Of a DNA stretch of 64,000 bases, positions 1 to 64,000 are shown one piece after another. The stretch's first letter is position 1. Each line of letters begins with the position of its first letter. The stretch is taken from NCBI RefSeq assembly GCF_020905375.1, contig NZ_JAJJBU010000023.1:62001-126000 (forward strand). The letters are read 5' to 3'. The position numbers and the translations under genes are program-made. Below the pieces are notes generated by a model that did no database searches, was not told the DNA's origin, and saw only the letters and a program-made list of their open reading frames with translations. This stretch comes from Arthrobacter cryoconiti (lineage in GTDB: Bacteria; Actinomycetota; Actinomycetes; Actinomycetales; Micrococcaceae).

Positions 1-1067
1 CTACCGGAATTGCGGACACAGCTTTCTTTGGCGCCGAAGCCGAGTTCTTTGTCTTTGACAACGTCCAGTACGAGTCCTCGCCGCAGGGGTCCTTCTATAA
101 GATCGACTCCGAGGAAGCCAACTGGAACACCGGCCGCAAGGAAGAGGGCGGAAACCTCGGTTACAAGACGCCCGTCAAGGGCGGATACTTCCCAGTAGCG
201 CCCGTAGACCATCAGGCCGATCTTCGCGACGCCATGTGCATCGAACTGGACAACGCCGGTCTTGCCGTGGAACGTTCGCACCACGAGGTGGGCGCTGCCG
301 GTCAGGCAGAAATCAACTACACGTTCAACACGCTAGTTCACTCCGCCGATGACCTGCAGAAGTTCAAATACGTCATCAAGAACACGGCTTGGGCCTGGGG
401 CAAGTCCGTCACGTTCATGCCCAAACCAGTTTTTGGCGACAACGGCTCGGGCATGCACTGCCACCAGTCGTTGTGGAGCAACGGTAAGCCGCTCTTTTAC
501 GATGAAAAAGGTTATGCCGGCCTGTCTGACCTTGCCCGATGGTACATCGGAGGCCTGCTCAAGCACTCATCTGCGGTCCTCGCCTTCACCAACCCGACGG
601 TGAACTCCTACCGCCGCCTGGTCAAGGGCTTCGAGGCACCGGTGAACATGGTGTACTCGCAGGGGAACCGTTCCGCTGGTATTCGGATCCCAATCACCGG
701 CTCGAACCCGAAAGCGAAGCGTCTTGAGTTCAGGGCACCGGATCCCTCCTCCAACCCGTATCTGGCGTTCTCTGCCCAGCTGATGGCCGGCCTAGACGGG
801 ATTAAGAATCGGATTGAACCGCCAGCGCCGATCGACAAGGACCTCTACGAGCTTCCTCCTGAAGAGGCGAAGGACATTCCGAAGGCTCCGGAGTCACTGG
901 ACGAAGCTTTGATCGCTTTGGAGAACGACAACGATTTCTTGCAGGCTGGCGGTGTCTTTACGCAGGATCTGATCGACACTTGGATCGATTACAAGCGCGA
1001 ATACGAGATTAAGCCGCTGCAACTGCGTCCCAACCCCTATGAGTTCGAGCTCTACTACGGCTGCTGA
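1..1067 (+). CDS. glnA: Glutamine synthetase type I, 5'-truncated by window edge
   Basis: Catalyses ATP-dependent amidation of glutamate to glutamine in the cytoplasm. The reading frame is open from base 3, so the N-terminus lies outside the window and about 354 C-terminal residues are present. Visible family motifs are the ATP-site stretch [15 protein letters not shown], the [13 protein letters not shown] segment, the arginine segment NRSAGIRIP, and [10 protein letters not shown], whose Tyr is the site adenylylated by GlnE in GSI-beta enzymes. A glnE gene 5 kb away fits this. The protein ends YYGC; many actinobacterial relatives end YYDV (from memory). A strong hairpin terminator follows 12 bases after the stop. 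It is distinct from the shorter glnA2 product at 9253-10593. Confidence 0.96.
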
Positions 1068-1079
1068 TTCTTAGATGAG

Positions 1080-1129
1080 CGACGGCGGTCCCTGGGCGAG
1101 TGTTTCTACTCGCGCAGGGACCGCCGTCG
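1080..1129. terminator. Bidirectional hairpin terminator between glnA and glsA
   Basis: A perfect 15-bp inverted repeat (1080-1094 with 1115-1129, arm CGACGGCGGTCCCTG) has a loop in which GCGAG and CTCGC can pair further. It sits between convergent glnA (+) and glsA (-), so it can end transcription from both sides. There is no long T run. Confidence 0.85.
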
Positions 1130-1149
1130 CACTTTAGTCTCCTGCAGCG

Positions 1150-2061
1150 TTAGAAGATCGACCAACCTGTCCGGGTGGTGAATTCGTCCAGTGCCGCAAT
1201 ACCGGCCACCGAGTTTCCGTTCGGTCCCAAGGATGGGCCCCAGACAGCAACTGAGCACCGTCCGGGCACTACTGCGATGATTCCACCACCCACACCGCTC
1301 TTGCCCGGCAACCCGACCCGATACGCGAACTCGCCAGCGGCGTCGTACGTTCCACAAGTAAGCATGACCGCATTGATGCGTTTGCTCTGATTCGGGCTCA
1401 GGAACGGCGTTCCACCCGCGGAGACACCGTGTCGAGCCAGGAAAAGTGAAGCTTTGGCAAGGTCTTCTGTGGATATTTCTAGGGCACACTGGTCAAAGTA
1501 GTTTTCCATGACCAACTCCACCGGATTCTCCAGATTTCCGTAACTTGCCAAAAAATGTGCCATGGCCGCGTTACGGTGACCATGCTGCGCCTCAGAGGCT
1601 GCCACCGCCCGGTCCACGTCCACGCTCGGGTTTCCGGACTCGGAGCGTAATAGCCCACGGATTGAATGCGCTGCATCACCCGTGAGCGTCAACAAACGAT
1701 CAGTGACCACCAACGCTCCGGCATTGATAAATGGATTACGCGGAATTCCCTGATCTGCTTCAAGCTGGACCATGGAGTTGAAGGCGGAGCCTGACGGTTC
1801 ACGAGAAACGCGTCGCCAAATGGAGTCATAGTCGTAGGACATCACGAGCGCCAGGGAAAAGACTTTGGAAATACTCTGTATCGAGAACTGGGTATGCCAG
1901 TCCCCCGCTCCGAATACCTCTCCGTCCGACATCGCCACACACATACCAAATTTGTCGGGGGAAACATTCGCCAGCCCGGGAATGTAGGAAGCTACATCGC
2001 CCCGGCGCAGGAGCGGTCGCACAGTCGCCACGATCTCTTCCACTGTGCTCTGCATATCCAT
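1150..2061 (-). CDS. glsA: Glutaminase (serine-dependent beta-lactamase fold)
   Basis: Hydrolyses glutamine to glutamate and ammonia. The 303 residues match the usual length of the GlsA family. The catalytic Ser-x-x-Lys motif is seen as S63-I-S-K66 within FSIQSISKVF. Other family stretches are NPFINAGALVV and the glycine-rich C-terminal GLPGKSGVGGGI, which resembles the third active-site motif of the fold. The chosen start (MDMQST) is followed by a second possible Met two codons later. It is convergent with glnA and downstream of the glutamine-type transporter on the same strand, which suggests coordinated glutamine import and use. Function by family resemblance is very likely; co-regulation is inferred. 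Confidence 0.95.
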   Translation of the reverse strand: MDMQSTVEEIVATVRPLLRRGDVASYIPGLANVSPDKFGMCVAMSDGEVFGAGDWHTQFSIQSISKVFSLALVMSYDYDSIWRRVSREPSGSAFNSMVQLEADQGIPRNPFINAGALVVTDRLLTLTGDAAHSIRGLLRSESGNPSVDVDRAVAASEAQHGHRNAAMAHFLASYGNLENPVELVMENYFDQCALEISTEDLAKASLFLARHGVSAGGTPFLSPNQSKRINAVMLTCGTYDAAGEFAYRVGLPGKSGVGGGIIAVVPGRCSVAVWGPSLGPNGNSVAGIAALDEFTTRTGWSIF

Positions 2062-2174
2062 GAGACAACCTTCCCTAAATTATGTTCCGCCATCGGTCCA
2101 TTCCGTGGAGACCCTAGAGCGGAACGGGTACGGGCGGCCAGCCAAAGAGGCCGGCCACCCGAGAAAATATACGC

Positions 2175-2930
2175 TTAGAGAACCTTGGCGAGGAACTCTT
2201 GGAGACGAGGCTGCTGAGCATTGGAGAAGATTTCCTCCGGAGTACCTTGCTCGCAGATTACCCCACCGTCCATAAAGATGACCCGGTCTGCAACTTCACG
2301 GGCGAAGCCCATCTCGTGGGTCACCACGACCATTGTCATTCCTTCAGCAGCTAGATCACGAATCACTTGGAGCACTTCCCCGACCATCTCGGGATCCAAG
2401 GCACTCGTGGCCTCGTCAAAGAGCATGATCCCTGGACTCATGGCCAGAGCCCGGGCAATGGCCACACGTTGCTTCTGGCCTCCGGACAGTGAGGCCGGGC
2501 GCGCATCAGCCTTCTCAGCAAGATCCACTCGTTTCAAGAGGTCCATGCCCTGAGCACGTGCTCCGGCTTTGTCCAACTTCTTCAATTCCACCGGTGCCAA
2601 CATAATGTTTTGCAAAGCGCTCATGTGCGGGAACAGATTGAAATGCTGGAATACCATGCCAATGTGCTGGCGCACGGCATTGAGATCAACGGTGGGGTCT
2701 GTGAGGTCGTAGCCGTCCACCGTGACGGATCCTGCTGTGATGTCCTCTAATTTGTTCAGGCAACGCAGAAAGGTTGATTTGCCGGAACCGGATGGCCCGA
2801 TCACGCAAACAACCTCACCCTCAGCAATCTCAACGTTAATGCCTTTCAGGACCTCGTTGGCACCGAAGGACTTCTTCAGGTCGCGCACTATGATTTTTGC
2901 TGGTGCGTCGTTTTCTGTGGTGGCGCTCAT
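2175..2930 (-). CDS. glnQ: Polar amino acid (glutamine-type) ABC transporter ATPase
   Basis: Cytoplasmic ATPase that drives the membrane permease encoded just upstream. In its 251 residues, Walker A GPSGSGKS is at 45-52, the Q-loop at [10 protein letters not shown] (about 93-102), signature LSGGQKQR at 148-155, Walker B IMLFDE at 168-173 and the switch histidine in VVTHEMGF near 207. Its ATG overlaps the stop of the upstream binding protein-permease gene by 4 bp (ATGA), so the two are translationally coupled. The symbol follows family similarity; glutamine as substrate is inferred from the surrounding glnA, glsA, glnE and glnA2. Glutamate or another polar amino acid is possible. Confidence 0.93.
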
Positions 2931-4450
2931 TTGTTGAACTTCCTATCCAGAACGTTGGAGAGTTGTGTCAAAACGAAGATCACGATGAAGTACAGGGCAG
3001 CCACGATCAGCAATGTCTCACCGGTACGGAAGTTGGCCGCGTAAATCTGCTGGCCTTGGTACGTCAGTTCTGCAAAGCCAATGACCGCTAGCAAGGAAGT
3101 GTCCTTAAGGGTGATGACGAACTGGTTGATGAAAGACGGCGTCATGATCTTGATGGCTTGTGGTACTACCACCCGGCGCATGGAAGTGACATACCCTAGA
3201 CCCAAACTGCGGCTAGCTTCCAGCTGGCCCGGGTCCACTGACTGGATTCCACCGCGGACTATCTCCGTCATGTAGGCGCCAGCATTCAAGCTCAGTGTGA
3301 TGACACCCGCGGAGAGCACGTCAAGCGGCTGACCCGTTAGCTGGGGAAGACCAAAATAGAAGAAGAATGCCTGCACCAGCAGAGGTGTTCCCCGGAATAT
3401 TTCTACGTAAATACTGGCAACAATCCGAAGTATCCGACTCTCACCGACTTTGAAGAATCCAAAGACGACGCCCAAGACCAACGCGATTATCAGCGACAAC
3501 CCAGTGGCCAGCAGCGTCATGCCCAGGCCCTTCATAAGGGCCGGAAAACTGTTCACCAGGAGATCAAAGAAGCTTGTTTGTTTGGCTGTTTCCGGTGCAG
3601 AGAGGTACTTATCGAGGATTTTCTGATAGTCCCCGTTAGCCTTCAGATTAGCCAGTCCCGCGTCGAACGCGGCGAGAAGGTCGCTATTTTGCGCCTTGTT
3701 GACTGCGAATCCGTAGGAACTTCCCGCTTCTTTGGGAGTGACAATCTTCAAACCATTATTTTGGCTGACACCGTAGGCCAACACCGGGTAGTCGTCAAAG
3801 ACTGCCACCGAATTTCCAGCCTTGACATCGTCATAGATCGTGGCGGAGTCGGCAAGTGCTTTGACAGTAAACCCATTTGCATCCTTGATGGAGTTAGCAA
3901 AGGTTTCGCCTTCGGTGCCTCTCTTTACGGCAACCGTTTTCCCTTTAAGATCCGCGTAGGTTTTGACCGTCTCGTTGTCCTTGGCCACAGCCATCTGTAC
4001 GCCGGAGTCGAAATAGGGGTCTGAGAAGTCAAAAATGAGCTTGCGCTTATCCGTGATGGACATGCCCGCGATCACGCCTTGCACCTGGTTGGATTGCAGC
4101 GCCTGCAGTGCAGCATCGAATCCAAGGGACTTGATGTCTACGCTGAAGCCTTGATTCTCGGCAATAGCGTGCAAGAGATCCATGTCGATTCCGACAAGGT
4201 CACCACCGCCATTACGAAACTCAAACGGGGCAAAAGTGGTGTCCGTAGCCACAGCAAAAGTTTTCCCTTTGACGTCGGTGGCGGCGGCCACCGCCATTGG
4301 CACCTCCACACCTTTGACAGACTGGGTAGAGGAGGCGGCAGGCATCACGGCGGCAGAGGCCGTGCCGGCACCTAGGAAAAGGGCCACGATGGTCAAGGTG
4401 GCGCCGAGCGCCGCCCTCCCACGCCTTGTGGCCAAACGGTAAACGTTCAA
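2927..4450 (-). CDS. glnHP: Fused substrate-binding protein and permease of a glutamine-type ABC transporter
   Basis: A 507-residue fusion. An N-terminal hydrophobic segment (about 14-34) anchors or exports a type 3 solute-binding domain (about 60-285, with [10 protein letters not shown] and DGxL-type features), followed by a polar amino acid permease domain (about 300-500) with several membrane helices. The permease carries an EAA-type loop, [22 protein letters not shown] in part, which docks onto the ATPase. The start is a TTG at 4450, the only start before the hydrophobic segment, with a weak GA-rich ribosome site. Binding domain and permease are separate in many bacteria and fused in others. 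With the downstream ATPase it forms a complete importer. A gap of about 300 bases with a terminator separates it from the repeat gene upstream, so it probably has its own promoter. Confidence 0.92.
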
Positions 4451-4669
4451 GATCTTCGAACCATCCTTAGATTTTTTCGTTCAAACTGTAGGTGGCCACG
4501 TGCCGGAGCACCGTGTGCGTATATTCCAGAGGGCGCGCCGAAGTCGCACGCAATCAAACGGGACGCGGCCATTTGCAAGTATGTCAGTACTAGATTCTAT
4601 GCGCTACGCCGGACGTTGCCGTCCCCTGCATATGCGTAAGCCGTTAGGCGAGTACTTGGACCTTGGAAC

Positions 4670-4707
4670 AAGAAATGGTCAGCCGCAATTGCGACTGACC
4701 ATTTCTT
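4670..4707 (-). terminator. Long perfect hairpin ending the peptide-repeat transcript
   Basis: Arms AAGAAATGGTCAG (4670-4682) and CTGACCATTTCTT (4695-4707) pair over 13 bp. After a single mismatch the apical CGCAATTGCG (4684-4693) can close further. The hairpin starts 51 bases after the stop of the repeat gene on its strand and lies upstream of the transporter operon. It therefore separates the two transcription units. Confidence 0.8.
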
Positions 4708-4757
4708 TGTAACTATTTCAACCACTTACCGGACAAAACCCAAGTAGGTGCAAATTT

Positions 4758-5918
4758 CTATGCTTTACCCATCGTGCTCGTTGACACGGAGTAAGGCCAG
4801 ATCCACGGCACCAACTGAGACTTAGCCTGCGTCGGAGCAGAGTAAGGCCAGATCCACGGCACCAACTGAGACTTAGCCTGCGTCGGAGCAGAGTAAGGCC
4901 AGATCCACGGCACCAACTGAGACTTAGCCTGCGTCGGAGCAGAGTAAGGCCAGATCCACGGCACCAACTGAGACTTAGCCTGCGTCGGAGCAGAGTAAGG
5001 CCAGATCCACGGCACCAACTGAGACTTAGCCTGCGTCGGAGCAGAGTAAGGCCAGATCCACGGCACCAACTGAGACTTAGCCTGCGTCGGAGCAGAGTAA
5101 GGCCAGATCCACGGCACCAACTGAGACTTAGCCTGCGTCGGAGCAGAGTAAGGCCAGATCCACGGCACCAACTGAGACTTAGCCTGCGTCGGAGCAGAGT
5201 AAGGCCAGATCCACGGCACCAACTGAGACTTAGCCTGCGTCGGAGCAGAGTAAGGCCAGATCCACGGCACCAACTGAGACTTAGCCTGCGTCGGAGCAGA
5301 GTAAGGCCAGATCCACGGCACCAACTGAGACTTAGCCTGCGTCGGAGCAGAGTAAGGCCAGATCCACGGCACCAACTGAGACTTAGCCTGCGTCGGAGCA
5401 GAGTAAGGCCAGATCCACGGCACCAACTGAGACTTAGCCTGCGTCGGAGCAGAGTAAGGCCAGATCCACGGCACCAACTGAGACTTAGCCTGCGTCGGAG
5501 CAGAGTAAGGCCAGATCCACGGCACCAACTGAGACTTAGCCTGCGTCGGAGCAGAGTAAGGCCAGATCCACGGCACCAACTGAGACTTAGCCTGCGTCGG
5601 AGCAGAGTAAGGCCAGATCCACGGCACCAACTGAGACTTAGCCTGCGTCGGAGCAGAGTAAGGCCAGATCCACGGCACCAACTGTGACTCTGTCCGCGAC
5701 TGCGCCGGAGCGGAGTAAGGCCAGATCCACGGCACCAACTGTGACTCTGTCCGCGACTGCGCAGCTGTCTGGTCGATAGTGACAGCCGAAACAGTTGTTT
5801 GGGACGAAGCCGAAGCGCCGCCCACTCCGACGAACATTGCCAAAATGGCCAATACTGCGCCGAAGACAGAAACGGTACTTACGTGTTTGCCAATCGTTGT
5901 CTTGCTAAATTGCTTCAT
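4758..5918 (-). CDS. Secreted tandem Trp/Pro-rich peptide-repeat protein, no recognised family
   Basis: A 386-residue protein from ATG 5918. Residues 1-37 form a textbook Sec signal peptide: basic start MKQFSKTTIGKH, a hydrophobic core around 15-33, and a predicted AxA cut after A37. A short leader (38-52) precedes 19 copies of a unit with invariant core QLVPWIWPYS (residues 53-377). Two N-terminal units are 19 residues (AQSRTES spacer) and 17 use the TQAKS spacer. The tail is VSTSTMGKA. I prefer 5918 over an in-frame ATG at 5981 because it is preceded by GGGGAA and gives a normal signal peptide. The product is Cys-free and mildly cationic (one Lys per 17-mer). I know no named family. The layout resembles multicopy peptide precursors such as yeast alpha-factor, and the PWIWPY stretch recalls the PWxWP motif of indolicidin and tritrpticin, but this is resemblance only. 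A structural or surface role is equally open. Confidence 0.85.
   Translation of the reverse strand: MKQFSKTTIGKHVSTVSVFGAVLAILAMFVGVGGASASSQTTVSAVTIDQTAAQSRTESQLVPWIWPYSAPAQSRTESQLVPWIWPYSAPTQAKSQLVPWIWPYSAPTQAKSQLVPWIWPYSAPTQAKSQLVPWIWPYSAPTQAKSQLVPWIWPYSAPTQAKSQLVPWIWPYSAPTQAKSQLVPWIWPYSAPTQAKSQLVPWIWPYSAPTQAKSQLVPWIWPYSAPTQAKSQLVPWIWPYSAPTQAKSQLVPWIWPYSAPTQAKSQLVPWIWPYSAPTQAKSQLVPWIWPYSAPTQAKSQLVPWIWPYSAPTQAKSQLVPWIWPYSAPTQAKSQLVPWIWPYSAPTQAKSQLVPWIWPYSAPTQAKSQLVPWIWPYSVSTSTMGKA
4788..5762 (-). repeat. Coding minisatellite: 19 tandem units, mostly a 51-bp period
   Basis: The period is 51 bp (17 codons) through 17 units and 57 bp (19 codons) between the first two. Read by eye, the internal 51-bp units are identical, including synonymous positions. 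The C-terminal unit diverges at its last codons and the two N-terminal units differ in the spacer. All units stay in frame. The near-absence of silent changes points to recent amplification or ongoing homogenisation by slippage or recombination. Confidence 0.97.
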
Positions 5919-5940
5919 ATTTTCCCCAGGGAAGTAGGTA

Positions 5941-5969
5941 ACCACAGGTTCGGTCCATAAGTCTGTGGT
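5941..5969 (-). promoter_or_regulatory. Small inverted repeat in the leader of the repeat gene
   Basis: ACCACAG (5941-5947) can pair with CTGTGGT (5963-5969) across 15 bases. The element ends 22 bases before the chosen ATG at 5918, so it would form a hairpin in the mRNA leader. A role in translation control or as an operator is only inferred. Confidence 0.35.
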
Positions 5970-6148
5970 CTGATTGCACATTGATGATCAACGAAACACG
6001 GAACCGTGCATTGGTTCTCTTATTTTGACTCCAAAACACCTCCGTGTCTATCAACTATGGCCCACGGTTGCCATGTTTTTCAGCACTACATAACTCGTCT
6101 ATTGTTATATGCGCACAGGCTGCGTTCAGCTGCCCTGTCACTAGCGAC

Positions 6149-9100
6149 CTAACCGTAAAACAACCGCTCAAAAACTGCCCGTGCCCGCCGGGTAAGACCC
6201 AAATAGTCTTCCTCGAAGGCGGCCGCATTTCCTGGCTCGTAACCGCACCATCTAGCTACCGCCTCGAGGTCTCCACGAGCCGACGGTAAAAGGTCCGATG
6301 ACTTCCCGGTCCAGATGACATTGGCATTGCGCACTTTGCCCGCCAGTCGCCAAGCCGCCTCCAATAATTCGGCGTCGTCTTCCTCCACCAAGCCCAAGTC
6401 ACGGGCCACGTGCAGCGCCTGCATCGTGGACTGAGTTTGCAGTCCAACGTGATCATGGGCGTGCTGAAGCTGCCATAGTTGTACCAACCACTCCACATCG
6501 CTGAGTCCGCCGCGTCCCAGCTTTACATGGCGGGCGGGGTCCGCGCCGCGGGGTAGGCGTTCAGACTCCATCCTCGCTTTCAGACGCTTAATCTCCCGAA
6601 GGTCGCTCTCAGAGATGAACGTCGGGTACCGCACCGGATTAGCCATCGTCACAAAGTCAGCAGCCAAATCATCGGATCCGGCCAGGGGGCGGGCTCGGAG
6701 AAGAGCCTGTGCCTCCCATGCAGAGGACCATCTCGCGTAATACTCCCGGTACGCGTCCAAGGAACGGACCAGTGGTCCGTTCTTACCTTCGGGGCGCAAG
6801 TCCGCATCGACGCTCAGAACACGTTCGGCAACGATTGCGGGGCGGACCGGCTGTGTCAGCATGGCAGTCAGTTTTGCCACGATTGCGCGGGCCTGCTGGG
6901 TAGCAGCATCCGACGCCGGCGCACCATCTTCAAAAACCCCTTCTGATGACTCGATCTGGCGATGGACGAACAAGACGTCCGCATCAGATCCATAGCCGAT
7001 CTCGCGTCCACCTTGGCGCCCCATAGCCACCACTAGAACACGAGCCAGCGGAGGTTCGTCGGCATAAACTTCCGCCTCCGCTACCAGGAGGGCCCCCAGG
7101 ATGGCGGCCCTATCGGCATCGCTTAAGGCTGCTGAGACTTGGTCTTGCGTCAACAATCCCGAACAATCCGCAATGGCAATACGCAAAATCTCACGCTGAC
7201 GGATCAACCTGATCAACCGGATGGCATCCCCCGATTGTGGGTGACGTGACATCTTTGATTGAATTTCGGCCCACTGTGCATCAAACGTCAGCGGCACCAA
7301 TTCCTTGTCACTCCCAAACCAAGCCGTCGCTTCTGGCGATACGACTAACAGGTCCGTGACCAAACGGGAGCTGGAGAGGACGTGGCAGAGACGTTCCGCA
7401 GCCGCCTGGTGATCTCGAAGCATGCCCAGGTACCAATGCGAAGTTCCCAGAGCCTCGCTCACACGACGGAACGCGAGCAGTCCGGCGTCGGGGTCCACTC
7501 CGTCGGCCAACCAGCCCAGTAGCACGGGCAGTAGCTGCCGCTGCAAGGCAGCCCGCCGGCTTACGCCTGCGGTAAGGGCTTCAATATGACGTTGCGCACC
7601 TACCGTGTCCCGGTAGCCCAATGCGGCCAACCGGGCCCGGGCAGTATCCGTGGTCAGTGCGAGGTCCGCTGCACTCAAGTGGGCAGCTGTGGCCAGAATA
7701 GGCCGGTAGAAAATACGCTCATGCAAGGCAGTGACCTCGCGCTTCACTTTCCCCCAATCCTTCAGAAGAGCCTCAGCGCTGGGCCGCTTTATACTCAGAG
7801 GGCCAGCCACCGCACTGGCCAACGCACGCAATTGCTCCGGCGCAGTTGGCATGACATGGGTACGGCGCATATGGACCAGTTGGATCCTATGCTCCAGGAC
7901 TCTCAAATACCGGTAGTCCGCGTCAAGTGCCCCAGCATCGCTCCGACCAATGAAGCCGGCTTTCATGAGCGCAGCGATGGCTCCTGTGGTGGACTTAACC
8001 CGGATCGATTCGTCATTCTTAGCGTGCACTAGCTGCAGAAGCTGTACAGAGAACTCCACGTCGCGCAGCCCTCCTTTCCCCAGTTTAAGCTGGCGACCAG
8101 CCTCTTCCTGGCGAATGTTGGAGGTGACGCGGCGGCGCATCGCCTGCACAGATGCCACAAACCCGTCCCGCTCACTGCAGGCCCAGATCAGCGGCGCCAC
8201 CCCGCGTTCGAACCGCTCCCCCAATTCTGCGTCCCCAGCAATGCAACGGGCCTTTAGAAGTGCCTGAAATTCCCAGTCGTGGGCCCAACGGTGGTAGTAG
8301 CGCAAAAAAGAGTCCAAGGTGCGCACCAAGGGCCCGTCTTTTCCTTCGGGACGCAAATTGGCATCAACTTCCCACAGCCCGGGTTCACGTTCCGGCGAAT
8401 AAATGGTCTGGGAGATAGCCGAGGCAAGAGCGTTGCCTATAGTTACAGCCTTTGCCTCGTCCACCTCAAAACGTTCTCCGACGACTTCCGTGTCAGCTTC
8501 TTGCCCCGCCGTGTCAATGACATATATGACGTCGACGTCGGAAATGTAGTTCAGTTCGCGAGCCCCACATTTGCCCATACCGATGACTGCTAATTTGATA
8601 GCGGCCACTTCTTCAGGCGGAAATTGTTCAGCGATTTCTGCCCTGGCCACGGACAATGCTGCTTCAAGAGCCGCCGCTGCGAGATCCGCCAACTCTGCAC
8701 CCACTAGAGGCATGACGTCTTCCGGTGACGCCGCACAAAGGTCCCGAATGGCCAGCTGTGCTAAGTGACGCCGGTAGCGGGTACGCAACGCGATCCGCGC
8801 TTCCGTGCCTTTCAAGGCTGCCACGGGAGTATCCGAAGACGGGTCAGCGCCCACCGATTCCAACAGCGAGTCCCGCAGGGCCCGTGCAGGCGTTGCCAAC
8901 GGCTCCGCCGCAATCGTCACGTCAAGAACGTCAAGATGTTCAGGATGTCGGATTAAAAACTCAGCCAGAGCTTCCGATGCACCCAGAAGCCGAAACAAGG
9001 CTTCATTAGGGAGTTGTTCGCCCGGGGCGGAGCCAAGTACCGCAAGTTTTTCCCTCGCTTCGGGAACCGCACTAAGAAGTCTGACCAGCGACTGAACGGC

Positions 9101-9244
9101 TAGATCTGGGTCGTTGGCGAGCTTCATGGCCTGCAAAAGCCAGGTTTGGTCGAGTCCTGACAGCTCCCGAAAGCCTAGGAATCTTTCACTCTTTTCCAGG
9201 TCAGAGAAACCATTGCTAATCAGAATTCGAGTCAAGGAACTCAT
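6149..9244 (-). CDS. glnE: Glutamine synthetase adenylyltransferase / deadenylylase
   Basis: Bifunctional enzyme that attaches AMP to, or removes it from, the regulatory tyrosine of glutamine synthetase in response to nitrogen status. In 1031 residues two nucleotidyltransferase domains are visible. The N-terminal one has GMGKCGARELNYISDVD at 222-238. The C-terminal one, in the last third, has GREIGYGSDADVLFV. Both keep the paired acidic residues that bind metal. It lies 8 bases downstream of glnA2 and is almost certainly cotranscribed with it. Its likely target is the LYELPPEE tyrosine of the glnA product at the window start. The gene is full length and no defect is seen. Confidence 0.97.
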   Translation of the reverse strand: MSSLTRILISNGFSDLEKSERFLGFRELSGLDQTWLLQAMKLANDPDLAVQSLVRLLSAVPEAREKLAVLGSAPGEQLPNEALFRLLGASEALAEFLIRHPEHLDVLDVTIAAEPLATPARALRDSLLESVGADPSSDTPVAALKGTEARIALRTRYRRHLAQLAIRDLCAASPEDVMPLVGAELADLAAAALEAALSVARAEIAEQFPPEEVAAIKLAVIGMGKCGARELNYISDVDVIYVIDTAGQEADTEVVGERFEVDEAKAVTIGNALASAISQTIYSPEREPGLWEVDANLRPEGKDGPLVRTLDSFLRYYHRWAHDWEFQALLKARCIAGDAELGERFERGVAPLIWACSERDGFVASVQAMRRRVTSNIRQEEAGRQLKLGKGGLRDVEFSVQLLQLVHAKNDESIRVKSTTGAIAALMKAGFIGRSDAGALDADYRYLRVLEHRIQLVHMRRTHVMPTAPEQLRALASAVAGPLSIKRPSAEALLKDWGKVKREVTALHERIFYRPILATAAHLSAADLALTTDTARARLAALGYRDTVGAQRHIEALTAGVSRRAALQRQLLPVLLGWLADGVDPDAGLLAFRRVSEALGTSHWYLGMLRDHQAAAERLCHVLSSSRLVTDLLVVSPEATAWFGSDKELVPLTFDAQWAEIQSKMSRHPQSGDAIRLIRLIRQREILRIAIADCSGLLTQDQVSAALSDADRAAILGALLVAEAEVYADEPPLARVLVVAMGRQGGREIGYGSDADVLFVHRQIESSEGVFEDGAPASDAATQQARAIVAKLTAMLTQPVRPAIVAERVLSVDADLRPEGKNGPLVRSLDAYREYYARWSSAWEAQALLRARPLAGSDDLAADFVTMANPVRYPTFISESDLREIKRLKARMESERLPRGADPARHVKLGRGGLSDVEWLVQLWQLQHAHDHVGLQTQSTMQALHVARDLGLVEEDDAELLEAAWRLAGKVRNANVIWTGKSSDLLPSARGDLEAVARWCGYEPGNAAAFEEDYLGLTRRARAVFERLFYG

Positions 9245-9252
9245 GGGTGGCC

Positions 9253-10593
9253 TTAGAGCACCCCCAAGTATCGGTTGATTTCAAATGGCGTGACCTCTAG
9301 CCGATAGTCCTGCCATTCAGCGCGCTTGTTGCGCAGAAAATGTTCAAACACCTGCTCGCCCAGGATTTCTGGCAAAAGCTCAGACTCCTCCATTTGGCGG
9401 ATCGCGTCATGCAGGCTGGACGGCAGCGGATCATGGCCCAGGGCGCGACGCTCGCCACTGCTGAGTGCGCCAATGTCCTCTACCGCGGCCGGCGGGAGTT
9501 CATAGCCTTCTTCGATACCTTTAAGCCCTGCTCCCAGGAGCACCGCAAATGCGAGGTACGGATTTGCGGCTGAATCGATTCCGCGATATTCCAACCGCGC
9601 GGCTTGGCCCTTGCCCGGCTTGTACAACGGCACCCGCATCAAAGCCGAGCGGTTGTTGTGGCCCCACGAGAGGTAGCTAGGAGCTTCTCCGCCTCCCCAA
9701 AGCCGCTTATACGAGTTCACGAATTGATTAGTGACGGCGGTGAATTCTGGTGCATGGTGGAGAATCCCAGCCATGAACTGCCGCGCTGTCTTGGAGAGTT
9801 GAAACTCAGCACCCGGCTCGTAGAACGCATTGGTGTCGCCTTCAAAGAGGGAAAAATGCGTGTGCATGCCAGAGCCCGGATGATTGGAGAACGGTTTAGG
9901 CATAAACGTGGCATAAGTTCCCTGCTGAATGGCAACTTCACGAATGACTGTGCGGAACGTCATGATGTTATCGGCCGTCTGGAGCGCATCCGCGTAGCGC
10001 AAATCGATCTCGTTTTGACCTGGTCCACCTTCATGATGGCTAAACTCCACAGAGATGCCCACATCTTCAAGCATGGTCACTGCGGTGCGCCGGAAGTCCT
10101 GCGCAACACCTCCGGGAACATGGTCGAAGTAACCGGCTTGATCGACTGGAATAGGGATTCCGTCAGGTCCTGGCTTGTCGCTCTTGAGAAGGTAAAACTC
10201 TATCTCCGGATGCGTATAGCAGGTAAAACCCATGTCGGCGGCTTTGGCCAAGGTGCGTTTGAGGACGTTGCGGGAGTCCGCGGCTGAGGGTTCCCCATCA
10301 GGGGTGAGGATGTCGCAAAACATACGCGACGTCTGTTCGGTCTTCCCACGCCACGGCAGGATTTGGAATGTTGACGGGTCAGGTTGAGCCAGCATGTCCG
10401 ATTCAAAAACCCGAGCTAGGCCCTCAATAGCGGAGCCGTCAAAGCCCAGGCCTTCCTCAAAAGCACCTTCAACCTCGGCTGGCGCCAGAGCGACAGATTT
10501 CAAACTGCCCACCACATCGGTGAACCAGAGACGGACGAACCTCACATCACGCTCTTCAATGGTGCGCAACACAAACTCTTGCTGACGGTCCAT
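9253..10593 (-). CDS. glnA2: Second type I glutamine synthetase (GlnA2-like)
   Basis: A 446-residue glutamine synthetase, shorter than the GSI-beta type and typical of the GlnA2 group of actinobacteria. It has KPFSNHPGSGMHTH in the ATP site, VNSYKRLWGG, and the arginine segment NNRSALMRVP. At the adenylylation position the sequence is EGYELPPA. GSI-alpha type enzymes are usually not controlled this way, so whether GlnE modifies it is unclear. Operon with glnE, 8-base gap. Start ATG at 10593 encodes MDRQQEFVLRTIEERDVRFVR, matching relatives. In some actinobacteria GlnA2-like enzymes have other amine substrates, so glutamine synthesis is likely but not proven. Confidence 0.94.
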   Translation of the reverse strand: MDRQQEFVLRTIEERDVRFVRLWFTDVVGSLKSVALAPAEVEGAFEEGLGFDGSAIEGLARVFESDMLAQPDPSTFQILPWRGKTEQTSRMFCDILTPDGEPSAADSRNVLKRTLAKAADMGFTCYTHPEIEFYLLKSDKPGPDGIPIPVDQAGYFDHVPGGVAQDFRRTAVTMLEDVGISVEFSHHEGGPGQNEIDLRYADALQTADNIMTFRTVIREVAIQQGTYATFMPKPFSNHPGSGMHTHFSLFEGDTNAFYEPGAEFQLSKTARQFMAGILHHAPEFTAVTNQFVNSYKRLWGGGEAPSYLSWGHNNRSALMRVPLYKPGKGQAARLEYRGIDSAANPYLAFAVLLGAGLKGIEEGYELPPAAVEDIGALSSGERRALGHDPLPSSLHDAIRQMEESELLPEILGEQVFEHFLRNKRAEWQDYRLEVTPFEINRYLGVL

Positions 10594-10757
10594 CGGTGCC
10601 TCTTTCCCGTTGACGATTCGGCTCGCTTACCCACCTACGAATCAGGGTCCCCGACACTGGCTCTCGCCACCATTTTTGGCCCTGCACCCAATACTCTACT
10701 AAGGAGTTGGGGAGTGCATGAACGAATTTAGTGACGGAGTCGTAATAAGCTCTATCT

Positions 10758-11663
10758 ATGGCAACACTCAACTCCTCGAATCCCGTCGAGCCCGAATCCC
10801 GTCCGTCCTCAGCAACCGGAGTGCCGGATGAGGTAGCCGCCCCTTATGGTTCGGCCATACCCGTGACGACCGGCAAAATTCGTACCCATCACCTGCAAGG
10901 CGCAAAACTCAACGGCCAAAAGTTCGCCATGCTCACCGCATATGACCAATACACTGCACAAATCTTTGATGAGGCAGGCATTGAAGTTTTGCTAGTGGGC
11001 GATTCTGCTTCGAACAATGTCTTGGGCAATGAGACTTCACTGCCGATCACCCTCGATGAAATGATCATTTTCTCCCGTGCGGTGACCTCCGGCGCAAAGC
11101 GCGCCCTGGTCGTTGCCGACCTGCCGTTCGGCAGCTACGAGCAGTCTGCCGAACAGGCCATCGCTTCCTCAGTACGTCTCATGAAGGAAGGCCTTGTTCA
11201 CGCCGTCAAGTTAGAAGGCGGCGCCTACTACGCCCCCACGGTTCGAGCCCTCACCCAAGCTGGCGTCCCCGTGATGGCGCATATTGGTTTCACACCACAA
11301 AGTGAGCACATGCTCGGCGGCTACCGTGTTCAGGGTCGCGGCGATGCCGCCCAAGGTCTCGTTGAAGATGCTGTTGCCTTGGCGAATGCCGGAGCATTCT
11401 GTGTGCTTATGGAAATGGTACCGGCCAGCACCGCCGAGGCTGTTGACGCGGCACTCACTGTTCCCACAGTCGGCATTGGCGCTGGCAAGAGCACCACGGG
11501 CCAAGTTCTTGTGTGGCAGGACATGGCGGGGCTTCGAACAGGGAAAATTGCCAAGTTCGTCAAACAGTACGCATCGCTGCGCACCGTCCTGAGCGATGCC
11601 GCAAAAGAATACGGTCAGGAAGTGCGAACCGGTGTCTTCCCGGGTGCGGAGCACACCTTCTGA
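10758..11663 (+). CDS. panB: 3-methyl-2-oxobutanoate hydroxymethyltransferase
   Basis: First committed step of pantothenate synthesis: transfers a hydroxymethyl group from 5,10-methylene-tetrahydrofolate to alpha-ketoisovalerate, giving ketopantoate. In 301 residues the family signature LLVGDSASNNVLG carries the Mg-binding Asp. KLEGG, GHIGFTPQ-type (here AHIGFTPQS) and the Glu-containing VLMEMVPA segment are also present. About 40 residues at the N-terminus precede the conserved TIM barrel (KFAMLTAYDQYTAQIFDEAG), an extension common in this group. It stands alone on the plus strand, divergent from glnA2 and convergent with the small SPOR-like gene. Confidence 0.96.
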   Translation: MATLNSSNPVEPESRPSSATGVPDEVAAPYGSAIPVTTGKIRTHHLQGAKLNGQKFAMLTAYDQYTAQIFDEAGIEVLLVGDSASNNVLGNETSLPITLDEMIIFSRAVTSGAKRALVVADLPFGSYEQSAEQAIASSVRLMKEGLVHAVKLEGGAYYAPTVRALTQAGVPVMAHIGFTPQSEHMLGGYRVQGRGDAAQGLVEDAVALANAGAFCVLMEMVPASTAEAVDAALTVPTVGIGAGKSTTGQVLVWQDMAGLRTGKIAKFVKQYASLRTVLSDAAKEYGQEVRTGVFPGAEHTF

Positions 11664-11666
11664 GTC

Positions 11667-11837
11667 CTAGTCATCGTCCTCATCCAGGGCGTCAGCCACG
11701 TCATTGCGTTGGCGCACCTTATCCAAGGCGCTCTCGGCTTCTTCATGACTGTCATAGGGCCCGATCAACTCTTTCCAGCCTGACTGGGCGTCCTTCTCCA
11801 CTTGGTTCGTTGTGACGTTGTACCAATACTGTGTCAT
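11667..11837 (-). CDS. Small SPOR-like conserved actinobacterial protein
   Basis: A 56-residue protein beginning MTQYWYNVTT and ending in an acidic tail (ALDEDDD). The start at 11837 is set by GGAGG seven bases upstream; a longer in-frame extension to 11909 has no such site. The pattern (short aromatic N-terminus, GPYDSHEEAESAL) matches the tiny SPOR-domain-annotated proteins found beside map/panB in actinobacteria. No membrane segment is present. Function is unknown; binding to peptidoglycan, as for larger SPOR proteins, is doubtful because it lacks a secretion signal. It is convergent with panB, only 3 bases between stops. Confidence 0.75.
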   Translation of the reverse strand: MTQYWYNVTTNQVEKDAQSGWKELIGPYDSHEEAESALDKVRQRNDVADALDEDDD

Positions 11838-11927
11838 TATTCCTCCGTTAGATCCGTTCGGTTCCTGCCATCTTAGGCCCACCAGCAGATCGATCCTCTG
11901 ACGGAACATTGCTTATAGGATGTTGCT

Positions 11928-12806
11928 ATGTCTTCGATTGCACAAACTGCACCTGTTGGAACATTACGCCCCGGCGTTGTCAGTGCGCTGCGTCCTGTTC
12001 CGCTCGCCATCCCCCGCCCCGAGTACGTGGGCAATGCTGGCCCTGCCCCTTTTACCGGCTCAGAGGTCAAAGACGCAGCGACTTTGGAAAAAATCCGCAT
12101 CGCTTCAAAGATTGCTGCACAAGCAATAGTGGAAGTCGGCAAACACATCATCCCTGGTGTCACGACCGATGAATTGGACCGGGTAGGCCACGAATTTCTT
12201 CTTGACCACCAGGCGTACCCCTCAACGTTGGGCTACCGCGGTTTCCCGAAGTCATTGTGTTCATCGATCAACGAGGTGATTTGTCACGGCATTCCCGACA
12301 CCACGGTGGTTCAGGACGGGGACATCATCAACATTGACATCACGGCGTTCAAAAATGGAGTTCACGGCGACACCAACTTCACCTTCCTTTCTGGTGACGT
12401 TGACGAAGAATCCAAGTTACTCGTGGAACGGACGCAAGAGTCTTTGAACCGTGCCATCAGGGCGGTGGCACCGGGTCGGGAGATCAACGTGATCGGACGC
12501 ACCATCTCCTCCTACGCGAAGCGTTTTGGTTACGGGGTGGTCCGGGATTTCACGGGCCACGGTGTGGGCGAGGCCTTCCACACGGGCTTGATCATTCCGC
12601 ATTATGACGCGGCACCGGCATACAACACTGTCATCGAGGAAGGCATGGTTTTCACGATTGAACCCATGCTCACGCTCGGCGGCGTTGAATGGGATATGTG
12701 GGAAGACGACTGGACAGTACTGACCCGCGATCGCAAACGAACCGCACAATTTGAGCACACAATGGTAGTGACCTCCACCGGCGCGCAAGTGCTCACACTT
12801 CCCTGA
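11928..12806 (+). CDS. map: Methionine aminopeptidase type I
   Basis: Removes N-terminal methionine from new proteins. In 292 residues the five metal ligands of the family can be placed: the Asp of NIDITAF, the Asp of HGDTNF, the His of GHGVGEAFH, the Glu of TIEPML and the Glu of QFEHTMVV. About 45 residues precede the catalytic domain, as in the longer MetAP1c-type enzymes of actinobacteria, including a proline-rich patch. Start ATG 11928 has AGGA upstream. It is followed 67 bases later by ppgK on the same strand. Confidence 0.96.
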
Positions 12807-12873
12807 GCCCACCGAGCATCATCGGCTTACCCTCAAACTTTTCCGTTGCCCACACCTACCTTTGGAGCACTGC

Positions 12874-13668
12874 ATGTCCAAGAAGCACCCGTCACCCCAC
12901 ACCGTCATAGGCATCGACATTGGTGGTACCGGAATCAAAGGTGGAATTGTCAATCTAGCCACTGGCGAGATCGAGGGTGAACGATACCGGATCAGCACCC
13001 CGCAACCCTCAACGCCCCAAGCAGTTGCAAAGGTTGTTAAAGAGATCGTGGCCGAATTAATGACCCGGGATCATGCCCCCGCCAAAGACGCCCCGGTCGG
13101 CATCACCTTTCCGGCTATCATCTCTCACGGAATAGCCCGCTCCGCAGCGAACGTTGACCAATCATGGATCGACGCCGACGTGGACAAAATCTTCAGCAAA
13201 GAATTGGGCCGTGACGTTCAGGTTATGAACGACGCCGACGCAGCTGGACTGGCCGAGGCCCGCTATGGCGCCGGGCAAGGAGTCAAGGGCACCGTCTTGG
13301 TTATCACACTTGGCACGGGAATCGGTTCAGCTTTTATCCATGATGGAAAACTCATTCCCAACGTCGAACTTGGTCACCTCGAAATCGACGGCGTGGACGC
13401 CGAGTCCAAGGCCTCCGCAACTGCGAGGGAACGCGACGGCCTAGATTGGGACCAGTATGCGGTTCGACTCCAGCGCTACTTCTCGCACGTGGAGTTTTTG
13501 TTCTCCCCAGAACTCTTCATCGTTGGGGGCGGGATTTCCAAACGCAGTGAAGACTATTTACCGCAATTGAAGTTGCGGACCAAAATCATTCCCGCCGAAC
13601 TGGCCAACAATGCTGGCATTGTTGGCGGCGCCCTGCAGGCTGCTGTCCACTTCAAGCTCACAAAGTAG
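12874..13668 (+). CDS. ppgK: Polyphosphate glucokinase (ROK family)
   Basis: Phosphorylates glucose using inorganic polyphosphate (and usually ATP), a hallmark actinobacterial enzyme. The phosphate-binding loop IGIDIGGTGIKGG is near the N-terminus, followed by the sugar-binding segment VMNDADAAGLAEARYG and LVITLGTGIGSA. The true start is ATG 12874, with GGAG nine bases upstream; the frame extends to a TTG at 12862 without support. Length 264 residues fits the family. It lacks the Cys-rich zinc motif of the larger ROK glucokinase encoded at 54728-55804, so the two are different branches. Confidence 0.94.
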   Translation: MSKKHPSPHTVIGIDIGGTGIKGGIVNLATGEIEGERYRISTPQPSTPQAVAKVVKEIVAELMTRDHAPAKDAPVGITFPAIISHGIARSAANVDQSWIDADVDKIFSKELGRDVQVMNDADAAGLAEARYGAGQGVKGTVLVITLGTGIGSAFIHDGKLIPNVELGHLEIDGVDAESKASATARERDGLDWDQYAVRLQRYFSHVEFLFSPELFIVGGGISKRSEDYLPQLKLRTKIIPAELANNAGIVGGALQAAVHFKLTK

Positions 13669-13724
13669 CAGGTGCGTTCCGGGCTTCCCCTTCAAACCAG
13701 TGCCAAGCCAAACGATTACCGGGC

Positions 13725-14201
13725 CTAGTGACTCTTCGGGTCCGGCTTTCCAGCCGGGTATTCACGGCGAAGTTCTTTGATGGACTTTTCAAAGTCATCC
13801 AAAGATTCAAAAGCCTGGTAGACGCTGGCAAAACGCAAGTAAGCTACCAAGTCCAGGCGCTGCAGGGGCGCTAGAATCGCCAGCCCGACGTCGTTAGCGT
13901 CAATCTCCGCTGCACCGCTGGCTCGAATGGATTCTTCCACTTCTTGAGCGAGCATGGCCAAGTTATCATCAGTTACTGGACGCCCCTGGCAGGCCTTACG
14001 CACGCCACTGATGACCTTACTGCGGCTAAACGGCTCCGCTACTCCGGATCGTTTTGTCACCGACAGACTGGCCGTTTCCGCAGTACTAAACCGGCGTCCG
14101 CATTCGGTGCACTGGCGACGTCGTCGAATAGAAGAGCCATCGTCAGACAACCTAGAATCGACCACGCGGGAGTCAGGATTGCGGCAAAACGGGCAATACA
14201 T
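13725..14201 (-). CDS. nrdR: Ribonucleotide reductase transcriptional repressor NrdR
   Basis: Represses ribonucleotide reductase genes when dATP is bound. The 158-residue protein has an N-terminal zinc ribbon ([17 protein letters not shown] and [10 protein letters not shown], four cysteines in two pairs) followed by an ATP-cone domain (from about residue 50, [15 protein letters not shown]). Its usual targets, nrd genes, are not in this window. The nearest gene on its strand is hisD, about 126 bases upstream; the two may be cotranscribed. Confidence 0.97.
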
Positions 14202-14327
14202 CCAGATCCCTTCGGCTAGTTTTCATCACCAGTCTATGGTCACATTTTAGGAAACTACAATCAGGTAACTTTTACCGGGTCTCACTCGGCGATTGCAGGC
14301 GAGGCTACCTCAACAAAAAAATTGTGC

Positions 14328-15725
14328 CTAGGAAAATCGCACGGCAACGGCGTCTCCATGGGCCGGTAGGCCTTCGGCCTTTGACAACGTCACCACGTGG
14401 TCGGCCACCTGCGCCAATGCAGCCTTGGTGTATCGAATGAACTGGACCGCACGCAAGAACGTCGTGACGTTCAGTCCCGAGGAGAAAGCCGCCGTCCCAG
14501 ACGTTGGAAGTACATGGTTGGAGCCAGCACAGTAGTCCCCCAGGCTTACTGGGCTGTACTCTCCGATAAAAACGGCACCCGCGCTGGTAATCTGAGCTGC
14601 CACTTCCTCGGCATTTTCCGTTACGATCTCCAAGTGCTCTGCAGCATAGGCATTGCATACAGCGATCCCTGACGCGATGTCATCCACTAACACGACACCA
14701 GACTGCGGGCCCGAAAGAGCAGTTTCCACGCGCTGACGATGCCGTGTGGCGGCCACCTGAATAACCAATTCGGCATCAACGGCTTGTGCGAGTTCTTCCG
14801 AAGTGGTCACCAAGACGGACGCCGCATTGGGGTCATGCTCAGCCTGACTAATGAGGTCTGCTGCAACAAAAACAGGGTTGGCACTCTGGTCAGCTAGTAC
14901 AGCAATCTCTGTAGCTCCAGCCTCAGAATCGATCCCGACTACGCCTTTGACAAGGCGCTTGGCCGTGGCCACAAATATATTGCCGGGCCCGGTGAGCACG
15001 TCTACGGGGTCCAGCGCCGCGCCGTCGTTGCTCGAAGTCGTGCCGGCAGGCACACCGTAGGTAAAAGCAGCGATGGCCTGCGCTCCCCCCATCGCATACA
15101 CCTCGTCTATTCCTAGTAGCGCCGCAGCCGCTAGGACCGTCATATCCGGCAAGCCGCCAAACTCCTTCTGGGGCGGCGAGGCAAGAGCCACTGACTGGAC
15201 GCCAGCTGCAAGCGCAGGCACCACGTTCATAATCACCGAAGACGGGTAGGCTGCCAGACCTCCTGGCACGTAAAGGCCCACGCGCCGGACAGGGATCCAG
15301 TGCTGGGAGACAACAGCGCCGTCGGCAATGTCTAAGTCCACATTGCTCGGCAACTGGGCCGCCGCAAAGGCTTTGGCACGGGCAATTGATTCTTCCAAGG
15401 CTGCACGGACCGAAGGATCAAGCGTCGCCAGTGCTTCTGCAAGTGCCGAGGCAGGCACGCGCGGATGAACTAAAGAAACACCGTCGAATTTGTGCGCCAG
15501 CTCGGCCAAGGCGACGAAGCCACGGGACCGGACGTCGGCGATGATGTCTTTGACGGCCGCCTCTGCTGTGGTGAGAGTGCTGGTCTGCGTTCGAGGCACG
15601 GCCGCCTTGAGCTCTGCCAGAGTCAAGGTGCGCCCGCGCAGGTCCGTGCGGGAAAACTCAAAATGGCCAGCTGTTTCTTGCGTAGCGGCAGCGAGCTTGG
15701 ACGAGGAAATTTCGGGGGTGTTCAC
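14328..15725 (-). CDS. hisD: Histidinol dehydrogenase
   Basis: Last two steps of histidine synthesis, oxidising histidinol to histidine with NAD and zinc. In 465 residues the family segments VGLYVPGGLAAYPSS, GPGNIFVATAKRLV, DSEAGATEIAVLAD, ISQAEHDPNA (zinc and catalytic Glu/His region) and AAEHLEI (zinc ligand region) are all present. The GTG start at 15725 gives about 25 residues before the conserved domain; no strong ribosome site is seen, so a later start near LRGRTLTL is possible. No other his gene is adjacent in the window. Confidence 0.96.
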   Translation of the reverse strand: MNTPEISSSKLAAATQETAGHFEFSRTDLRGRTLTLAELKAAVPRTQTSTLTTAEAAVKDIIADVRSRGFVALAELAHKFDGVSLVHPRVPASALAEALATLDPSVRAALEESIARAKAFAAAQLPSNVDLDIADGAVVSQHWIPVRRVGLYVPGGLAAYPSSVIMNVVPALAAGVQSVALASPPQKEFGGLPDMTVLAAAALLGIDEVYAMGGAQAIAAFTYGVPAGTTSSNDGAALDPVDVLTGPGNIFVATAKRLVKGVVGIDSEAGATEIAVLADQSANPVFVAADLISQAEHDPNAASVLVTTSEELAQAVDAELVIQVAATRHRQRVETALSGPQSGVVLVDDIASGIAVCNAYAAEHLEIVTENAEEVAAQITSAGAVFIGEYSPVSLGDYCAGSNHVLPTSGTAAFSSGLNVTTFLRAVQFIRYTKAALAQVADHVVTLSKAEGLPAHGDAVAVRFS

Positions 15726-15770
15726 GTGATCAAGTTTAGCGTGTGAGAGATGGAAACCGATCCGTTGCCG

Positions 15771-16292
15771 TCACAGTCCAGACACTGGCACCGGCACCGA
15801 TTCATTAGTTGAGACTGGAACAAGGGCGTAGCGAACGCATGCGTGGACGAATACTACAAAAGCTACAGCCAGCGGCCATAGGAAAAGTACAGATGCGGCG
15901 CGGAGCGAAAAAACCATACTAGGATTCGCCATATTCGCCGGGGGAACGTGAAAGAGGTCCCCAGCAAAAACACCCATCCGCCAGGCCAGCACCGAGCCGA
16001 GCAAACTCCCGACGATTGTGGCCACAAACTTGGTCCTCAGCCGAGCATCTCCTCTTCGGTTACTACGGAGTAACAGCACAGCTGTGGCGATGCCAGCAAC
16101 TACGCACAGTGCACCGAGGGCTAGATCTCGGGCTGGCCAGGTGGCGTAGTCCGTGACATCGCCATAAAACGCTCCTCCTGGGGCCAGCAGCCACCACGCC
16201 ACGCCGACACCTAGTCCGCCGACCCCTGTGAGGATGACCCAAGGCAGCCCCAGGGCTCTAACCATCGAACGGCGACGCAGCGTTTTTCTCAT
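15771..16292 (-). CDS. Small integral membrane protein (DUF2567-like), function unknown
   Basis: A 173-residue protein with four predicted membrane helices (about 14-34, 54-74, 87-107 and 130-155) and a basic N-terminus, MRKTLRRRSMVRALG. The pattern resembles short actinobacterial membrane proteins annotated DUF2567, encoded near hisD/dnaE, but I cannot confirm the family by eye. It lies 32 bases downstream of dnaE on the same strand and 45 bases before hisD, so it may be cotranscribed with both. No catalytic motif is seen. Confidence 0.7.
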   Translation of the reverse strand: MRKTLRRRSMVRALGLPWVILTGVGGLGVGVAWWLLAPGGAFYGDVTDYATWPARDLALGALCVVAGIATAVLLLRSNRRGDARLRTKFVATIVGSLLGSVLAWRMGVFAGDLFHVPPANMANPSMVFSLRAASVLFLWPLAVAFVVFVHACVRYALVPVSTNESVPVPVSGL

Positions 16293-16324
16293 GGCCCCAC
16301 CCTAACGCGCCACGCCGGCTCAGA

Positions 16325-19300
16325 TTAGCCTTCTAAGCATGCTGGCCCCAATAAAACTTTCAAATCCCCAAATAGGGCCGGTGTCGGGTTCACCCTGTGA
16401 TGCAGCGGCAGCTTCATGATTTTCACGCTACGAGTCCCGCTCAGATGCATCTTGATCTCAGTGTTTCCCCGGTGGGTGCCCAGCACATCCTTCAACGAAA
16501 GGAGCACGGATTCGGTGGCTTTATGTTCTGGCATATGAATGACAAGGGGGCCGTTCATACCCTCGCTGAGGTCCGGGACCGTGAGTTCCATGGCGTTCAA
16601 GGTGATGGCGCCGTCGTCACGTTTTTGCAAGCGTCCCTTGATAACGACGATCAGGTCTTCAGCGAGAATATTCGCTATTGGCCCATACACCTGGCCAAAG
16701 AACATGACTTCAACGGATCCGCCGAGGTCTTCTACCTCACAGCGTGCATAGGGATTACCAGAGCTCTTCGCGATGCGGCGCTGCAGGCTGGTAATCATGC
16801 CCGAAATCGTGATGATATGCCCGTCCGAAGGGCCTTCATCGGAGAGCACTTGGGTGATGGACATGTCTGCGTTCTGGCTCAGGATACCTTCTAAGCCCTG
16901 GAGAGGATGGTCCGAAACGTAGAGACCCAGCATGTCGCGTTCAAAAGCAAGTTTGTCTTTCTTCTCCCACTCAGGAAGGTCAGGAATCTCGGTGATGAGC
17001 GCGGAATCTGACTCCATATCCGCATCTCCCAATCCAGCGAAGAGATCGAACTGTCCCACGGCTTCGTTGCGCTTGAGCGTGATGACGGAGTCGATCGCCT
17101 CCTCATGGATCATGGCGAGGGCCCTGCGGTGGTGACCCAAGGAGTCAAAGGCCCCGGCTTTGATCAAAGACTCGATCGTGCGCTTGTTGCACACCACAGC
17201 TGGGACCTTCATGAGGAAGTCTGAGAAACTCTCAAAGTTCCCCCTGTCCTTACGTGACTCCACCAAGGAGTTCACCACGTTGGAGCCGACGTTACGGATG
17301 GCTCCCATGCCGAATCGAATATCCGATCCGACAGGGGTGAAATTCAATGCGGATTCGTTGACATCCGGGGCTAGGACGGTAATACCCATATGCCGGCATT
17401 CGTTGAGGTAGAGGGCAGACTTGTCTTTGTCATCACCCACAGACGTCAGCAACGCCGCCATGTACTCGGCGGGGTAATGAGCCTTCAGGTATGCGGTCCA
17501 GTAGCTGACCACGCCATAGGCGGCAGAGTGAGCCTTATTGAACGCGTAGTCGGAGAACGGCAGCAGAATATCCCACAATGTGGTGACCGCTGCGTCGGAG
17601 TAGCCGTTATCCAACATGCCTTGGTGGAAGCCTGCGTACTGCTTATCCAGTTCAGACTTCTTCTTCTTGCCCATGGCCCGGCGCAGGATATCTGCCCGTC
17701 CCAAGGAATAGCCGGCCAGCTTTTGGGCAATCGACATCACCTGTTCCTGGTAGACGATCAATCCATAAGTCCCACCAAGGATCTCGGCAAGTGGCTCCTC
17801 CAGCTCCGGGTGGATAGGCGTGATGGGCTGAAGACCATTTTTGCGAAGGGCATAATTTGTGTGTGAGTCAGCGCCCATCGGGCCCGGACGGTACAGCGCC
17901 AAGACGGCCGAAATATCCTCAAAGTTATCCGGGCGCATGAGCTTGAGCAAGCCGCGCATGGGGCCGCCGTCGAGCTGGAAAACCCCCAGCGTGTCCCCGC
18001 GAGCCATGAGCTCGTAGGATTGTGAATCGTCTAAAGGAAGATGTTCTAGGTCCAAGTCAATGTCTTGGTTGGCCTTGATGTTCTCCAGTGCGTCTGTGAT
18101 GATCGTGAGGTTTCGCAACCCCAAGAAGTCCATCTTGATCAGGCCCAGACCCTCAGCGGTTGGGTAGTCAAACTGCGTGATGACCTGCCCATCCTGAAAA
18201 CGGCGCATAACCGGGATGACGTCGATGATGGGGTCAGAACTCATGATCACGCCTGCGGCATGGACGCCCCACTGTCGCTTGAGCCCTTCTAGACCCTTGG
18301 CCGTCTCAAAGACCTTGGCAGCCTCGGGGTCGCTGAGGAGTAACTGGCGAAAGTCGTTAGCCTCCCCGTAGCGCTTGGCTTTGGGATCCTCAATGTCCGC
18401 CAGAGAGATATCTTTAGCCATGACGGCAGGTGGCAAGGCTTTGGTCAGAGACTCCCCCATACTAAACGGATAGCCAAGGACTCGCGAGGAGTCTTTAAGC
18501 GCCTGTTTAGTCTTGATACTGCCGTAGGTAACGATCATGGCGACACGCTCATCACCATACTTTTCGGTCACATACTTAATGACCTCATGACGGCGACGAT
18601 CATCGAAATCCACGTCAAAGTCGGGCATGGAGACGCGTTCCGGGTTCAGGAAACGTTCAAAAATGAGCCCGTGTTGGAGTGGGTCCAAGTCGGTGATTCG
18701 CATGGCGTAGGCAACCATGGACCCTGCCCCAGATCCGCGCCCTGGCCCCACTCGGATGCCGTGGTCCTTGGACCAGTTAATAAAATCTGCCACCACCAAA
18801 AAGTAGCCAGGGAATCCCATTTTGATAATGACATCGAGCTCATAATCAGCTCGGGCCCGGACGTCGTCTGGGATGCCCAGAGGGTAACGGTAGGCCAGTC
18901 CGACGTCGACCTCTTTGACCAGCCACGACGTTTCGTCATCTCCGGGCGGGCATGGGAACTTCGGCATGTAGTTGGCTTCGGTGTTGAATGAAACCTCACA
19001 CCGTTCAGCGATCAAAAGCGTGTTGTCGCAGGCTTGCGGGAGTTCAGCGAACAGCTGGCGCATCTCTGCCGGTGATTTGAGGTAGTAGCCACTGCCGTTG
19101 AATGCGAACCGGGATCCGCCGTTGTCATACGTGGGCTCCAGCAGCGTCGAACCCGACTGCAGTGCCAGAAGGGCCTCGTGCGCCTTGGCATCGTGCTCGT
19201 GCGTGTAATGCAAGTCGTTGGTGGCCACCAGAGGAATGTCCAGTTCACGCGCCAATTTCAGAAGGTCTTTAGTCACGCGACGTTCGATGTCCAGGCCGTG

Positions 19301-19897
19301 GTCCATCAGTTCGCAGAAATAGTTCTCCTTGCCAAAAATGTCCTGGAACTCTGCTGCGGCAGTCTTGGCCTCGTTGTAAAGTCCAAGCCGCAGCTTTGTC
19401 TGTACCTCCCCGGATGGACAGCCAGTGGTGGCGATCAAGCCGGGGTGGTACTCGTTGAGCAATTCCCGATCAAGTCGCGGATATTTTCCGAACACCGCGT
19501 CCAGAGAACCGATTGAGGAGGCGCGGAACAAGTTGCGCATGCCTTGGTTGTTGTAGCTAAGCAGTGTCATATGCGTGTAGGCACCGCCGCCGGAGACATC
19601 GTCCTTTTTTTGGCTCTCATCAGTGCGCCATTTCACGCGTGTCTTGTCTGTTCGGGAGGTCCCGGGTGTGACATACGCCTCAATGCCGATGATCGGCTTA
19701 ACACCAGCTTCCGTGGCTTTTTTCCAAAAGTCGAAAGCACCGAACAAGTAACCATGGTCCGTGGTTGCCAACGCCGGCATTTTGAGCCGGTTGGTCTCTT
19801 CGAAAAGCTCACTCAGACGTGCCGCGCCGTCCAGCATGGAGTATTCGGTATGTGTATGAAGATGAACAAAACTGTCAGTCGATGAGCTAGCCACCAA
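16325..19897 (-). CDS. dnaE: DNA polymerase III alpha subunit
   Basis: Catalytic subunit of the replicative polymerase (DnaE1 type). In 1190 residues the N-terminal PHP domain starts at FVHLHTHTEYSMLDGAA, the polymerase palm carries the catalytic aspartates in MPDFDVDFDD (about 420), a helix-hairpin-helix region follows (CNKRTIESLIKAGAFDSLG) and an OB-fold segment lies near ITISGMITSLQRRIAKSSG. The frame begins at TTG 19897; GTG 19894, one codon later, is an equally good start. It is the last large gene of the long minus-strand run from mraZ, about 80 bases after rluD. Confidence 0.98.
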   Translation of the reverse strand: MVASSSTDSFVHLHTHTEYSMLDGAARLSELFEETNRLKMPALATTDHGYLFGAFDFWKKATEAGVKPIIGIEAYVTPGTSRTDKTRVKWRTDESQKKDDVSGGGAYTHMTLLSYNNQGMRNLFRASSIGSLDAVFGKYPRLDRELLNEYHPGLIATTGCPSGEVQTKLRLGLYNEAKTAAAEFQDIFGKENYFCELMDHGLDIERRVTKDLLKLARELDIPLVATNDLHYTHEHDAKAHEALLALQSGSTLLEPTYDNGGSRFAFNGSGYYLKSPAEMRQLFAELPQACDNTLLIAERCEVSFNTEANYMPKFPCPPGDDETSWLVKEVDVGLAYRYPLGIPDDVRARADYELDVIIKMGFPGYFLVVADFINWSKDHGIRVGPGRGSGAGSMVAYAMRITDLDPLQHGLIFERFLNPERVSMPDFDVDFDDRRRHEVIKYVTEKYGDERVAMIVTYGSIKTKQALKDSSRVLGYPFSMGESLTKALPPAVMAKDISLADIEDPKAKRYGEANDFRQLLLSDPEAAKVFETAKGLEGLKRQWGVHAAGVIMSSDPIIDVIPVMRRFQDGQVITQFDYPTAEGLGLIKMDFLGLRNLTIITDALENIKANQDIDLDLEHLPLDDSQSYELMARGDTLGVFQLDGGPMRGLLKLMRPDNFEDISAVLALYRPGPMGADSHTNYALRKNGLQPITPIHPELEEPLAEILGGTYGLIVYQEQVMSIAQKLAGYSLGRADILRRAMGKKKKSELDKQYAGFHQGMLDNGYSDAAVTTLWDILLPFSDYAFNKAHSAAYGVVSYWTAYLKAHYPAEYMAALLTSVGDDKDKSALYLNECRHMGITVLAPDVNESALNFTPVGSDIRFGMGAIRNVGSNVVNSLVESRKDRGNFESFSDFLMKVPAVVCNKRTIESLIKAGAFDSLGHHRRALAMIHEEAIDSVITLKRNEAVGQFDLFAGLGDADMESDSALITEIPDLPEWEKKDKLAFERDMLGLYVSDHPLQGLEGILSQNADMSITQVLSDEGPSDGHIITISGMITSLQRRIAKSSGNPYARCEVEDLGGSVEVMFFGQVYGPIANILAEDLIVVIKGRLQKRDDGAITLNAMELTVPDLSEGMNGPLVIHMPEHKATESVLLSLKDVLGTHRGNTEIKMHLSGTRSVKIMKLPLHHRVNPTPALFGDLKVLLGPACLEG

Positions 19898-19977
19898 ATC
19901 ATTCTACGTGGTGAAGGACAGGACGGCTGGGCTCGACACCTGGCCGGGTCCAGCCTCCCCCTCCGCACACAGGAGGC

Positions 19978-20901
19978 CTAGTAGCCTTCGCGCAAGTGCT
20001 CCAGCGCGTACCTCAGATCAGCTGGGTAGCCGCTGGTCACTTCTACCCATTCGCCTGATGTCGGGTGGGTAAAACCCAGCTTGTGAGCGTGCAACCATTG
20101 TCTGGTCAAACCCAACTCAGCCGCCAGCTTCGGGTCTGCTCCGTAGGTTAGATCCCCAGCGCACGGATGCCGCAGCGCGGAGAAGTGAACACGGATCTGG
20201 TGGGTGCGTCCAGTCTCCAGGTGGACTTCCAACAGGGAGGCTTTACCGAATGCCTCCAATACCTCGTAATGCGTTATTGATGGGCGGCCGTCTTCGATGA
20301 CGGCAAAGCGCCAGTCGTAGCCGGGGTGGCGTCCTATCGGAGCGTCAATGGTCCCCTGCAGCGGATCAGGAAGGCCCTGAACCACGGTGTGGTAAATCTT
20401 TTTCACGCTCCGGGTCCGGAACGCATCCTTCAACACCGTGTAGGCGTGCTCAGTTTTGGCAACCACCATAGCTCCGGAGGTACCTACGTCCAGACGATGC
20501 ACAATTCCCGTGCGTTCGGCAGCTCCGGATGTTGAAATGCGGTATCCCGCCGCGGCCAGGCCACCCACCACCGTGGGGCCTACCCACCCTGGCGATGGGT
20601 GAGCTGCCACTCCTACGGGTTTGTCGATGACCACGAAATCGTCATCATCGAGAAGAATTTCCAGCCCCTCCACCGGTTCTACGATCACGGCTAGTGGGTC
20701 GCGGCGTTCGGGAATAGTCACCGCAATGCTGGCTCCGGCTCGAAGTTTGTCGGACTTTCCGCACACCACGCCGTTTTGGAGCACATTGCCTTCGCTGCAC
20801 AATAAGGCAACGGCCGTTCGTGTAATACCCAATAAAGAGGCCAGAGCGGCATCGATGCGCCGTCCGACAGCATCCTCGGGAACAAGGAAAGTTTCAGTCA
20901 T
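19978..20901 (-). CDS. rluD: 23S rRNA pseudouridine synthase, RluD/RluA family
   Basis: Converts uridines of 23S rRNA to pseudouridine. The 307-residue protein has an N-terminal S4-like RNA-binding segment ([19 protein letters not shown]) and the RluA catalytic motif [19 protein letters not shown] with its catalytic Asp (about 140). [19 protein letters not shown] near the C-terminus is also typical. It overlaps the end of lspA by 8 bases, an arrangement conserved in many bacteria, and is translationally coupled to it. Which uridines are targeted cannot be told from sequence. Confidence 0.94.
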
Positions 20902-21517
20902 CGTGCGGACTTTGCGCAGAGACGATCGGGGAAATGGCGACTTTTCCGCCCAATGGAATGCCTATCAAAGTGAGAATACAAATGGTAATGACACCACCCA
21001 CAACACCCATGTCCGCCATATTAAAGATGGCAAAGTGCGGGAAGGAGATGAAATCCACTACGTGGCCCATGCCAAAAGACGGCTCACGAAAAAGACGGTC
21101 AGTGAGATTACCGAGCGCACCGCCCAACAGCAAGCCCAGACCTATCCCCCACCAGATTGAACCAATACGGCGCGACAAGACAATGATAAATACGGCAACG
21201 CCCGCCATCACCAAGGTGAAGAACCACGTGAAGTTCTCACCAATAGAGAATGCGGCCCCAGAATTACGGATGTAGTACCACTGAAGTATGCCCGGAATTA
21301 CAGGCGTACTATGCCCTTCGGTCATCGTAGTCACGACCCAGATTTTGCTCAGCTGATCCAAGACATAAGTCAGTAAAGCAAAACCAAGCCAAAACGCGAT
21401 GAAGGTACGCCGCCGAATGCGCCGGATGGGGGTAGGTCCGGCATTCAGCGGAGCCGTCGCATGTGCGCCATCTCCTGCAGGATCTGGACTGGGAAGTTGT
21501 AAGGAGTCGTCGCTCAT
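20894..21517 (-). CDS. lspA: Prolipoprotein signal peptidase (signal peptidase II)
   Basis: Membrane aspartyl protease that cuts signal peptides of lipoproteins. Start ATG 21517 ([11 protein letters not shown]) has GAAAG upstream; an extension to 21586 is unlikely. In 207 residues an Asp/Pro-rich cytoplasmic N-terminus of about 40 precedes four membrane helices. The catalytic aspartates are in [11 protein letters not shown] and [18 protein letters not shown] is also conserved. A substrate candidate in this window is the lipoprotein at 44772-45344. It overlaps rluD. Confidence 0.95.
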
Positions 21518-21646
21518 AATACTTTCGTTTCGCAGGCGGAACTGGTGCATAAACACCGTGCGGGCGCAGACAAACAACCACCGCACACCCTAATCATAGG
21601 TGCCCTGCAGCAAGAGTGAGCGGTGGGTGAAATCGACGTTAACGCC

Positions 21647-21687
21647 AAGAAACCGGCGGACAGGAATCCCCGCACCGCCGGTTTCTT
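21647..21687 (-). terminator. Hairpin terminator after divIVA
   Basis: Thirteen-base arms AAGAAACCGGCGG (21647-21659) and CCGCCGGTTTCTT (21675-21687) start 9 bases after the divIVA stop. The hairpin probably ends most transcription of the division cluster before lspA. Confidence 0.8.
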
Positions 21688-21695
21688 GTGTGTTG

Positions 21696-22382
21696 CTAGG
21701 ACTCTGAGCTGCCTTCGGAGAAATCCGGGGAAGCAACTGAACCACGAGCGTCCAAGTCGCGTAGCTGACCTTCGATGTAGGTCTTCAGACGAGAGCGGTA
21801 GTCACGCTCAAAGCCGCGCAACTGTTCGACCTTGCGCTCCAGAACCGAGCGCTGCTGCTCGAGAGCGCCTAGGGTCTTGCGGCTCTTTTCCTGTGCGTCG
21901 TTAACCAGGGAGCTTGCCTCGATCTGAGCCTCGGCAATGATCTTGTCGCGTTGTTCAACACCTGCATTGACATACTCGTCGTGAAGCTTCTGAGCCATGG
22001 CGAGGACGCCCGCAGCAGATTCCACGCCAGAGATGCTCGGTGCGGCAGCAGCAGGGGTAGCTGGAGCTGCCGGAGCGGCCTCAACTACGGGAGCAGACTC
22101 AACGACAGGCTCGGGAGCCGCCTTTTCCGCAGGTGGCGCCGGAACGGGCTCAACTACCTGAGCGACTTTCGCCGCTGCTGGCACAGTAGCCGCCGGAGCA
22201 GTCTGTGGGTTCTCGCCAGAATCAGCGAGCTTCTTGCGCAAGTCGTCATTTTCTTGGTGTAGCCGACGAAGTTCAACGACGATCTCGTCTAGAAAGTCGT
22301 CGACTTCGTCCTGGTCGTAGCCTTCACGAAATTTCGTCGGCTGGAACCGTTTGTTGACAACGTCTTCTGGCGTAAGCGCCAT
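21696..22382 (-). CDS. divIVA: DivIVA / Wag31 polar growth and division coiled-coil protein
   Basis: Scaffold at curved membrane (poles, septa) that directs peripheral wall growth in actinobacteria. In 228 residues the N-terminal membrane-binding domain MALTPEDVVNKRFQ...FREGYDQDEVDDFLDEI is clear. It is followed by a short coiled coil, a low-complexity Ala/Pro/Val linker (about 65-115), a second long coiled coil (about 118-205) and an acidic serine-rich tail. It is shorter and has a less variable linker than some relatives. It lies about 145 bases after yggT and ends at a terminator. Confidence 0.95.
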   Translation of the reverse strand: MALTPEDVVNKRFQPTKFREGYDQDEVDDFLDEIVVELRRLHQENDDLRKKLADSGENPQTAPAATVPAAAKVAQVVEPVPAPPAEKAAPEPVVESAPVVEAAPAAPATPAAAAPSISGVESAAGVLAMAQKLHDEYVNAGVEQRDKIIAEAQIEASSLVNDAQEKSRKTLGALEQQRSVLERKVEQLRGFERDYRSRLKTYIEGQLRDLDARGSVASPDFSEGSSES

Positions 22383-22526
22383 CTGGTCACCTCATTGGTC
22401 TTAGTGAGTTCGGGTTGGGCCTAAGCCTTCCGAACTACGGTACCGAATGTAAATCAATGGATCTACACTTGGGTTCTATCTTTTTTAGAGTATATCTTTT
22501 CAGCGATGAAAACTAACGACGTGGGG

Positions 22527-22829
22527 CTAAACTACCAAATTCCGTGTCACGCTCATCCCAATTCCGACCCCCACCAGGAGCAAAAGGAAGCCGATGTCCA
22601 GAGACACGTTGCCGATTCTAAGCGGCGGAATCAGTGCCCTGAGCTTGCGCAGAGGCGGATCTGTTAGACGGTAGATAATGGAGGCACCAAGAAGAGCCAA
22701 CCCGCGGGGCCGCCAGTCACGGGCAAATACCTGAATCCAGTCGAATACTAGCCTCAGCATTAGCGCTAGGAAGTAGAGCAGGAGCAAAAGGTAAAGAAGG
22801 CCGAAAACAATTGACACGTACGTGTTCAC
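22527..22829 (-). CDS. YggT family membrane protein
   Basis: Small membrane protein with two helices (about 5-25 and 75-98) separated by RPRGLALLGASIIYRLTDPP, whose TDPPL and IPPLR motifs define the YggT/YlmG family. The family is encoded next to sepF and divIVA and is linked to division or membrane biogenesis, but its exact role is not settled. I take GTG 22829 (VNTYVSIVFG) as start, 100 residues; GTG 22817 is also possible, and the longer TTG frame to 22865 adds an unlikely N-terminus. Confidence 0.85.
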   Translation of the reverse strand: MNTYVSIVFGLLYLLLLLYFLALMLRLVFDWIQVFARDWRPRGLALLGASIIYRLTDPPLRKLRALIPPLRIGNVSLDIGFLLLLVGVGIGMSVTRNLVV

Positions 22830-22910
22830 ATTCCGTAGTCGGAGGATGGGACAAAAACCAGACAAAACTAAACTTGCGCATCAGCAATTGAGCCAACACC
22901 TTATATAACG

Positions 22911-22941
22911 CATTGCCCGGACACTTTGTGCCCGGGCAATG
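22911..22941 (-). terminator. Hairpin after sepF
   Basis: Arms CATTGCCCGG (22911-22920) and CCGGGCAATG (22932-22941), 10 bp perfect, begin 29 bases after the sepF stop and before yggT. Probably a terminator or attenuator within the division cluster. Confidence 0.7.
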
Positions 22942-22970
22942 GAAGTTTGAGTTTCGTAGGGCTACGGTAT

Positions 22971-23498
22971 CTAGCTCTGGTTGAAGAAGCTGGCTTGAGT
23001 ATCTGAGAGTTTTTTGTCGTCACCCAGCACTTCGATGTACGAAGGTGAGAGCAAGAACACCTTATTGGTGACTCGTTCGATCGAGCCACGCAAGCCAAAG
23101 ACCAAGCCAGCAGAGAAGTCAACGAGGCGCTTCGCGTCGGCCTCTCCCATATCCGTCACGTTCATAATGACGGGAATGCCATCACGAAAGCTCTCGCCAA
23201 TGATCTTTGCATCATTGTAAGAGCGGGGATGAACAGTGGTGATTTGACGCAAACTGGCGGCCTCTTCCCGATTCGATGCGGCACGCTTGATCGGGGTGAC
23301 CGGTGCCCGGTATTCTTCTTCGCTTGCTCTAGCTTCATCAGGATCGCTAGTTGGCACCGAAGTCGGCGCGGATTCACGGCCAAAGTCCGAGGAGTCGGCA
23401 TCAGCCTTATGGAGCGCAGGGGCTTGCTCGGCGTCGTAGTGCTCGTCACCGTCGGCGAGACCAAGGTAGATCATTGTCTTGCGCAGGGCGCCAGCCAT
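22971..23498 (-). CDS. sepF: Cell division protein SepF
   Basis: Membrane-anchored partner that binds the C-terminal tail of FtsZ and tethers the Z ring in actinobacteria, which lack FtsA. In 175 residues an N-terminal amphipathic segment ([21 protein letters not shown]) is followed by an acidic disordered linker and the SepF core (about 85-165), with the conserved [20 protein letters not shown]-like stretch (here [18 protein letters not shown]) and the [14 protein letters not shown] beta strands. GAGGAG before the ATG supports the start. ftsZ upstream ends in the matching tail [10 protein letters not shown]. Confidence 0.96.
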
Positions 23499-23573
23499 GG
23501 TTAGCTCCTCATTTATCTGCTAGCTGCGGGTGAAACTTCGCAAAAGTGAACGCTGTTGCGAACACTTAAAACG

Positions 23574-24317
23574 CTACAGTATGCCAGGACGCGGGCCGAG
23601 TATATCCGAACCGACACGCAGGTGTGTCGCGCCGGCTGTGATAGCCGCTTCCAGGTCGTTGCTCATTCCCGCGGAGATCCCCGTAGCCCCGGGATACTGC
23701 GCAACAAGCTCATCCGAGTAGCGCGCCAAGCATTCAAACGCTGGAGCCGGGTCAACCCCAAGAGGAGCCACAGCCATGAGCCCCGCCAGGCGAAGTCCGG
23801 CCGTCTGCGCTATGAGGAATGCCAGCTCCGGGATGAGCGACGGCGCCGCGCCTCCTCTGCCGCCGGTGCTGGCGTCAGGGTCGCACGCGGCCGGCCCCGC
23901 GGATAGATCCACTTGGATATAGCATTCCAACGGCGCTCGCCCGTTCACGTCGGCCTGTGCACGCACAGCCCGGTCGAGCGCGGGAACCAGCGATTTTCTG
24001 TCGATCGAATGTACCGAATGGGCGTAGGCACTAACGCTCTTCGCCTTGTTCTTTTGCAGCTGACCAATAAAGTGCCAGCGGAGGGAACTCTGTGCAACCT
24101 CGATCGCCTTGGCGCCAGCTTCCTGGTCGCGGTTTTCACCGACGTCGCGCACTCCCAGTTCCATGAGACGGCGAACGTCCTTTGCCGGATGGAACTTCGT
24201 GACAACTATCAGGGTGGGTGGCTTCCGTCCCGCGGCATCACTGGCTATGGATATCCGTTCCCTGACTCCCTTTAGGTTATCGGCCAGCTGCTTGGTTCGT
24301 GCATCCAAAGTGTTCAT
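23574..24317 (-). CDS. YggS/PROSC family PLP-binding protein
   Basis: Pyridoxal-phosphate homeostasis protein of the YggS (PLPBP) family, 247 residues. The PLP lysine is in LIVVTKFHPAKDV; VGENRDQEAGAKA, RWHFIGQLQKNKAKSV and the glycine/serine phosphate pocket (GATHLRVGSDILGPRP) are typical. ATG 24317 (MNTLDART) is preferred to the TTG two codons earlier. It sits in the conserved ftsZ-pgeF-yggS-sepF order. Family members have no firmly known enzymatic activity. A Gly/Ala-rich insert near residues 150-165 (CDPDASTGGRGGAAP) is unusual but harmless. Confidence 0.93.
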   Translation of the reverse strand: MNTLDARTKQLADNLKGVRERISIASDAAGRKPPTLIVVTKFHPAKDVRRLMELGVRDVGENRDQEAGAKAIEVAQSSLRWHFIGQLQKNKAKSVSAYAHSVHSIDRKSLVPALDRAVRAQADVNGRAPLECYIQVDLSAGPAACDPDASTGGRGGAAPSLIPELAFLIAQTAGLRLAGLMAVAPLGVDPAPAFECLARYSDELVAQYPGATGISAGMSNDLEAAITAGATHLRVGSDILGPRPGIL

Positions 24318-24328
24318 GCGCAAGCTTT

Positions 24329-25090
24329 CTAAAAAGAAGGTGAGGTTAGGGTGACAAAGCCAATAAAACGTCCTTCTTCCTCACCATCGCGGAGTGCACG
24401 TCGGTGGGAAAAGAATTCAGGATGTTCCAACGTACACACGCCGACATTGTCCACAAGAACATCCAGACTCCGGAGTTGGGCAGTCACCGCAGCGGGAAGA
24501 TCAAGCGATGGCGTGCCCCAGCTGGTGGTCGCAAAGGCTGTCGCCTCCACCGCGGCCACCGCACTGCGCATAGCGTGCGGAACCTCATAACAGCGTCCGC
24601 AGACACTGGGCCCTATCCAGGCCTGAATCTTCACGGCCCCAGCAGCGCGAAGTTGCCGAACAATTGCTGCTATGACTTTCTTCTCTACGCCGGGACGCCC
24701 GGCATGCGCGACCGCGAGCACGGCGCGCCCGGCGATGTCACTTCCTACCAACACCACGGGAACACAGTCTGCAACCATCACCGCAAGGCTCGTGGACCGT
24801 GAGAGCATGGCGTCCGCCGTCGGACCAGTTGGAACCCCAGATACAGTCTCCTGCGTAGGAGTACCATCAACAATTGCCACGGCGCTGCCGTGTACTTGGT
24901 TCATGTACGCCAGCGTCACCGGCTCCGTCGAACCGGACAACACTGCCAAATCATTTTCAAGAGCTGCCCGGTTGCTGGAGACTCGCAGCGGATCATCGTT
25001 TACGTGAAAGGCCAGATTGCCATGGGTGGTATCAGTGAACCCTACCCAAACACCTGGGAGAGCTTCATAGGAGAACCACGGTATGGACAA
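24329..25090 (-). CDS. pgeF: Multicopper oxidase-like YfiH/PgeF family protein (purine nucleoside phosphorylase fold)
   Basis: Member of the laccase-domain (YfiH) family. Homologues are described as acting on purine nucleosides or as proofreading the muropeptide amino acid (PgeF). In 253 residues the metal-binding residues are in VNQVHGSAV-type (here MNQVHGSAV), VMVADCVPVVL, VAHAGRPGVEKKV and IGPSVCGRCYEVP. The start is TTG 25090 preceded by AAAGG. It lies 33 bases after ftsZ and 11 bases before yggS. In peptidoglycan context a role in wall-precursor quality control is plausible but inferred. Confidence 0.88.
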   Translation of the reverse strand: MSIPWFSYEALPGVWVGFTDTTHGNLAFHVNDDPLRVSSNRAALENDLAVLSGSTEPVTLAYMNQVHGSAVAIVDGTPTQETVSGVPTGPTADAMLSRSTSLAVMVADCVPVVLVGSDIAGRAVLAVAHAGRPGVEKKVIAAIVRQLRAAGAVKIQAWIGPSVCGRCYEVPHAMRSAVAAVEATAFATTSWGTPSLDLPAAVTAQLRSLDVLVDNVGVCTLEHPEFFSHRRALRDGEEEGRFIGFVTLTSPSF

Positions 25091-25123
25091 GCTGGCCTTT
25101 CAGTAACCCCGTGGGGTAGGGCT

Positions 25124-26299
25124 CTACTTTAGAAAGTCAGGGACGTCCAAATCATCTGAACGGTGACCAGTCAGGTCCGGTTCCACTATGGCTGGCAGCT
25201 CTACGTCAAAGCCGCCGTCCGGTGAAACGTGTGAGGTGGACTGCTGCCCCCATTCGTTCAGTTTCGTAACAGAGGCTCCCGAAGAAGGTGCGCCTGCTGG
25301 CGCGGGCGGAGTCGCTGGAGTGGCAGCCGGCTCATTCGAGGAGAGAATGTTATCCGGAGTGTCGAAGCCAGCTGCAATGACAGTAACCCGGGCTTCGTCT
25401 CCCAAGGCATCGTCAATGACGGCACCGAAGATGATATTTGCCTCTGGGTGAGCAACTTCCTGGACCAGGCGGGCCGCCTCATTGATCTCGAACAGGCCAA
25501 GATCAGAGCCGCCCTGGATGGAGAGGAGCACGCCGTGCGCACCATCGATGGAGGCTTCCAGAAGGGGCGAGGCGATAGCCAACTCGGCAGCCTTGACTGC
25601 GCGGTCTTCCCCACGCGCAGAGCCGATACCCATCAGCGCGGACCCGGCACCTTGCATGACGGACTTAACATCTGCGAAGTCAAGGTTGATCAGCCCAGGA
25701 GTTGTAATGAGGTCGGTGATTCCCTGGACACCGGAGAGAAGCACCTGGTCGGCCGAGCGGAAGGCATCTAGGACAGAGACATTGCGGTCGCTGATGGACA
25801 GCAGACGGTCGTTGGGAATCACGATCAGAGTATCTACTTCGTCGCGCAGCGCCTCGATGCCGTTGTCAGCACTCGTGGCTCGTCGGCGCCCTTCGAAGGT
25901 GAAGGGCCGTGTCACAACGCCGATGGTGAGCGCACCCAAAGTGCGGGCGATCCTGGCAACAACTGGGGCTCCACCGGTTCCCGTGCCGCCACCTTCTCCA
26001 GCGGTGACAAAGACCATGTCGGCTCCGCGGAGTACCTCTTCAATCTCTTCCTGATGATCCTCCGCCGCCTGGCGTCCCACGTCAGGATTCGCACCGGCAC
26101 CAAGACCCCGTGTGAGCTCCCGTCCGACGTCAAGCTTGACGTCGGCGTCGGACATCAACAGCGCCTGAGCATCCGTGTTGATGGCAATGAACTCAACGCC
26201 ACGCAGGCCAACGTCAATCATGCGGTTCACTGCATTTACGCCGCCACCGCCGATGCCGACGACCTTGATGACTGCCAGGTAATTCTGGGGTGCTGCCAC
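25124..26299 (-). CDS. ftsZ: Cell division GTPase FtsZ
   Basis: Tubulin-like GTPase that forms the Z ring. I choose GTG 26299 ([15 protein letters not shown]) with AGGGA eight bases upstream rather than GTG 26356, which lacks a site; this gives 391 residues. The GTP-binding tubulin signature [13 protein letters not shown] lies near 103-115, with [14 protein letters not shown] at the N-terminus and the T7-loop sequence [11 protein letters not shown] further on. A variable Pro/Ala/Ser linker (about 316-370) leads to the conserved tail [10 protein letters not shown] that binds SepF and other partners. Two inverted repeats lie in its leader. Confidence 0.98.
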
Positions 26300-26360
26300 G
26301 TTACGTGTCCCTTGTTCGTTGCTTGCTAAAAGTTCAATGGGTGCTGCTGTCGCCACGGAG

Positions 26361-26409
26361 GTTCAAGGACTGCTTGAACCCTAGTAGCTTAACCTTCAAC
26401 TTGAAGGTT
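26361..26409 (-). promoter_or_regulatory. Two adjacent inverted repeats in the ftsZ leader
   Basis: IR1: GTTCAAG (26361-26367) pairs with CTTGAAC (26373-26379). IR2: AACCTTCAA (26391-26399) and TTGAAGGTT (26401-26409) form a perfect palindrome about C26400. They share the TTCAA/TTGAA half-site, which suggests either a repressor operator pair or mRNA hairpins setting FtsZ level. Position between ftsQ and ftsZ supports independent control of ftsZ. Confidence 0.6.
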
Positions 26410-26490
26410 ATAGTTATGTCAACTAACTCTTGTCTGTGACGCTATGGTGCATCTGCGCCTCATGCAATAACCGCCCCCGCGTGTCGCGTG

Positions 26491-26514
26491 AATCCGCAGA
26501 AAAAACCTGCGATT
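26491..26514 (-). terminator. Weak hairpin after ftsQ
   Basis: CGCAG and CTGCG arms (extended by AAT/ATT with one bulge) enclose seven bases that read GTTTTTT on the minus strand, just after the ftsQ stop. The T run is in the loop, so this is at best an attenuator. Confidence 0.3.
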
Positions 26515-26532
26515 TGTCCCCAATTGACACCT

Positions 26533-27852
26533 CTAGCGTGTCACAGGATGACGGGGTGCGCTGACGTCATATACCTGCACCGGTCCTGGCGCGGGTTTTC
26601 CCCGCTCCGGTACTGGTGGTGGGGCGGCGAGCAGCGCCCCCAGGACTTGAGCCTTCAAATTCATGTCCGTAGCATTTCCCCACACCACGGTCTTGCCGTC
26701 TATCAATTGCAGTTCGACGGCGTCCGGCGACTTTGCGGAGGCGCTAGCCAGTTTGCTCAACACGGACGCCGGCAAAGTGGCAAGGACTGCCGTCATGGCT
26801 TTGAAGGTGTCCTCTCCAATGGCATCCTTGCCGCCGTTTATCAGAGGCAGTGGAACAGAATCTGGTTTGTCCGTGGTGCCAAGTTGCACGCCGTCCTTAT
26901 CCACTAGTAGGTAGGAGTCGGCGTTCTTCAACAACGCCACGGGCACCCTCTCCACGACATGCACCAGTAGGGTGGACGGCGGTACGGCCTGAATCCAGAA
27001 GCTCTTTACTTGCGGCACGCTCGCTAATAAGGCACCTACATCTGTTTGGGTGACTTGTGGCAGCGGGCGATTGATTATGGGCTTTAAGGCCGATTGCAGC
27101 GCATTTTCGGGTACCAATTTGCGCCCGTCGAACGTAATGGTTTTGACGGCAAGTGCGGGCGAAAATAGTGCAGTCGCCATGACAAGCGCCAGCACAGCAA
27201 CAACAGCACCCGTCCAGATCCATACGCCCCGCCTCAACCGGCGACGGGCGCGAATGGGAAACTCCAGAACCGTGGCACCGGAACCGTTTCCGTGAATCGA
27301 ATCCTGGATCGGAGCTGCTGCCACAGAGTGCGGCTTAGCCTCATTCTTTGCTCTCGCTTTACTGGCCCGTGAGGACCAAGCAAGGTGGCCTAATAGTCCC
27401 TTGGTGAACGTGCTGCTGCGCGTGGTCACACTTTCGGGTGCGGCGCTTTCTGCGCTTGCGCTTAGGGAGTTGGCACTTTCGGGTACGTCACTTTCGGAGC
27501 TGAGCGGGGATTCCGGGTGCACCTCATCCAGCACGTGCACGGGCATGAGCGTTACCTTGCCACTTGTCACGCGAATAGTGGAACTTGCTGCGCCTACTGC
27601 GCCGGCAGACGCGTCATTTCCGCTTGGAGTTACTGCCGGTGAATTCACCTTCTTGGGTTCTTCGCCTCTTTTGCTTCGTTTTCTGTTACGCAGAGACTGC
27701 TTGCCATTTTCCGTCGATATCGCGTTCCCAGTGGAAGCCGTTTCCTCGGCAACGGCCCTTGCAGGTGGCATCTTTGCGCCCGATTCCACAGCATGTTCCG
27801 GTGCAGCGCCCGGACGGGAGCGAATCACGCGGGGACGACGTGGCTCAGCCAT
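26533..27852 (-). CDS. ftsQ: Cell division protein FtsQ with long disordered N-terminus
   Basis: Bitopic divisome protein linking early and late components. Start ATG 27852 (MAEPRRPRV) has GGAGG upstream and overlaps the murC stop by 8 bases. Of 439 residues about 205 form a cytoplasmic, Ser/Ala/Glu-rich disordered region, much longer than in E. coli. A basic patch (RARRRLRRG) then precedes the membrane helix (about 213-235), and the extracytoplasmic POTRA domain (VKTITFDGRKLVPENALQSAL) and beta domain follow. Long N-termini are common in actinobacterial FtsQ. Confidence 0.93.
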   Translation of the reverse strand: MAEPRRPRVIRSRPGAAPEHAVESGAKMPPARAVAEETASTGNAISTENGKQSLRNRKRSKRGEEPKKVNSPAVTPSGNDASAGAVGAASSTIRVTSGKVTLMPVHVLDEVHPESPLSSESDVPESANSLSASAESAAPESVTTRSSTFTKGLLGHLAWSSRASKARAKNEAKPHSVAAAPIQDSIHGNGSGATVLEFPIRARRRLRRGVWIWTGAVVAVLALVMATALFSPALAVKTITFDGRKLVPENALQSALKPIINRPLPQVTQTDVGALLASVPQVKSFWIQAVPPSTLLVHVVERVPVALLKNADSYLLVDKDGVQLGTTDKPDSVPLPLINGGKDAIGEDTFKAMTAVLATLPASVLSKLASASAKSPDAVELQLIDGKTVVWGNATDMNLKAQVLGALLAAPPPVPERGKPAPGPVQVYDVSAPRHPVTR

Positions 27853-29395
27853 GGGTATCCTCCTGCGGGTGCCCATCTGCGCAGCTCACCGGGATCACAT
27901 CGCAGACCTGGGATGCAGCCTGCTGCGGTCTGCCCGGATCGGACGGCTCTGGGTCAGCTTGTGGCTCTGGCTTTGCTTGAAGCGCGGCCAAGATCTGCGA
28001 ACCGAAGCCTGTTACGTCGCCGGCACCGACAGTGAGGATGACGTCCCCGGATTCGGCTGCCGCAGTCAGCGTTGATATCGCGGCAGCCGCGTCGGGTTGG
28101 TATGCGCCTACTTCGACCAAATGATCCGTGATCAACGTGCTGTTCACCCCAGCGATGGGTTCCTCTCGGGCAGGGTAAATATCCAGCACCGCCACGGTAT
28201 CCGCCAGGGCCAGGGCGTGGGCAAATTCTGTTGCAAACGCGCGTGTTCGTGAGAATAAATGCGGTTGGAACAGGACATGAACCCGGTGTATACCGGCCAC
28301 GGTCCTGGCCGCTTTCAATGCCGCGGTGACCTCAGTCGGGTGGTGCGCATAATCGTCAAAGACACGCACGCCCCGCACTTCACCCTTCGCCTCGAAGCGA
28401 CGCGCTGCGCCCTTGAACGAGCCGAGAGCACTCAGGGCCGCATCAATATCGACGCCCAGCTCGCACGCGACGGCCACCGCGGCTGCCGCGTTGGAGATGT
28501 TGTGATCGCCGGGGACCTGCAAGTGGAGCTTGAACGAACCAGCCGGACGACCCGAATCGGCGGGGAGTTCCAAAAGCGTGTCAGTGGTGAGCCCCTCCCC
28601 CGTGCTACGCAGAATGCGCAACTCGGAGGCAGCATCGAAACCATAGGTAAGAGTGCGTTTGCCCGCAGCGCCCGCCAGTGCGGCTAAACGCGCTGATCCG
28701 ACGTCGTCAGCGCAGGCAATGAGCACACCGTCGGCAGGGAGCAGAGAAACAAAGTCTTCGAATGCGGCAAAGACAGCTTCAGCCGTGCCGTAGTGATCCA
28801 GATGATCCGCTTCCAGGTTCGTCACGACGGCAATCGTCGGACGATAGTTCAGAAACGATGCATCGGATTCGTCCGCTTCGGCCACGAAAACTCCGGAACT
28901 CCCATGAGCCGCATTGACGCCAAGGCCCTGTACTGTTCCTCCGACGGCGAAGGACGCATCCACCCCGGCGCCGCGCAACATCACGGTGATCATGGAGGTG
29001 GTAGTAGTTTTTCCGTGTGTGCCGGCCACCGCTACCACCGTGTCGGTGGACATGGAAGCAGCTAGCGCCTGGGATCGATGCAGCACGCGGAGGCCACCGC
29101 TTTGGGCAGCCAGCAGCTCCGGATTATCGGGACGAATCGCAGAAGAAACGACGACGGTGTTGGCAGCAGCCACATTCCCGGCGGCGTGGCCAACATGGAC
29201 CACGGCCCCTAGTCCTTCCAGTTCCGCCAGAGCGGGGGAAGCCTTGGCATCGGAACCACTCACCGGGACGCCTTGGCTAAGCATGATGCGGGCTATGGCG
29301 GACATGCCGGCGCCTCCCATGCCAACAAAATGGACACGGCCCAGTTGCTCGAGGGTAGGCGCCACATAGGGCGTGGGGCCAACTGTGTCAGTCAC
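27845..29395 (-). CDS. murC: UDP-N-acetylmuramate--L-alanine ligase
   Basis: Adds L-alanine to UDP-MurNAc with ATP. I place the start at GTG 29395 (VTDTVGPTPYV), 516 residues; a TTG start at 29425 would overlap the end of murG. The Rossmann-like N-terminal VHFVGMGGAGMSAIARIML, ATP loop VAGTHGKTTTTSM and the segment DDYAHHPTEV are diagnostic of MurC. The C-terminal 40 residues are Pro/Gln/Asp-rich and run over the ftsQ start. Order murG-murC-ftsQ is conserved in actinobacteria. Confidence 0.96.
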   Translation of the reverse strand: MTDTVGPTPYVAPTLEQLGRVHFVGMGGAGMSAIARIMLSQGVPVSGSDAKASPALAELEGLGAVVHVGHAAGNVAAANTVVVSSAIRPDNPELLAAQSGGLRVLHRSQALAASMSTDTVVAVAGTHGKTTTTSMITVMLRGAGVDASFAVGGTVQGLGVNAAHGSSGVFVAEADESDASFLNYRPTIAVVTNLEADHLDHYGTAEAVFAAFEDFVSLLPADGVLIACADDVGSARLAALAGAAGKRTLTYGFDAASELRILRSTGEGLTTDTLLELPADSGRPAGSFKLHLQVPGDHNISNAAAAVAVACELGVDIDAALSALGSFKGAARRFEAKGEVRGVRVFDDYAHHPTEVTAALKAARTVAGIHRVHVLFQPHLFSRTRAFATEFAHALALADTVAVLDIYPAREEPIAGVNSTLITDHLVEVGAYQPDAAAAISTLTAAAESGDVILTVGAGDVTGFGSQILAALQAKPEPQADPEPSDPGRPQQAASQVCDVIPVSCADGHPQEDTHG

Positions 29396-29405
29396 TGTAT
29401 TTATT

Positions 29406-30539
29406 TCACTTTCCACTTGCCACAAAAACCATCTCCGCCATACGTGTGGCGGCGTCTCTAATACCTAGCTTGGCTGCTCGCGCGGACATCTCCGCGAGAC
29501 GTTGGGGATCTTTGGCCAGTGGGACAACGGTGTCTCGTATCCAGGCGGCGTCCAACGTCGCGTCTTGGACCAGTAGTGCCGCATTAGCGGCCACGAGTTG
29601 CTCTGCATTGCGGGCCTGCTCACCATTGCCCACGGGTAGCGGAACGAACACCGCTGGAAGTCCGACGGCGGCTACCTCGGAGACCGTTCCAGCCCCTGAA
29701 CGGCATAGCAGCACGTCAGCTGCCGCGTAAACGTCTTCCATGGCATCCACGTACTCAACTTGGCGGTACAGCGGGGAGGCAAGTTTGGCGCCGTCGTCCG
29801 TGGTCAGCGCCTTGCCGATCCCGGTGATGTGCAGGGTTTGAATTCCCGCGAAGGCAATATCATCCAAGGCTCCGGCTACTGCCCTGTTCAGTCGTACTGC
29901 CCCTAGCGAGCCTCCGGTAACAATCAGCACTGGCCTGTGCGCGTCAAGGCCAAGTCGTTGCCTTGCTCCGTCGCGGGCGCTAGTTCTATCCAATCCGGCA
30001 ATAGCTGCCCGCATGGGCATGCCCACCAACTGGGCGTTGCGGATCTGAGTGGCCGCAAACGCTGTCCCCACGTAGCTCGTGAAACGGGCTCCCAACTTGT
30101 TAGCCAGACCCGCTTTGGTATTCGCCTCGTGGATAACTATCGGGATACCCAACGATTTGGCCGCCAAATACATGGGCGTGCACACGTAGCCACCTACTCC
30201 CACCAGCACGTGTGCCCCGTGAGCGTTCAAAATCTTCTTAGCATCCGCCACCGCCCGCTGCATGCGTATGGGCAGCCGGATCAGATCCATGGACGGCTTG
30301 CGGGGAAGGGGAATCCGAGCAATGGTTTCCAACTCAAAACCGGCTTCCGGCACTAGCTTGGTTTCCAGCCCGTCCGCCGTACCAACAGCCACAATCGAAG
30401 CACCTGGCTCACTAGCTCGGATAGACGCTGCAATGGCCAGCAGCGGGCTGAGATGGCCAGCGGATCCACCACCGGCCAACACCACCGAAAGGGACTGAGC
30501 GCTACGGGGTCCGGGAACGTTGTTCCTCACATTCCTCAT
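29406..30539 (-). CDS. murG: Lipid II synthase, UDP-GlcNAc transferase MurG
   Basis: Transfers GlcNAc to lipid I at the inner face of the membrane. In 377 residues the glycine-rich loop [19 protein letters not shown] and the donor-site segment [26 protein letters not shown] are typical; [15 protein letters not shown] is the acceptor-side loop. About 17 residues precede the first strand. The start ATG overlaps the ftsW stop (ATGA). Confidence 0.97.
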
Positions 30540-31864
30540 GGGTTTATCGAAGTACTTTCTACGTCGGGATCATTCTGTGGTGAGGTACGGGCAAATGAAA
30601 GCACCACACCTAAGGCGGCCAGGGTCACTACCAGCGCACTACCACCGTAGGAGATTAGGGGCAAAGGGACTCCGATGACGGGCAGAATCCCGACCACCAT
30701 GGCGATGTTGACGAATGCCTGACCAATGATCCAGGTGAGGATGGAACCACACACCACGCGGGCGAAGGTGTCGTTGCGCCGCATGACTACTCGGAATATG
30801 GCAAACGCTAGGACGCTATATAGACCAATGATGACCAAGGTTCCTAGCAGTCCCAGTTCTTCCCCAATAATCGCAAAAATGAAGTCGTTGTGCGCCTCGG
30901 GAATCCAACTCCATTTTTGTCGGCTCTGTCCCAGGCCCACTCCAAACCAGCCACCAGACGCTAATGCGTACAGCCCATTTTGAGCTTGGTCACAGAGGTC
31001 CTGTCCATCATTGCAATTACCTAACCAGGCAGAGAGCCTTGCTGTCCTATTGCCGCTGAAGGCAGCGAGTAAGACTGCGGCACCCACACCGCCGCCTATG
31101 GCTGTCAGCAGGACCCGCTTGCTCCCGCCACCAAAGAACAGCCCAGCCCCAAGAACTGCCATGGCAATTACCGCCGTGCCAAGGTCGTGGCCCAGCAAGA
31201 TCAGTCCAATCAAAACGACGCCCACGGGCACCACGGGGAGCAGTGTGTGGCGCCAGTTCGCCACGAGCCGGCCTTTGCGCGAAAGCACCAGCCCCATCCA
31301 TAGCGCCATAGCCAATTTCGCGGCTTCGGAAGGCTGAAAACTAAACGACTCGCCCAGGTTGATCCAATTCCTGTTTCCGCCCACCTCTTTCCCCAGAGGA
31401 CTAAAAACGAGCACCAGCAAGATCAGGGCAAGGCCAAGCACCGGCCATGCAAGCTTTTTCAGGCCCGACGGCGGCACAAAGGAAAGCGCCATCATCAGCA
31501 CCAGCCCGAATACGGCAAACAGTGATTCCTTGATGAACAAAAAATAGGGATCTTGTCCTGCCGAAATCGATTCGGCGGCTGAGGCAGAAAGCACCGTGAT
31601 GAGACCGATGCTGGTCAGAGCCACCGTGGCACCAATGATCCAGTAGTAGTGGACTCCCGGCAGGCCCGCTCGCTCATTGAGATTGCGGCGAAGGCGGGAG
31701 AGCCGACTCCCTGACACGTGATCTTGGGCAGGGGCACTGCGTTTGGGCTCGCGAACGGTCGTCTTTAGTGTCATGGCCTGTGGCCGCTTTAATGTCGGCA
31801 CGGTTTTTGACGCCTTGGCCTGGGCCTTAGCGGTTTGTCCTGGCAGTGCAGGCGTCCTGGCCAT
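30536..31864 (-). CDS. ftsW: Septal peptidoglycan glycosyltransferase FtsW (SEDS)
   Basis: SEDS-family membrane polymerase that works with FtsI at the septum. The 442-residue protein has a basic cytoplasmic N-terminus of about 75 residues, then about ten membrane helices. Conserved features are [14 protein letters not shown], the Ser/Pro-rich [14 protein letters not shown] and the [22 protein letters not shown] loop ending in [19 protein letters not shown], whose Asp is functionally essential in the family. Start ATG overlaps the murD stop by one base (TAATG). Confidence 0.96.
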
Positions 31865-33408
31865 TATGACTCCTTATTGGCGCTCGCCCGTCGATCCAAC
31901 AACTCCCGCACCGCGTTGATGAACGATTCCCCACGATGCGCGTAAGAGGAAAACTGATCCATGGAAGCGGAGGCTGGGGCCATCAGGACAGTGTCTCCTG
32001 ATTCCGCAATCTCCGCCGAAGCCGCCACAGCCGCCGCCATAACCGCATCTCCACTGCCAGTCTGGCCCCCCTCGAGGTGGATGAGCGGGACCTTTGGGGC
32101 GTGTCGGAGCAGGGCACCGGCCAAGGCGGAACTCTCAGCGCCGATGATCACGACAGCTTTCAGCCTCGCGGCATGCGTTTGAACTAGTGCGTCGTACTCC
32201 ACTCCCTTGGACAAACCCCCAGCGATCCAGATAACGGGGTTGAAGGCGGACAAAGACGCCGACGCAGCATGTGGGTTGGTCGCTTTCGAGTCATTGACCC
32301 AAAGCACGCCGTCGATGGTGGCAACCGGCGCAATTCTGTGATCCCCGTCTGAATAAGCGCGAAGCCCGTTCCGGACATCTTCGGGTGTGAGTCCGGCGGC
32401 CCGCACCAACGCTGCCGCCGCAGCCGCATTGGCCACAAGGTGTCGAGGCACTAGTTCGGAGATGTCGCTACAATGAGCCAGTTCGACGGCGGAGTCCGCA
32501 CGCTCGGCGATGAAGGCCCTGTCCACGATCAACCCTTCGACCACACCGATCATGCTGATGGCCGGCAGTCCCGTGGTGAAGCCAACGGCACGGCACCCTT
32601 CTTGAACGTCGGCGTCTTGGACCATACGTTCCGTTTCGATCTGTTCCGCGTTGTAGACGCACACCGACTTAGTATGGGCGTAGACCTTTGCTTTATCGGC
32701 GGCATACGCGGCAAAGCTGCCATGCCAGTCCACATGATCTTCTGCCAAGTTCAGACAAACACTTGCCAACGGCTCCAGGGAATCAGACCAGTGCAATTGA
32801 AAAGAAGAAAGCTCCACCGCCAGAACGTCGTAGCCTTCAGGGTCACGCACCGCGTCAAGGATAGGCGTCCCGATGTTCCCCACAGCGATCGCGCGCAGCC
32901 CGGCAGCCTGAAGCATCCCTTCCACCATGGTGGTGGTGGTGGTTTTCCCGTTGGTGCCGGTGATTGTCAACCACTTCGCCGTCTTGCGGCCCGCCTTGAC
33001 CTGCACGCGCCAGGCCAGCTCCACGTCCCCCCAGATGGGAATGTCCGCATCCGCGGCACTGAGAAGGAGAGGGTGCGAGGGCCGATATCCGGGACTTGTC
33101 ACCACCAGCTCTGCCTGTTCCCCATCAACCAACGGCAGCAGAGTAGAAGTGTCCTGACCAAGGATCACCTCGGTAACTCCCACAATCTTGAGGGTGTCGG
33201 CGGCACGGCGGGAATCCTCGTCATCGGATCCGGCCACAACCACCACACGGGCACCCAGCTCGGCCAAGGTGTCAGCTACCGAGAACCCCGTCTTAGTGAT
33301 CCCAGTCACAACTACTTTCAGGCCTGCCCAATCGGCATCCCAGCTTGTGAGAGCCGACAGACGATCAGAACTACGCCTTGGCTCGTCTCTCACAATCGGA
33401 CAATCCAT
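31864..33408 (-). CDS. murD: UDP-N-acetylmuramoyl-L-alanine--D-glutamate ligase
   Basis: Adds D-glutamate to UDP-MurNAc-L-Ala. The ATP loop TITGTNGKTTTTTMVEGML and the Mur ligase central segment NLAEDHVDWHG are clear, and WVNDSKATNPHAASASL is the MurD-specific Lys/Ser region. Frame starts at ATG 33408, overlapping the mraY end by 19 bases; GTG 33393, which overlaps the mraY stop as GTGA, is an attractive alternative giving 509 residues. Confidence 0.96.
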   Translation of the reverse strand: MDCPIVRDEPRRSSDRLSALTSWDADWAGLKVVVTGITKTGFSVADTLAELGARVVVVAGSDDEDSRRAADTLKIVGVTEVILGQDTSTLLPLVDGEQAELVVTSPGYRPSHPLLLSAADADIPIWGDVELAWRVQVKAGRKTAKWLTITGTNGKTTTTTMVEGMLQAAGLRAIAVGNIGTPILDAVRDPEGYDVLAVELSSFQLHWSDSLEPLASVCLNLAEDHVDWHGSFAAYAADKAKVYAHTKSVCVYNAEQIETERMVQDADVQEGCRAVGFTTGLPAISMIGVVEGLIVDRAFIAERADSAVELAHCSDISELVPRHLVANAAAAAALVRAAGLTPEDVRNGLRAYSDGDHRIAPVATIDGVLWVNDSKATNPHAASASLSAFNPVIWIAGGLSKGVEYDALVQTHAARLKAVVIIGAESSALAGALLRHAPKVPLIHLEGGQTGSGDAVMAAAVAASAEIAESGDTVLMAPASASMDQFSSYAHRGESFINAVRELLDRRASANKES

Positions 33409-34502
33409 TCCGCGTAGAACGCGCCCAGTCCCACGGCCACCATCAAGCCGCCTAAGATCCAGAATCTCACCACGACCGTCACTTCAGCCCAACCTTTAAG
33501 TTCAAAGTGGTGCTGTAACGGGGCCATCAAAAATACCCGTTTACCCTTGGAAAGCTTGAAGAATCCCACTTGAATGATGACCGAAAGTGTGATGAGTACA
33601 AACAGCCCACCGATGATAAACAACAGGATTTCTGTGCGGGACAAGATTGCGAAGCCTGCAATGGCTCCCCCGATCGCCAACGATCCGGTGTCGCCCATGA
33701 AAATCTTTGCCGGGGAAGTGTTCCACCACAGAAAACCGATCAGCGCTGCAAACATGATGACTGAAAGCAGGGACAAATCCAACGGATCCCGAACTTCATA
33801 ACAGACGGTCTCTGAGGGAACTTTACGGGATCCACAGCCCTGACTTGACTGCCACAATCCAATGAGAGTGTAGGCGCCGAAGACAAGGATCGCCGCACCG
33901 GTAGCCAACCCGTCCAAGCCATCCGTTAGGTTCACGCCATTGGTGGCACCGGCAATGATCAGATTGGACCAGAGCACGAAGAGAACTACGCCCAACCCGG
34001 CACCAGCAAAGGCAAGGTTGAGTGTGGGAATATCTCTGGCAAAGGATATGAACGTGCTGGCAGGTGTTCTACCCTGACTATCTGGGAAACCTAAAGCCAT
34101 GACGGCAAAAGCAATTCCCACAACAGCTTGACCCGCAAGCTTCCCCTTAGCATCCAAGCCCAGGCTGCGCTGGTTGGAGATCTTCAAGAAATCATCCAGG
34201 AAGCCAACAAGGCCTTGACCAACCATCAGGAAGATCATCAACAGCCCAGAGGCCGTCGGCCCCCCTGATGCGGGGTTGATAAGCCAAATGATCAGGTGCG
34301 TGATGAAGTAGGCGGCAACGACCGCCCCCACCACCACGGTGCCACCCATGGTGGGTGTGCCGCGCTTAACCTGGTGAGTGGTCGGGCCGTCTTCTCGGAC
34401 AATCTGCCCATATCCTTTTTTCACCAGGAACCGGATGAACAACGGCGTACCGACCATGGCAAAGGACAGGGCAAGGCCGGTACCAATAAGTAATGTGATC
34501 AA
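33390..34502 (-). CDS. mraY: Phospho-MurNAc-pentapeptide transferase
   Basis: Integral membrane enzyme that makes lipid I from UDP-MurNAc-pentapeptide and undecaprenyl phosphate. In 370 residues about ten helices are present with the family motifs VGFLDDFLKI (catalytic aspartates), NGVNLTDGLDGLATG and FMGDTGSLAIGGAIAG, and the C-terminal PLQHHFELKGW with its histidines. Start is TTG 34502 within TTGA shared with the murF stop, implying translational coupling. Confidence 0.97.
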   Translation of the reverse strand: MITLLIGTGLALSFAMVGTPLFIRFLVKKGYGQIVREDGPTTHQVKRGTPTMGGTVVVGAVVAAYFITHLIIWLINPASGGPTASGLLMIFLMVGQGLVGFLDDFLKISNQRSLGLDAKGKLAGQAVVGIAFAVMALGFPDSQGRTPASTFISFARDIPTLNLAFAGAGLGVVLFVLWSNLIIAGATNGVNLTDGLDGLATGAAILVFGAYTLIGLWQSSQGCGSRKVPSETVCYEVRDPLDLSLLSVIMFAALIGFLWWNTSPAKIFMGDTGSLAIGGAIAGFAILSRTEILLFIIGGLFVLITLSVIIQVGFFKLSKGKRVFLMAPLQHHFELKGWAEVTVVVRFWILGGLMVAVGLGAFYAEWIVRL

Positions 34503-36049
34503 GACTGCTGGTTCCTTTCGCCTGAGTTAGACCCTGTCGGGTTACCGTGTTCGGTCTGTAAATCTAAGGGTGTTTCTGTGACGTTCGTGAATAATGCTAT
34601 CCGATCATCTACCAGTTGGTCCCCGAGAAAACGCAGACCAGCGCCATTTGAAGACTTCACCAGCACCACATCTCCTGCCCCGAGTTCCTGTTTGAGGATC
34701 TGATGTGCCGCGTCCATATCAGCAACAAACATTGACTCGTTGCCCCAAGAACCTTCCATAACAGCGCCCACATGCATTGCCCGAGCAGGAGTTCCCACCA
34801 CTATCAGCCGGGAGATGTTCAACCTCACGGCTACCCGGCCTACGGCGTCGTGTTCTAAGACGGAGTCTTCACCAAGTTCACGCATCTCCCCCAGTACGGC
34901 CCAGGTCCGCCGCGCTCCGCTGCCACCTAGTTCTGCCAGCGTTCGCAGGGCTGCCCGCATAGATTCGGGATTGGCGTTGTAGGCGTCATTGATGATCGTG
35001 ACACCATCGGGCCGGTCGGTGAGTTCCATACGGTATCGACTCGCTGGGCCCTGTGCGTTCAAGGACGCGGCAATTGTGGCGGCAGGGACACCCACTGCGT
35101 TGGCGGCTGCGGCAGCAGCTAGCAGATTCGTCACGTGGTGCAACCCCAATAACTGACTGTGAACCGGAAGGGCTTCGGTCTCCCCCTGAAACAACAGACC
35201 GAAGGATGGCCGCCCATCCGTGGTGCGTACGTTGCTGGCGTTGACGACGACGGCCGGCCCTCCATGAGTATCTTCACTTGCCTCCGCGCTACTAAAGAAC
35301 ATCACAGGCGCTTGAGTACGGCTAGCCATTGACCGCACACGGGCGTCGTCGTAGTTCAAGATGGCGGTACCGGCTGCGGATAGTGCCTCCACCAGCTCGC
35401 CTTTGGCCATAGCAATGTTAGCGATGGAGCCAAATTCACCTGCATGAGCCGTGCCCACGCAAAGCACAACGCCAACGTCCGGATTGACGATCGAGCACAG
35501 ATAGCGAATATTGCCGATCTTCGTTGCGCCCATTTCAATCACCAGATACCGGGTGCTCTCCACAGCCCGGAATACCGTCAGGGGAACGCCCACTTCACCG
35601 TTATAGGATCCAACAGGTGAGACGGTTTCCCCCACGGTGGCCAAGATTCCTGCCAACAAGTCTTTGGTGGTGGTCTTCCCTGCCGAACCAGTAATTGCGA
35701 TAACAGAAAGCGGGGAATGCTCCCGAATTCGGCGCACCACCTCTGCCGCGATCATCCCCATAGCAAGAACGGCGTCGACAACGACTACGGCCGGGAAAAC
35801 GCCCACCCCGGCTGGCAGAGGCACATCGCGTTCGCTTAAGGCCAGTACCGCACCAGCGGTAAACGCTGCCTCTAGAAAATCATGGCCGTCCAGGTTTTCA
35901 CCAGATTTTGCCACGTACAGACTTCCTGGTGCGACGTCTCTAGAGTCAGTGGACGTCAACGCCACGTCGATGAGTAGATTTGGGTCGGTACCATCGGCGA
36001 GTCGGCCATTACAAATGGCGGCCAGCTGGGCCGCTGAAAATTCAATCAT
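34499..36049 (-). CDS. murF: UDP-MurNAc-tripeptide--D-alanyl-D-alanine ligase
   Basis: Adds D-Ala-D-Ala to complete the pentapeptide precursor. In 516 residues the N-terminal substrate-capping domain (TSTDSRDVAPGSLYVAKSGENLDGHDF) is followed by the ATP loop AITGSAGKTTTKDLLAGIL and INDAYNANPESMRAAL, which is diagnostic for MurF. The C-terminal 25 residues are polar and dispensable-looking. Six bases separate it from the murE stop. Confidence 0.96.
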   Translation of the reverse strand: MIEFSAAQLAAICNGRLADGTDPNLLIDVALTSTDSRDVAPGSLYVAKSGENLDGHDFLEAAFTAGAVLALSERDVPLPAGVGVFPAVVVVDAVLAMGMIAAEVVRRIREHSPLSVIAITGSAGKTTTKDLLAGILATVGETVSPVGSYNGEVGVPLTVFRAVESTRYLVIEMGATKIGNIRYLCSIVNPDVGVVLCVGTAHAGEFGSIANIAMAKGELVEALSAAGTAILNYDDARVRSMASRTQAPVMFFSSAEASEDTHGGPAVVVNASNVRTTDGRPSFGLLFQGETEALPVHSQLLGLHHVTNLLAAAAAANAVGVPAATIAASLNAQGPASRYRMELTDRPDGVTIINDAYNANPESMRAALRTLAELGGSGARRTWAVLGEMRELGEDSVLEHDAVGRVAVRLNISRLIVVGTPARAMHVGAVMEGSWGNESMFVADMDAAHQILKQELGAGDVVLVKSSNGAGLRFLGDQLVDDRIALFTNVTETPLDLQTEHGNPTGSNSGERNQQS

Positions 36050-36055
36050 GTCAGT

Positions 36056-37762
36056 TTAAGACCTTATCGTGCCGGCATTGGTGACGGGGAATCCATGGTG
36101 AGCGAGTGCGGCCCGCAATTCGACCCTGTCGTCGAGGGAGATGTTCACGCCGCGTACCTCCTGAAAGATCTCATGTCCGCGTCCGGCCACCAAGATGGTA
36201 TCCGCAGCGCCGGCCAGCTCCACAGCCCGCCCGATGGCCTTGGCGCGGCTGGTGCTTTCCTCAATAACAGTGGAGAGCCCGTTCCGTTCGCGGGCCTCAA
36301 GCGCCCCCGCCAATACGCCGGCACGGATTGCTGCCGGGTCCTCATCATGCGGATCATCATCGGTGACCAACACCACGTCAGCATGTAGTGCCGCGATCGC
36401 CCCCATAATGGGCCGTTTACTTTGATCACGTTCCCCGGTTGCGCCAAAGACAACGATGACACGGGATCCTTCAACGGGAGAGCGAACAGCATCCAATGCA
36501 CGTTCCAGCGCGTCAGGGTTGTGGGCAAAATCCACCACGGCCACGGGTGCTGTGCCGACCAGTTGCATGCGTCCGGGCACATCTACAGTGAACGGGTCAT
36601 CTCGATCCAGAGCGTCTTGGAGCCTGGCTGCCACCTGGGCGTCGTCGAGTGTAGGAGTGTTGTCCAGCAAGGCATCAGCCACCATTGCAAGCGCTAAGGC
36701 CGCGTTGGAAACATTGAATCCTCCAGGCAGCCCTGTTTGAACGCGCAAGACCATGCCGCGGCCGTGCAGCTCAAAAGCTGATCCGATACCCTGGCGCCGC
36801 GTTCCACGCACCTTCCAATCAGCGCCCGAAAACTCTGGCGTTGCGCCGGGCGAACCCATCGCGCCCTTCTCTGCAGTCAGCAGAGTAGAAACGGGAATCG
36901 TGGCCTTCGCAGCCATTTCCCGGCCCCAGAGGTCATCGATGGTGACGACGGCAGCCCGGGAGTGCGCGGGGGTGAAGAGTTCGGCCTTGGTGGCAAAATA
37001 GGCTTCCATGTCCCCGTGCAGGTCCAGGTGGTCCTGGGTAAGATTCGTAAACCCTGCCACATCAAAGACGACTCCGTCGACTCTGCCAAAGGCCAGCGCA
37101 TGGGAGGAGACTTCCATGGAGGCCGCGTCCAAGCCACGCTCCGCCATGACAGCGAGCAATGCATGGACATCGGTGGACTCGGGGGTGGTCAGCTTACTCG
37201 GGATAGGCTCATCCCCGGCCAGAATCTCGATGGTGCCAATCAGACCAGTGGAATTGCCAAGCGCCCGTAACAGCGAATTCAAGAAGTAAGTCGTAGTGGT
37301 TTTGCCATTGGTGCCCGTCACGGCAAACAGCTCCACTCCACCAAGTCCTGTGTTCGCAGCCGTACCGTAGACCAACGCTGCGATCTCGCCGGCGACACCA
37401 CGAGGATCCGGGCAGCTCAAGACCGGCAGGTCGACGTGCTTCGCCAAAGCTTGGGCGCCGGCGTCGTCCGTCAAAATGGCGACGGCACCGGCAGTAGCCG
37501 CCGCAGCCCCAAATTGGTGCCCATGGACGTGCGCCCCCGGTAGGGCTATGTAGAGATCCCCCGGCACCACGCTGCGGGAGTCCGAAGTCACTCCACGCAC
37601 CGTTTGCTCAACGCTGGCCGCTAATCCACGGGCACCGGCAATAGCAGCAACACGTTTCAGTGTCACCGGATTTACGTGTGTGGGCCGCATCGTCGCGATT
37701 CCCCGGAGAGGAGCTGGCGCCTGGCCGGAAGGGGGCTGTTCCACGTGATGGATGTCTTTCAT
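36056..37762 (-). CDS. murE: UDP-MurNAc-dipeptide amino acid ligase MurE, predicted L-lysine type
   Basis: Adds the third stem-peptide residue. In 568 residues the ATP loop AVTGTNGKTTTTYFLNSLL, TPESTDVHALLAVMAERG and the C-terminal AGRGHEIFQEV are typical. At residues 469-472 the residue-3 specificity motif reads DDPH rather than the DNPR of diaminopimelate-adding enzymes, and is followed by an acidic DED. This points to L-lysine, as expected for Micrococcaceae. About 45 residues precede the conserved domain; ATG at residue 25 (MRPTHVNP) is an alternative start. Note the Lys prediction is from the motif alone. Confidence 0.94.
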   Translation of the reverse strand: MKDIHHVEQPPSGQAPAPLRGIATMRPTHVNPVTLKRVAAIAGARGLAASVEQTVRGVTSDSRSVVPGDLYIALPGAHVHGHQFGAAAATAGAVAILTDDAGAQALAKHVDLPVLSCPDPRGVAGEIAALVYGTAANTGLGGVELFAVTGTNGKTTTTYFLNSLLRALGNSTGLIGTIEILAGDEPIPSKLTTPESTDVHALLAVMAERGLDAASMEVSSHALAFGRVDGVVFDVAGFTNLTQDHLDLHGDMEAYFATKAELFTPAHSRAAVVTIDDLWGREMAAKATIPVSTLLTAEKGAMGSPGATPEFSGADWKVRGTRRQGIGSAFELHGRGMVLRVQTGLPGGFNVSNAALALAMVADALLDNTPTLDDAQVAARLQDALDRDDPFTVDVPGRMQLVGTAPVAVVDFAHNPDALERALDAVRSPVEGSRVIVVFGATGERDQSKRPIMGAIAALHADVVLVTDDDPHDEDPAAIRAGVLAGALEARERNGLSTVIEESTSRAKAIGRAVELAGAADTILVAGRGHEIFQEVRGVNISLDDRVELRAALAHHGFPVTNAGTIRS

Positions 37763-37783
37763 GTTGTGTTGGGCTGCCTAAGG

Positions 37784-39592
37784 CTATTCATAGAACTTGG
37801 GCAGCATGACGCTGGGAGTGGTGGACGGAGGAACGTCAAAAGTCCGCAGAACCTGTCCCATCACCTGATTAAACGTATACCCCTGGGTAACTCCGTAAAT
37901 GCTGCCCTGCGGCCGTTGAACAGTGATTGCTACCACGTATTGGGGGTCTTCCATGGGGGCCATGCCGATGAACGAGGACGTATAGCCGTCAAAGCCCACC
38001 CCGTTGTCAGCTGGTGCTTCCGCTGTCCCTGTCTTACCACCCACGCGGTAACCGGGTACGTTGACTACCTTGTAATCCGCCATAGTCACCACGCCTTCGA
38101 GCATGTCGCGCATGTCTTGGGCGGTCTTATTGTCTAGCACCTCAATCCCAGCGGCCTGCTGGACTTTTTCGACACTGCCGTCCGCAGCGGTGAAGGAATC
38201 GACGATTTGGGGCTTAAGCCTGGTGCCATTGTTAGCCACAGTCTGAAACACGAATGCTGTTTGCAGAGGTGTCTGGGCTACGCCCTGGCCAAATAGCACA
38301 GTGTACTGCTGTCGTCCGTCCCACTTCTGCCACGGGGCAAGAATGCCGGGACTTTCGCCCGGTAACTCAATCCCGGTCTTTTGGCCGACCCCGAACTTGT
38401 GGAACCAGTTATATCGCTGTTCGGGCGTGAGCTTGGAGCCCGCCAGGACCGTTCCGGTGTTCATAGAGTCCGAAATGATGCCAGCCAAGGTCCGCTTCTC
38501 GGTGCCGTGGACGAAAGCATCCGAGAACGTCTGACCGTCGATGCTCAACGTTGGCGGAACCAGGAACTGACTCAAGGGCGTAGCCAGACCCTCCGCCATG
38601 ACAGCCGAAGCTGTGATGGTTTTATCCGTGGAACCCGGTTCGACAATGGAGCTCACCGTGCGTGAACCGATGTCTTTGGTCGCCGAGGCACCGGGATCGT
38701 TGGGATTATAGGAATCACTGTCAGCGACGGCCGCGAGTTTACCCGTCTTCGATTCCAGCACTGTGATACTCACCCACTGGGCGCTGTACTGTTCTTTTTG
38801 CTGCTGCGCCGCTTGCTGAGCGTAATACTGAATATCCTGATTTATGGTCAGGGTGACGCTCGCTCCGTCCACCGATGGCACTGTTTTCACCGGCGCCGTG
38901 GGAATAATTATTCCGTTCTTGCCTGCTTGGTACGTCCTGGAGCCATCGGTACCGGTCAACTTCTCATTGAACGTCTGTTCGATGCCAGCCAATCCTTTGC
39001 CATCGGATCCAAGGAATCCAACGATTGGTCCACCCACGGAACCCATCGGATACACCCTTTTGGTCTGCGGCTCCGAGTAAATTCCCGGCACACCCAGCGC
39101 CGCGACCTGACTTTCCATGGCAGGGCTAACATCGCGAACAATATAGTTGAAAGCCTTTTCCCCGGTGGCGTTCGCCTTCACCTGCTCAAACGGTAAGCCA
39201 AGAACCGTGGCAAGCTTCATCAGTCCTTGTTCGCGAGTAAATGATTCCACGTCGCCAGAAATAGCATCACGGTGCTTGTACTGTGGATAAAGGGCACTAT
39301 TGATCTGGGAAACAGTGATGTCGTAGCGGATGATGCTCTCTGCCAAAACATGGCCGTTGGAATCAACTATCTTCCCGCGCACAGCCGGAAGTTTTTGCAC
39401 GACAGTTCGCTGAGTTTCTGCGGCTTCAGCCATGTTTCCGACGTCGAGGCCTTGAATCATGACGAGCTTGCCAGCAATGACCAGCAGGAATACCAGCATG
39501 AGCGTGAAGCCGATTCGCATCCGGCCGCGCCCAATTTTGTCAGCCAGACGCGCAGCTGCACCTTGTGCCGTGTGCGGAGAATTGTGTGCCAC
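37784..39592 (-). CDS. ftsI: Septal penicillin-binding protein FtsI (class B)
   Basis: Transpeptidase that crosslinks septal peptidoglycan with FtsW. In 602 residues a single membrane helix (about 27-47) precedes the dimerisation domain and a transpeptidase domain with catalytic S321-T-D-K324, the SxN motif in SDSMNTG (about 385) and KTGTAEAPADNG near 514. A Met-Leu-Pro tail ends the protein. The usual motif is STxK with Phe; here Asp occupies that position, an unremarkable but visible variation. Confidence 0.96.
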   Translation of the reverse strand: MAHNSPHTAQGAAARLADKIGRGRMRIGFTLMLVFLLVIAGKLVMIQGLDVGNMAEAAETQRTVVQKLPAVRGKIVDSNGHVLAESIIRYDITVSQINSALYPQYKHRDAISGDVESFTREQGLMKLATVLGLPFEQVKANATGEKAFNYIVRDVSPAMESQVAALGVPGIYSEPQTKRVYPMGSVGGPIVGFLGSDGKGLAGIEQTFNEKLTGTDGSRTYQAGKNGIIIPTAPVKTVPSVDGASVTLTINQDIQYYAQQAAQQQKEQYSAQWVSITVLESKTGKLAAVADSDSYNPNDPGASATKDIGSRTVSSIVEPGSTDKTITASAVMAEGLATPLSQFLVPPTLSIDGQTFSDAFVHGTEKRTLAGIISDSMNTGTVLAGSKLTPEQRYNWFHKFGVGQKTGIELPGESPGILAPWQKWDGRQQYTVLFGQGVAQTPLQTAFVFQTVANNGTRLKPQIVDSFTAADGSVEKVQQAAGIEVLDNKTAQDMRDMLEGVVTMADYKVVNVPGYRVGGKTGTAEAPADNGVGFDGYTSSFIGMAPMEDPQYVVAITVQRPQGSIYGVTQGYTFNQVMGQVLRTFDVPPSTTPSVMLPKFYE

Positions 39593-39667
39593 TGCGTGTC
39601 CTTGCTGCCAGTTTGTCGTGCTGCCTCAGCGACGGGGGCCCTGCTGGACTCCGACGATGTTCACACC

Positions 39668-40354
39668 TTAGCTGCCCTTTTGGGCCGGTGCCGGGATGGT
39701 GCCTCCGTTGAGATCTGGAGCCGCAGGCTCCGGCGCAGCCGGAACTATTGGGGCCATCTCTTTCCCTGGAGTGCTCTGACCAGGAGCCGTTGTCCCGCCC
39801 GAGTCCTTCGCCGCGGGACTCAGCGGCGACGCGCCAGCTTGATCTTTGGACTTGTTGACGTCAGCGGCCGGGATGGAGACCAATCCCTTGGTATCTAAGG
39901 TTGCGGGCAGTGGATTGCCGGAAACCTTTTGGCTGCGGACATCAATTTGTCCTGTCGAGGCTGCCGGCACCATGCCCATGCCCGTGGCGCGGCTGACAAG
40001 ACTTTGTGGTGCGCGTTGCGCACTCAGGTCAAGTTCGAGTGCCTGGTTGGACTTCTCCAAATTGCTTTGTGCCGTCTTCAAATCCACCAGCTTGTACTGT
40101 CCCTGCGAAAGTGAAACGCTCATGACCAACACTGCCGCTAGTGCAGCGGATGCCAGCAGCAGCACCAAAACTATCAAGGGCTTCCAATTGCGCCGGGGCA
40201 CGGTGACCACCAAGGACAGCGGTGTTCGTGCCTTGGAGTCTGCAGAGTCTGGCGCCGACGTTGGGTTGCCGGACTTATCCGGGGCAACAGGGACCAACTT
40301 CCGTGCGGTATTGCCCACAATGTCCTGTGCACCACCGGGGAAAAAACTACTCAC
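39668..40354 (-). CDS. ftsL: FtsL-like divisome protein with long C-terminal Pro/Ala-rich tail
   Basis: Located exactly where ftsL lies, between rsmH and ftsI. The 228-residue protein has a cytoplasmic N-terminus of about 55, one membrane helix (about 59-80), a short leucine-zipper-like periplasmic stretch (about 88-120, [20 protein letters not shown]) and then about 110 residues rich in Pro, Ala and Ser, longer than classical FtsL (about 100-120 residues in total). The start GTG overlaps the rsmH stop as GTGA. Identity rests on position and topology rather than sequence, as is normal for this family. Confidence 0.85.
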
Positions 40355-41349
40355 AGCCCGCTCCTGACTCTCACTTTTTCCACTGCCCGCAACCGAGCCG
40401 AGGCAGCCCTGGGGTTCTCCGCTATTTCTTGCGCTGTCGGCGTTTCAGTTCCCTTGGTCAAGCGCTTCAAGGTTGCTTTGTGCTCTTCAAGCTCCACGGG
40501 GAAGCCAGCCGGCGCACTAGAACGCGAGCCCGCGGCAAAGACGCCTTTGACTATTTTGTCTTCGAGCGAGTGATACGACATGACCACTGCCCGTCCGTGG
40601 AGAACCAGGGCCTCCACTGCTGCGGGGACGGCGCGTTCAAGCACATTCAATTCTTCGTTGACTTCGATTCGTAGCGCTTGGAACGTACGTTTGGCAGGGT
40701 GTCCACCAGTGCGCGCAGCACTAGCCGGAACCACGTTGCGGATGATCTCCACGAGTTCGCCCGTGTGTGTGATCGGGGCACGATCCCGCGCAGCCACAAT
40801 ATGGTTGGCTATGCGGCCAGCAAATTTCTCCTCGCCCCATTTACGGATGATCCGCACCAGTTCTTCTTCGGAATATCCATTGACGACGTCGGCGGCAGTA
40901 GCACCGCGACTTGTGTCCATGCGCATATCCAGCGGCGCATCAAATGAATAGGCAAATCCACGTTCACGCTCGTCAAGTTGCAAAGAGGAAACACCTAAGT
41001 CCATCAAGATGCCATCAACTTTTGCAATCCCGAGCTCGCTAAGCACGCTCGGAATCTCGTCATACACTGCATGAACCAAGCTGGCGCGTGTGGCAAAGCG
41101 GGCAAGCCGTTCTCCAGCAAGCCCTAGCGCCTCGGTGTCTCTGTCAATACCCACAAGGCGCAAATCGGGATTGCGTTCTAGCATCGCCTCGCTGTGTCCG
41201 CCCATCCCCAGCGTGGCATCAATGACAATGGGTGCCCGCCCGCTCTGGCGTGCCGCATCAAAGGCAGGGGCTAGAAGATTGATGCACCGATCTTTCAGCA
41301 CCGGAGTGTGGCGCTCGGACGTGGGTGGCGTGGAATTCTCCGACGTCAT
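40351..41349 (-). CDS. rsmH: 16S rRNA (cytosine1402-N4)-methyltransferase
   Basis: Methylates 16S rRNA C1402 using S-adenosylmethionine. Start ATG 41349 (MTSENSTPP) has GGAGG upstream; the frame to 41373 is not supported. In 332 residues [27 protein letters not shown] (SAM loop), GIDRDTEAL and [32 protein letters not shown] are diagnostic. It is about 230 bases after mraZ in the mraZ-led operon. Confidence 0.97.
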
Positions 41350-41580
41350 CACGCCTCCATTTCCTTGGATCAAACGACTAGTGCCGATTACTGGGTGGAT
41401 CTTTCACTCAAGCGAGGTATGGTTCGAATCTTGTTGAATCAGATCCCCCTCCGCGCCGATCCATGTCCAGCCTGGCTCCGGGGAAGGGAAGCCAGGATTG
41501 ACACTGACGGGCGGCTGGAGATCTCATCCAAAAGGACGTAACCCACGTGGTAATTCCGCTCTGAAACTGTTGTGTTGCTT

Positions 41581-42015
41581 TTACTGCACGGCTCCCGGAA
41601 CGGAATCCTCATCCATTTCCGCAAAAGCCTTTTCCTGCTGTATCAAATACTCACTCCAAGCTGCGGCGTCCCAAATCTCGGCACGGTTGCCTGCGCCGAT
41701 CACCACCAACTCACGGTCAAGTCCTGCATAAGCCCGCAACGTGGGCGGAATGGTTACTCGTCCCTGCTTGTCAGGAACCTCATCTGACGCCCCCGAAAGA
41801 AGGATTCGGCCGTAGTCGCGAGCTTGTCGATTTTGCATGGGCGCACCGACCATGTCCGCGTGGACCTTCTCAAACTCCCTGGCACTAAAAACGTAAATGC
41901 AGTGCTCTTGCCCCTTGGTTAGGACAAGCCCGCCAGCAAGTTCCTCCCGGAACTTGGCAGGAAGGATAATCCGGCCCTTCTCATCAAGACGCGGGGAGTG
42001 TGTTCCAAGAAACAT
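41581..42015 (-). CDS. mraZ: Division/cell wall operon regulator MraZ
   Basis: DNA-binding regulator of the dcw operon with two AbrB-like SpoVT repeats. The 144-residue protein carries [15 protein letters not shown]-type ([17 protein letters not shown]) and the second repeat [28 protein letters not shown]. It is first in the minus-strand cluster. The ATG has GAGGCGG upstream. GTGGAG boxes 60 bases upstream are the likely autoregulatory site. Confidence 0.96.
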
Positions 42016-42076
42016 GCCCCACCGCCTCAGTTGTTGAGTCCATTAATGCCGAATGTCACCTTTTCCCGCTTATGCG

Positions 42077-42102
42077 CTCCACATTACTCCACAATCCTCC
42101 AC
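42077..42102 (-). promoter_or_regulatory. Three GTGGAG boxes, candidate MraZ operator
   Basis: Reading the minus strand, GTGGAG occurs at 42097-42102, 42087-42092 and 42077-42082, exactly 10 bp apart, about 60-85 bases before the mraZ start. Equally spaced direct repeats upstream of mraZ are the known target architecture of MraZ in other bacteria (different core sequences). Assignment is by position and spacing. Confidence 0.75.
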
Positions 42103-42433
42103 CGTCAATGACACAGGAGCGTCATCGTCAGGCGTGTCGGCCAGAATTCGTTGCCAATTCAGGGAAGTTTTAGCAATTGGATAGTGGAGGGATATTTTTC
42201 ATGTAGCGCTTTTACGCTGGCAGAACCACGTTCGGTTCGCTTCAAATCACGAGGATGGCAGCAAACACACCCACTAATCCCCCGATCAAGGGCTTCCTCT
42301 GGAACACCGTGGGGGAAAGTGGAGGACTCTGGTTACTTCTGCGGCACCTCACGCCGTTTTAGCGCAGACGTGGTGAGTTCAATCGTTTGTATTTTGCCGC
42401 TACGTCTTTGAAATAACGTCCTTAAACACAAAA

Positions 42434-42452
42434 AGGCCCGGGACTGGGGCCT
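42434..42452 (-). terminator. Rho-independent terminator for the DUF3040 gene
   Basis: On the minus strand AGGCCC, a 7-base loop and GGGCCT are followed directly by TTTT GTGTTT. It lies 250 bases downstream of the DUF3040 stop and upstream of the mraZ promoter region, insulating the dcw operon. Confidence 0.7.
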
Positions 42453-42701
42453 AAAACAGCGACTCTGATTGAGCGCGAGACTTCGATTTCTAAAATTTTG
42501 ATCGCTACACCAGCGACGCTCGGACAACTGCAGGGGAGCTTACATGGCTAATATGCCATCCACGTCCAGCCACCGTCCACGCCCGTCCACCAAGGGAATC
42601 TCGAATGGCTGATCCATCCGGACGCGCTGGAAAAATGTTCAAGCTCGATGAGGCCCTGAGCCCACCCCGAACTTATCAGCGCCGTCTTGCGCTCTAAGAA
42701 A

Positions 42702-43085
42702 TCACTGTTCGCGGCGGCGCTCTTCCCAGCGTTCTTCAAGATTGTTCATGAAACCACTCTTTTGTTTCGAGGCCGTTTTGACCCCGGGTGTGGGTTGGCT
42801 CGTGAACTTGGGTCGAGACGTAGCAAAGTACACGCCTGCGCCCATGATGAGGAACCCCAAGACTCCCACCACGATCCCGGCCGCAACAGTATTTTGGGAG
42901 ACGGCAACGCCACCCAATAAGACTAGAATGCCGACGATCAAGACGAGGACGCCGATCACAATGTGACGGGTGGAAAGCGAACGGACCGGGTCCGATGCCA
43001 GAGCATTGGCAAACTTAGGATCTTCCGCGTGCAACTGCTGCTCCAATTGGTCAAGCAGTCTTTGCTCGTGCTCAGAGAGTGGCAT
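42702..43085 (-). CDS. DUF3040 small membrane protein
   Basis: A 127-residue protein starting MPLSEHEQRLLDQLEQQLHAEDPKFA, the hallmark N-terminus of the DUF3040 family, followed by two membrane helices (about 42-62 and 66-86) and a basic tail. ATG 43085 with GGAGG just upstream is the start; a longer frame to 43139 is not supported. The family is found across actinobacteria near mraZ. Its role is unknown. Confidence 0.9.
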   Translation of the reverse strand: MPLSEHEQRLLDQLEQQLHAEDPKFANALASDPVRSLSTRHIVIGVLVLIVGILVLLGGVAVSQNTVAAGIVVGVLGFLIMGAGVYFATSRPKFTSQPTPGVKTASKQKSGFMNNLEERWEERRREQ

Positions 43086-43368
43086 GACGACCTCCTTCAG
43101 TTCAGGGCCATGGGCGTCTTTTCCAGTCAACGTTTCCAAGGCCTTGTTTAGTTCCCGAAGACAGGTCCACCGATTTTAGTTTCGGTTGCCGCCGAGGTTC
43201 CATCAAGTTCCGGAGCCGTTGCCAAGAGAACTCCTACTACTAACAATAGGCGTGATTGAGCATAACTGAAACCCGCAAAGCCACAGGCTTGACTAAAGAT
43301 CGGTGCGCTCCGTGCTGGCAGTCTGGACACAGCCAATTGCCGCGCGGGAAAAAGGGCCCCGACCACTA

Positions 43369-44664
43369 TCAGGGAGTTCCCGCAGTTCCCTGTTGCGGCT
43401 TGTCTGCCAGCAATCTAGCGGGCACGATGAGGGCTGCGCCAAACTTGGCCGCAATGGCATCGGAGGCGACCTCTGCGCTGCGGCCGTTACCCTCACGTCT
43501 ATCTAAGCTGAACTGCAATGGCACTGAGCCGACCGACTCTAACGCTTCCATTCGCACACCGATCAGGCGCACGCTCTGAGGACGGCGACCCAACATCCGC
43601 AGCAGTCCAACCGCGCCGTCGTAGATCGCTCCCGCGCTATCGACGCCGGCCACCAACGACTTGGAGCGGCTGATCGTGGCAAAGTCCGAGTACTTGATTT
43701 TCAATACGATTGTGCGTCCTGTCAGCGCAGCCCCCCGAAGTCGGGCTGCCACTTTGTGAGCTAGGCGCAGCAGTTCCCTCGTCAGGACTTCGTCACTGTA
43801 GGTATCGACGGCAAAAGTCTCCTCAGCACCAATGCTCTTCTCCGTGCGAGTCGGAGTTACTGGCCGAGGGTCCCGTCCCCAGGAGAGCTCATACAACACC
43901 CTCCCTCCTGATCCGAGCCTTTTTTGCAAGGCTGTAACTGGCGTGGCGGCGAGGTCGGCCACACTAAAGATACCCAGCCGGTTCAATGACTCCAGTGTTT
44001 TAGCTCCCACACCCCACAAAGCCTGAACCGGAAGAGCATGCAGGTACTCGACCGTGCGGTCTTTTTCAATAAGTAGCATGCCATCCGGTTTACATCTGGT
44101 GGAAGCGATCTTCGCAACGAATTTCGAGGCGGCAATACCCACTGAGGCTGTGATCCCCAGTTCGGCGGCCACTCGTCGGCGTACCAGCGCACCGATCTCC
44201 AGCGGAGACCCTAATCGCCTGAGGGCACCGCTGATATCAAGAAATGCCTCGTCAACGCTGAGTGGTTCCACAATGTCCGTGATGGAGTTGAATAGAGACA
44301 TCACTTCTTTGGAGACTTCACGGTAAAGTTCGTGCCGCGGATTGATCACGACGGCGGTTGGTGCCATTCGCAGAGCAGACACCATGGGCATCGCGGAGCG
44401 GACCCCAAACTTTCTCGCCTCATAAGAGGCCGAAAGCACGACGGAGCGTCCCTCCGGAAATCCAACAATGACCGGTTTGCCACGCAACTGCGGATGATCA
44501 CGTAATTCCACTGTCACAAAAAACGCATCCATATCAACGTGCATGATGGTGCAATCGGTCTGGTCAAGGACCCTGCCAAATTGTTCTCGACGTAGTTCTT
44601 CCTCACGCATGCCCGCCTTGGCAGGTAATGGGCGCTGAAGTATGCGTCGGGGCTGTTGTTCCAC
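43369..44664 (-). CDS. dinB: DNA polymerase IV (Y family)
   Basis: Translesion polymerase. In 431 residues the catalytic acidic residues are in IMHVDMDAFFVTVELRD and PLSVDEAFLDISG; the helix-hairpin-helix ALWGVGAKTLESLNRLGI and the little-finger region (TFAVDTYSDEVLTREL) follow. The N-terminus carries about 38 extra residues before the first catalytic Asp. No clear SOS box was located upstream by eye. No C-terminal clamp-binding motif could be assigned. Confidence 0.95.
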   Translation of the reverse strand: MEQQPRRILQRPLPAKAGMREEELRREQFGRVLDQTDCTIMHVDMDAFFVTVELRDHPQLRGKPVIVGFPEGRSVVLSASYEARKFGVRSAMPMVSALRMAPTAVVINPRHELYREVSKEVMSLFNSITDIVEPLSVDEAFLDISGALRRLGSPLEIGALVRRRVAAELGITASVGIAASKFVAKIASTRCKPDGMLLIEKDRTVEYLHALPVQALWGVGAKTLESLNRLGIFSVADLAATPVTALQKRLGSGGRVLYELSWGRDPRPVTPTRTEKSIGAEETFAVDTYSDEVLTRELLRLAHKVAARLRGAALTGRTIVLKIKYSDFATISRSKSLVAGVDSAGAIYDGAVGLLRMLGRRPQSVRLIGVRMEALESVGSVPLQFSLDRREGNGRSAEVASDAIAAKFGAALIVPARLLADKPQQGTAGTP

Positions 44665-44771
44665 CCCTCAAGTCTAATGACAGCCTCTGACACCACTGGG
44701 ATCGGGAATTATGCCCTGGCAAGTAGGTAAACTGGGATCAGCCCACTGCACCGGCAGCGAAGGAACCCACG

Positions 44772-45344
44772 ATGATCCGCTCAAATGCTCACCATTCACC
44801 CCTCAAGCCTGGCCCACGCGGGTACGTCGTGGCGGCGTCGGTGATCTCCGCTGTCATAGTCCTCTCCGGATGTTCGGGTGGAACTGTTTCCACGCCTTCT
44901 CGTACTCCGCTAAGTTCTAGTGCCTCCAGCAGTGCCAGTGCAACGTCGGCCACCTCTTCGGCAGCGACCAGTGCCGCCGCGTCGGCCCAAGCGACTGCAG
45001 AAACAGCTGTCAAGGAGCTAGTCGCTGGCTTCCCTGCCACGTTAATTCCGCTCATGCCCGGCGCACAGGTTCAAGGTTCCACCCTCCAGCGCAGCACACC
45101 TCTCTCCGCGGCGTCAATGACGGCCACGATCACCGCCACGCCCGCCGAGGTCCTGGCCTACTACAGCCAAGTGTTCCAAGCTCAAGGTTTCACGGCGCAA
45201 CCAGGTGACACCGTCGATGGAGTCCCGCTGAAAACGTTCGTTCGTGCTGCCGGACAAGAGATCGTGATCGTCTCAGTGGTGCAAACCGGCGACAGTGCCA
45301 CCGTCACCGTCGGTGCCACTGTCCTGCCAGGGTCCTTAAAGTAA
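44772..45344 (+). CDS. Predicted lipoprotein of unknown function
   Basis: A 190-residue protein with an N-terminal export signal and lipobox VLSGC (Cys about residue 36), then a Ser/Thr/Ala-rich linker (about 40-75) and a compact C-terminal domain (about 76-190) that repeats alternating beta-type segments (FPATLIPLMPGAQVQGSTLQ, TATITATPAEVLAYYSQVFQAQGF). GAAGGA supports the ATG. The lone gene sits between divergent dinB and idsA. I recognise no family; the C-terminal part resembles small actinobacterial lipoproteins that bind cell-envelope material, without proof. Confidence 0.8.
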   Translation: MIRSNAHHSPLKPGPRGYVVAASVISAVIVLSGCSGGTVSTPSRTPLSSSASSSASATSATSSAATSAAASAQATAETAVKELVAGFPATLIPLMPGAQVQGSTLQRSTPLSAASMTATITATPAEVLAYYSQVFQAQGFTAQPGDTVDGVPLKTFVRAAGQEIVIVSVVQTGDSATVTVGATVLPGSLK

Positions 45345-45433
45345 CTCAAGCCCCAACTGCACAACCGTATGAGCGCTCCAGCCCTTAGCCTTCCGAACCC
45401 GAGCCGCCCACCAAAAACAAGGAATCAACAATC

Positions 45434-46537
45434 ATGAGTGCATCTCTTGCCACTTCGGAGGATCCATCCGCTGCCGAACAAGCTGCTTTTGTCACAGCAG
45501 TTGCGCAGAGACTGGCAACATTCATGGCGGAGAAACGCACGTTTTTGGCGGAAATTTCACCGGAGTCGTTGGTTCTAGTTGATTCCATCAGGGATCTGGT
45601 CACTGGCGGCAAGCGCATGCGAGCAATCCTTTGCTATTGGGGCTGGCGAGGCGCAGGTGGCGCGGATAGCTCGGAAGCGATTGTCACCGCTGGTGCTGCA
45701 CTAGAACTTTTTCAGGCCGCAGCCCTCATTCATGATGACATCATCGACCGTTCAGATACCCGCCGTGGGGGCCCCAGTGTCCACCGCCGGTTCAGCGCTC
45801 TCCATGCGCAGAACGGATGGGCGCTTGACGAAGAGCGTTTCGGGAACGCAGCCGCAATTCTCACCGGTGACCTCTGTCTGTCCTTTAGTGAGGAGATGTT
45901 CGCGAACCTTGGCAACACCGCGAGCAGCCACGCTCGGTGGGTTTTCAACACCATGCGCACTGAGGTTATGGCCGGACAGTATCTCGATATCCTCGAGGAA
46001 GTTTCCGGCCCCGGGAAACCGCACGAGACTGCTGTGGCCCGAGCAGCAGCAATCATCCGGTATAAAAGTGCCAAATACTCCTCCGAGCATCCGCTAGTTC
46101 TAGGTGGCGCCCTTGCTGGGGCACCGCAGAAATTGTTGAACGGCTACAGTGCCTTTGCTCTACCGCTGGGAGAGGCGTTCCAGTTGCGCGACGACGTTCT
46201 GGGAGTATTTGGTGATCCTGCTAAAACAGGTAAGCCCGCCGGCGACGATCTACGTGAGGGGAAGCGGACCGTCCTGATAGGTTTGACGATCGAAGCCGCA
46301 GGGAAAGCGGACCGCGACTTCGTGGACTCGAATCTAGGACGTTCGGACATGAGTGAAGCGGACATTGAAAGAATCTGTGCCATTATCTTTTCTTCCCAAG
46401 CATTGGCGCGCACCGAGGAAATGATCGATTCCTTGAGCGGATCCGCATTTTCGGCTCTGGCTGAGCTCCCTATCGCCAACGACGTCAGCTATGCCCTTTC
46501 ACTCTTGGGTCAGGGTGCGGTCTCGCGGACGGCTTAG
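45434..46537 (+). CDS. idsA: Polyprenyl diphosphate synthase (IdsA-like)
   Basis: Trans-type prenyltransferase that elongates isoprenoid diphosphates, likely to GGPP or longer. In 367 residues the first Asp-rich motif is LIHDDIIDRSDTRRG and the second QLRDDVLGVFGDPAKTGKP; GGKRMRA near residue 60 is also conserved. By synteny it corresponds to the idsA2 position of mycobacteria. Chain length cannot be read off by eye. A strong terminator follows. Confidence 0.93.
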   Translation: MSASLATSEDPSAAEQAAFVTAVAQRLATFMAEKRTFLAEISPESLVLVDSIRDLVTGGKRMRAILCYWGWRGAGGADSSEAIVTAGAALELFQAAALIHDDIIDRSDTRRGGPSVHRRFSALHAQNGWALDEERFGNAAAILTGDLCLSFSEEMFANLGNTASSHARWVFNTMRTEVMAGQYLDILEEVSGPGKPHETAVARAAAIIRYKSAKYSSEHPLVLGGALAGAPQKLLNGYSAFALPLGEAFQLRDDVLGVFGDPAKTGKPAGDDLREGKRTVLIGLTIEAAGKADRDFVDSNLGRSDMSEADIERICAIIFSSQALARTEEMIDSLSGSAFSALAELPIANDVSYALSLLGQGAVSRTA

Positions 46538-46572
46538 CGACGGCGGAAATGAAATTAGTAACGCCGATAAAT

Positions 46573-46602
46573 AAGGCCAGCCCACACGAGAGGGCTGGCC
46601 TT
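46573..46602. terminator. Bidirectional terminator between idsA and the Rv2175c-like gene
   Basis: Arms AAGGCCAGCCC (46573-46583) and GGGCTGGCCTT (46592-46602), 11 bp perfect with an 8-base loop, lie between converging genes. Confidence 0.85.
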
Positions 46603-46648
46603 GAACGTTGTGGCCGGAGAGGTCACGGTGGGATTATCTAACGCTGGG

Positions 46649-47002
46649 CTACCAGCCCAAGGCAGCGGCCCTGCGACGAATCTCAGTTTTTCTTCCGGCG
46701 TGCAGTGCATCAATCGGGCGGCCCGGCAGCGATTCATCTGCTGTGAATAGCCACACAATTGCTTCCTCGTCACCGAAGCCAGCGTCGTGAAGAACCGTAA
46801 TGGTGCCTCGGAGGCTTTCTATAATGTGGTCGTCCATAAACAACCCAGCCGGCACGGCCCTGATATTCCGCTCGCCTATGCGGGCAGCTAACAAGGATCC
46901 ATCCTTGATAAGCGCATGGACTTTGGTGACCGAAACATCAAGCTTTTCTGCGACGTCAGGCAGGGGCAACCATTCACTGACGACATTTTCAACATTACTC
47001 AC
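46649..47002 (-). CDS. Rv2175c-like winged-helix DNA-binding protein
   Basis: A 117-residue protein from GTG 47002 (SNVENVVSEWLPLPDVAEKLDVSVTKV in outline) with an N-terminal excisionase-like helix-turn-helix (about 10-60) and the C-terminal domain typical of Rv2175c (GRPIDALHAGRKTEIRRRAAALGW). In Mycobacterium tuberculosis Rv2175c is a DNA-binding substrate of PknL, encoded next door. Here a Ser/Thr kinase lies 1.7 kb away, so the same relation is plausible. The regulated genes are unknown. Confidence 0.9.
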   Translation of the reverse strand: MSNVENVVSEWLPLPDVAEKLDVSVTKVHALIKDGSLLAARIGERNIRAVPAGLFMDDHIIESLRGTITVLHDAGFGDEEAIVWLFTADESLPGRPIDALHAGRKTEIRRRAAALGW

Positions 47003-47208
47003 CCCACAAGGTTCCCACAAAGTTGTGGGAGCCGCACACTTGTGCGAGGGCACACCGACGGTACTTCTTGCCGCAAAGGACTATTTTTCCTCCACCGGAG
47101 TACTCATAAAGCTGATTGTTTGATCCATGTGGTGTAAATTCACATTATCCACATCAGTATCATCATCATCACTAGCACCATCCCTACCGGAACCTAGAGG
47201 ACGGCCCC

Positions 47209-48588
47209 ATGACTTCCCCCACCACGTCGAGGACTGGATCGGCCACGAGTAAGCAACTGGCCGCCGTCGCCACCGCCGCAATCCCCGTGATTATGCTCTC
47301 TTCGCTGGCTATGGCCCAGCCAGCAGCCGCAACGGCCCCAACGGGACCTAAGGTGCTTCCAACGGCAGTCACCCATGGAGGGCTGGCGACGGCACTCACC
47401 AGAGCCCCGGCAGTGGCCGGAATTTCGACATCTGTGGTTGCCGGGACTTTGCCAGCTGGCATAATTCCACAGGCGCCTGCTTCCCCCGCCAACTACACTG
47501 TGGTGGATGGGGACACCGTCTCCGGTATCTGCGCAGCACTGGGTTTATCAACGGTCGAAGTACTCGCTTTGAACAAGCTAAGTGCTGAGACAGTCATCCA
47601 CCCAGGCCAAATTCTGGCGCTCGGCCCCAATGCCGCGGCACCCGCAGCCGCACCCGCACAGACGCCGCATGAGGGCGCTTCGGACTACATAGTTGTCGGG
47701 GGGGATACCATCAGCTCGATCGCCGCACACCACGGATTGAGTACTGCTGACCTACTCGCCACCAATGGCATGAATGCCATCAGCAATACCATCTATCCGG
47801 GTCAAAAAATCAAGCTCAGCGCGCAAGCGTCCGCTTCAAGCCAAGCGCCGACGTCCGTTGCGCCGACACCTGTCGCATCGCAAGCAACACCCGCATCAAC
47901 GGGCAGCTACGTAATTTCAGCAGGAGACACCCTCTCTTCGATCGCAGCCCACCATGGTGTGAGCGCTGGCGCACTTGCCGCAGCAAACGGCATTGCCGAC
48001 AACGGAACCATCTACGCCGGGAAGTCGTTATCCATCCCTGGAGTCACTTCTGCTGCCAGCAGCGTCGAGCCCATAGGCACCAGCGCATTGACCGCCGACC
48101 AGGCTGTTCCTAGCACATTCTTGCACTACACATACCCGCAAGCTGTAGTGGCAGATGCCAACAAGAACAAGGCCGCCCTCCTGGCAGCTCCTGCTCCTTC
48201 CACTGCACAGATGAAAGAACTAGTGGTCCGCACGGCAGCAAGTATGGGCGTCGACCCGGCTCTGGCGCTGGCCTTTGCACAGCAGGAATCCGGATTCCGT
48301 CATCAGGTCGTCTCCCCCGCCAATGCCATTGGGACAATGCAAGTGATTCCCGACGCCGGCGAATGGGCCGCAGGGCTGGTTGGCCATCCACTGAACTTGC
48401 TAGACCCACAAGACAACGTCACGGCCGGTGTCGCCATCATTCGGGCACTTCTACGCGATGCTCCCACCGAAGACGAGGGAATCGCTGGCTACTACCAGGG
48501 ACAATACTCCGTCTCCCTTTATGGCATGTATCCCGACACCGTGAACTATGTTGCTGGCGTAAAGGCCAAGCGGGACTTGTTCCGTTAA
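47209..48588 (+). CDS. Secreted three-LysM peptidoglycan hydrolase (lytic transglycosylase type)
   Basis: Exported wall enzyme of 459 residues. A signal peptide (about 1-45) leads to three LysM domains (about 97-145, 160-205 and 230-278; YTVVDGDTVSGICAALG, YIVVGGDTISSIAAHHG, YVISAGDTLSSIAAHHG) joined by Ala/Pro linkers, then a C-terminal SLT-like domain (about 335-459) with the presumed catalytic Glu in ALAFAQQESGFR and the flanking AIGTMQVIP. GAGGAC precedes the ATG. Between the DNA-binding protein and the kinase, it suggests wall remodelling under kinase control (inferred). Confidence 0.9.
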   Translation: MTSPTTSRTGSATSKQLAAVATAAIPVIMLSSLAMAQPAAATAPTGPKVLPTAVTHGGLATALTRAPAVAGISTSVVAGTLPAGIIPQAPASPANYTVVDGDTVSGICAALGLSTVEVLALNKLSAETVIHPGQILALGPNAAAPAAAPAQTPHEGASDYIVVGGDTISSIAAHHGLSTADLLATNGMNAISNTIYPGQKIKLSAQASASSQAPTSVAPTPVASQATPASTGSYVISAGDTLSSIAAHHGVSAGALAAANGIADNGTIYAGKSLSIPGVTSAASSVEPIGTSALTADQAVPSTFLHYTYPQAVVADANKNKAALLAAPAPSTAQMKELVVRTAASMGVDPALALAFAQQESGFRHQVVSPANAIGTMQVIPDAGEWAAGLVGHPLNLLDPQDNVTAGVAIIRALLRDAPTEDEGIAGYYQGQYSVSLYGMYPDTVNYVAGVKAKRDLFR

Positions 48589-48626
48589 CCATCCATTGGC
48601 GCTACTGGTGAATGTGCACAGCAGTT

Positions 48627-48657
48627 GAAGGCCTCGGCGAGTGATGCCGGGGCCTTC
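48627..48657 (+). terminator. Hairpin terminator after the LysM gene
   Basis: GAAGGCC (48627-48633) pairs with GGCCTTC (48651-48657), with CGGC/GCCG extending inside the loop. It separates the LysM gene from the kinase. Confidence 0.65.
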
Positions 48658-48682
48658 CGCTTTCACCGCCTAAGATCGAAGA

Positions 48683-50767
48683 GTGCAAGATGTACCCCAT
48701 GACCCCCTGATCGGGTCCACAGTTGATAATCGCTACCTAGTATTGTCCAAGGTGGCACGCGGCGGCATGTCCACCGTCTATCTAGCTACTGACATTCGAC
48801 TCAACCGAAACATCGCGTTGAAAATCCTGCATCCACATCTCGCTATGGACGATGCGTTCATTGAACGTCTCAAGCGTGAGGCTTGGAGTGCAGCGAGCCT
48901 TTCCCATCCCCATGTAGTGCAAATCCACGATCATGGCGTCAGCACCGAACACGCCTATCTGGTCCTGGAATATATCCACGGCCAGACGCTCCGTGACCTC
49001 ATTAATGCACGTGGCCCCATGACACCCCGGCAGGCTCTACAACTTCTAGACCCCATTGTGGAGGGCTTGGCAGCAGCACATGGCGCAGGTTTGGTGCACC
49101 GGGATGTTAAACCGGAAAATGTGCTCCTCGATACCAATAACTGGGTAAAGATCGGCGATTTTGGTCTCTCCCGAGCCGTGACAACAACCACCAACACGGC
49201 GCCGTTGATGGGCACAGTCGGGTACATTGCACCGGAGTTGGTCACGGGCTCTGGCGGCGATGCAAGGAGTGATATCTACTCCGCGGGAATCATACTCTAC
49301 GAGCTGCTAACAGGCAGCCAGCCATTCGAAGGTGACGTGAGCTTCGCAGTGGCCATGGCCCACGTCCGCGACGAGGTTCCACGCCCGTCAGCTGCAATCC
49401 CCGGATTGCCCGCGGAGATGGACGAACTTGTCAGCTACATGTGCGCCAAAGACCCTGATAACCGTCCTGCAAATGGCTCAGCACTCCTGGAAGACTTACG
49501 CCACATCCGCAGCACGCTCACTCCGGCTGAGCTAGACTCCGGCGGCGCATTTGCGGAAGGTACCGGAGCGGGATTTGCAGGTCAAGACGGCGCAGAATGC
49601 CAGCTTGCCGACTCCGAATATCCGACCACCGTTTTAGACCGCGGCTACGACCATGACGCGACATCAGCGCAAGCTTCATCACGGTCGACATCGGCGGATA
49701 TGACCACGCTCATTCCAACGCACACCCATCCAACGAGCGTGCTACCAGGTGGCAGGGCGCTGTACGTGGAGGAGCCAGCCGAACCAGCCCCACTGTCTAA
49801 ACAGCAGAAACGGACAGAAGCCAAGGCTTTGGCGAAGTCAGCTGCCATCCCCGTCAAGAAGCTGGGGCCGGCACATCCGCGCCGGCGCGCAGCCATCTGG
49901 ATCACAGTAGTTGCAGTGCTCGCAGTGCTGCTCGCATATGCGGGCTGGTTCTTGGCCCTCGGCCCTGGAGCACTGACAACTGTGCCAGAGGTACACAATA
50001 AGACAGTCGCCCAGGCGCAGGCCAGTCTCCATGCTGAAGGCTTTGACAAGATCTCCACGACGGATGTTTATGACGAGAGTGTCGCCGTCGGCTTGGTGGT
50101 GAACACCGATCCCGCCAACGGTGCGTCCCAGCGTCGGTTTCTTGGTGTGACACTCATGGTCTCCAAAGGGCCGGTCATGTATTCAGTCCCGGACCTTGGC
50201 GGGAAGACACTGGCCGACGCAAAGGTTTCTCTCGTTAACGCTCACCTCGACGTTGGCCCTGTCACTGAGGCGTACGACGCTAAGGTTCCCGCCGGGACTG
50301 TCGTGAGCCAGGACCCTGCCTCCGGACTGGAATTCCGTGGTGGAACCAAGATCAACTTAGTGGTATCCAAAGGACCGCAACCCATTGCCGTCCCGTCCGT
50401 CGTAGGCAAGACCTCAGGTGACGCCCAAGCCGCCATCAAAGCGGTTGGCTTGCTAGCCGTCGTCGCACCTGAACAAGTCAACAGCGCGACTGTTCCAGCG
50501 GGCGCTATCGTCGCCCAATCACCAGAATCCGGTGAGCTTCCCCCGGGCAGTTCGATCACTCTCACGGTGTCCAAGGGACCCAAGATGGTAATGGTCCCGG
50601 ATGTTGTCGGTAAACAAGTAGGCGCGGCGACCGCTCAGCTTAAAGCTCTTGGCTTCGATGTCCAGGTGAAAAACCTGCTGGGCGGCTTCTTCGGAACAGT
50701 CCGTTTCCAAGATCCCCAAGGCGTCAACGCGCCGGAAGGAAGTACCGTGACCTTGCAGGTAATCTAG
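48683..50767 (+). CDS. Transmembrane Ser/Thr protein kinase with four PASTA domains
   Basis: A 694-residue receptor kinase. Cytoplasmic kinase domain about 17-275: ATP loop ARGGMSTVY, catalytic Lys47 (IALKIL), HRD Asp141 in HRDVKPENVLLD, DFG at 159-161 and APE in YIAPELVTG. A Ser/Thr-rich linker, membrane helix (about 397-420) and four extracellular PASTA domains follow (from VPEVHNKTVAQAQ, VPDLGGKTLADAK, VPSVVGKTSGDAQ, VPDVVGKQVGAAT), which bind peptidoglycan fragments. GTG 48683 is the start. The locus equals that of mycobacterial pknL, but PknL has no PASTA; this protein looks like PknB by architecture. Likely substrates nearby are the Rv2175c-like protein and division proteins (inferred). 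Confidence 0.95.
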   Translation: MQDVPHDPLIGSTVDNRYLVLSKVARGGMSTVYLATDIRLNRNIALKILHPHLAMDDAFIERLKREAWSAASLSHPHVVQIHDHGVSTEHAYLVLEYIHGQTLRDLINARGPMTPRQALQLLDPIVEGLAAAHGAGLVHRDVKPENVLLDTNNWVKIGDFGLSRAVTTTTNTAPLMGTVGYIAPELVTGSGGDARSDIYSAGIILYELLTGSQPFEGDVSFAVAMAHVRDEVPRPSAAIPGLPAEMDELVSYMCAKDPDNRPANGSALLEDLRHIRSTLTPAELDSGGAFAEGTGAGFAGQDGAECQLADSEYPTTVLDRGYDHDATSAQASSRSTSADMTTLIPTHTHPTSVLPGGRALYVEEPAEPAPLSKQQKRTEAKALAKSAAIPVKKLGPAHPRRRAAIWITVVAVLAVLLAYAGWFLALGPGALTTVPEVHNKTVAQAQASLHAEGFDKISTTDVYDESVAVGLVVNTDPANGASQRRFLGVTLMVSKGPVMYSVPDLGGKTLADAKVSLVNAHLDVGPVTEAYDAKVPAGTVVSQDPASGLEFRGGTKINLVVSKGPQPIAVPSVVGKTSGDAQAAIKAVGLLAVVAPEQVNSATVPAGAIVAQSPESGELPPGSSITLTVSKGPKMVMVPDVVGKQVGAATAQLKALGFDVQVKNLLGGFFGTVRFQDPQGVNAPEGSTVTLQVI

Positions 50768-50832
50768 GACTGTCACCACCTGCTTTCACGACAGCTTGCT
50801 TTCACACCCCGCTTTGCTTTGCACTGCTTCTT

Positions 50833-52230
50833 TTATTTGCTTTGGCCTAATGCGCCGGCAACTAAAAATGCCATCTCAAGTGACTGCTTATGGTTCAGAC
50901 GGGGGTCACAGACAGATTCGTAACCGGTGAGAAACGCTTCCTGATCGACGGGGTCAGCGCCACCGAGGCACTCAGCAACGTCGTCCCCGGTCATCTCCAC
51001 GTGCAGCCCACCAGGGAAGGTGCCCAGTGCCCGGTGAACTTCAAAGAAGCCACGAACTTCATCGATGACGTCATCGAAATTGCGCGTCTTATAACCGTTG
51101 GGGGAAGTAACAGTGTTGCCGTGCATAGGATCCGTCACCCACAGTACCTGCGCTCCGGAAGCCGTGACTTTCTCTACTAAGTTTGGAAGTTTCTCCCGGA
51201 TGTTCTTAGCACCCATGCGGGTGATGAACGTCAGACGCCCGGGCTCCCGGTTCGGGTCCAGCTTCTCAATGAGGCGCAGAGCGTCGTCAGGAGACGTGGT
51301 TGGTCCAAGCTTGACGCCAATAGGGTTACGCACACGCGAGAGGAAGTCCACGTGAGCTTGGTCCAGATCGCGCGTGCGCTCTCCGATCCAGAGGAAGTGC
51401 GCGGACGTGTCGTAGGGCAGTCCAGTCCGCGAATCGATGCGCGTCAAGGCTCTTTCGTAGTCCAGTAATAACGCCTCGTGGCTGGCGAAAAACTCAACCC
51501 GCTTGAGCGCTTCAAAATCAGCCCCACAAGAGGCCATGAATTTGATCGCGTTATCAATGTCTTTGGCGAGCTTCTCATAGCGGCTGTGAGCAGGATTGGA
51601 GGTGAAGCCCCGATTCCATTCATGCACCAGGCGCAGATCCGCGAAGCCACCCTGGGTAAAGGCCCGGATCAAGTTTAAGGTGGACGCTGAGGTATGGTAC
51701 GCCTTGAGCATCCGGGCCGGGTCATGCCGGCGTGATTCCGAAGTGAACGCGTAGCCATTGACGATGTCCCCGCGGTAGGCGGGTAAAGTCACGCCATCAC
51801 GTGTTTCATCGTTGGAAGAACGCGGCTTGGCAAATTGGCCCGCCATCCTTCCCATCTTGATCACGGGGAGTTGGGCTCCGTATGTGAGCACGACAGCCAT
51901 CTGCAAGATCGTCTTGACGCGAGAACTGATTTTATCAGCGGTGGCCGCTTCAAAGGTTTCCGCACAGTCACCGCCCTGGAGCAGAAATGCTTTTCCCTGG
52001 GCAGCCTGAGCTAGCCGGGAACGTAGCACGTCAACTTCCCCGGCGAACACCAACGGCGGAAGCGAGGAGAGCTCCGTGACCGTGGGGGCAAAATCCGGAG
52101 AGTCCGTCCAAGTGGGCTGCTGTGCCGCAACTAGCTGGCGCCAATCATCCAAGCCGGGATAGACGGCGGCACCTGGGACGGGAATACCTGATGGACGTGC
52201 ATACGTTGGCGCAGTGGTTTGATCAGTCAC
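50833..52230 (-). CDS. aroG: 3-deoxy-D-arabino-heptulosonate 7-phosphate synthase, class II
   Basis: First step of aromatic amino acid synthesis, from phosphoenolpyruvate and erythrose 4-phosphate. In 465 residues the class II (plant-type) motifs AFLLQGGDCAETF, QFAKPRS, LVHEWNRGF, ASHEALLLDYERAL, WIGERTR, GVKLGPT and WVTDPMHGNT are present, with metal ligands among them (Cys of GGDC, His of PMHGNT, Glu/Asp in the C-terminal part). GTG 52230 is the start. Synteny with aroG beside pknL in mycobacteria holds. Class I relatives differ greatly in sequence. Confidence 0.97.
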   Translation of the reverse strand: MTDQTTAPTYARPSGIPVPGAAVYPGLDDWRQLVAAQQPTWTDSPDFAPTVTELSSLPPLVFAGEVDVLRSRLAQAAQGKAFLLQGGDCAETFEAATADKISSRVKTILQMAVVLTYGAQLPVIKMGRMAGQFAKPRSSNDETRDGVTLPAYRGDIVNGYAFTSESRRHDPARMLKAYHTSASTLNLIRAFTQGGFADLRLVHEWNRGFTSNPAHSRYEKLAKDIDNAIKFMASCGADFEALKRVEFFASHEALLLDYERALTRIDSRTGLPYDTSAHFLWIGERTRDLDQAHVDFLSRVRNPIGVKLGPTTSPDDALRLIEKLDPNREPGRLTFITRMGAKNIREKLPNLVEKVTASGAQVLWVTDPMHGNTVTSPNGYKTRNFDDVIDEVRGFFEVHRALGTFPGGLHVEMTGDDVAECLGGADPVDQEAFLTGYESVCDPRLNHKQSLEMAFLVAGALGQSK

Positions 52231-52339
52231 CTCTCAAGCGTATCCCGCTATCCCGCCTGCATCACAACCGGTCCAAGTCATGAGATGGCGGCATTGAACC
52301 GGGCGGGCGTTGCTTAAGCACCGCCAGAATGGGAGGACA

Positions 52340-53230
52340 TCACTTATGCTCCGGCGTACCTTCGGCAGAGTCCGGGGCGGAGGCCGGCGGAATCTGCGCC
52401 GGGTTTGAACCGGAAGTCGCTTCGCTTGGAGCGCCGATAACTGTCACTGTGCCGGGTGCCACGGTCGCGGAAGGCGCCATGCGAACGGCTTCTCCGGCCT
52501 TCTTGGGATGCTCCGAACCTTCTTGGTCCTTCGCGGACTTTTTAGCCTTATCCGCAGCGATCTTCTCCTTCACCGTACCGGCGTAGGAATCTACATATTC
52601 TTGCCCGGAGAGCCGCATGAGCTCATACATGATCTCATCTGTCACGGACCGTTGGACGAACCGATCATCTTCCAAGCCCTGATACCGGCTAAAGTCCATC
52701 GGTTCACCAAAAATAACCCCCAACCGGCGAATATTAGGGATGCGCCTACCGATGGGCTGAACCTTATCCGTACCAATCATGGCAACCGGAATCACCGGTA
52801 CGTTTGCACTCAGAATCAGTTTCGCTACGCCCACCTTGCCGCGGTACAGACGGCCATCGGGGCTCCGGGTCCCCTCTGGGTAGATGCCCAGCAGCCCCCC
52901 TGCCTTGAGGACGTCGACTCCCGTGTTGAGCGAACTAGCGGACGCTGCGCCACCTGAACGGTCCATGGGGAGCTGGTTTGTCAGCTTGAAAAAAGCTGCA
53001 GTCAGCCTGCCTTTGATGCCCCGCCCGGTGAAATAGTCACTCTTAGCCAAGAACACAACAGGTCGCGGAACCATCAAGGGCATAAAGATAGAGTCAGAAA
53101 ATGAAAGGTGGTTGCTGGCGAGAACGGCGGGCCCCTCAAGGGGCAGATTGTCCAAACCCTTGGTCCACGGGCGAAACAACAATTTCAGGACCGGCCCCAA
53201 GAAGACCTTCTTTAGCACCCAATAAATCAC
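52340..53230 (-). CDS. 1-acyl-sn-glycerol-3-phosphate acyltransferase family protein
   Basis: Membrane-associated PlsC-type acyltransferase. I take GTG 53230 (VIYWVLKKVFL), giving 296 residues; the frame runs to 53254. The HX4D catalytic motif is SNHLSFSDSIFMP (about 48-60) and the phosphate-binding motif YPEGTRSPDG near 125, preceded by a hydrophobic N-terminus. A charged low-complexity C-terminal tail (about 240-296) is rich in Lys, Glu, Pro and Ala. It fits Rv2182c of mycobacteria by position. The acyl acceptor is not certain; phosphatidic acid synthesis is the default. Confidence 0.9.
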   Translation of the reverse strand: MIYWVLKKVFLGPVLKLLFRPWTKGLDNLPLEGPAVLASNHLSFSDSIFMPLMVPRPVVFLAKSDYFTGRGIKGRLTAAFFKLTNQLPMDRSGGAASASSLNTGVDVLKAGGLLGIYPEGTRSPDGRLYRGKVGVAKLILSANVPVIPVAMIGTDKVQPIGRRIPNIRRLGVIFGEPMDFSRYQGLEDDRFVQRSVTDEIMYELMRLSGQEYVDSYAGTVKEKIAADKAKKSAKDQEGSEHPKKAGEAVRMAPSATVAPGTVTVIGAPSEATSGSNPAQIPPASAPDSAEGTPEHK

Positions 53231-53396
53231 AGTACGGTTCCTCTCCGGCGCCACGGAACGCAGCTATTATCATCCATGGCGTTACCCCGCCGTGCACGTA
53301 TCAACAGTAGTCTAGTAAGAGAGGTGCCCGTCGGCAGTCTACGACGCCGCAATACTTCGCCGCCAATGTTCCATATGAGGCAGTAATGGAGGTCCC

Positions 53397-54146
53397 ATGA
53401 CCACGCCACAGCAGTTCCGTTCTGACGGGCACGGCAGCATGGCCAGAGTTGGTGTCGCGCTCTGCCATGGTTTCACCGGCTCTCCCGTGAGCATGCTCGG
53501 CTGGAGCACCTATTTAGCCGATCAAGGATTCGCTGTAAACACGCCGCTCCTCGCAGGCCATGGCACCAGCTGGCAGGAACTTTCTCACACGCCTTGGGAA
53601 CATTGGTACCGCGACTTCGAAGCAGCCTATCTTGAATTATCAGCCCGGTGCGAGAGTGTCTTCGTCGCTGGGTTATCCATGGGCGGAGCCTTAGCGTTAA
53701 GGGTGGCGGCACACCACCCCGTGGCAGGAATCGCCCTCGTCAATCCGGGTTTGACATTTGATGACAAACGAGCGAAATATTCAGGCGTGCTCAAACACGT
53801 ACTCAAGAGTGTCCCGGCGATCGGTGATGACATCAAGGCGCCCGGCATTACAGAGGGCGCCTATACGCGAACACCCGTAGCGGCCGTCCACCAACTCTCT
53901 GCGCTGTTCAATGACACGCTTTCACTTCTTCCGCGCGTCACGGCTCCCACCCTAGTTTTTCGCTCCAGCGTTGACCATGTAGTCCCAGAATCCAGCTTGG
54001 ACGCCATTCGGGCCAGACTTGGCTCCTCGGAACTCGACGTGGTGCCGCTGAGCAACAGCTACCATGTTGCCACCATGGACAACGACGCCGAACTAATTTT
54101 CGCTTCCTCCAACGAATTTTTCCGGAGGCACGCAGGTGCAATCTGA
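53397..54146 (+). CDS. Alpha/beta hydrolase, carboxylesterase / monoacylglycerol lipase type
   Basis: A 249-residue esterase with HGFTGSPVSM (oxyanion region), nucleophile Ser in AGLSMGGALAL (about 94), Asp in SVDHVVP (about 200) and His in NSYHVATMD (about 226), a complete catalytic triad of the Est30-like group. GGAGG before the ATG. It overlaps the next gene by 11 bases and sits beside the acyltransferase and acyl-CoA ligase, so lipid or ester turnover is likely. The substrate cannot be read from sequence. Confidence 0.93.
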   Translation: MTTPQQFRSDGHGSMARVGVALCHGFTGSPVSMLGWSTYLADQGFAVNTPLLAGHGTSWQELSHTPWEHWYRDFEAAYLELSARCESVFVAGLSMGGALALRVAAHHPVAGIALVNPGLTFDDKRAKYSGVLKHVLKSVPAIGDDIKAPGITEGAYTRTPVAAVHQLSALFNDTLSLLPRVTAPTLVFRSSVDHVVPESSLDAIRARLGSSELDVVPLSNSYHVATMDNDAELIFASSNEFFRRHAGAI

Positions 54147-54717
54147 TCATGGGCACAGCACGCCCGATGCGAACGGCAACGACGAAGCCGTTTGGGCAGA
54201 TCTGGTGTCCAGACTCCAAGAGCCCAGCGATGCCTTTATGGACGGCACACTAGGCGGGGACCCTCTAGAAACGGGGATGGCTCCAGAGCAAAAAACCGTC
54301 AACGACTTCGATCCCTTGGGTGTGTGGCGTAAACAAAGCGAACCGGCGCCGACTGAACCGTCCTTTGAAGAGCTTTCCTTCAAGGGCGAGAGAACGAGCC
54401 AAAAGAACACCGAGTCCGCGATTGGGCAGAGCCCAGATTCCCGAGGACCCCGCGACTACCACGCCGACGAATTCGAAGAGGACTTTGTACCCCCGGAACC
54501 GCCCTCCCTGGCCGGCGTGGAACCCATCATTATGCTCTCTTGGATTGGTGCCGTGGGTGGCCCACTTTTCTTGGTCGTTGCCGCCATCTTCTGGCGCGGA
54601 ATTCCGTTCTTGGCCGTAATCGGGGTCATCATGGCATTTCTCGCCGGCACCGGTTACCTGCTGTTCAAGCTCCCCCACAGCCGCGAGAACGACGACGGCG
54701 ACGGCGCGGTGGTCTAA
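54136..54717 (+). CDS. Acidic protein with two C-terminal membrane helices, function unknown
   Basis: A 193-residue protein from GTG 54136, overlapping the esterase end by 11 bases. The N-terminal 125 residues are polar and acidic (Asp/Glu/Pro rich, low complexity); two membrane helices (about 133-153 and 155-175) follow with a short charged tail. The family is not recognised by eye, though short two-helix proteins with such acidic heads occur at this place in actinobacteria. Coupling to the esterase gene suggests joint expression. Confidence 0.8.
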   Translation: MQSDHGHSTPDANGNDEAVWADLVSRLQEPSDAFMDGTLGGDPLETGMAPEQKTVNDFDPLGVWRKQSEPAPTEPSFEELSFKGERTSQKNTESAIGQSPDSRGPRDYHADEFEEDFVPPEPPSLAGVEPIIMLSWIGAVGGPLFLVVAAIFWRGIPFLAVIGVIMAFLAGTGYLLFKLPHSRENDDGDGAVV

Positions 54718-54727
54718 AGCCGTCTGC

Positions 54728-55804
54728 CTAGGCCGGTGCGCCCAACCCTCGCCTTCGTCGGCGTACACCGAGTCGGTTCGACTGGCGAACCCGAGATAGA
54801 TCCGCAGCCCCTATGAGCCCGGCCGACGGCCCTAGCCCGGCAGCAACGATCTTTGCCTCTTGGCGAAAGCCCCTACCAGTGAGGTTTTTTGAGTACGCAC
54901 GCCGAGCGGGTTCAAGCAACAGGTCACCAGCCGCAGACAAGCCCCCACCAATGACGAACAACGCCGGATCTAGGGCTGCAGCCAGATTCGCGATACCTAG
55001 GCCCAACCATTCCCCCACCTCTTCTACAAGTTCCCGAGAGGTTGCTTCACCGGCCAGCGCAAGTTCGGTCACCACCGTTCCAGTAATGTCCTTGGCCCGG
55101 CCGTGGACACTTGCGAGCATTTCTGTGGCCATGGGTGATTTGGCCCGTGCCAGCTCACGAGCTTCCCGTCCCAGCGCGTTACCGGACGCATATTGTTCCC
55201 AGCAACCGCGGTTTCCGCATTCGCAGCGGTGCCCACCAGGAACAATCACCTGATGTCCAAATTCACCAGCCAACCCGAAGCTGCCTCGTTCCACCCGGCC
55301 GTCCATCACAAGGGCCCCACCGATCCCTGTGCCCAGCGTCAGGCACACCATGCGGTCGTTGCCTCTCCCAGCACCAAAGCGCCATTCCGCCCACCCGGCA
55401 GCATCGGCGTCGTTGGCAACTGTGACCGGCCTGTTGAGCAGGCTTTCAAGATTTTCCCGTAAAGGCTCGTTGCGCCAGGCCAGGTGCGGACTGAACATGA
55501 CGGTGCCTCCGTCAAGATCCATCCATCCAGCAGCCCCGATACCCACGCTGCGAATATTGTGTCGGGCACCAAGCTCGCGGGCAAGATCAGCAATGACGGC
55601 CTCGACGGCGCGAGCATCGCGCCCCGGGGTGTCATAGCGTAGTTCCTCTAGGATGACCCCGCTCCCGTTCACCACTCCGGCCGCTACCTTGGTACCGCCA
55701 ATGTCGATGCCCAGTGCCAAAGAACCTCCCACCGGCGCGCCGCCGACAAAACGAAGGGCTGGCCGGATGGCTGAGGATCTTAGGGGGTACCGAAGTTGAC
55801 GCAT
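54728..55804 (-). CDS. ROK family glucokinase
   Basis: Phosphorylates glucose (or a related sugar) with ATP. In 358 residues the phosphate loop LGIDIGGTKVAAGVV lies near 31-46, DADAAGWAEWRFGAG and CLTLGTGIGGALV follow, and the zinc-binding ROK motif GHRCECGNRGCWEQYASG is intact. No N-terminal helix-turn-helix is seen, so it is an enzyme, not a repressor. ATG 55804 is used; about 27 residues precede the conserved domain, so a GTG closer to it is possible. Divergent from the acyl-CoA ligase. Confidence 0.9.
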   Translation of the reverse strand: MRQLRYPLRSSAIRPALRFVGGAPVGGSLALGIDIGGTKVAAGVVNGSGVILEELRYDTPGRDARAVEAVIADLARELGARHNIRSVGIGAAGWMDLDGGTVMFSPHLAWRNEPLRENLESLLNRPVTVANDADAAGWAEWRFGAGRGNDRMVCLTLGTGIGGALVMDGRVERGSFGLAGEFGHQVIVPGGHRCECGNRGCWEQYASGNALGREARELARAKSPMATEMLASVHGRAKDITGTVVTELALAGEATSRELVEEVGEWLGLGIANLAAALDPALFVIGGGLSAAGDLLLEPARRAYSKNLTGRGFRQEAKIVAAGLGPSAGLIGAADLSRVRQSNRLGVRRRRRGLGAPA

Positions 55805-55830
55805 GCATCGATTCTATCCAGCGTTTCCGA

Positions 55831-55892
55831 CCACAACGTTGTGGTGGAATTGTATGTGTGACCCAAACGACATAAAGTTACTGACGAGTAAC
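55831..55892. promoter_or_regulatory. Two palindromes in the ROK / fadD divergent promoter region
   Basis: A perfect 14-bp palindrome CCACAACGTTGTGG (55831-55844) with a central CG, as in many LacI-family operators, and GTTACT-GACG-AGTAAC (55877-55892), reminiscent of TetR-type fatty acid regulator sites. They lie between the divergent genes, about 40 to 130 bases from each start. The regulators are not in the window. Confidence 0.55.
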
Positions 55893-55972
55893 ATATCCGA
55901 AGCTCGACACTTAGTCCGTGCCGGATAGAGTAAGGCCAACCCCTAGTGGCCCCACAGATCGAAGGAGTCAAT

Positions 55973-57787
55973 GTGCGAGAGATAACAGTTCCGGCCAAGG
56001 TGGTCAGTCCGCGGACTATGAACACCACTGACTTTGTCCTGCGACAAGCTAAGTTGGAGAGCAACCCGGCGCTGTTTTCCCGTCGAAACGCAGACAACGT
56101 TTGGGTAGATATTTCTGCCAAAGAATTCCACGCAGACGTGTGCGCAATAGCGAAGGGCCTCATTGCCAGTGGCATCGAGGTCGGTGATCGCATCGGCATC
56201 ATGGCGCGTACTAGGTACGAATGGAGCTTGGTGGACTTCGCCATCTGGTTTACCGGAGCAGTCTCTGTTCCGATCTATGAAACCTCCTCGCCGTCGCAGG
56301 TGGCCTGGAACTTAGGCGACTCCGGCGCCGTCGCGGTCATTGCTGAGAGCGCAAGCCATGAGAACGTAATCCGACAAGCGGCCCACAGCGAGAACCTTAC
56401 TGTCCTCAAAGACGTGTGGTTGATGGAAGGCAACGGCCTTGACGCCTTGCGTGAGGCCGGCAAGGACGTTACCGAAGCCGCCTTGGAAGTGCGACGAACC
56501 GCCAACGGGCTCGACGACGTCGCGACCATCATTTACACCTCCGGAACCACAGGACGTCCCAAAGGGTGCATGCTCACTCACCACAATTTTGTTGAGCTCA
56601 GTGAGAATGCCTTGGCTGTTCTGGCTAAAGACGTGCTTTCATCTGGCTCGCAAACCATCATGTTCTTGCCGTTGGCTCACGTTTTCGCCCGCTACATTTC
56701 GGTCCTGGCCGTGGCAGGTGGGGCAAAAGTCGGCCACACCCCGGATATCAAACACCTTCTTGAAGACCTCCAGAGCTTCAAACCCACCTTCATCCTTGCG
56801 GTGCCCCGCGTCTTTGAAAAGGTCTATAACTCGGCTGCGCTGAAAGCCGAAGGAGACGGGAAGGGCAAAATCTTTGCAGCAGCCGCCACAACCGCGATCG
56901 AGTACTCGCGGGCCAGCCAGGACGGCAAGGTGCCGTTTCTCCTCGGCGCCAAACATGCACTGTTTAACAAGCTGGTATATGGGAAGTTGCGCGCGGCCAT
57001 GGGTGGACAGGTGCATCATGCTGTCTCCGGCGGCGGGCCCTTGGGCGAACGCCTAGGGCACTTCTTCCAGGGCATCGGCATGCAAATTTTGGAAGGTTAT
57101 GGGCTGACGGAAACCACAGCACCCATCACGGTGAATCGCCCGGAGCGCATCCGGATAGGCACCGTCGGCGCCCCGTTACCAGGTAACTCCGTCAAGATTG
57201 CCGACGACGGAGAGATCCTCGCAAAGGGCGTCTGCGTTATGAAGGGATACTTCGGTCGCGATGATCTCACCGCGGAAGCGTTCGTGGACGGTTGGTTCCG
57301 TACCGGGGACATCGGCGAACTGGACGATCAGGGGTTCCTGAAGATCACCGGGCGCAAAAAAGAAATCATCGTTACAGCAAGTGGAAAGAACGTGGTTCCA
57401 GCTTTGTTGGAAGACCAAATCCGCGCCGACGCAATAGTTTCCCAATGCTTGGTGGTTGGTGACAACCGTCCCTTCATCGCCGCGTTGGTGACCTTGGACG
57501 AAGAGGCTCTTCCCCAATGGGGCAAACAACGCAACTTGCCGGCGGGGCTGAGCGTGGCAGAGGCAGCCAAGAACCCGATCGTCGTTGCCGCCGTTCAAAG
57601 TGCCATCGATAAAGCCAATACCAGCGTCTCCCATGCCGAGGCAATCAAGTCATTTAGGATCGTTGATTCAGACTTCACGGAAACCTCCGGTCATTTGACC
57701 CCCTCTTTGAAGGTCAAGCGCGGCCAGGTACTCAAGGACTACGAGGCTGTACTGGAAGACATCTACACGGCAAAGAAACCCGCGTAG
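55973..57787 (+). CDS. fadD15: Long-chain acyl-CoA ligase, FadD15-like
   Basis: Activates fatty acids to acyl-CoA via acyl-AMP. Start GTG 55973 (VREITVPAKVV) has GAAGGAG upstream; a GTG at 55946 is less likely. The 604-residue protein carries the AMP-binding motif IIYTSGTTGRPKGCMLTH, the LEGYGLTETTAP motif, the WFRTGDIGELDDQGFL adenylation motif and the C-terminal catalytic-lysine area (GRKKEIIVTASGKNVVP). Position and composition match FadD15 of mycobacteria (symbol by resemblance). It neighbours a ROK kinase and an esterase/acyltransferase set. Confidence 0.93.
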   Translation: MREITVPAKVVSPRTMNTTDFVLRQAKLESNPALFSRRNADNVWVDISAKEFHADVCAIAKGLIASGIEVGDRIGIMARTRYEWSLVDFAIWFTGAVSVPIYETSSPSQVAWNLGDSGAVAVIAESASHENVIRQAAHSENLTVLKDVWLMEGNGLDALREAGKDVTEAALEVRRTANGLDDVATIIYTSGTTGRPKGCMLTHHNFVELSENALAVLAKDVLSSGSQTIMFLPLAHVFARYISVLAVAGGAKVGHTPDIKHLLEDLQSFKPTFILAVPRVFEKVYNSAALKAEGDGKGKIFAAAATTAIEYSRASQDGKVPFLLGAKHALFNKLVYGKLRAAMGGQVHHAVSGGGPLGERLGHFFQGIGMQILEGYGLTETTAPITVNRPERIRIGTVGAPLPGNSVKIADDGEILAKGVCVMKGYFGRDDLTAEAFVDGWFRTGDIGELDDQGFLKITGRKKEIIVTASGKNVVPALLEDQIRADAIVSQCLVVGDNRPFIAALVTLDEEALPQWGKQRNLPAGLSVAEAAKNPIVVAAVQSAIDKANTSVSHAEAIKSFRIVDSDFTETSGHLTPSLKVKRGQVLKDYEAVLEDIYTAKKPA

Positions 57788-57796
57788 GCATCCTCC

Positions 57797-57839
57797 GTAG
57801 CCGAACTGGTGAAGGCTAGCTCTTCGCCAGTTCGGCTAC
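57797..57839. terminator. Bidirectional terminator after fadD and the MinD-like gene
   Basis: Arms GTAGCCGAACTGG (57797-57809) and CCAGTTCGGCTAC (57827-57839), 13 bp perfect. One arm lies in the final codons of the minus-strand MinD-like gene (VAELAKS). Confidence 0.85.
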
Positions 57840-59315
57840 CACTAGGGCCGCCAAACTTTTCACGGCACCCCTAGTCGCTGGACGTAGCTTCGCGAGCTCC
57901 ACGCGCGAGCCTTCTGCCAGATGTTTGTCGTATGGGATCCGGAGAACGTTGTGGACGCGGGATTTGAAGTGTTCCTCAATCTGGTTGATGTCCACTTGAG
58001 TTTCTCCCCCGGACATATTGATAACAACTATGGCGTTCGCAACCAGGTCCTTACGGCCGTGGGCTTCCAGCCAAGACAGCGTCTCCGAGGCAAGTCGAGC
58101 CTCGTCCACGCTTCCCCCAGACACCAATACCACTGCGTCCGCTTTCTCCAGCGTGCCCTTCATAACAGAGTGCACCATGCCCGTCCCGGAGTCCGTGAGC
58201 ACAATCGAGTAGTACTTGCTCAAAATATCTGTCACTGCACGGTAGTCGGAATCGTCAAAGGCTTGGGCCACGGCCGGATCGGTATCACTGGCCAAGATGT
58301 CTAGACGCGACCCGTCCCGAGCCACGTACTCACACAACTGCGAGAATGTGGTGACATCGAATCTGTCCTTGACCAGGTTGCGCGCTGTATAGTCAGCGCT
58401 CCCCGGGGATCGGTCTGAAAGCGTGCCACGGTCAGGGTTGGCATCCATGGCGATGACCCTGTCCTCGCGAATGTCGGCCAGGACCATTCCCAGCAATGTG
58501 GTGACGGTCGTCTTTCCGACTCCACCCTTGCGTGAGAGCACCGGGACGTAGCGGGTGTGGTTACCCAACCGTGAAGCAATCAGGTTATCTTGTGCACGCT
58601 CCAAACGGACCTTATCCGAATCTCCCACGTTCACGGCCCCAAACGTCACCCTGTACAAGAGTCGGCGCCAACCGTTAACCGGTGCTGCCGCCACCTTGGA
58701 TAAAAGTCGATCACTCGTTAGTGCTGCGGCCGGCTCTGGGCCGTCCTCACGCTGACGGCGCGGGCTCGTCAATTCTTGAGCCACACCCGTCCCCGGATGC
58801 ACCACCGAATGCGTCACCGGAGCGAATCCTGGGACTGGCGGAAAAACGGTCGAATCAACCGGCGCTGAGGCATGTTCGGTTGACACAGGCGCAGAGGGCG
58901 CCACAGCAGGGACGATGGCATTGACTGCACCGGTGAATGCTGGATCCACTGTGGCCCCTTGAAGGTCAAGACGATCCAGGGTGACGGCAGCGGGACCGGA
59001 CGTGACCGTCATGACGGGCACGTACGCAGACGCATCTTTGCGCGCTTCCTTGCCACCTTCGCCAGCGCTGTCGAGCTCAGCCTCGCCAGCGTTCTCGCTG
59101 GAGGCTTGCAACCCTGCCTTGGCAGAATCTACGAACTTGGCAGAATCAACGAACGTGGCAGAATCAACCGATTCAACAGTTTCGACTTTTTTGTCTTTTT
59201 CGACCTTGTCGTCTGTTTCCGCGGTTTCGGCGGCCGCTACGGAATCCGCAGGTGCCTCAAAAGGCGCAGGGGCAGCATCCTCGGGGGTTGCCGGCGTGCT
59301 GTTCTTGTTTGCCAT
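57816..59315 (-). CDS. MinD/ParA-like ATPase with long disordered N-terminal region
   Basis: A 499-residue protein from ATG 59315 (MANKNSTPA, GTGGAG upstream). Residues 1-215 are Ala/Glu/Val/Pro-rich and disordered. They include a seven-residue tandem repeat, VDSATFVDSAKFVDSAK in outline, that is imperfect in DNA (21-bp unit). The ATPase domain (about 245-499) has the deviant Walker A LSRKGGVGKTTVTTLLG, VIAMDANPDRGTLSDR and the SIVLTDSGTGMVHSVM switch region. Similar proteins are annotated in actinobacteria as chromosome partitioning, MinD-like or type VII secretion associated (EspI-like). No partner gene is seen here. Not the chromosomal ParA itself, which may be the protein starting at 63548. 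Confidence 0.88.
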   Translation of the reverse strand: MANKNSTPATPEDAAPAPFEAPADSVAAAETAETDDKVEKDKKVETVESVDSATFVDSAKFVDSAKAGLQASSENAGEAELDSAGEGGKEARKDASAYVPVMTVTSGPAAVTLDRLDLQGATVDPAFTGAVNAIVPAVAPSAPVSTEHASAPVDSTVFPPVPGFAPVTHSVVHPGTGVAQELTSPRRQREDGPEPAAALTSDRLLSKVAAAPVNGWRRLLYRVTFGAVNVGDSDKVRLERAQDNLIASRLGNHTRYVPVLSRKGGVGKTTVTTLLGMVLADIREDRVIAMDANPDRGTLSDRSPGSADYTARNLVKDRFDVTTFSQLCEYVARDGSRLDILASDTDPAVAQAFDDSDYRAVTDILSKYYSIVLTDSGTGMVHSVMKGTLEKADAVVLVSGGSVDEARLASETLSWLEAHGRKDLVANAIVVINMSGGETQVDINQIEEHFKSRVHNVLRIPYDKHLAEGSRVELAKLRPATRGAVKSLAALVVAELAKS

Positions 59316-59351
59316 GTCTCCACTTGCTGTCGCTTTGTACATCAAATGCCG

Positions 59352-59380
59352 CCGCGGCCGGAAAAGAATTCCGGCCGCGG
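59352..59380 (-). terminator. Perfect GC-rich hairpin after pyc
   Basis: CCGCGGCCGGAA (59352-59363), AAGAA, TTCCGGCCGCGG (59369-59380): 12-bp perfect arms. It lies 74 bases past the pyc stop and just ahead of the MinD-like gene. Confidence 0.85.
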
Positions 59381-59453
59381 GAGCGCGTATTGATTGACAG
59401 TTTAGCGTAACGGGCGTTTCACGGCTGCGAATATCCTGGTCCCACTAGGTGGT

Positions 59454-62400
59454 CTAGGACTCAATGACCACTAGTAAATCGCCACCTTGAACTTGGGCAA
59501 TGCCATTAACGGCAAGCCGGGAAACAGTGCCGCCCACCGGAACTGTGATAGACGCCTCCATCTTCATGGCCTCGATCGTGGCCACCGTAGCTCCTGCCTC
59601 AACCACGTCTCCCACGGCGACCTTGACGCTGACAGCCCCCGCAAACGGAGCAGCAACATGGCCTGGCCTATTTTCGTCAGCCTTTTCCGCAGCCTTGACA
59701 GTACTTTCAATACTGCGGTCCCGGACAGTCACAGGGCGACTTTGACCATTGAGCTTGCACAAGACTGTCCGCATGCCCTTCTCATCAGGCTCCGAGACGG
59801 CTTCAAGTGCCGCGATCAAGCGCACACCCTTGCCCAATGAGATGTAATGCTCGGTACCTTGCTGCAGGCCGTAGAGGTAGTCGCGGGTATCCAATACGGA
59901 AACGTCCCCGTAGCTGTCACGGATCTTGCCGAATTCCGCGGTGGGACCGGCAAAGAGTAGACGGTTCAGCGCCGCCCGGCGGGTTTCGCTATCTGAGGCA
60001 AGTTCTGCACTGTCTTCGCGGCTGAGCGTACCGACGCGGTCGACGACGGTGCGTCCCTGAAGCGCTTTGGTGCGGAAGGGTTCAGGCCAGCCTCCCGGAG
60101 GCGTGCCAAGTTCTCCGCCCAAGAAACCCACCACGGAATCCGGAATGTCATAGTTTTGCGGATTTTCTTCAAAATCGGCAGGATCTGCTTTTATCCCCAC
60201 TAAGTGCAAGGCAAGATCACCCACCACCTTCGATGACGGGGTGACCTTGACCAAGTGGCCCAGGATCTTATCCGCAGCGATGTACATGTCTTCAATTTCC
60301 TCGAAGCGTTCACCCAAGCCCAGAGCCATGGCCTGCTGGCGCAGATTGGAAAGCTGACCACCGGGGATTTCGTGCTGGTAGACGCGTCCTGTGGGACCGG
60401 CCAGACCGGATTCAAACGGAGCGTAGACGCGGCGTACTGCTTCCCAATAAGGCTCCAAAGAGCTGATGGCAGCCAAGTCGATTCCGGTGTCACGTTCTGT
60501 GTGCGCCAACGCAGCCACGAGTGCGGAGGCAGAGGGCTGGCTCGTGGTCCCGGCTAGCGATGCCGAAGCAACGTCCACAGCGTCGACTCCGGCGTCTATA
60601 GCGGCCATGAGCGTGGCCAACTGTCCACCTGCGGTGTCATGTGTGTGCAGGTGAACCGGTAGATCGAATCGCTCGCGCAGTGCGCGAACCAGCTTTGCTG
60701 CCGCGGCCGGTCGGAGCACGCCAGCCATGTCCTTGATGGCCAGGATGTGCGCTCCGGCATCAACTATCCGCTGGGCTAGTTCTAAGTAGTAGTCCAAGGT
60801 GTAAATGTTTTCCGCAGGATCCAAAAGGTCCCCTGTGTAGCACAAGGCCACCTCCGCTACGGCAGTTCCGGTTGCGCGCACTGCCTTAATGGCGGGCTCC
60901 ATCTGGCTGACGTCATTGAGAGCATCAAAGATTCGGAAAATATCAATTCCGCTAGAGGCCGCCTCTTGAACGAAGGCATCGGTGACTTCGCTGGGGTAGG
61001 GCGTGTAGCCCACCGTATTACGTCCACGCAGGAGCATCTGCAGGCAGATGTTTGGCAAAGCCTCGCGCAAGGACGCCAAACGCTGCCAAGGGTCCTCGCC
61101 CAGAAAACGCAGTGAGACGTCGTAGGTGGCACCTCCCCATGCTTCAACGGAGAGCAGCTGAGGGGTCAGGACCGAAACAGCTGGTCCGGCAGCCACTAAG
61201 TCTCGTGTACGCACGCGGGTGGCCAGCAGAGACTGGTGGGCGTCGCGGAACGTGGTGTCCGTGACCGCCACAGCCGTTTGTGCCCGCAGCGCGGCAGCAA
61301 AGCCTTCCGGACCAAGTTCCGCTAGCTGGGCCCGGGAACCTGCGGGGGCATTCTCCAGATCCACGTCAGGCAATTTTTTCCCAGGATCCGCGTGGACCTT
61401 CAAATCACCATTTGGCTTGTTGACGGTCACATCCGCCAACCATGTCAGCAGCTTGGTTCCGCGGTCAGAGGACACCCTGGAATTGAGCAGCTCGGGCCGT
61501 TCGTCGATGAAAGAGGTTGCTACATCCCCCGCGTTGAATGCTGGGTCTTCTAACACGGCTTGCAGGAACGAGATGTTAGTGGAGACACCACGAATGCGGA
61601 ATTCGGCTAGCGCCCGGCGGGCACGGGCCAGGGCTGCCGGGTAATCGCGGCCTCGGCAAGTAAGTTTGACCAGCATGGAATCAAAGTGGGGGCTAATTTC
61701 AGCGCCAGCGTAGATGGTCCCGCCATCAAGCCTGATGCCGGCGCCGCCGGCGGAACGGTACGTGGTGATCGTGCCGACGTCGGGTCGGAAGCCATTGGAC
61801 GGGTCCTCGGTGGTGATGCGGCATTGAAGTGCAGCACCCTTTACATGCACCGAATCCTGGCTCAAACCGAGGTCAGCTAGAGTTTCCCCGGCAGCGATGC
61901 GTAGCTGGGCCTGAACAAGGTCCACATCCGTGATTTCCTCCGTCACGGTGTGCTCCACCTGAATCCGAGGATTCATTTCAATAAACACGTGCTGGCCAGC
62001 GCGCTCCCCAACCGTGTCCACAAGGAACTCAACCGTTCCTGCGTTGACGTAGCCCAAGGCCTTCGCGAATTTAACCGCATCAGCGTGTAGGGCCTTACGA
62101 ATGTTCTCATCCAAGTTTGGCGCCGGAGCAATTTCAATTACTTTTTGGTGGCGACGCTGCAAAGAGCAATCACGCTCAAAGAGGTGAATCACATTGCCTT
62201 CGCTATCGGCAAGGATCTGAACCTCGATGTGGCGTGGACGCAATACGGCCTGCTCTAGAAACATTGTTGGATCGCCGAAGGCGGCGTCCGCTTCGCGCAT
62301 CGCTGACTTCAGTGCTTCCTCAAGATCCTCGCGTTTGTCGACACGACGCATACCCCGACCGCCGCCGCCGGCAACGGCTTTAGCGAAGATGGGGAACCCG

Positions 62401-62852
62401 ATCTCCTCGGCAGCAGCCAGGAGTTCGGTGAGATCCGAGCTCGGCGCACTGGAGTTCAAGACAGGGATGCCAGCCTTTCGGGCGGCAGCCAATGCATGGA
62501 CCTTGTTCCCTGCCAGTTCTAAGACTTCCGCCGGAGGGCCCACGAACGTGATGCCGGCTTCGGCAGCCGCAGCAGCAAGCGTTGGGTTCTCCGAAAGGAA
62601 CCCGTACCCGGGATAAATGGCATCCGCGCCGGCTTCCTTGGCGACTCGGATCACCTCATCCACGTCAAGGTAGGCGCGGACTGGGTGGCCTTCCTCGCCA
62701 ATCAGGTAGGCCTCGTCCGCTTTTTGGCGGTGAATGGAGGCGCGGTCCTCGTATGGGAATACCGCCACTGTCTTCGCGCCGAGCTCATAGCTCGCGCGGA
62801 ACGCCCGAATGGCAATTTCGCCACGATTGGCAACCAGAATCTTGGAAAACAT
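59454..62852 (-). CDS. pyc: Pyruvate carboxylase
   Basis: Anaplerotic biotin enzyme converting pyruvate to oxaloacetate. In 1132 residues: biotin carboxylase domain (about 1-450; ATP loop AVAGGGGRGMRRV), carboxyltransferase domain (about 530-800; TDTTFRDAHQSLLATRVRTRDL, HLHTHDTAGGQLATLMAAIDAGVDAVDVA), the allosteric/PC tetramerisation region and a C-terminal biotinyl domain with the biotin-accepting Lys in IEAMKMEASIT. AGGAG before the ATG. Full length, all domains in one chain. Confidence 0.98.
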   Translation of the reverse strand: MFSKILVANRGEIAIRAFRASYELGAKTVAVFPYEDRASIHRQKADEAYLIGEEGHPVRAYLDVDEVIRVAKEAGADAIYPGYGFLSENPTLAAAAAEAGITFVGPPAEVLELAGNKVHALAAARKAGIPVLNSSAPSSDLTELLAAAEEIGFPIFAKAVAGGGGRGMRRVDKREDLEEALKSAMREADAAFGDPTMFLEQAVLRPRHIEVQILADSEGNVIHLFERDCSLQRRHQKVIEIAPAPNLDENIRKALHADAVKFAKALGYVNAGTVEFLVDTVGERAGQHVFIEMNPRIQVEHTVTEEITDVDLVQAQLRIAAGETLADLGLSQDSVHVKGAALQCRITTEDPSNGFRPDVGTITTYRSAGGAGIRLDGGTIYAGAEISPHFDSMLVKLTCRGRDYPAALARARRALAEFRIRGVSTNISFLQAVLEDPAFNAGDVATSFIDERPELLNSRVSSDRGTKLLTWLADVTVNKPNGDLKVHADPGKKLPDVDLENAPAGSRAQLAELGPEGFAAALRAQTAVAVTDTTFRDAHQSLLATRVRTRDLVAAGPAVSVLTPQLLSVEAWGGATYDVSLRFLGEDPWQRLASLREALPNICLQMLLRGRNTVGYTPYPSEVTDAFVQEAASSGIDIFRIFDALNDVSQMEPAIKAVRATGTAVAEVALCYTGDLLDPAENIYTLDYYLELAQRIVDAGAHILAIKDMAGVLRPAAAAKLVRALRERFDLPVHLHTHDTAGGQLATLMAAIDAGVDAVDVASASLAGTTSQPSASALVAALAHTERDTGIDLAAISSLEPYWEAVRRVYAPFESGLAGPTGRVYQHEIPGGQLSNLRQQAMALGLGERFEEIEDMYIAADKILGHLVKVTPSSKVVGDLALHLVGIKADPADFEENPQNYDIPDSVVGFLGGELGTPPGGWPEPFRTKALQGRTVVDRVGTLSREDSAELASDSETRRAALNRLLFAGPTAEFGKIRDSYGDVSVLDTRDYLYGLQQGTEHYISLGKGVRLIAALEAVSEPDEKGMRTVLCKLNGQSRPVTVRDRSIESTVKAAEKADENRPGHVAAPFAGAVSVKVAVGDVVEAGATVATIEAMKMEASITVPVGGTVSRLAVNGIAQVQGGDLLVVIES

Positions 62853-63547
62853 GTCACTCCTGTGCGAACGCTGGTTTGGTGGTCCGCCGGTCGCTGTGGA
62901 CGCCGGCTGACGTGTTGAAAAGAAAAAACAGGATTATTGCTCTGTGACGATCCCGCTACCGTGCAATGACGGCACTGAATCTTCGATTTAGAAAAAGCTT
63001 AAGCGATGTCAGTTTCACCCCGCTACAGGCTGTGGGCCAAATGGTGTGGCACATCTCACTTGACTCCAGCGTAACAAAAGTAACGCAGTCACAGGTCCAC
63101 AGCGGTTGCGACCCTACCCCTCAGCGTTCTCTGCAAGCCCTGCGAAACCACACGACGGGAGCAGCGAAGTCGGAGTCGAGCAGTCGCTACCATCTAGCCA
63201 GTCCCAAGGCGGCCTTGTTGTCTTTAGTTCTTAGTCGCTGGCATCGTCAACCTGGCCAACACGGCTTATCCGGACACGGCGGCTTGCCGTACGCATCGGT
63301 GCAAAATCCGGGGTGCTCAACATATGATGAGAGTGGGGCTGTGCACCAACCCCAATGTGCCGATCACTAAAAGTGCCGCCATGTTGCTGGTTGTATGCTG
63401 GCTGTCGATTAAACAATGTGGGGTGTTTGTCAACGAGGTCTCCGCGTCGCGAACGTTCCGCAGCTATTGTATGTGTCACCGGCAACACACAGAGAACAGA
63501 CAAAACGCCCATATTTGGGTACGCAACGCAAAGGTAATGGTTCATCC
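62853..63547. other. Gene-free region between pyc and parA
   Basis: About 695 bases with divergent promoters expected for pyc and parA. I find no convincing gene: the open frames (for example 63231-63545 minus) lack ribosome sites and family resemblance. GTAAC-AAAA-GTAAC near 63070-63083 and TATGTGTC near 63470 are possible regulatory or -10 elements. No RNA gene could be recognised. Confidence 0.5.
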
Positions 63548-64000
63548 GTGCAAGTAGTGAGCATCAGCAGCCTCAAGGGCGGAGTTGGCAAGACCTCCGT
63601 CACGCTGGGCCTGGCATCAGCGGCGCTATCCGCTGGCATTCCCACCCTCGTAATCGACCTTGATCCCCACGCAGACGCCACCACCGGGCTCGCCGTTCGA
63701 GCAAGCGATGTACTGGATATTGGCCACCTGATCAAGGGTTCTCGCAAGGCCGAGCTAGCGGCAAATGTGGTGCCGTCCGGATGGCTTTCTGCCCACAAGC
63801 ACGACGGCGGCCCCTTGCCCGTGCTGGACGTCGCCATGGGTTCGGCGTTCAGCGGCATTTACGACCGTCCAGACTTGGGCCGGCGTGACTTACGTAGGCT
63901 GGCCACGGTGCTTGCACGTGCTGATCGCGACGGCTCTGCGCCCTACCAGCTGGTACTCATCGACTGCCCACCATCGTTGAACGGTCTAACCCGAATGGCC
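63548..64000 (+). CDS. ParA/Soj-type partition ATPase, 3'-truncated by window edge
   Basis: Starts at GTG 63548 (QVVSISSLKGGVGKTSVTLGL) and stays open to the last base, 151 residues. Deviant Walker A KGGVGKTS is at 10-17 with VIDLDPHADATTGLA after it and LVLIDCPPSLNGLTRM (Walker B) near the end of the visible part. The family segregates chromosomes or plasmids or positions protein complexes on the nucleoid. Because it is cut off, a partner parB or a conserved neighbour cannot be checked. The start rests on the motif location; AAGG lies about 14 bases upstream. Confidence 0.85.
   Translation, partial: MQVVSISSLKGGVGKTSVTLGLASAALSAGIPTLVIDLDPHADATTGLAVRASDVLDIGHLIKGSRKAELAANVVPSGWLSAHKHDGGPLPVLDVAMGSAFSGIYDRPDLGRRDLRRLATVLARADRDGSAPYQLVLIDCPPSLNGLTRMA

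Follow-up and report, generated by a model that had tools for sequence, protein, structure and literature searches.

In PlcR-PapR-type RRNPP systems of the Bacillota, an exported and processed peptide re-enters the cell and binds a cytoplasmic HTH-TPR regulator; the Rap class is not known to contain an HTH. In the SHP/Rgg systems of streptococci, the gene for a small hydrophobic peptide adjoins the regulator gene, often in divergent orientation, and to our knowledge the SHPs comprise one peptide, with no tandem copies. Repeated cores within a secreted precursor are found in the yeast alpha-factor and plant lyciumin precursors, and the peptides indolicidin and tritrpticin carry a strong positive charge.

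Intracellular peptide pheromones of the RRNPP type have been described as a trait of the Bacillota, and the same source states that signals in the Actinomycetota are typically small molecules, that the RRNPP detector screen covered Firmicutes and viruses only, and that the strict criteria call for an adjacent propeptide of 10-100 aa (PMC10075063). In the RRNPPA systems of the Bacillales the pheromone is encoded downstream of the receptor, and a term search of this paper on RRNPPA evolution did not return the word Actinobacteria (PMC9765709). Tandem pheromone copies, up to 8 in one precursor, are known from Rap-Phr systems (PMC11343458). A review of actinobacterial quorum sensing mentions cyclic or modified peptides and butyrolactones in general, and under Arthrobacter names LuxR-type domains alone (PMC4748050); signalling by peptides is thus in itself nothing new in the Actinomycetota, and novelty is claimed here for the linear, tandem, HTH-TPR-linked kind only. 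For Micrococcus luteus, one study reports that evidence of a dedicated competence peptide was lacking (PMC12849477). A literature search, carried out without most subscription journals and preprints, found no described RRNPP-like system in the Actinomycetota and, for the cores, only unrelated papers.

The DNA analysed here (the window) is a stretch of 64,000 nucleotides (G000:C16:62001-126000) from a draft assembly of Arthrobacter cryoconiti (57 contigs, 3.6 Mb). The gene under study is an ORF on the minus strand (5918..4758) that has an ATG start, is preceded by a putative ribosome-binding site read by eye (GGGG, 5924..5927, minus strand) and encodes a secreted-type protein of 386 aa with tandem WIWP repeats. 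Its signal-peptide region (residues 1-37; 5808..5918), delimited by eye, consists of a basic N-terminus, a hydrophobic core and the residues ASA at positions 35-37. A leader (residues 38-58; 5745..5807) runs from there to the first SQLVP and is followed by 19 tandem units with the core WIWPYS (4761..5744). The array, as delimited by Tandem Repeats Finder (period 51, 18.7 copies, 98% matches, score 1827) and unit comparison, contains 51-mers of which 16 of 19 are identical at the DNA level; WIWP recurs every 17 residues, with a first gap of 19. The copy number may be off, since the assembly is a draft and the array of about 1 kb is nearly perfect. A preliminary description of this DNA had reported a secreted protein of 19 Trp/Pro copies with no Cys, and this account was borne out, the signal-like N-terminus by eye and the lack of Cys for the mature part, which also is without His. 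The mass of 1971 Da that it gave for one 17-mer was reproduced (1971.025), and its 15-residue leader had to be corrected to 21 residues. Elsewhere in the window, Tandem Repeats Finder located two short 18-bp tandem repeats at 59118-59219 (2.8 and 2.3 copies).

The upstream neighbour is glnE (6149..9244, minus strand; Pfam GlnE). On the other side lies an amino-acid transporter operon on the same strand, which begins with an SBP_bac_3/BPD_transp_1 fusion gene (2927..4450; Pfam and N-terminus comparison) that has a TTG start and a second type of signal peptide, followed by an ABC transporter ATPase gene (2175..2930) that was named by eye and has orthologues at the same place. By Pfam the transporter is of the amino-acid type (SBP_bac_3) and not a peptide permease, and no protease or maturation gene was recognised adjoining the repeat gene. 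A strong hairpin, a possible terminator, separates the repeat gene from the SBP-permease gene (4672..4705, minus strand); the fold of 4655-4725 had an energy of -29.9 kcal/mol (z -6.6), and the hairpin was absent from the list of the consensus scan.

A whole-protein search at E 1e-3 detected the protein in 5 of 395 family genomes, including the window's own. A DNA pattern requiring two WIWP copies matched 10 of these 395 genomes, and on reading, seven of the 23 genomes of the genus contained a real tandem WIWP gene. One of these homologues (G263) fell below the threshold of the protein search (E 0.0425) and was found by the pattern; it shares the 17-residue unit and QLVPWIWP with the window protein. 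The pattern matches in G272 and G265 were 49-aa ORFs with no signal-like N-terminus and were judged to be chance, and that in G241 (L015/L136, genus g32), a putatively coding ORF with His/Trp repeats such as PHWIWPHNVPPHW, was judged to be unrelated. Loci were read for 30 single WIWP matches. Across the order, a WxWP pattern had matches in 45 of 297 genomes; GC-rich repeats were among the matches listed, and WIWP codons were seen by eye among those matches in the window genome only. A Paenibacillus plasmid match (32% identity) was set aside as low complexity, and a viral WIWP pattern search gave 11 stretches with a single ORF of at least two WIWP (L216), which was of another kind.

In six of the 23 genus genomes the repeat gene occupies one syntenic site between glnE and the amino-acid transporter operon. 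These genes have 19 (G000), 8 (G263), 7 (G211), 6 (G170), 5 (G076) and 4 (G270) in-frame units; an Arthrobacter wenxiniae record (L002) holds the same five-copy protein as G076. WIWP was present in 49 of 49 in-frame units, the codons for its I and P vary synonymously, and the array spacing revealed no degenerate unit. The spacers vary, as illustrated by SAPTQAKSQLVP, NAVKADQGTQLVP and SAQDSTTLAGQ, and unit length is regular within a species and ranges from 15 to 17 aa between species. Free degeneration of the repeats between species, the outcome that would have told against a peptide precursor, was not what was found. Five of the six genes retain the signal peptide and a frame that is open over their full length; in G170 (L010) a frame slip precedes the last WIWP unit, which is out of frame, and the ORF continues for more than 100 residues in the other frame. 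In a GlnE tree the six genomes fall with G182 and G255 into a weakly supported group of eight (83/61). Neither G182 nor G255 has the repeat gene or a close SBP-permease orthologue, which is present in 20 of the 23 genomes and is lacking also in G128.

The seventh tandem WIWP gene, that of G128, is not at the glnE site. It is a 48-aa ORF with a hydrophobic leader and two WIWP copies, divergent to a 465-aa ORF with HTH_31, HTH_3 and TPR matches; a DUF6541 membrane protein gene precedes this regulator, with the peptide gene between them (L135). At the matching place in G231 there are three GIWPD copies. All 23 genomes of the genus have an orthologue of the regulator, and at E 1e-40 it was detected in 53 of 129 family genomes, of which seven belong to the genus. 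In the window genome the regulator is directly preceded by an ORF that by eye resembles the DUF6541 gene (L296). Both an HTH and TPRs were above the Pfam cut-off in the regulators of G128, G000 and G084; in G070 the HTH was detected, with TPR below cut-off (E 4e-6), and in G045 the HTH only. When a profile of 14 regulators was compared with the PDB, PlcR was the best solved match spanning HTH and TPRs (positions 7-187 over 6-184, E 1.9e-5); designed PPR and alpha-solenoid proteins outscored it on a short repeat stretch. The G084 regulator had no match among plasmids at E 1e-20.

Sixty-six regulator loci were examined: the 23 in the genus and 43 of 71 listed places outside it, the 28 left out being distant, with matches that in many cases do not include the HTH part. 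Of the 66 loci, 30 have a repeat ORF next to the regulator and divergent to it, comprising 2 of 23 in the genus (G128 and G231) and 28 of 43 outside, where it was present at 25 of the 25 closest loci and at 3 of the 18 others, leaving 15 with no peptide ORF. The ORFs outside the genus contain 2-8 tandem G[NDIE]WP[DHN] cores, and a hydrophobic leader was seen in 27 of 28 (the one left unread was L281). With start codons chosen by rule and signals assigned by eye or regular expression, 23 of the 30 receptor-linked precursors are of 100 aa or less. Those of G098, G029 and the g20 genomes were found by motif scan, having been missed by the filter for small divergent ORFs. The motif scan was also applied to 220 other loci, which together span 0.97 Mb and include numerous overlapping copies and numerous loci selected by WP-like patterns; its 70 matches were the known WIWP loci with copies of the G128 locus, G241, the WxWP-pattern loci L088, L089, L091 and L099, and a two-copy ORF (L200). 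The cores are GNWPDPM (g7, g10), GNWPDP[SATF] (g20), GNWPDA/GNWPN (g28), GNWPD[SGA] (g29), GNWPDR (g16), GDWPH (g18), GEWPH (g30), GIWPNS (g19), GIWPD (G231) and WIWPD (G128), a series that, in the order we infer, would lead by single steps to WIWPN and WIWPY, the cores of the genes at the glnE site. A promoter-like element, TTGACA...TTTACAAT with a flanking TTGACA, lies between peptide and regulator genes at 22 of the 30 loci with a peptide gene and at none of the 36 without; its five background matches were all copies of the G128 locus, and these counts are a description rather than a test because these same loci served to define the expression. The presence of repeat genes beside a peptide-sensor-like regulator in the relatives suggests a peptide signalling language in the group.

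The earlier proposal of a multicopy peptide precursor was upheld in part. It gains support because the core is kept across species while the spacers change, and because the WIWP/WP tandem ORFs adjoin a PlcR-like HTH-TPR regulator. Release by cleavage after Lys, or by trimming to an N-terminal Gln, did not survive the comparison since neither is conserved across species: the G076 units and the in-frame G170 units have no Lys or Arg, so that the basic residue at every unit border expected of Lys- or dibasic-cleaved multicopy precursors is lacking in these two, and the position of Gln varies. No conserved protease motif was found in the units. Of the 30 receptor-linked precursors, 12 terminate no more than four residues from the WP core. 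Viral contigs gave ten GNWPDPM matches, and eight of these are ORFs whose last residue is that Met (L286-L289, L292-L295). The eight represent five distinct contexts, of which three have the 10-aa MRIGNWPDPM, one has MMSTIGNWPDPM and one has an ORF with a hydrophobic leader (L295). The small ORFs are leaderless, 10-12 aa long and provided with ribosome-binding sites. Stretches of two of these contigs, the two compared, resemble Arthrobacter phages, and no receptor homologue was present on the stretches examined. These ORF ends suggest the mature C-terminus of the peptide, and the lack of a leader suggests a peptide useful inside the host, where the HTH-TPR receptor would be; the tiny ORFs are candidate phage mimics of a host pheromone.

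The 5' end of the repeat gene was compared with that of the SBP-permease gene, which has a first type of signal peptide in 14 genus genomes with no glnE-site repeat gene and the second type, with a TTG start, in the six that have it. A protein HMM of the first type, built from 13 N-termini (G277 was left out, its start being unclear), scored the six repeat genes at 22.0-46.4 bits, the window gene being at 22.0, against a maximum of 9.8 bits for 117 signal-like background N-termini. From this background, sequences that overlapped the tested ones or contained WIWP, FGIGGASA, GGASAL or ATRRGRAAL had been dropped (118 left, 117 scored). Maxima for 300 shuffles of each gene were 17.6-25.7 bits, always below the gene itself (17.6 for the window gene). 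At the DNA level the first-type match, which starts at about the ribosome-binding site, reached 21.7-40.0 bits in five orthologues and a weak 5.7 bits in the window gene; the second type reached 1.7 bits at most (12-sequence target). Second-type signal peptides scored 23.6-29.5 bits against the first-type protein profile, for two of six no better than their own shuffles. The repeat gene thus has a 5' end similar to the one found on the transporter gene where the repeat gene is absent, clearly so in five orthologues and weakly in the window copy. In other genera 24 SBP loci were read; three of them were of the first type (42.2-46.4 bits), all in g28 (three of the four there), and the others scored 23.3 bits or less; the outgroup G231 also has an SBP-permease with a first-type signal peptide. 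Since the first type occurs in g28 and in the outgroup, it is likely to be older in the transporter gene and to have been taken over by the repeat gene, both direction and mechanism being inferred. In this lineage the repeats would have become attached to the ribosome-binding site and signal peptide of the adjacent amino-acid transporter gene, parted from the regulator and expanded to 19 copies.

Comparison of the sequences established that the gene has a tandem, secreted-type architecture, that its core is conserved while the spacers vary freely and that, by motif and layout, it is akin to receptor-linked propeptides. We consider it reasonably probable that the window gene encodes a secreted precursor with many copies of a short Trp-Pro signal peptide, a pheromone, in an RRNPP-like system; the peptide core probably lies near W-I-W-P-Y-S and comprises 6-10 residues. 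The calculated MH+ values of WIWPYS and WIWPYSA are 851.41 and 922.45. The precursor would be exported by Sec and cut within its spacers by extracellular or wall proteases, and the released peptide would be taken up into the cell, where it may bind, as in PlcR-PapR-type systems, the cytoplasmic HTH-TPR regulator encoded at G000:C5:12886-14106.

The array could instead be an uncut repetitive extracellular protein whose Trp-Pro repeats make multivalent contacts with wall polymers, glycans or interfaces, with copy number tuning its length. This reading would fit the lack of a conserved cleavage site and of Cys, the long array, units that are regular within a species and 15-17 aa between species, and a location by nutrient-transport genes; we regard it as unlikely, as a polymer does not explain why WIWP also occurs in the two-copy, 48-aa ORF beside the G128 regulator or why the related core GNWPDPM is found in a 10-aa ORF of viral contigs.

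Several observations argue against the pheromone reading of the window gene. It lies on contig C16, and the regulator of its genome is not adjacent but on C5. By eye, the six WIWP genes showed no operator in common with the receptor promoters, and in 15 of the 23 genus genomes the regulator is present with no tandem WIWP gene and no adjacent WP repeat ORF. The rate of the window genome's regulator relative to GlnE was 3.84, the highest of 21 compared. Raw regulator distances were smaller in genomes with WIWP genes (median 0.31 versus 0.88, p = 0.0003) and, once scaled by GlnE, the group contrast gave p = 0.08; the relatives are not independent, and the window genome is an outlier against the pheromone reading. 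The same reading is also weakened by the 15 of 43 loci outside the genus with no peptide ORF, by the lack of a conserved protease motif and of a recognised adjoining protease or maturation gene, by the size of the product and by the out-of-frame last unit in G170. The gene might be a lineage-specific leftover, a former pheromone gene that is now a neutrally expanding minisatellite. The fast-evolving regulator, the 16 identical 51-mers with the recent expansion that they indicate, the G170 frame slip and the restriction of the tandem gene to 7 of 23 genomes are in keeping with such decay, which is nevertheless quite improbable given the full-length frame and signal peptide in five of six glnE-site genes and a WIWP that persisted in all 49 in-frame units while the spacers diverged.

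An antimicrobial or other effector peptide acting on other cells would also suit an aromatic Trp-Pro core in a secreted-type, strongly amplified precursor. However, the units carry little net charge (-1 to +1 in six species) and do not have the strong positive charge of cationic Trp-rich antimicrobial peptides, no immunity, export or modification gene was recognised among the compared neighbours (of which glnE and the SBP-permease were compared with Pfam), and the receptor-linked relatives look like a signal system; an effector role is thus highly unlikely. The analogies once drawn with alpha-factor, lyciumin, indolicidin and tritrpticin failed on the same charge, on the lack of a conserved basic cut site and on the lack of a Pfam domain. 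A profile search for a known structural domain, which would have spoken against a peptide precursor, returned no Pfam family for the window protein, NCBIfam matches far below cut-off for two of three proteins, no PHROGs match for the window protein and weak ones for two homologues (best E 0.0013); a PDB match to 2e5k (E 0.37) was not significant. That the ORF is regulatory, its Trp/Pro-rich translation pauses controlling the transporter operon downstream of it and of the strong hairpin, is scarcely credible, as pausing needs no 19 copies and the relatives in other genera adjoin a regulator.

A wider form of the pheromone reading, to which we give an even chance, is that the Micrococcaceae share a Trp-Pro peptide language ([VI]GNWPDPM-like, and WIWPYS-like in Arthrobacter) of tandem propeptides and PlcR-like HTH-TPR receptors, that in one lineage the pheromone was relocated to the glnE locus, where it took over the transporter signal peptide and was amplified to 19 copies, and that phages of these hosts carry leaderless genes of 10-12 aa for the finished peptide, which would act on the receptor within the cell. 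Should this hold, the pairing of a receptor with a repeat peptide across the Micrococcaceae would open a signalling language in common bacteria, provide exact peptides for synthesis and offer both an example of gene birth through signal-peptide capture and a candidate case of phages mimicking a host pheromone.

Like the RRNPP/RRNPPA systems (PlcR-PapR, NprR-NprX, Rap-Phr), the relatives described here combine a small secreted-type propeptide gene with an adjacent gene for a cytoplasmic HTH-TPR protein. Unlike them, the host belongs to the Actinomycetota, the propeptide gene is divergent with 2-8 tandem cores (19 in the window), and the window gene is unlinked from the receptor. Its product of 386 aa also is far above the usual propeptide size of 10-100 aa, and by the strict criteria the window gene is not a member; most of its receptor-linked relatives would fit on size and adjacency. 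The pairing of a hydrophobic peptide gene with a regulator gene recalls SHP/Rgg, from which the tandem copies set it apart. As in the tandemly duplicated propeptides Phr3T and Phr105, which have several copies per precursor and are cut by extracellular proteases (PMC11343458), the peptide is repeated within one product, but with another core and in 19 copies as opposed to up to 8.
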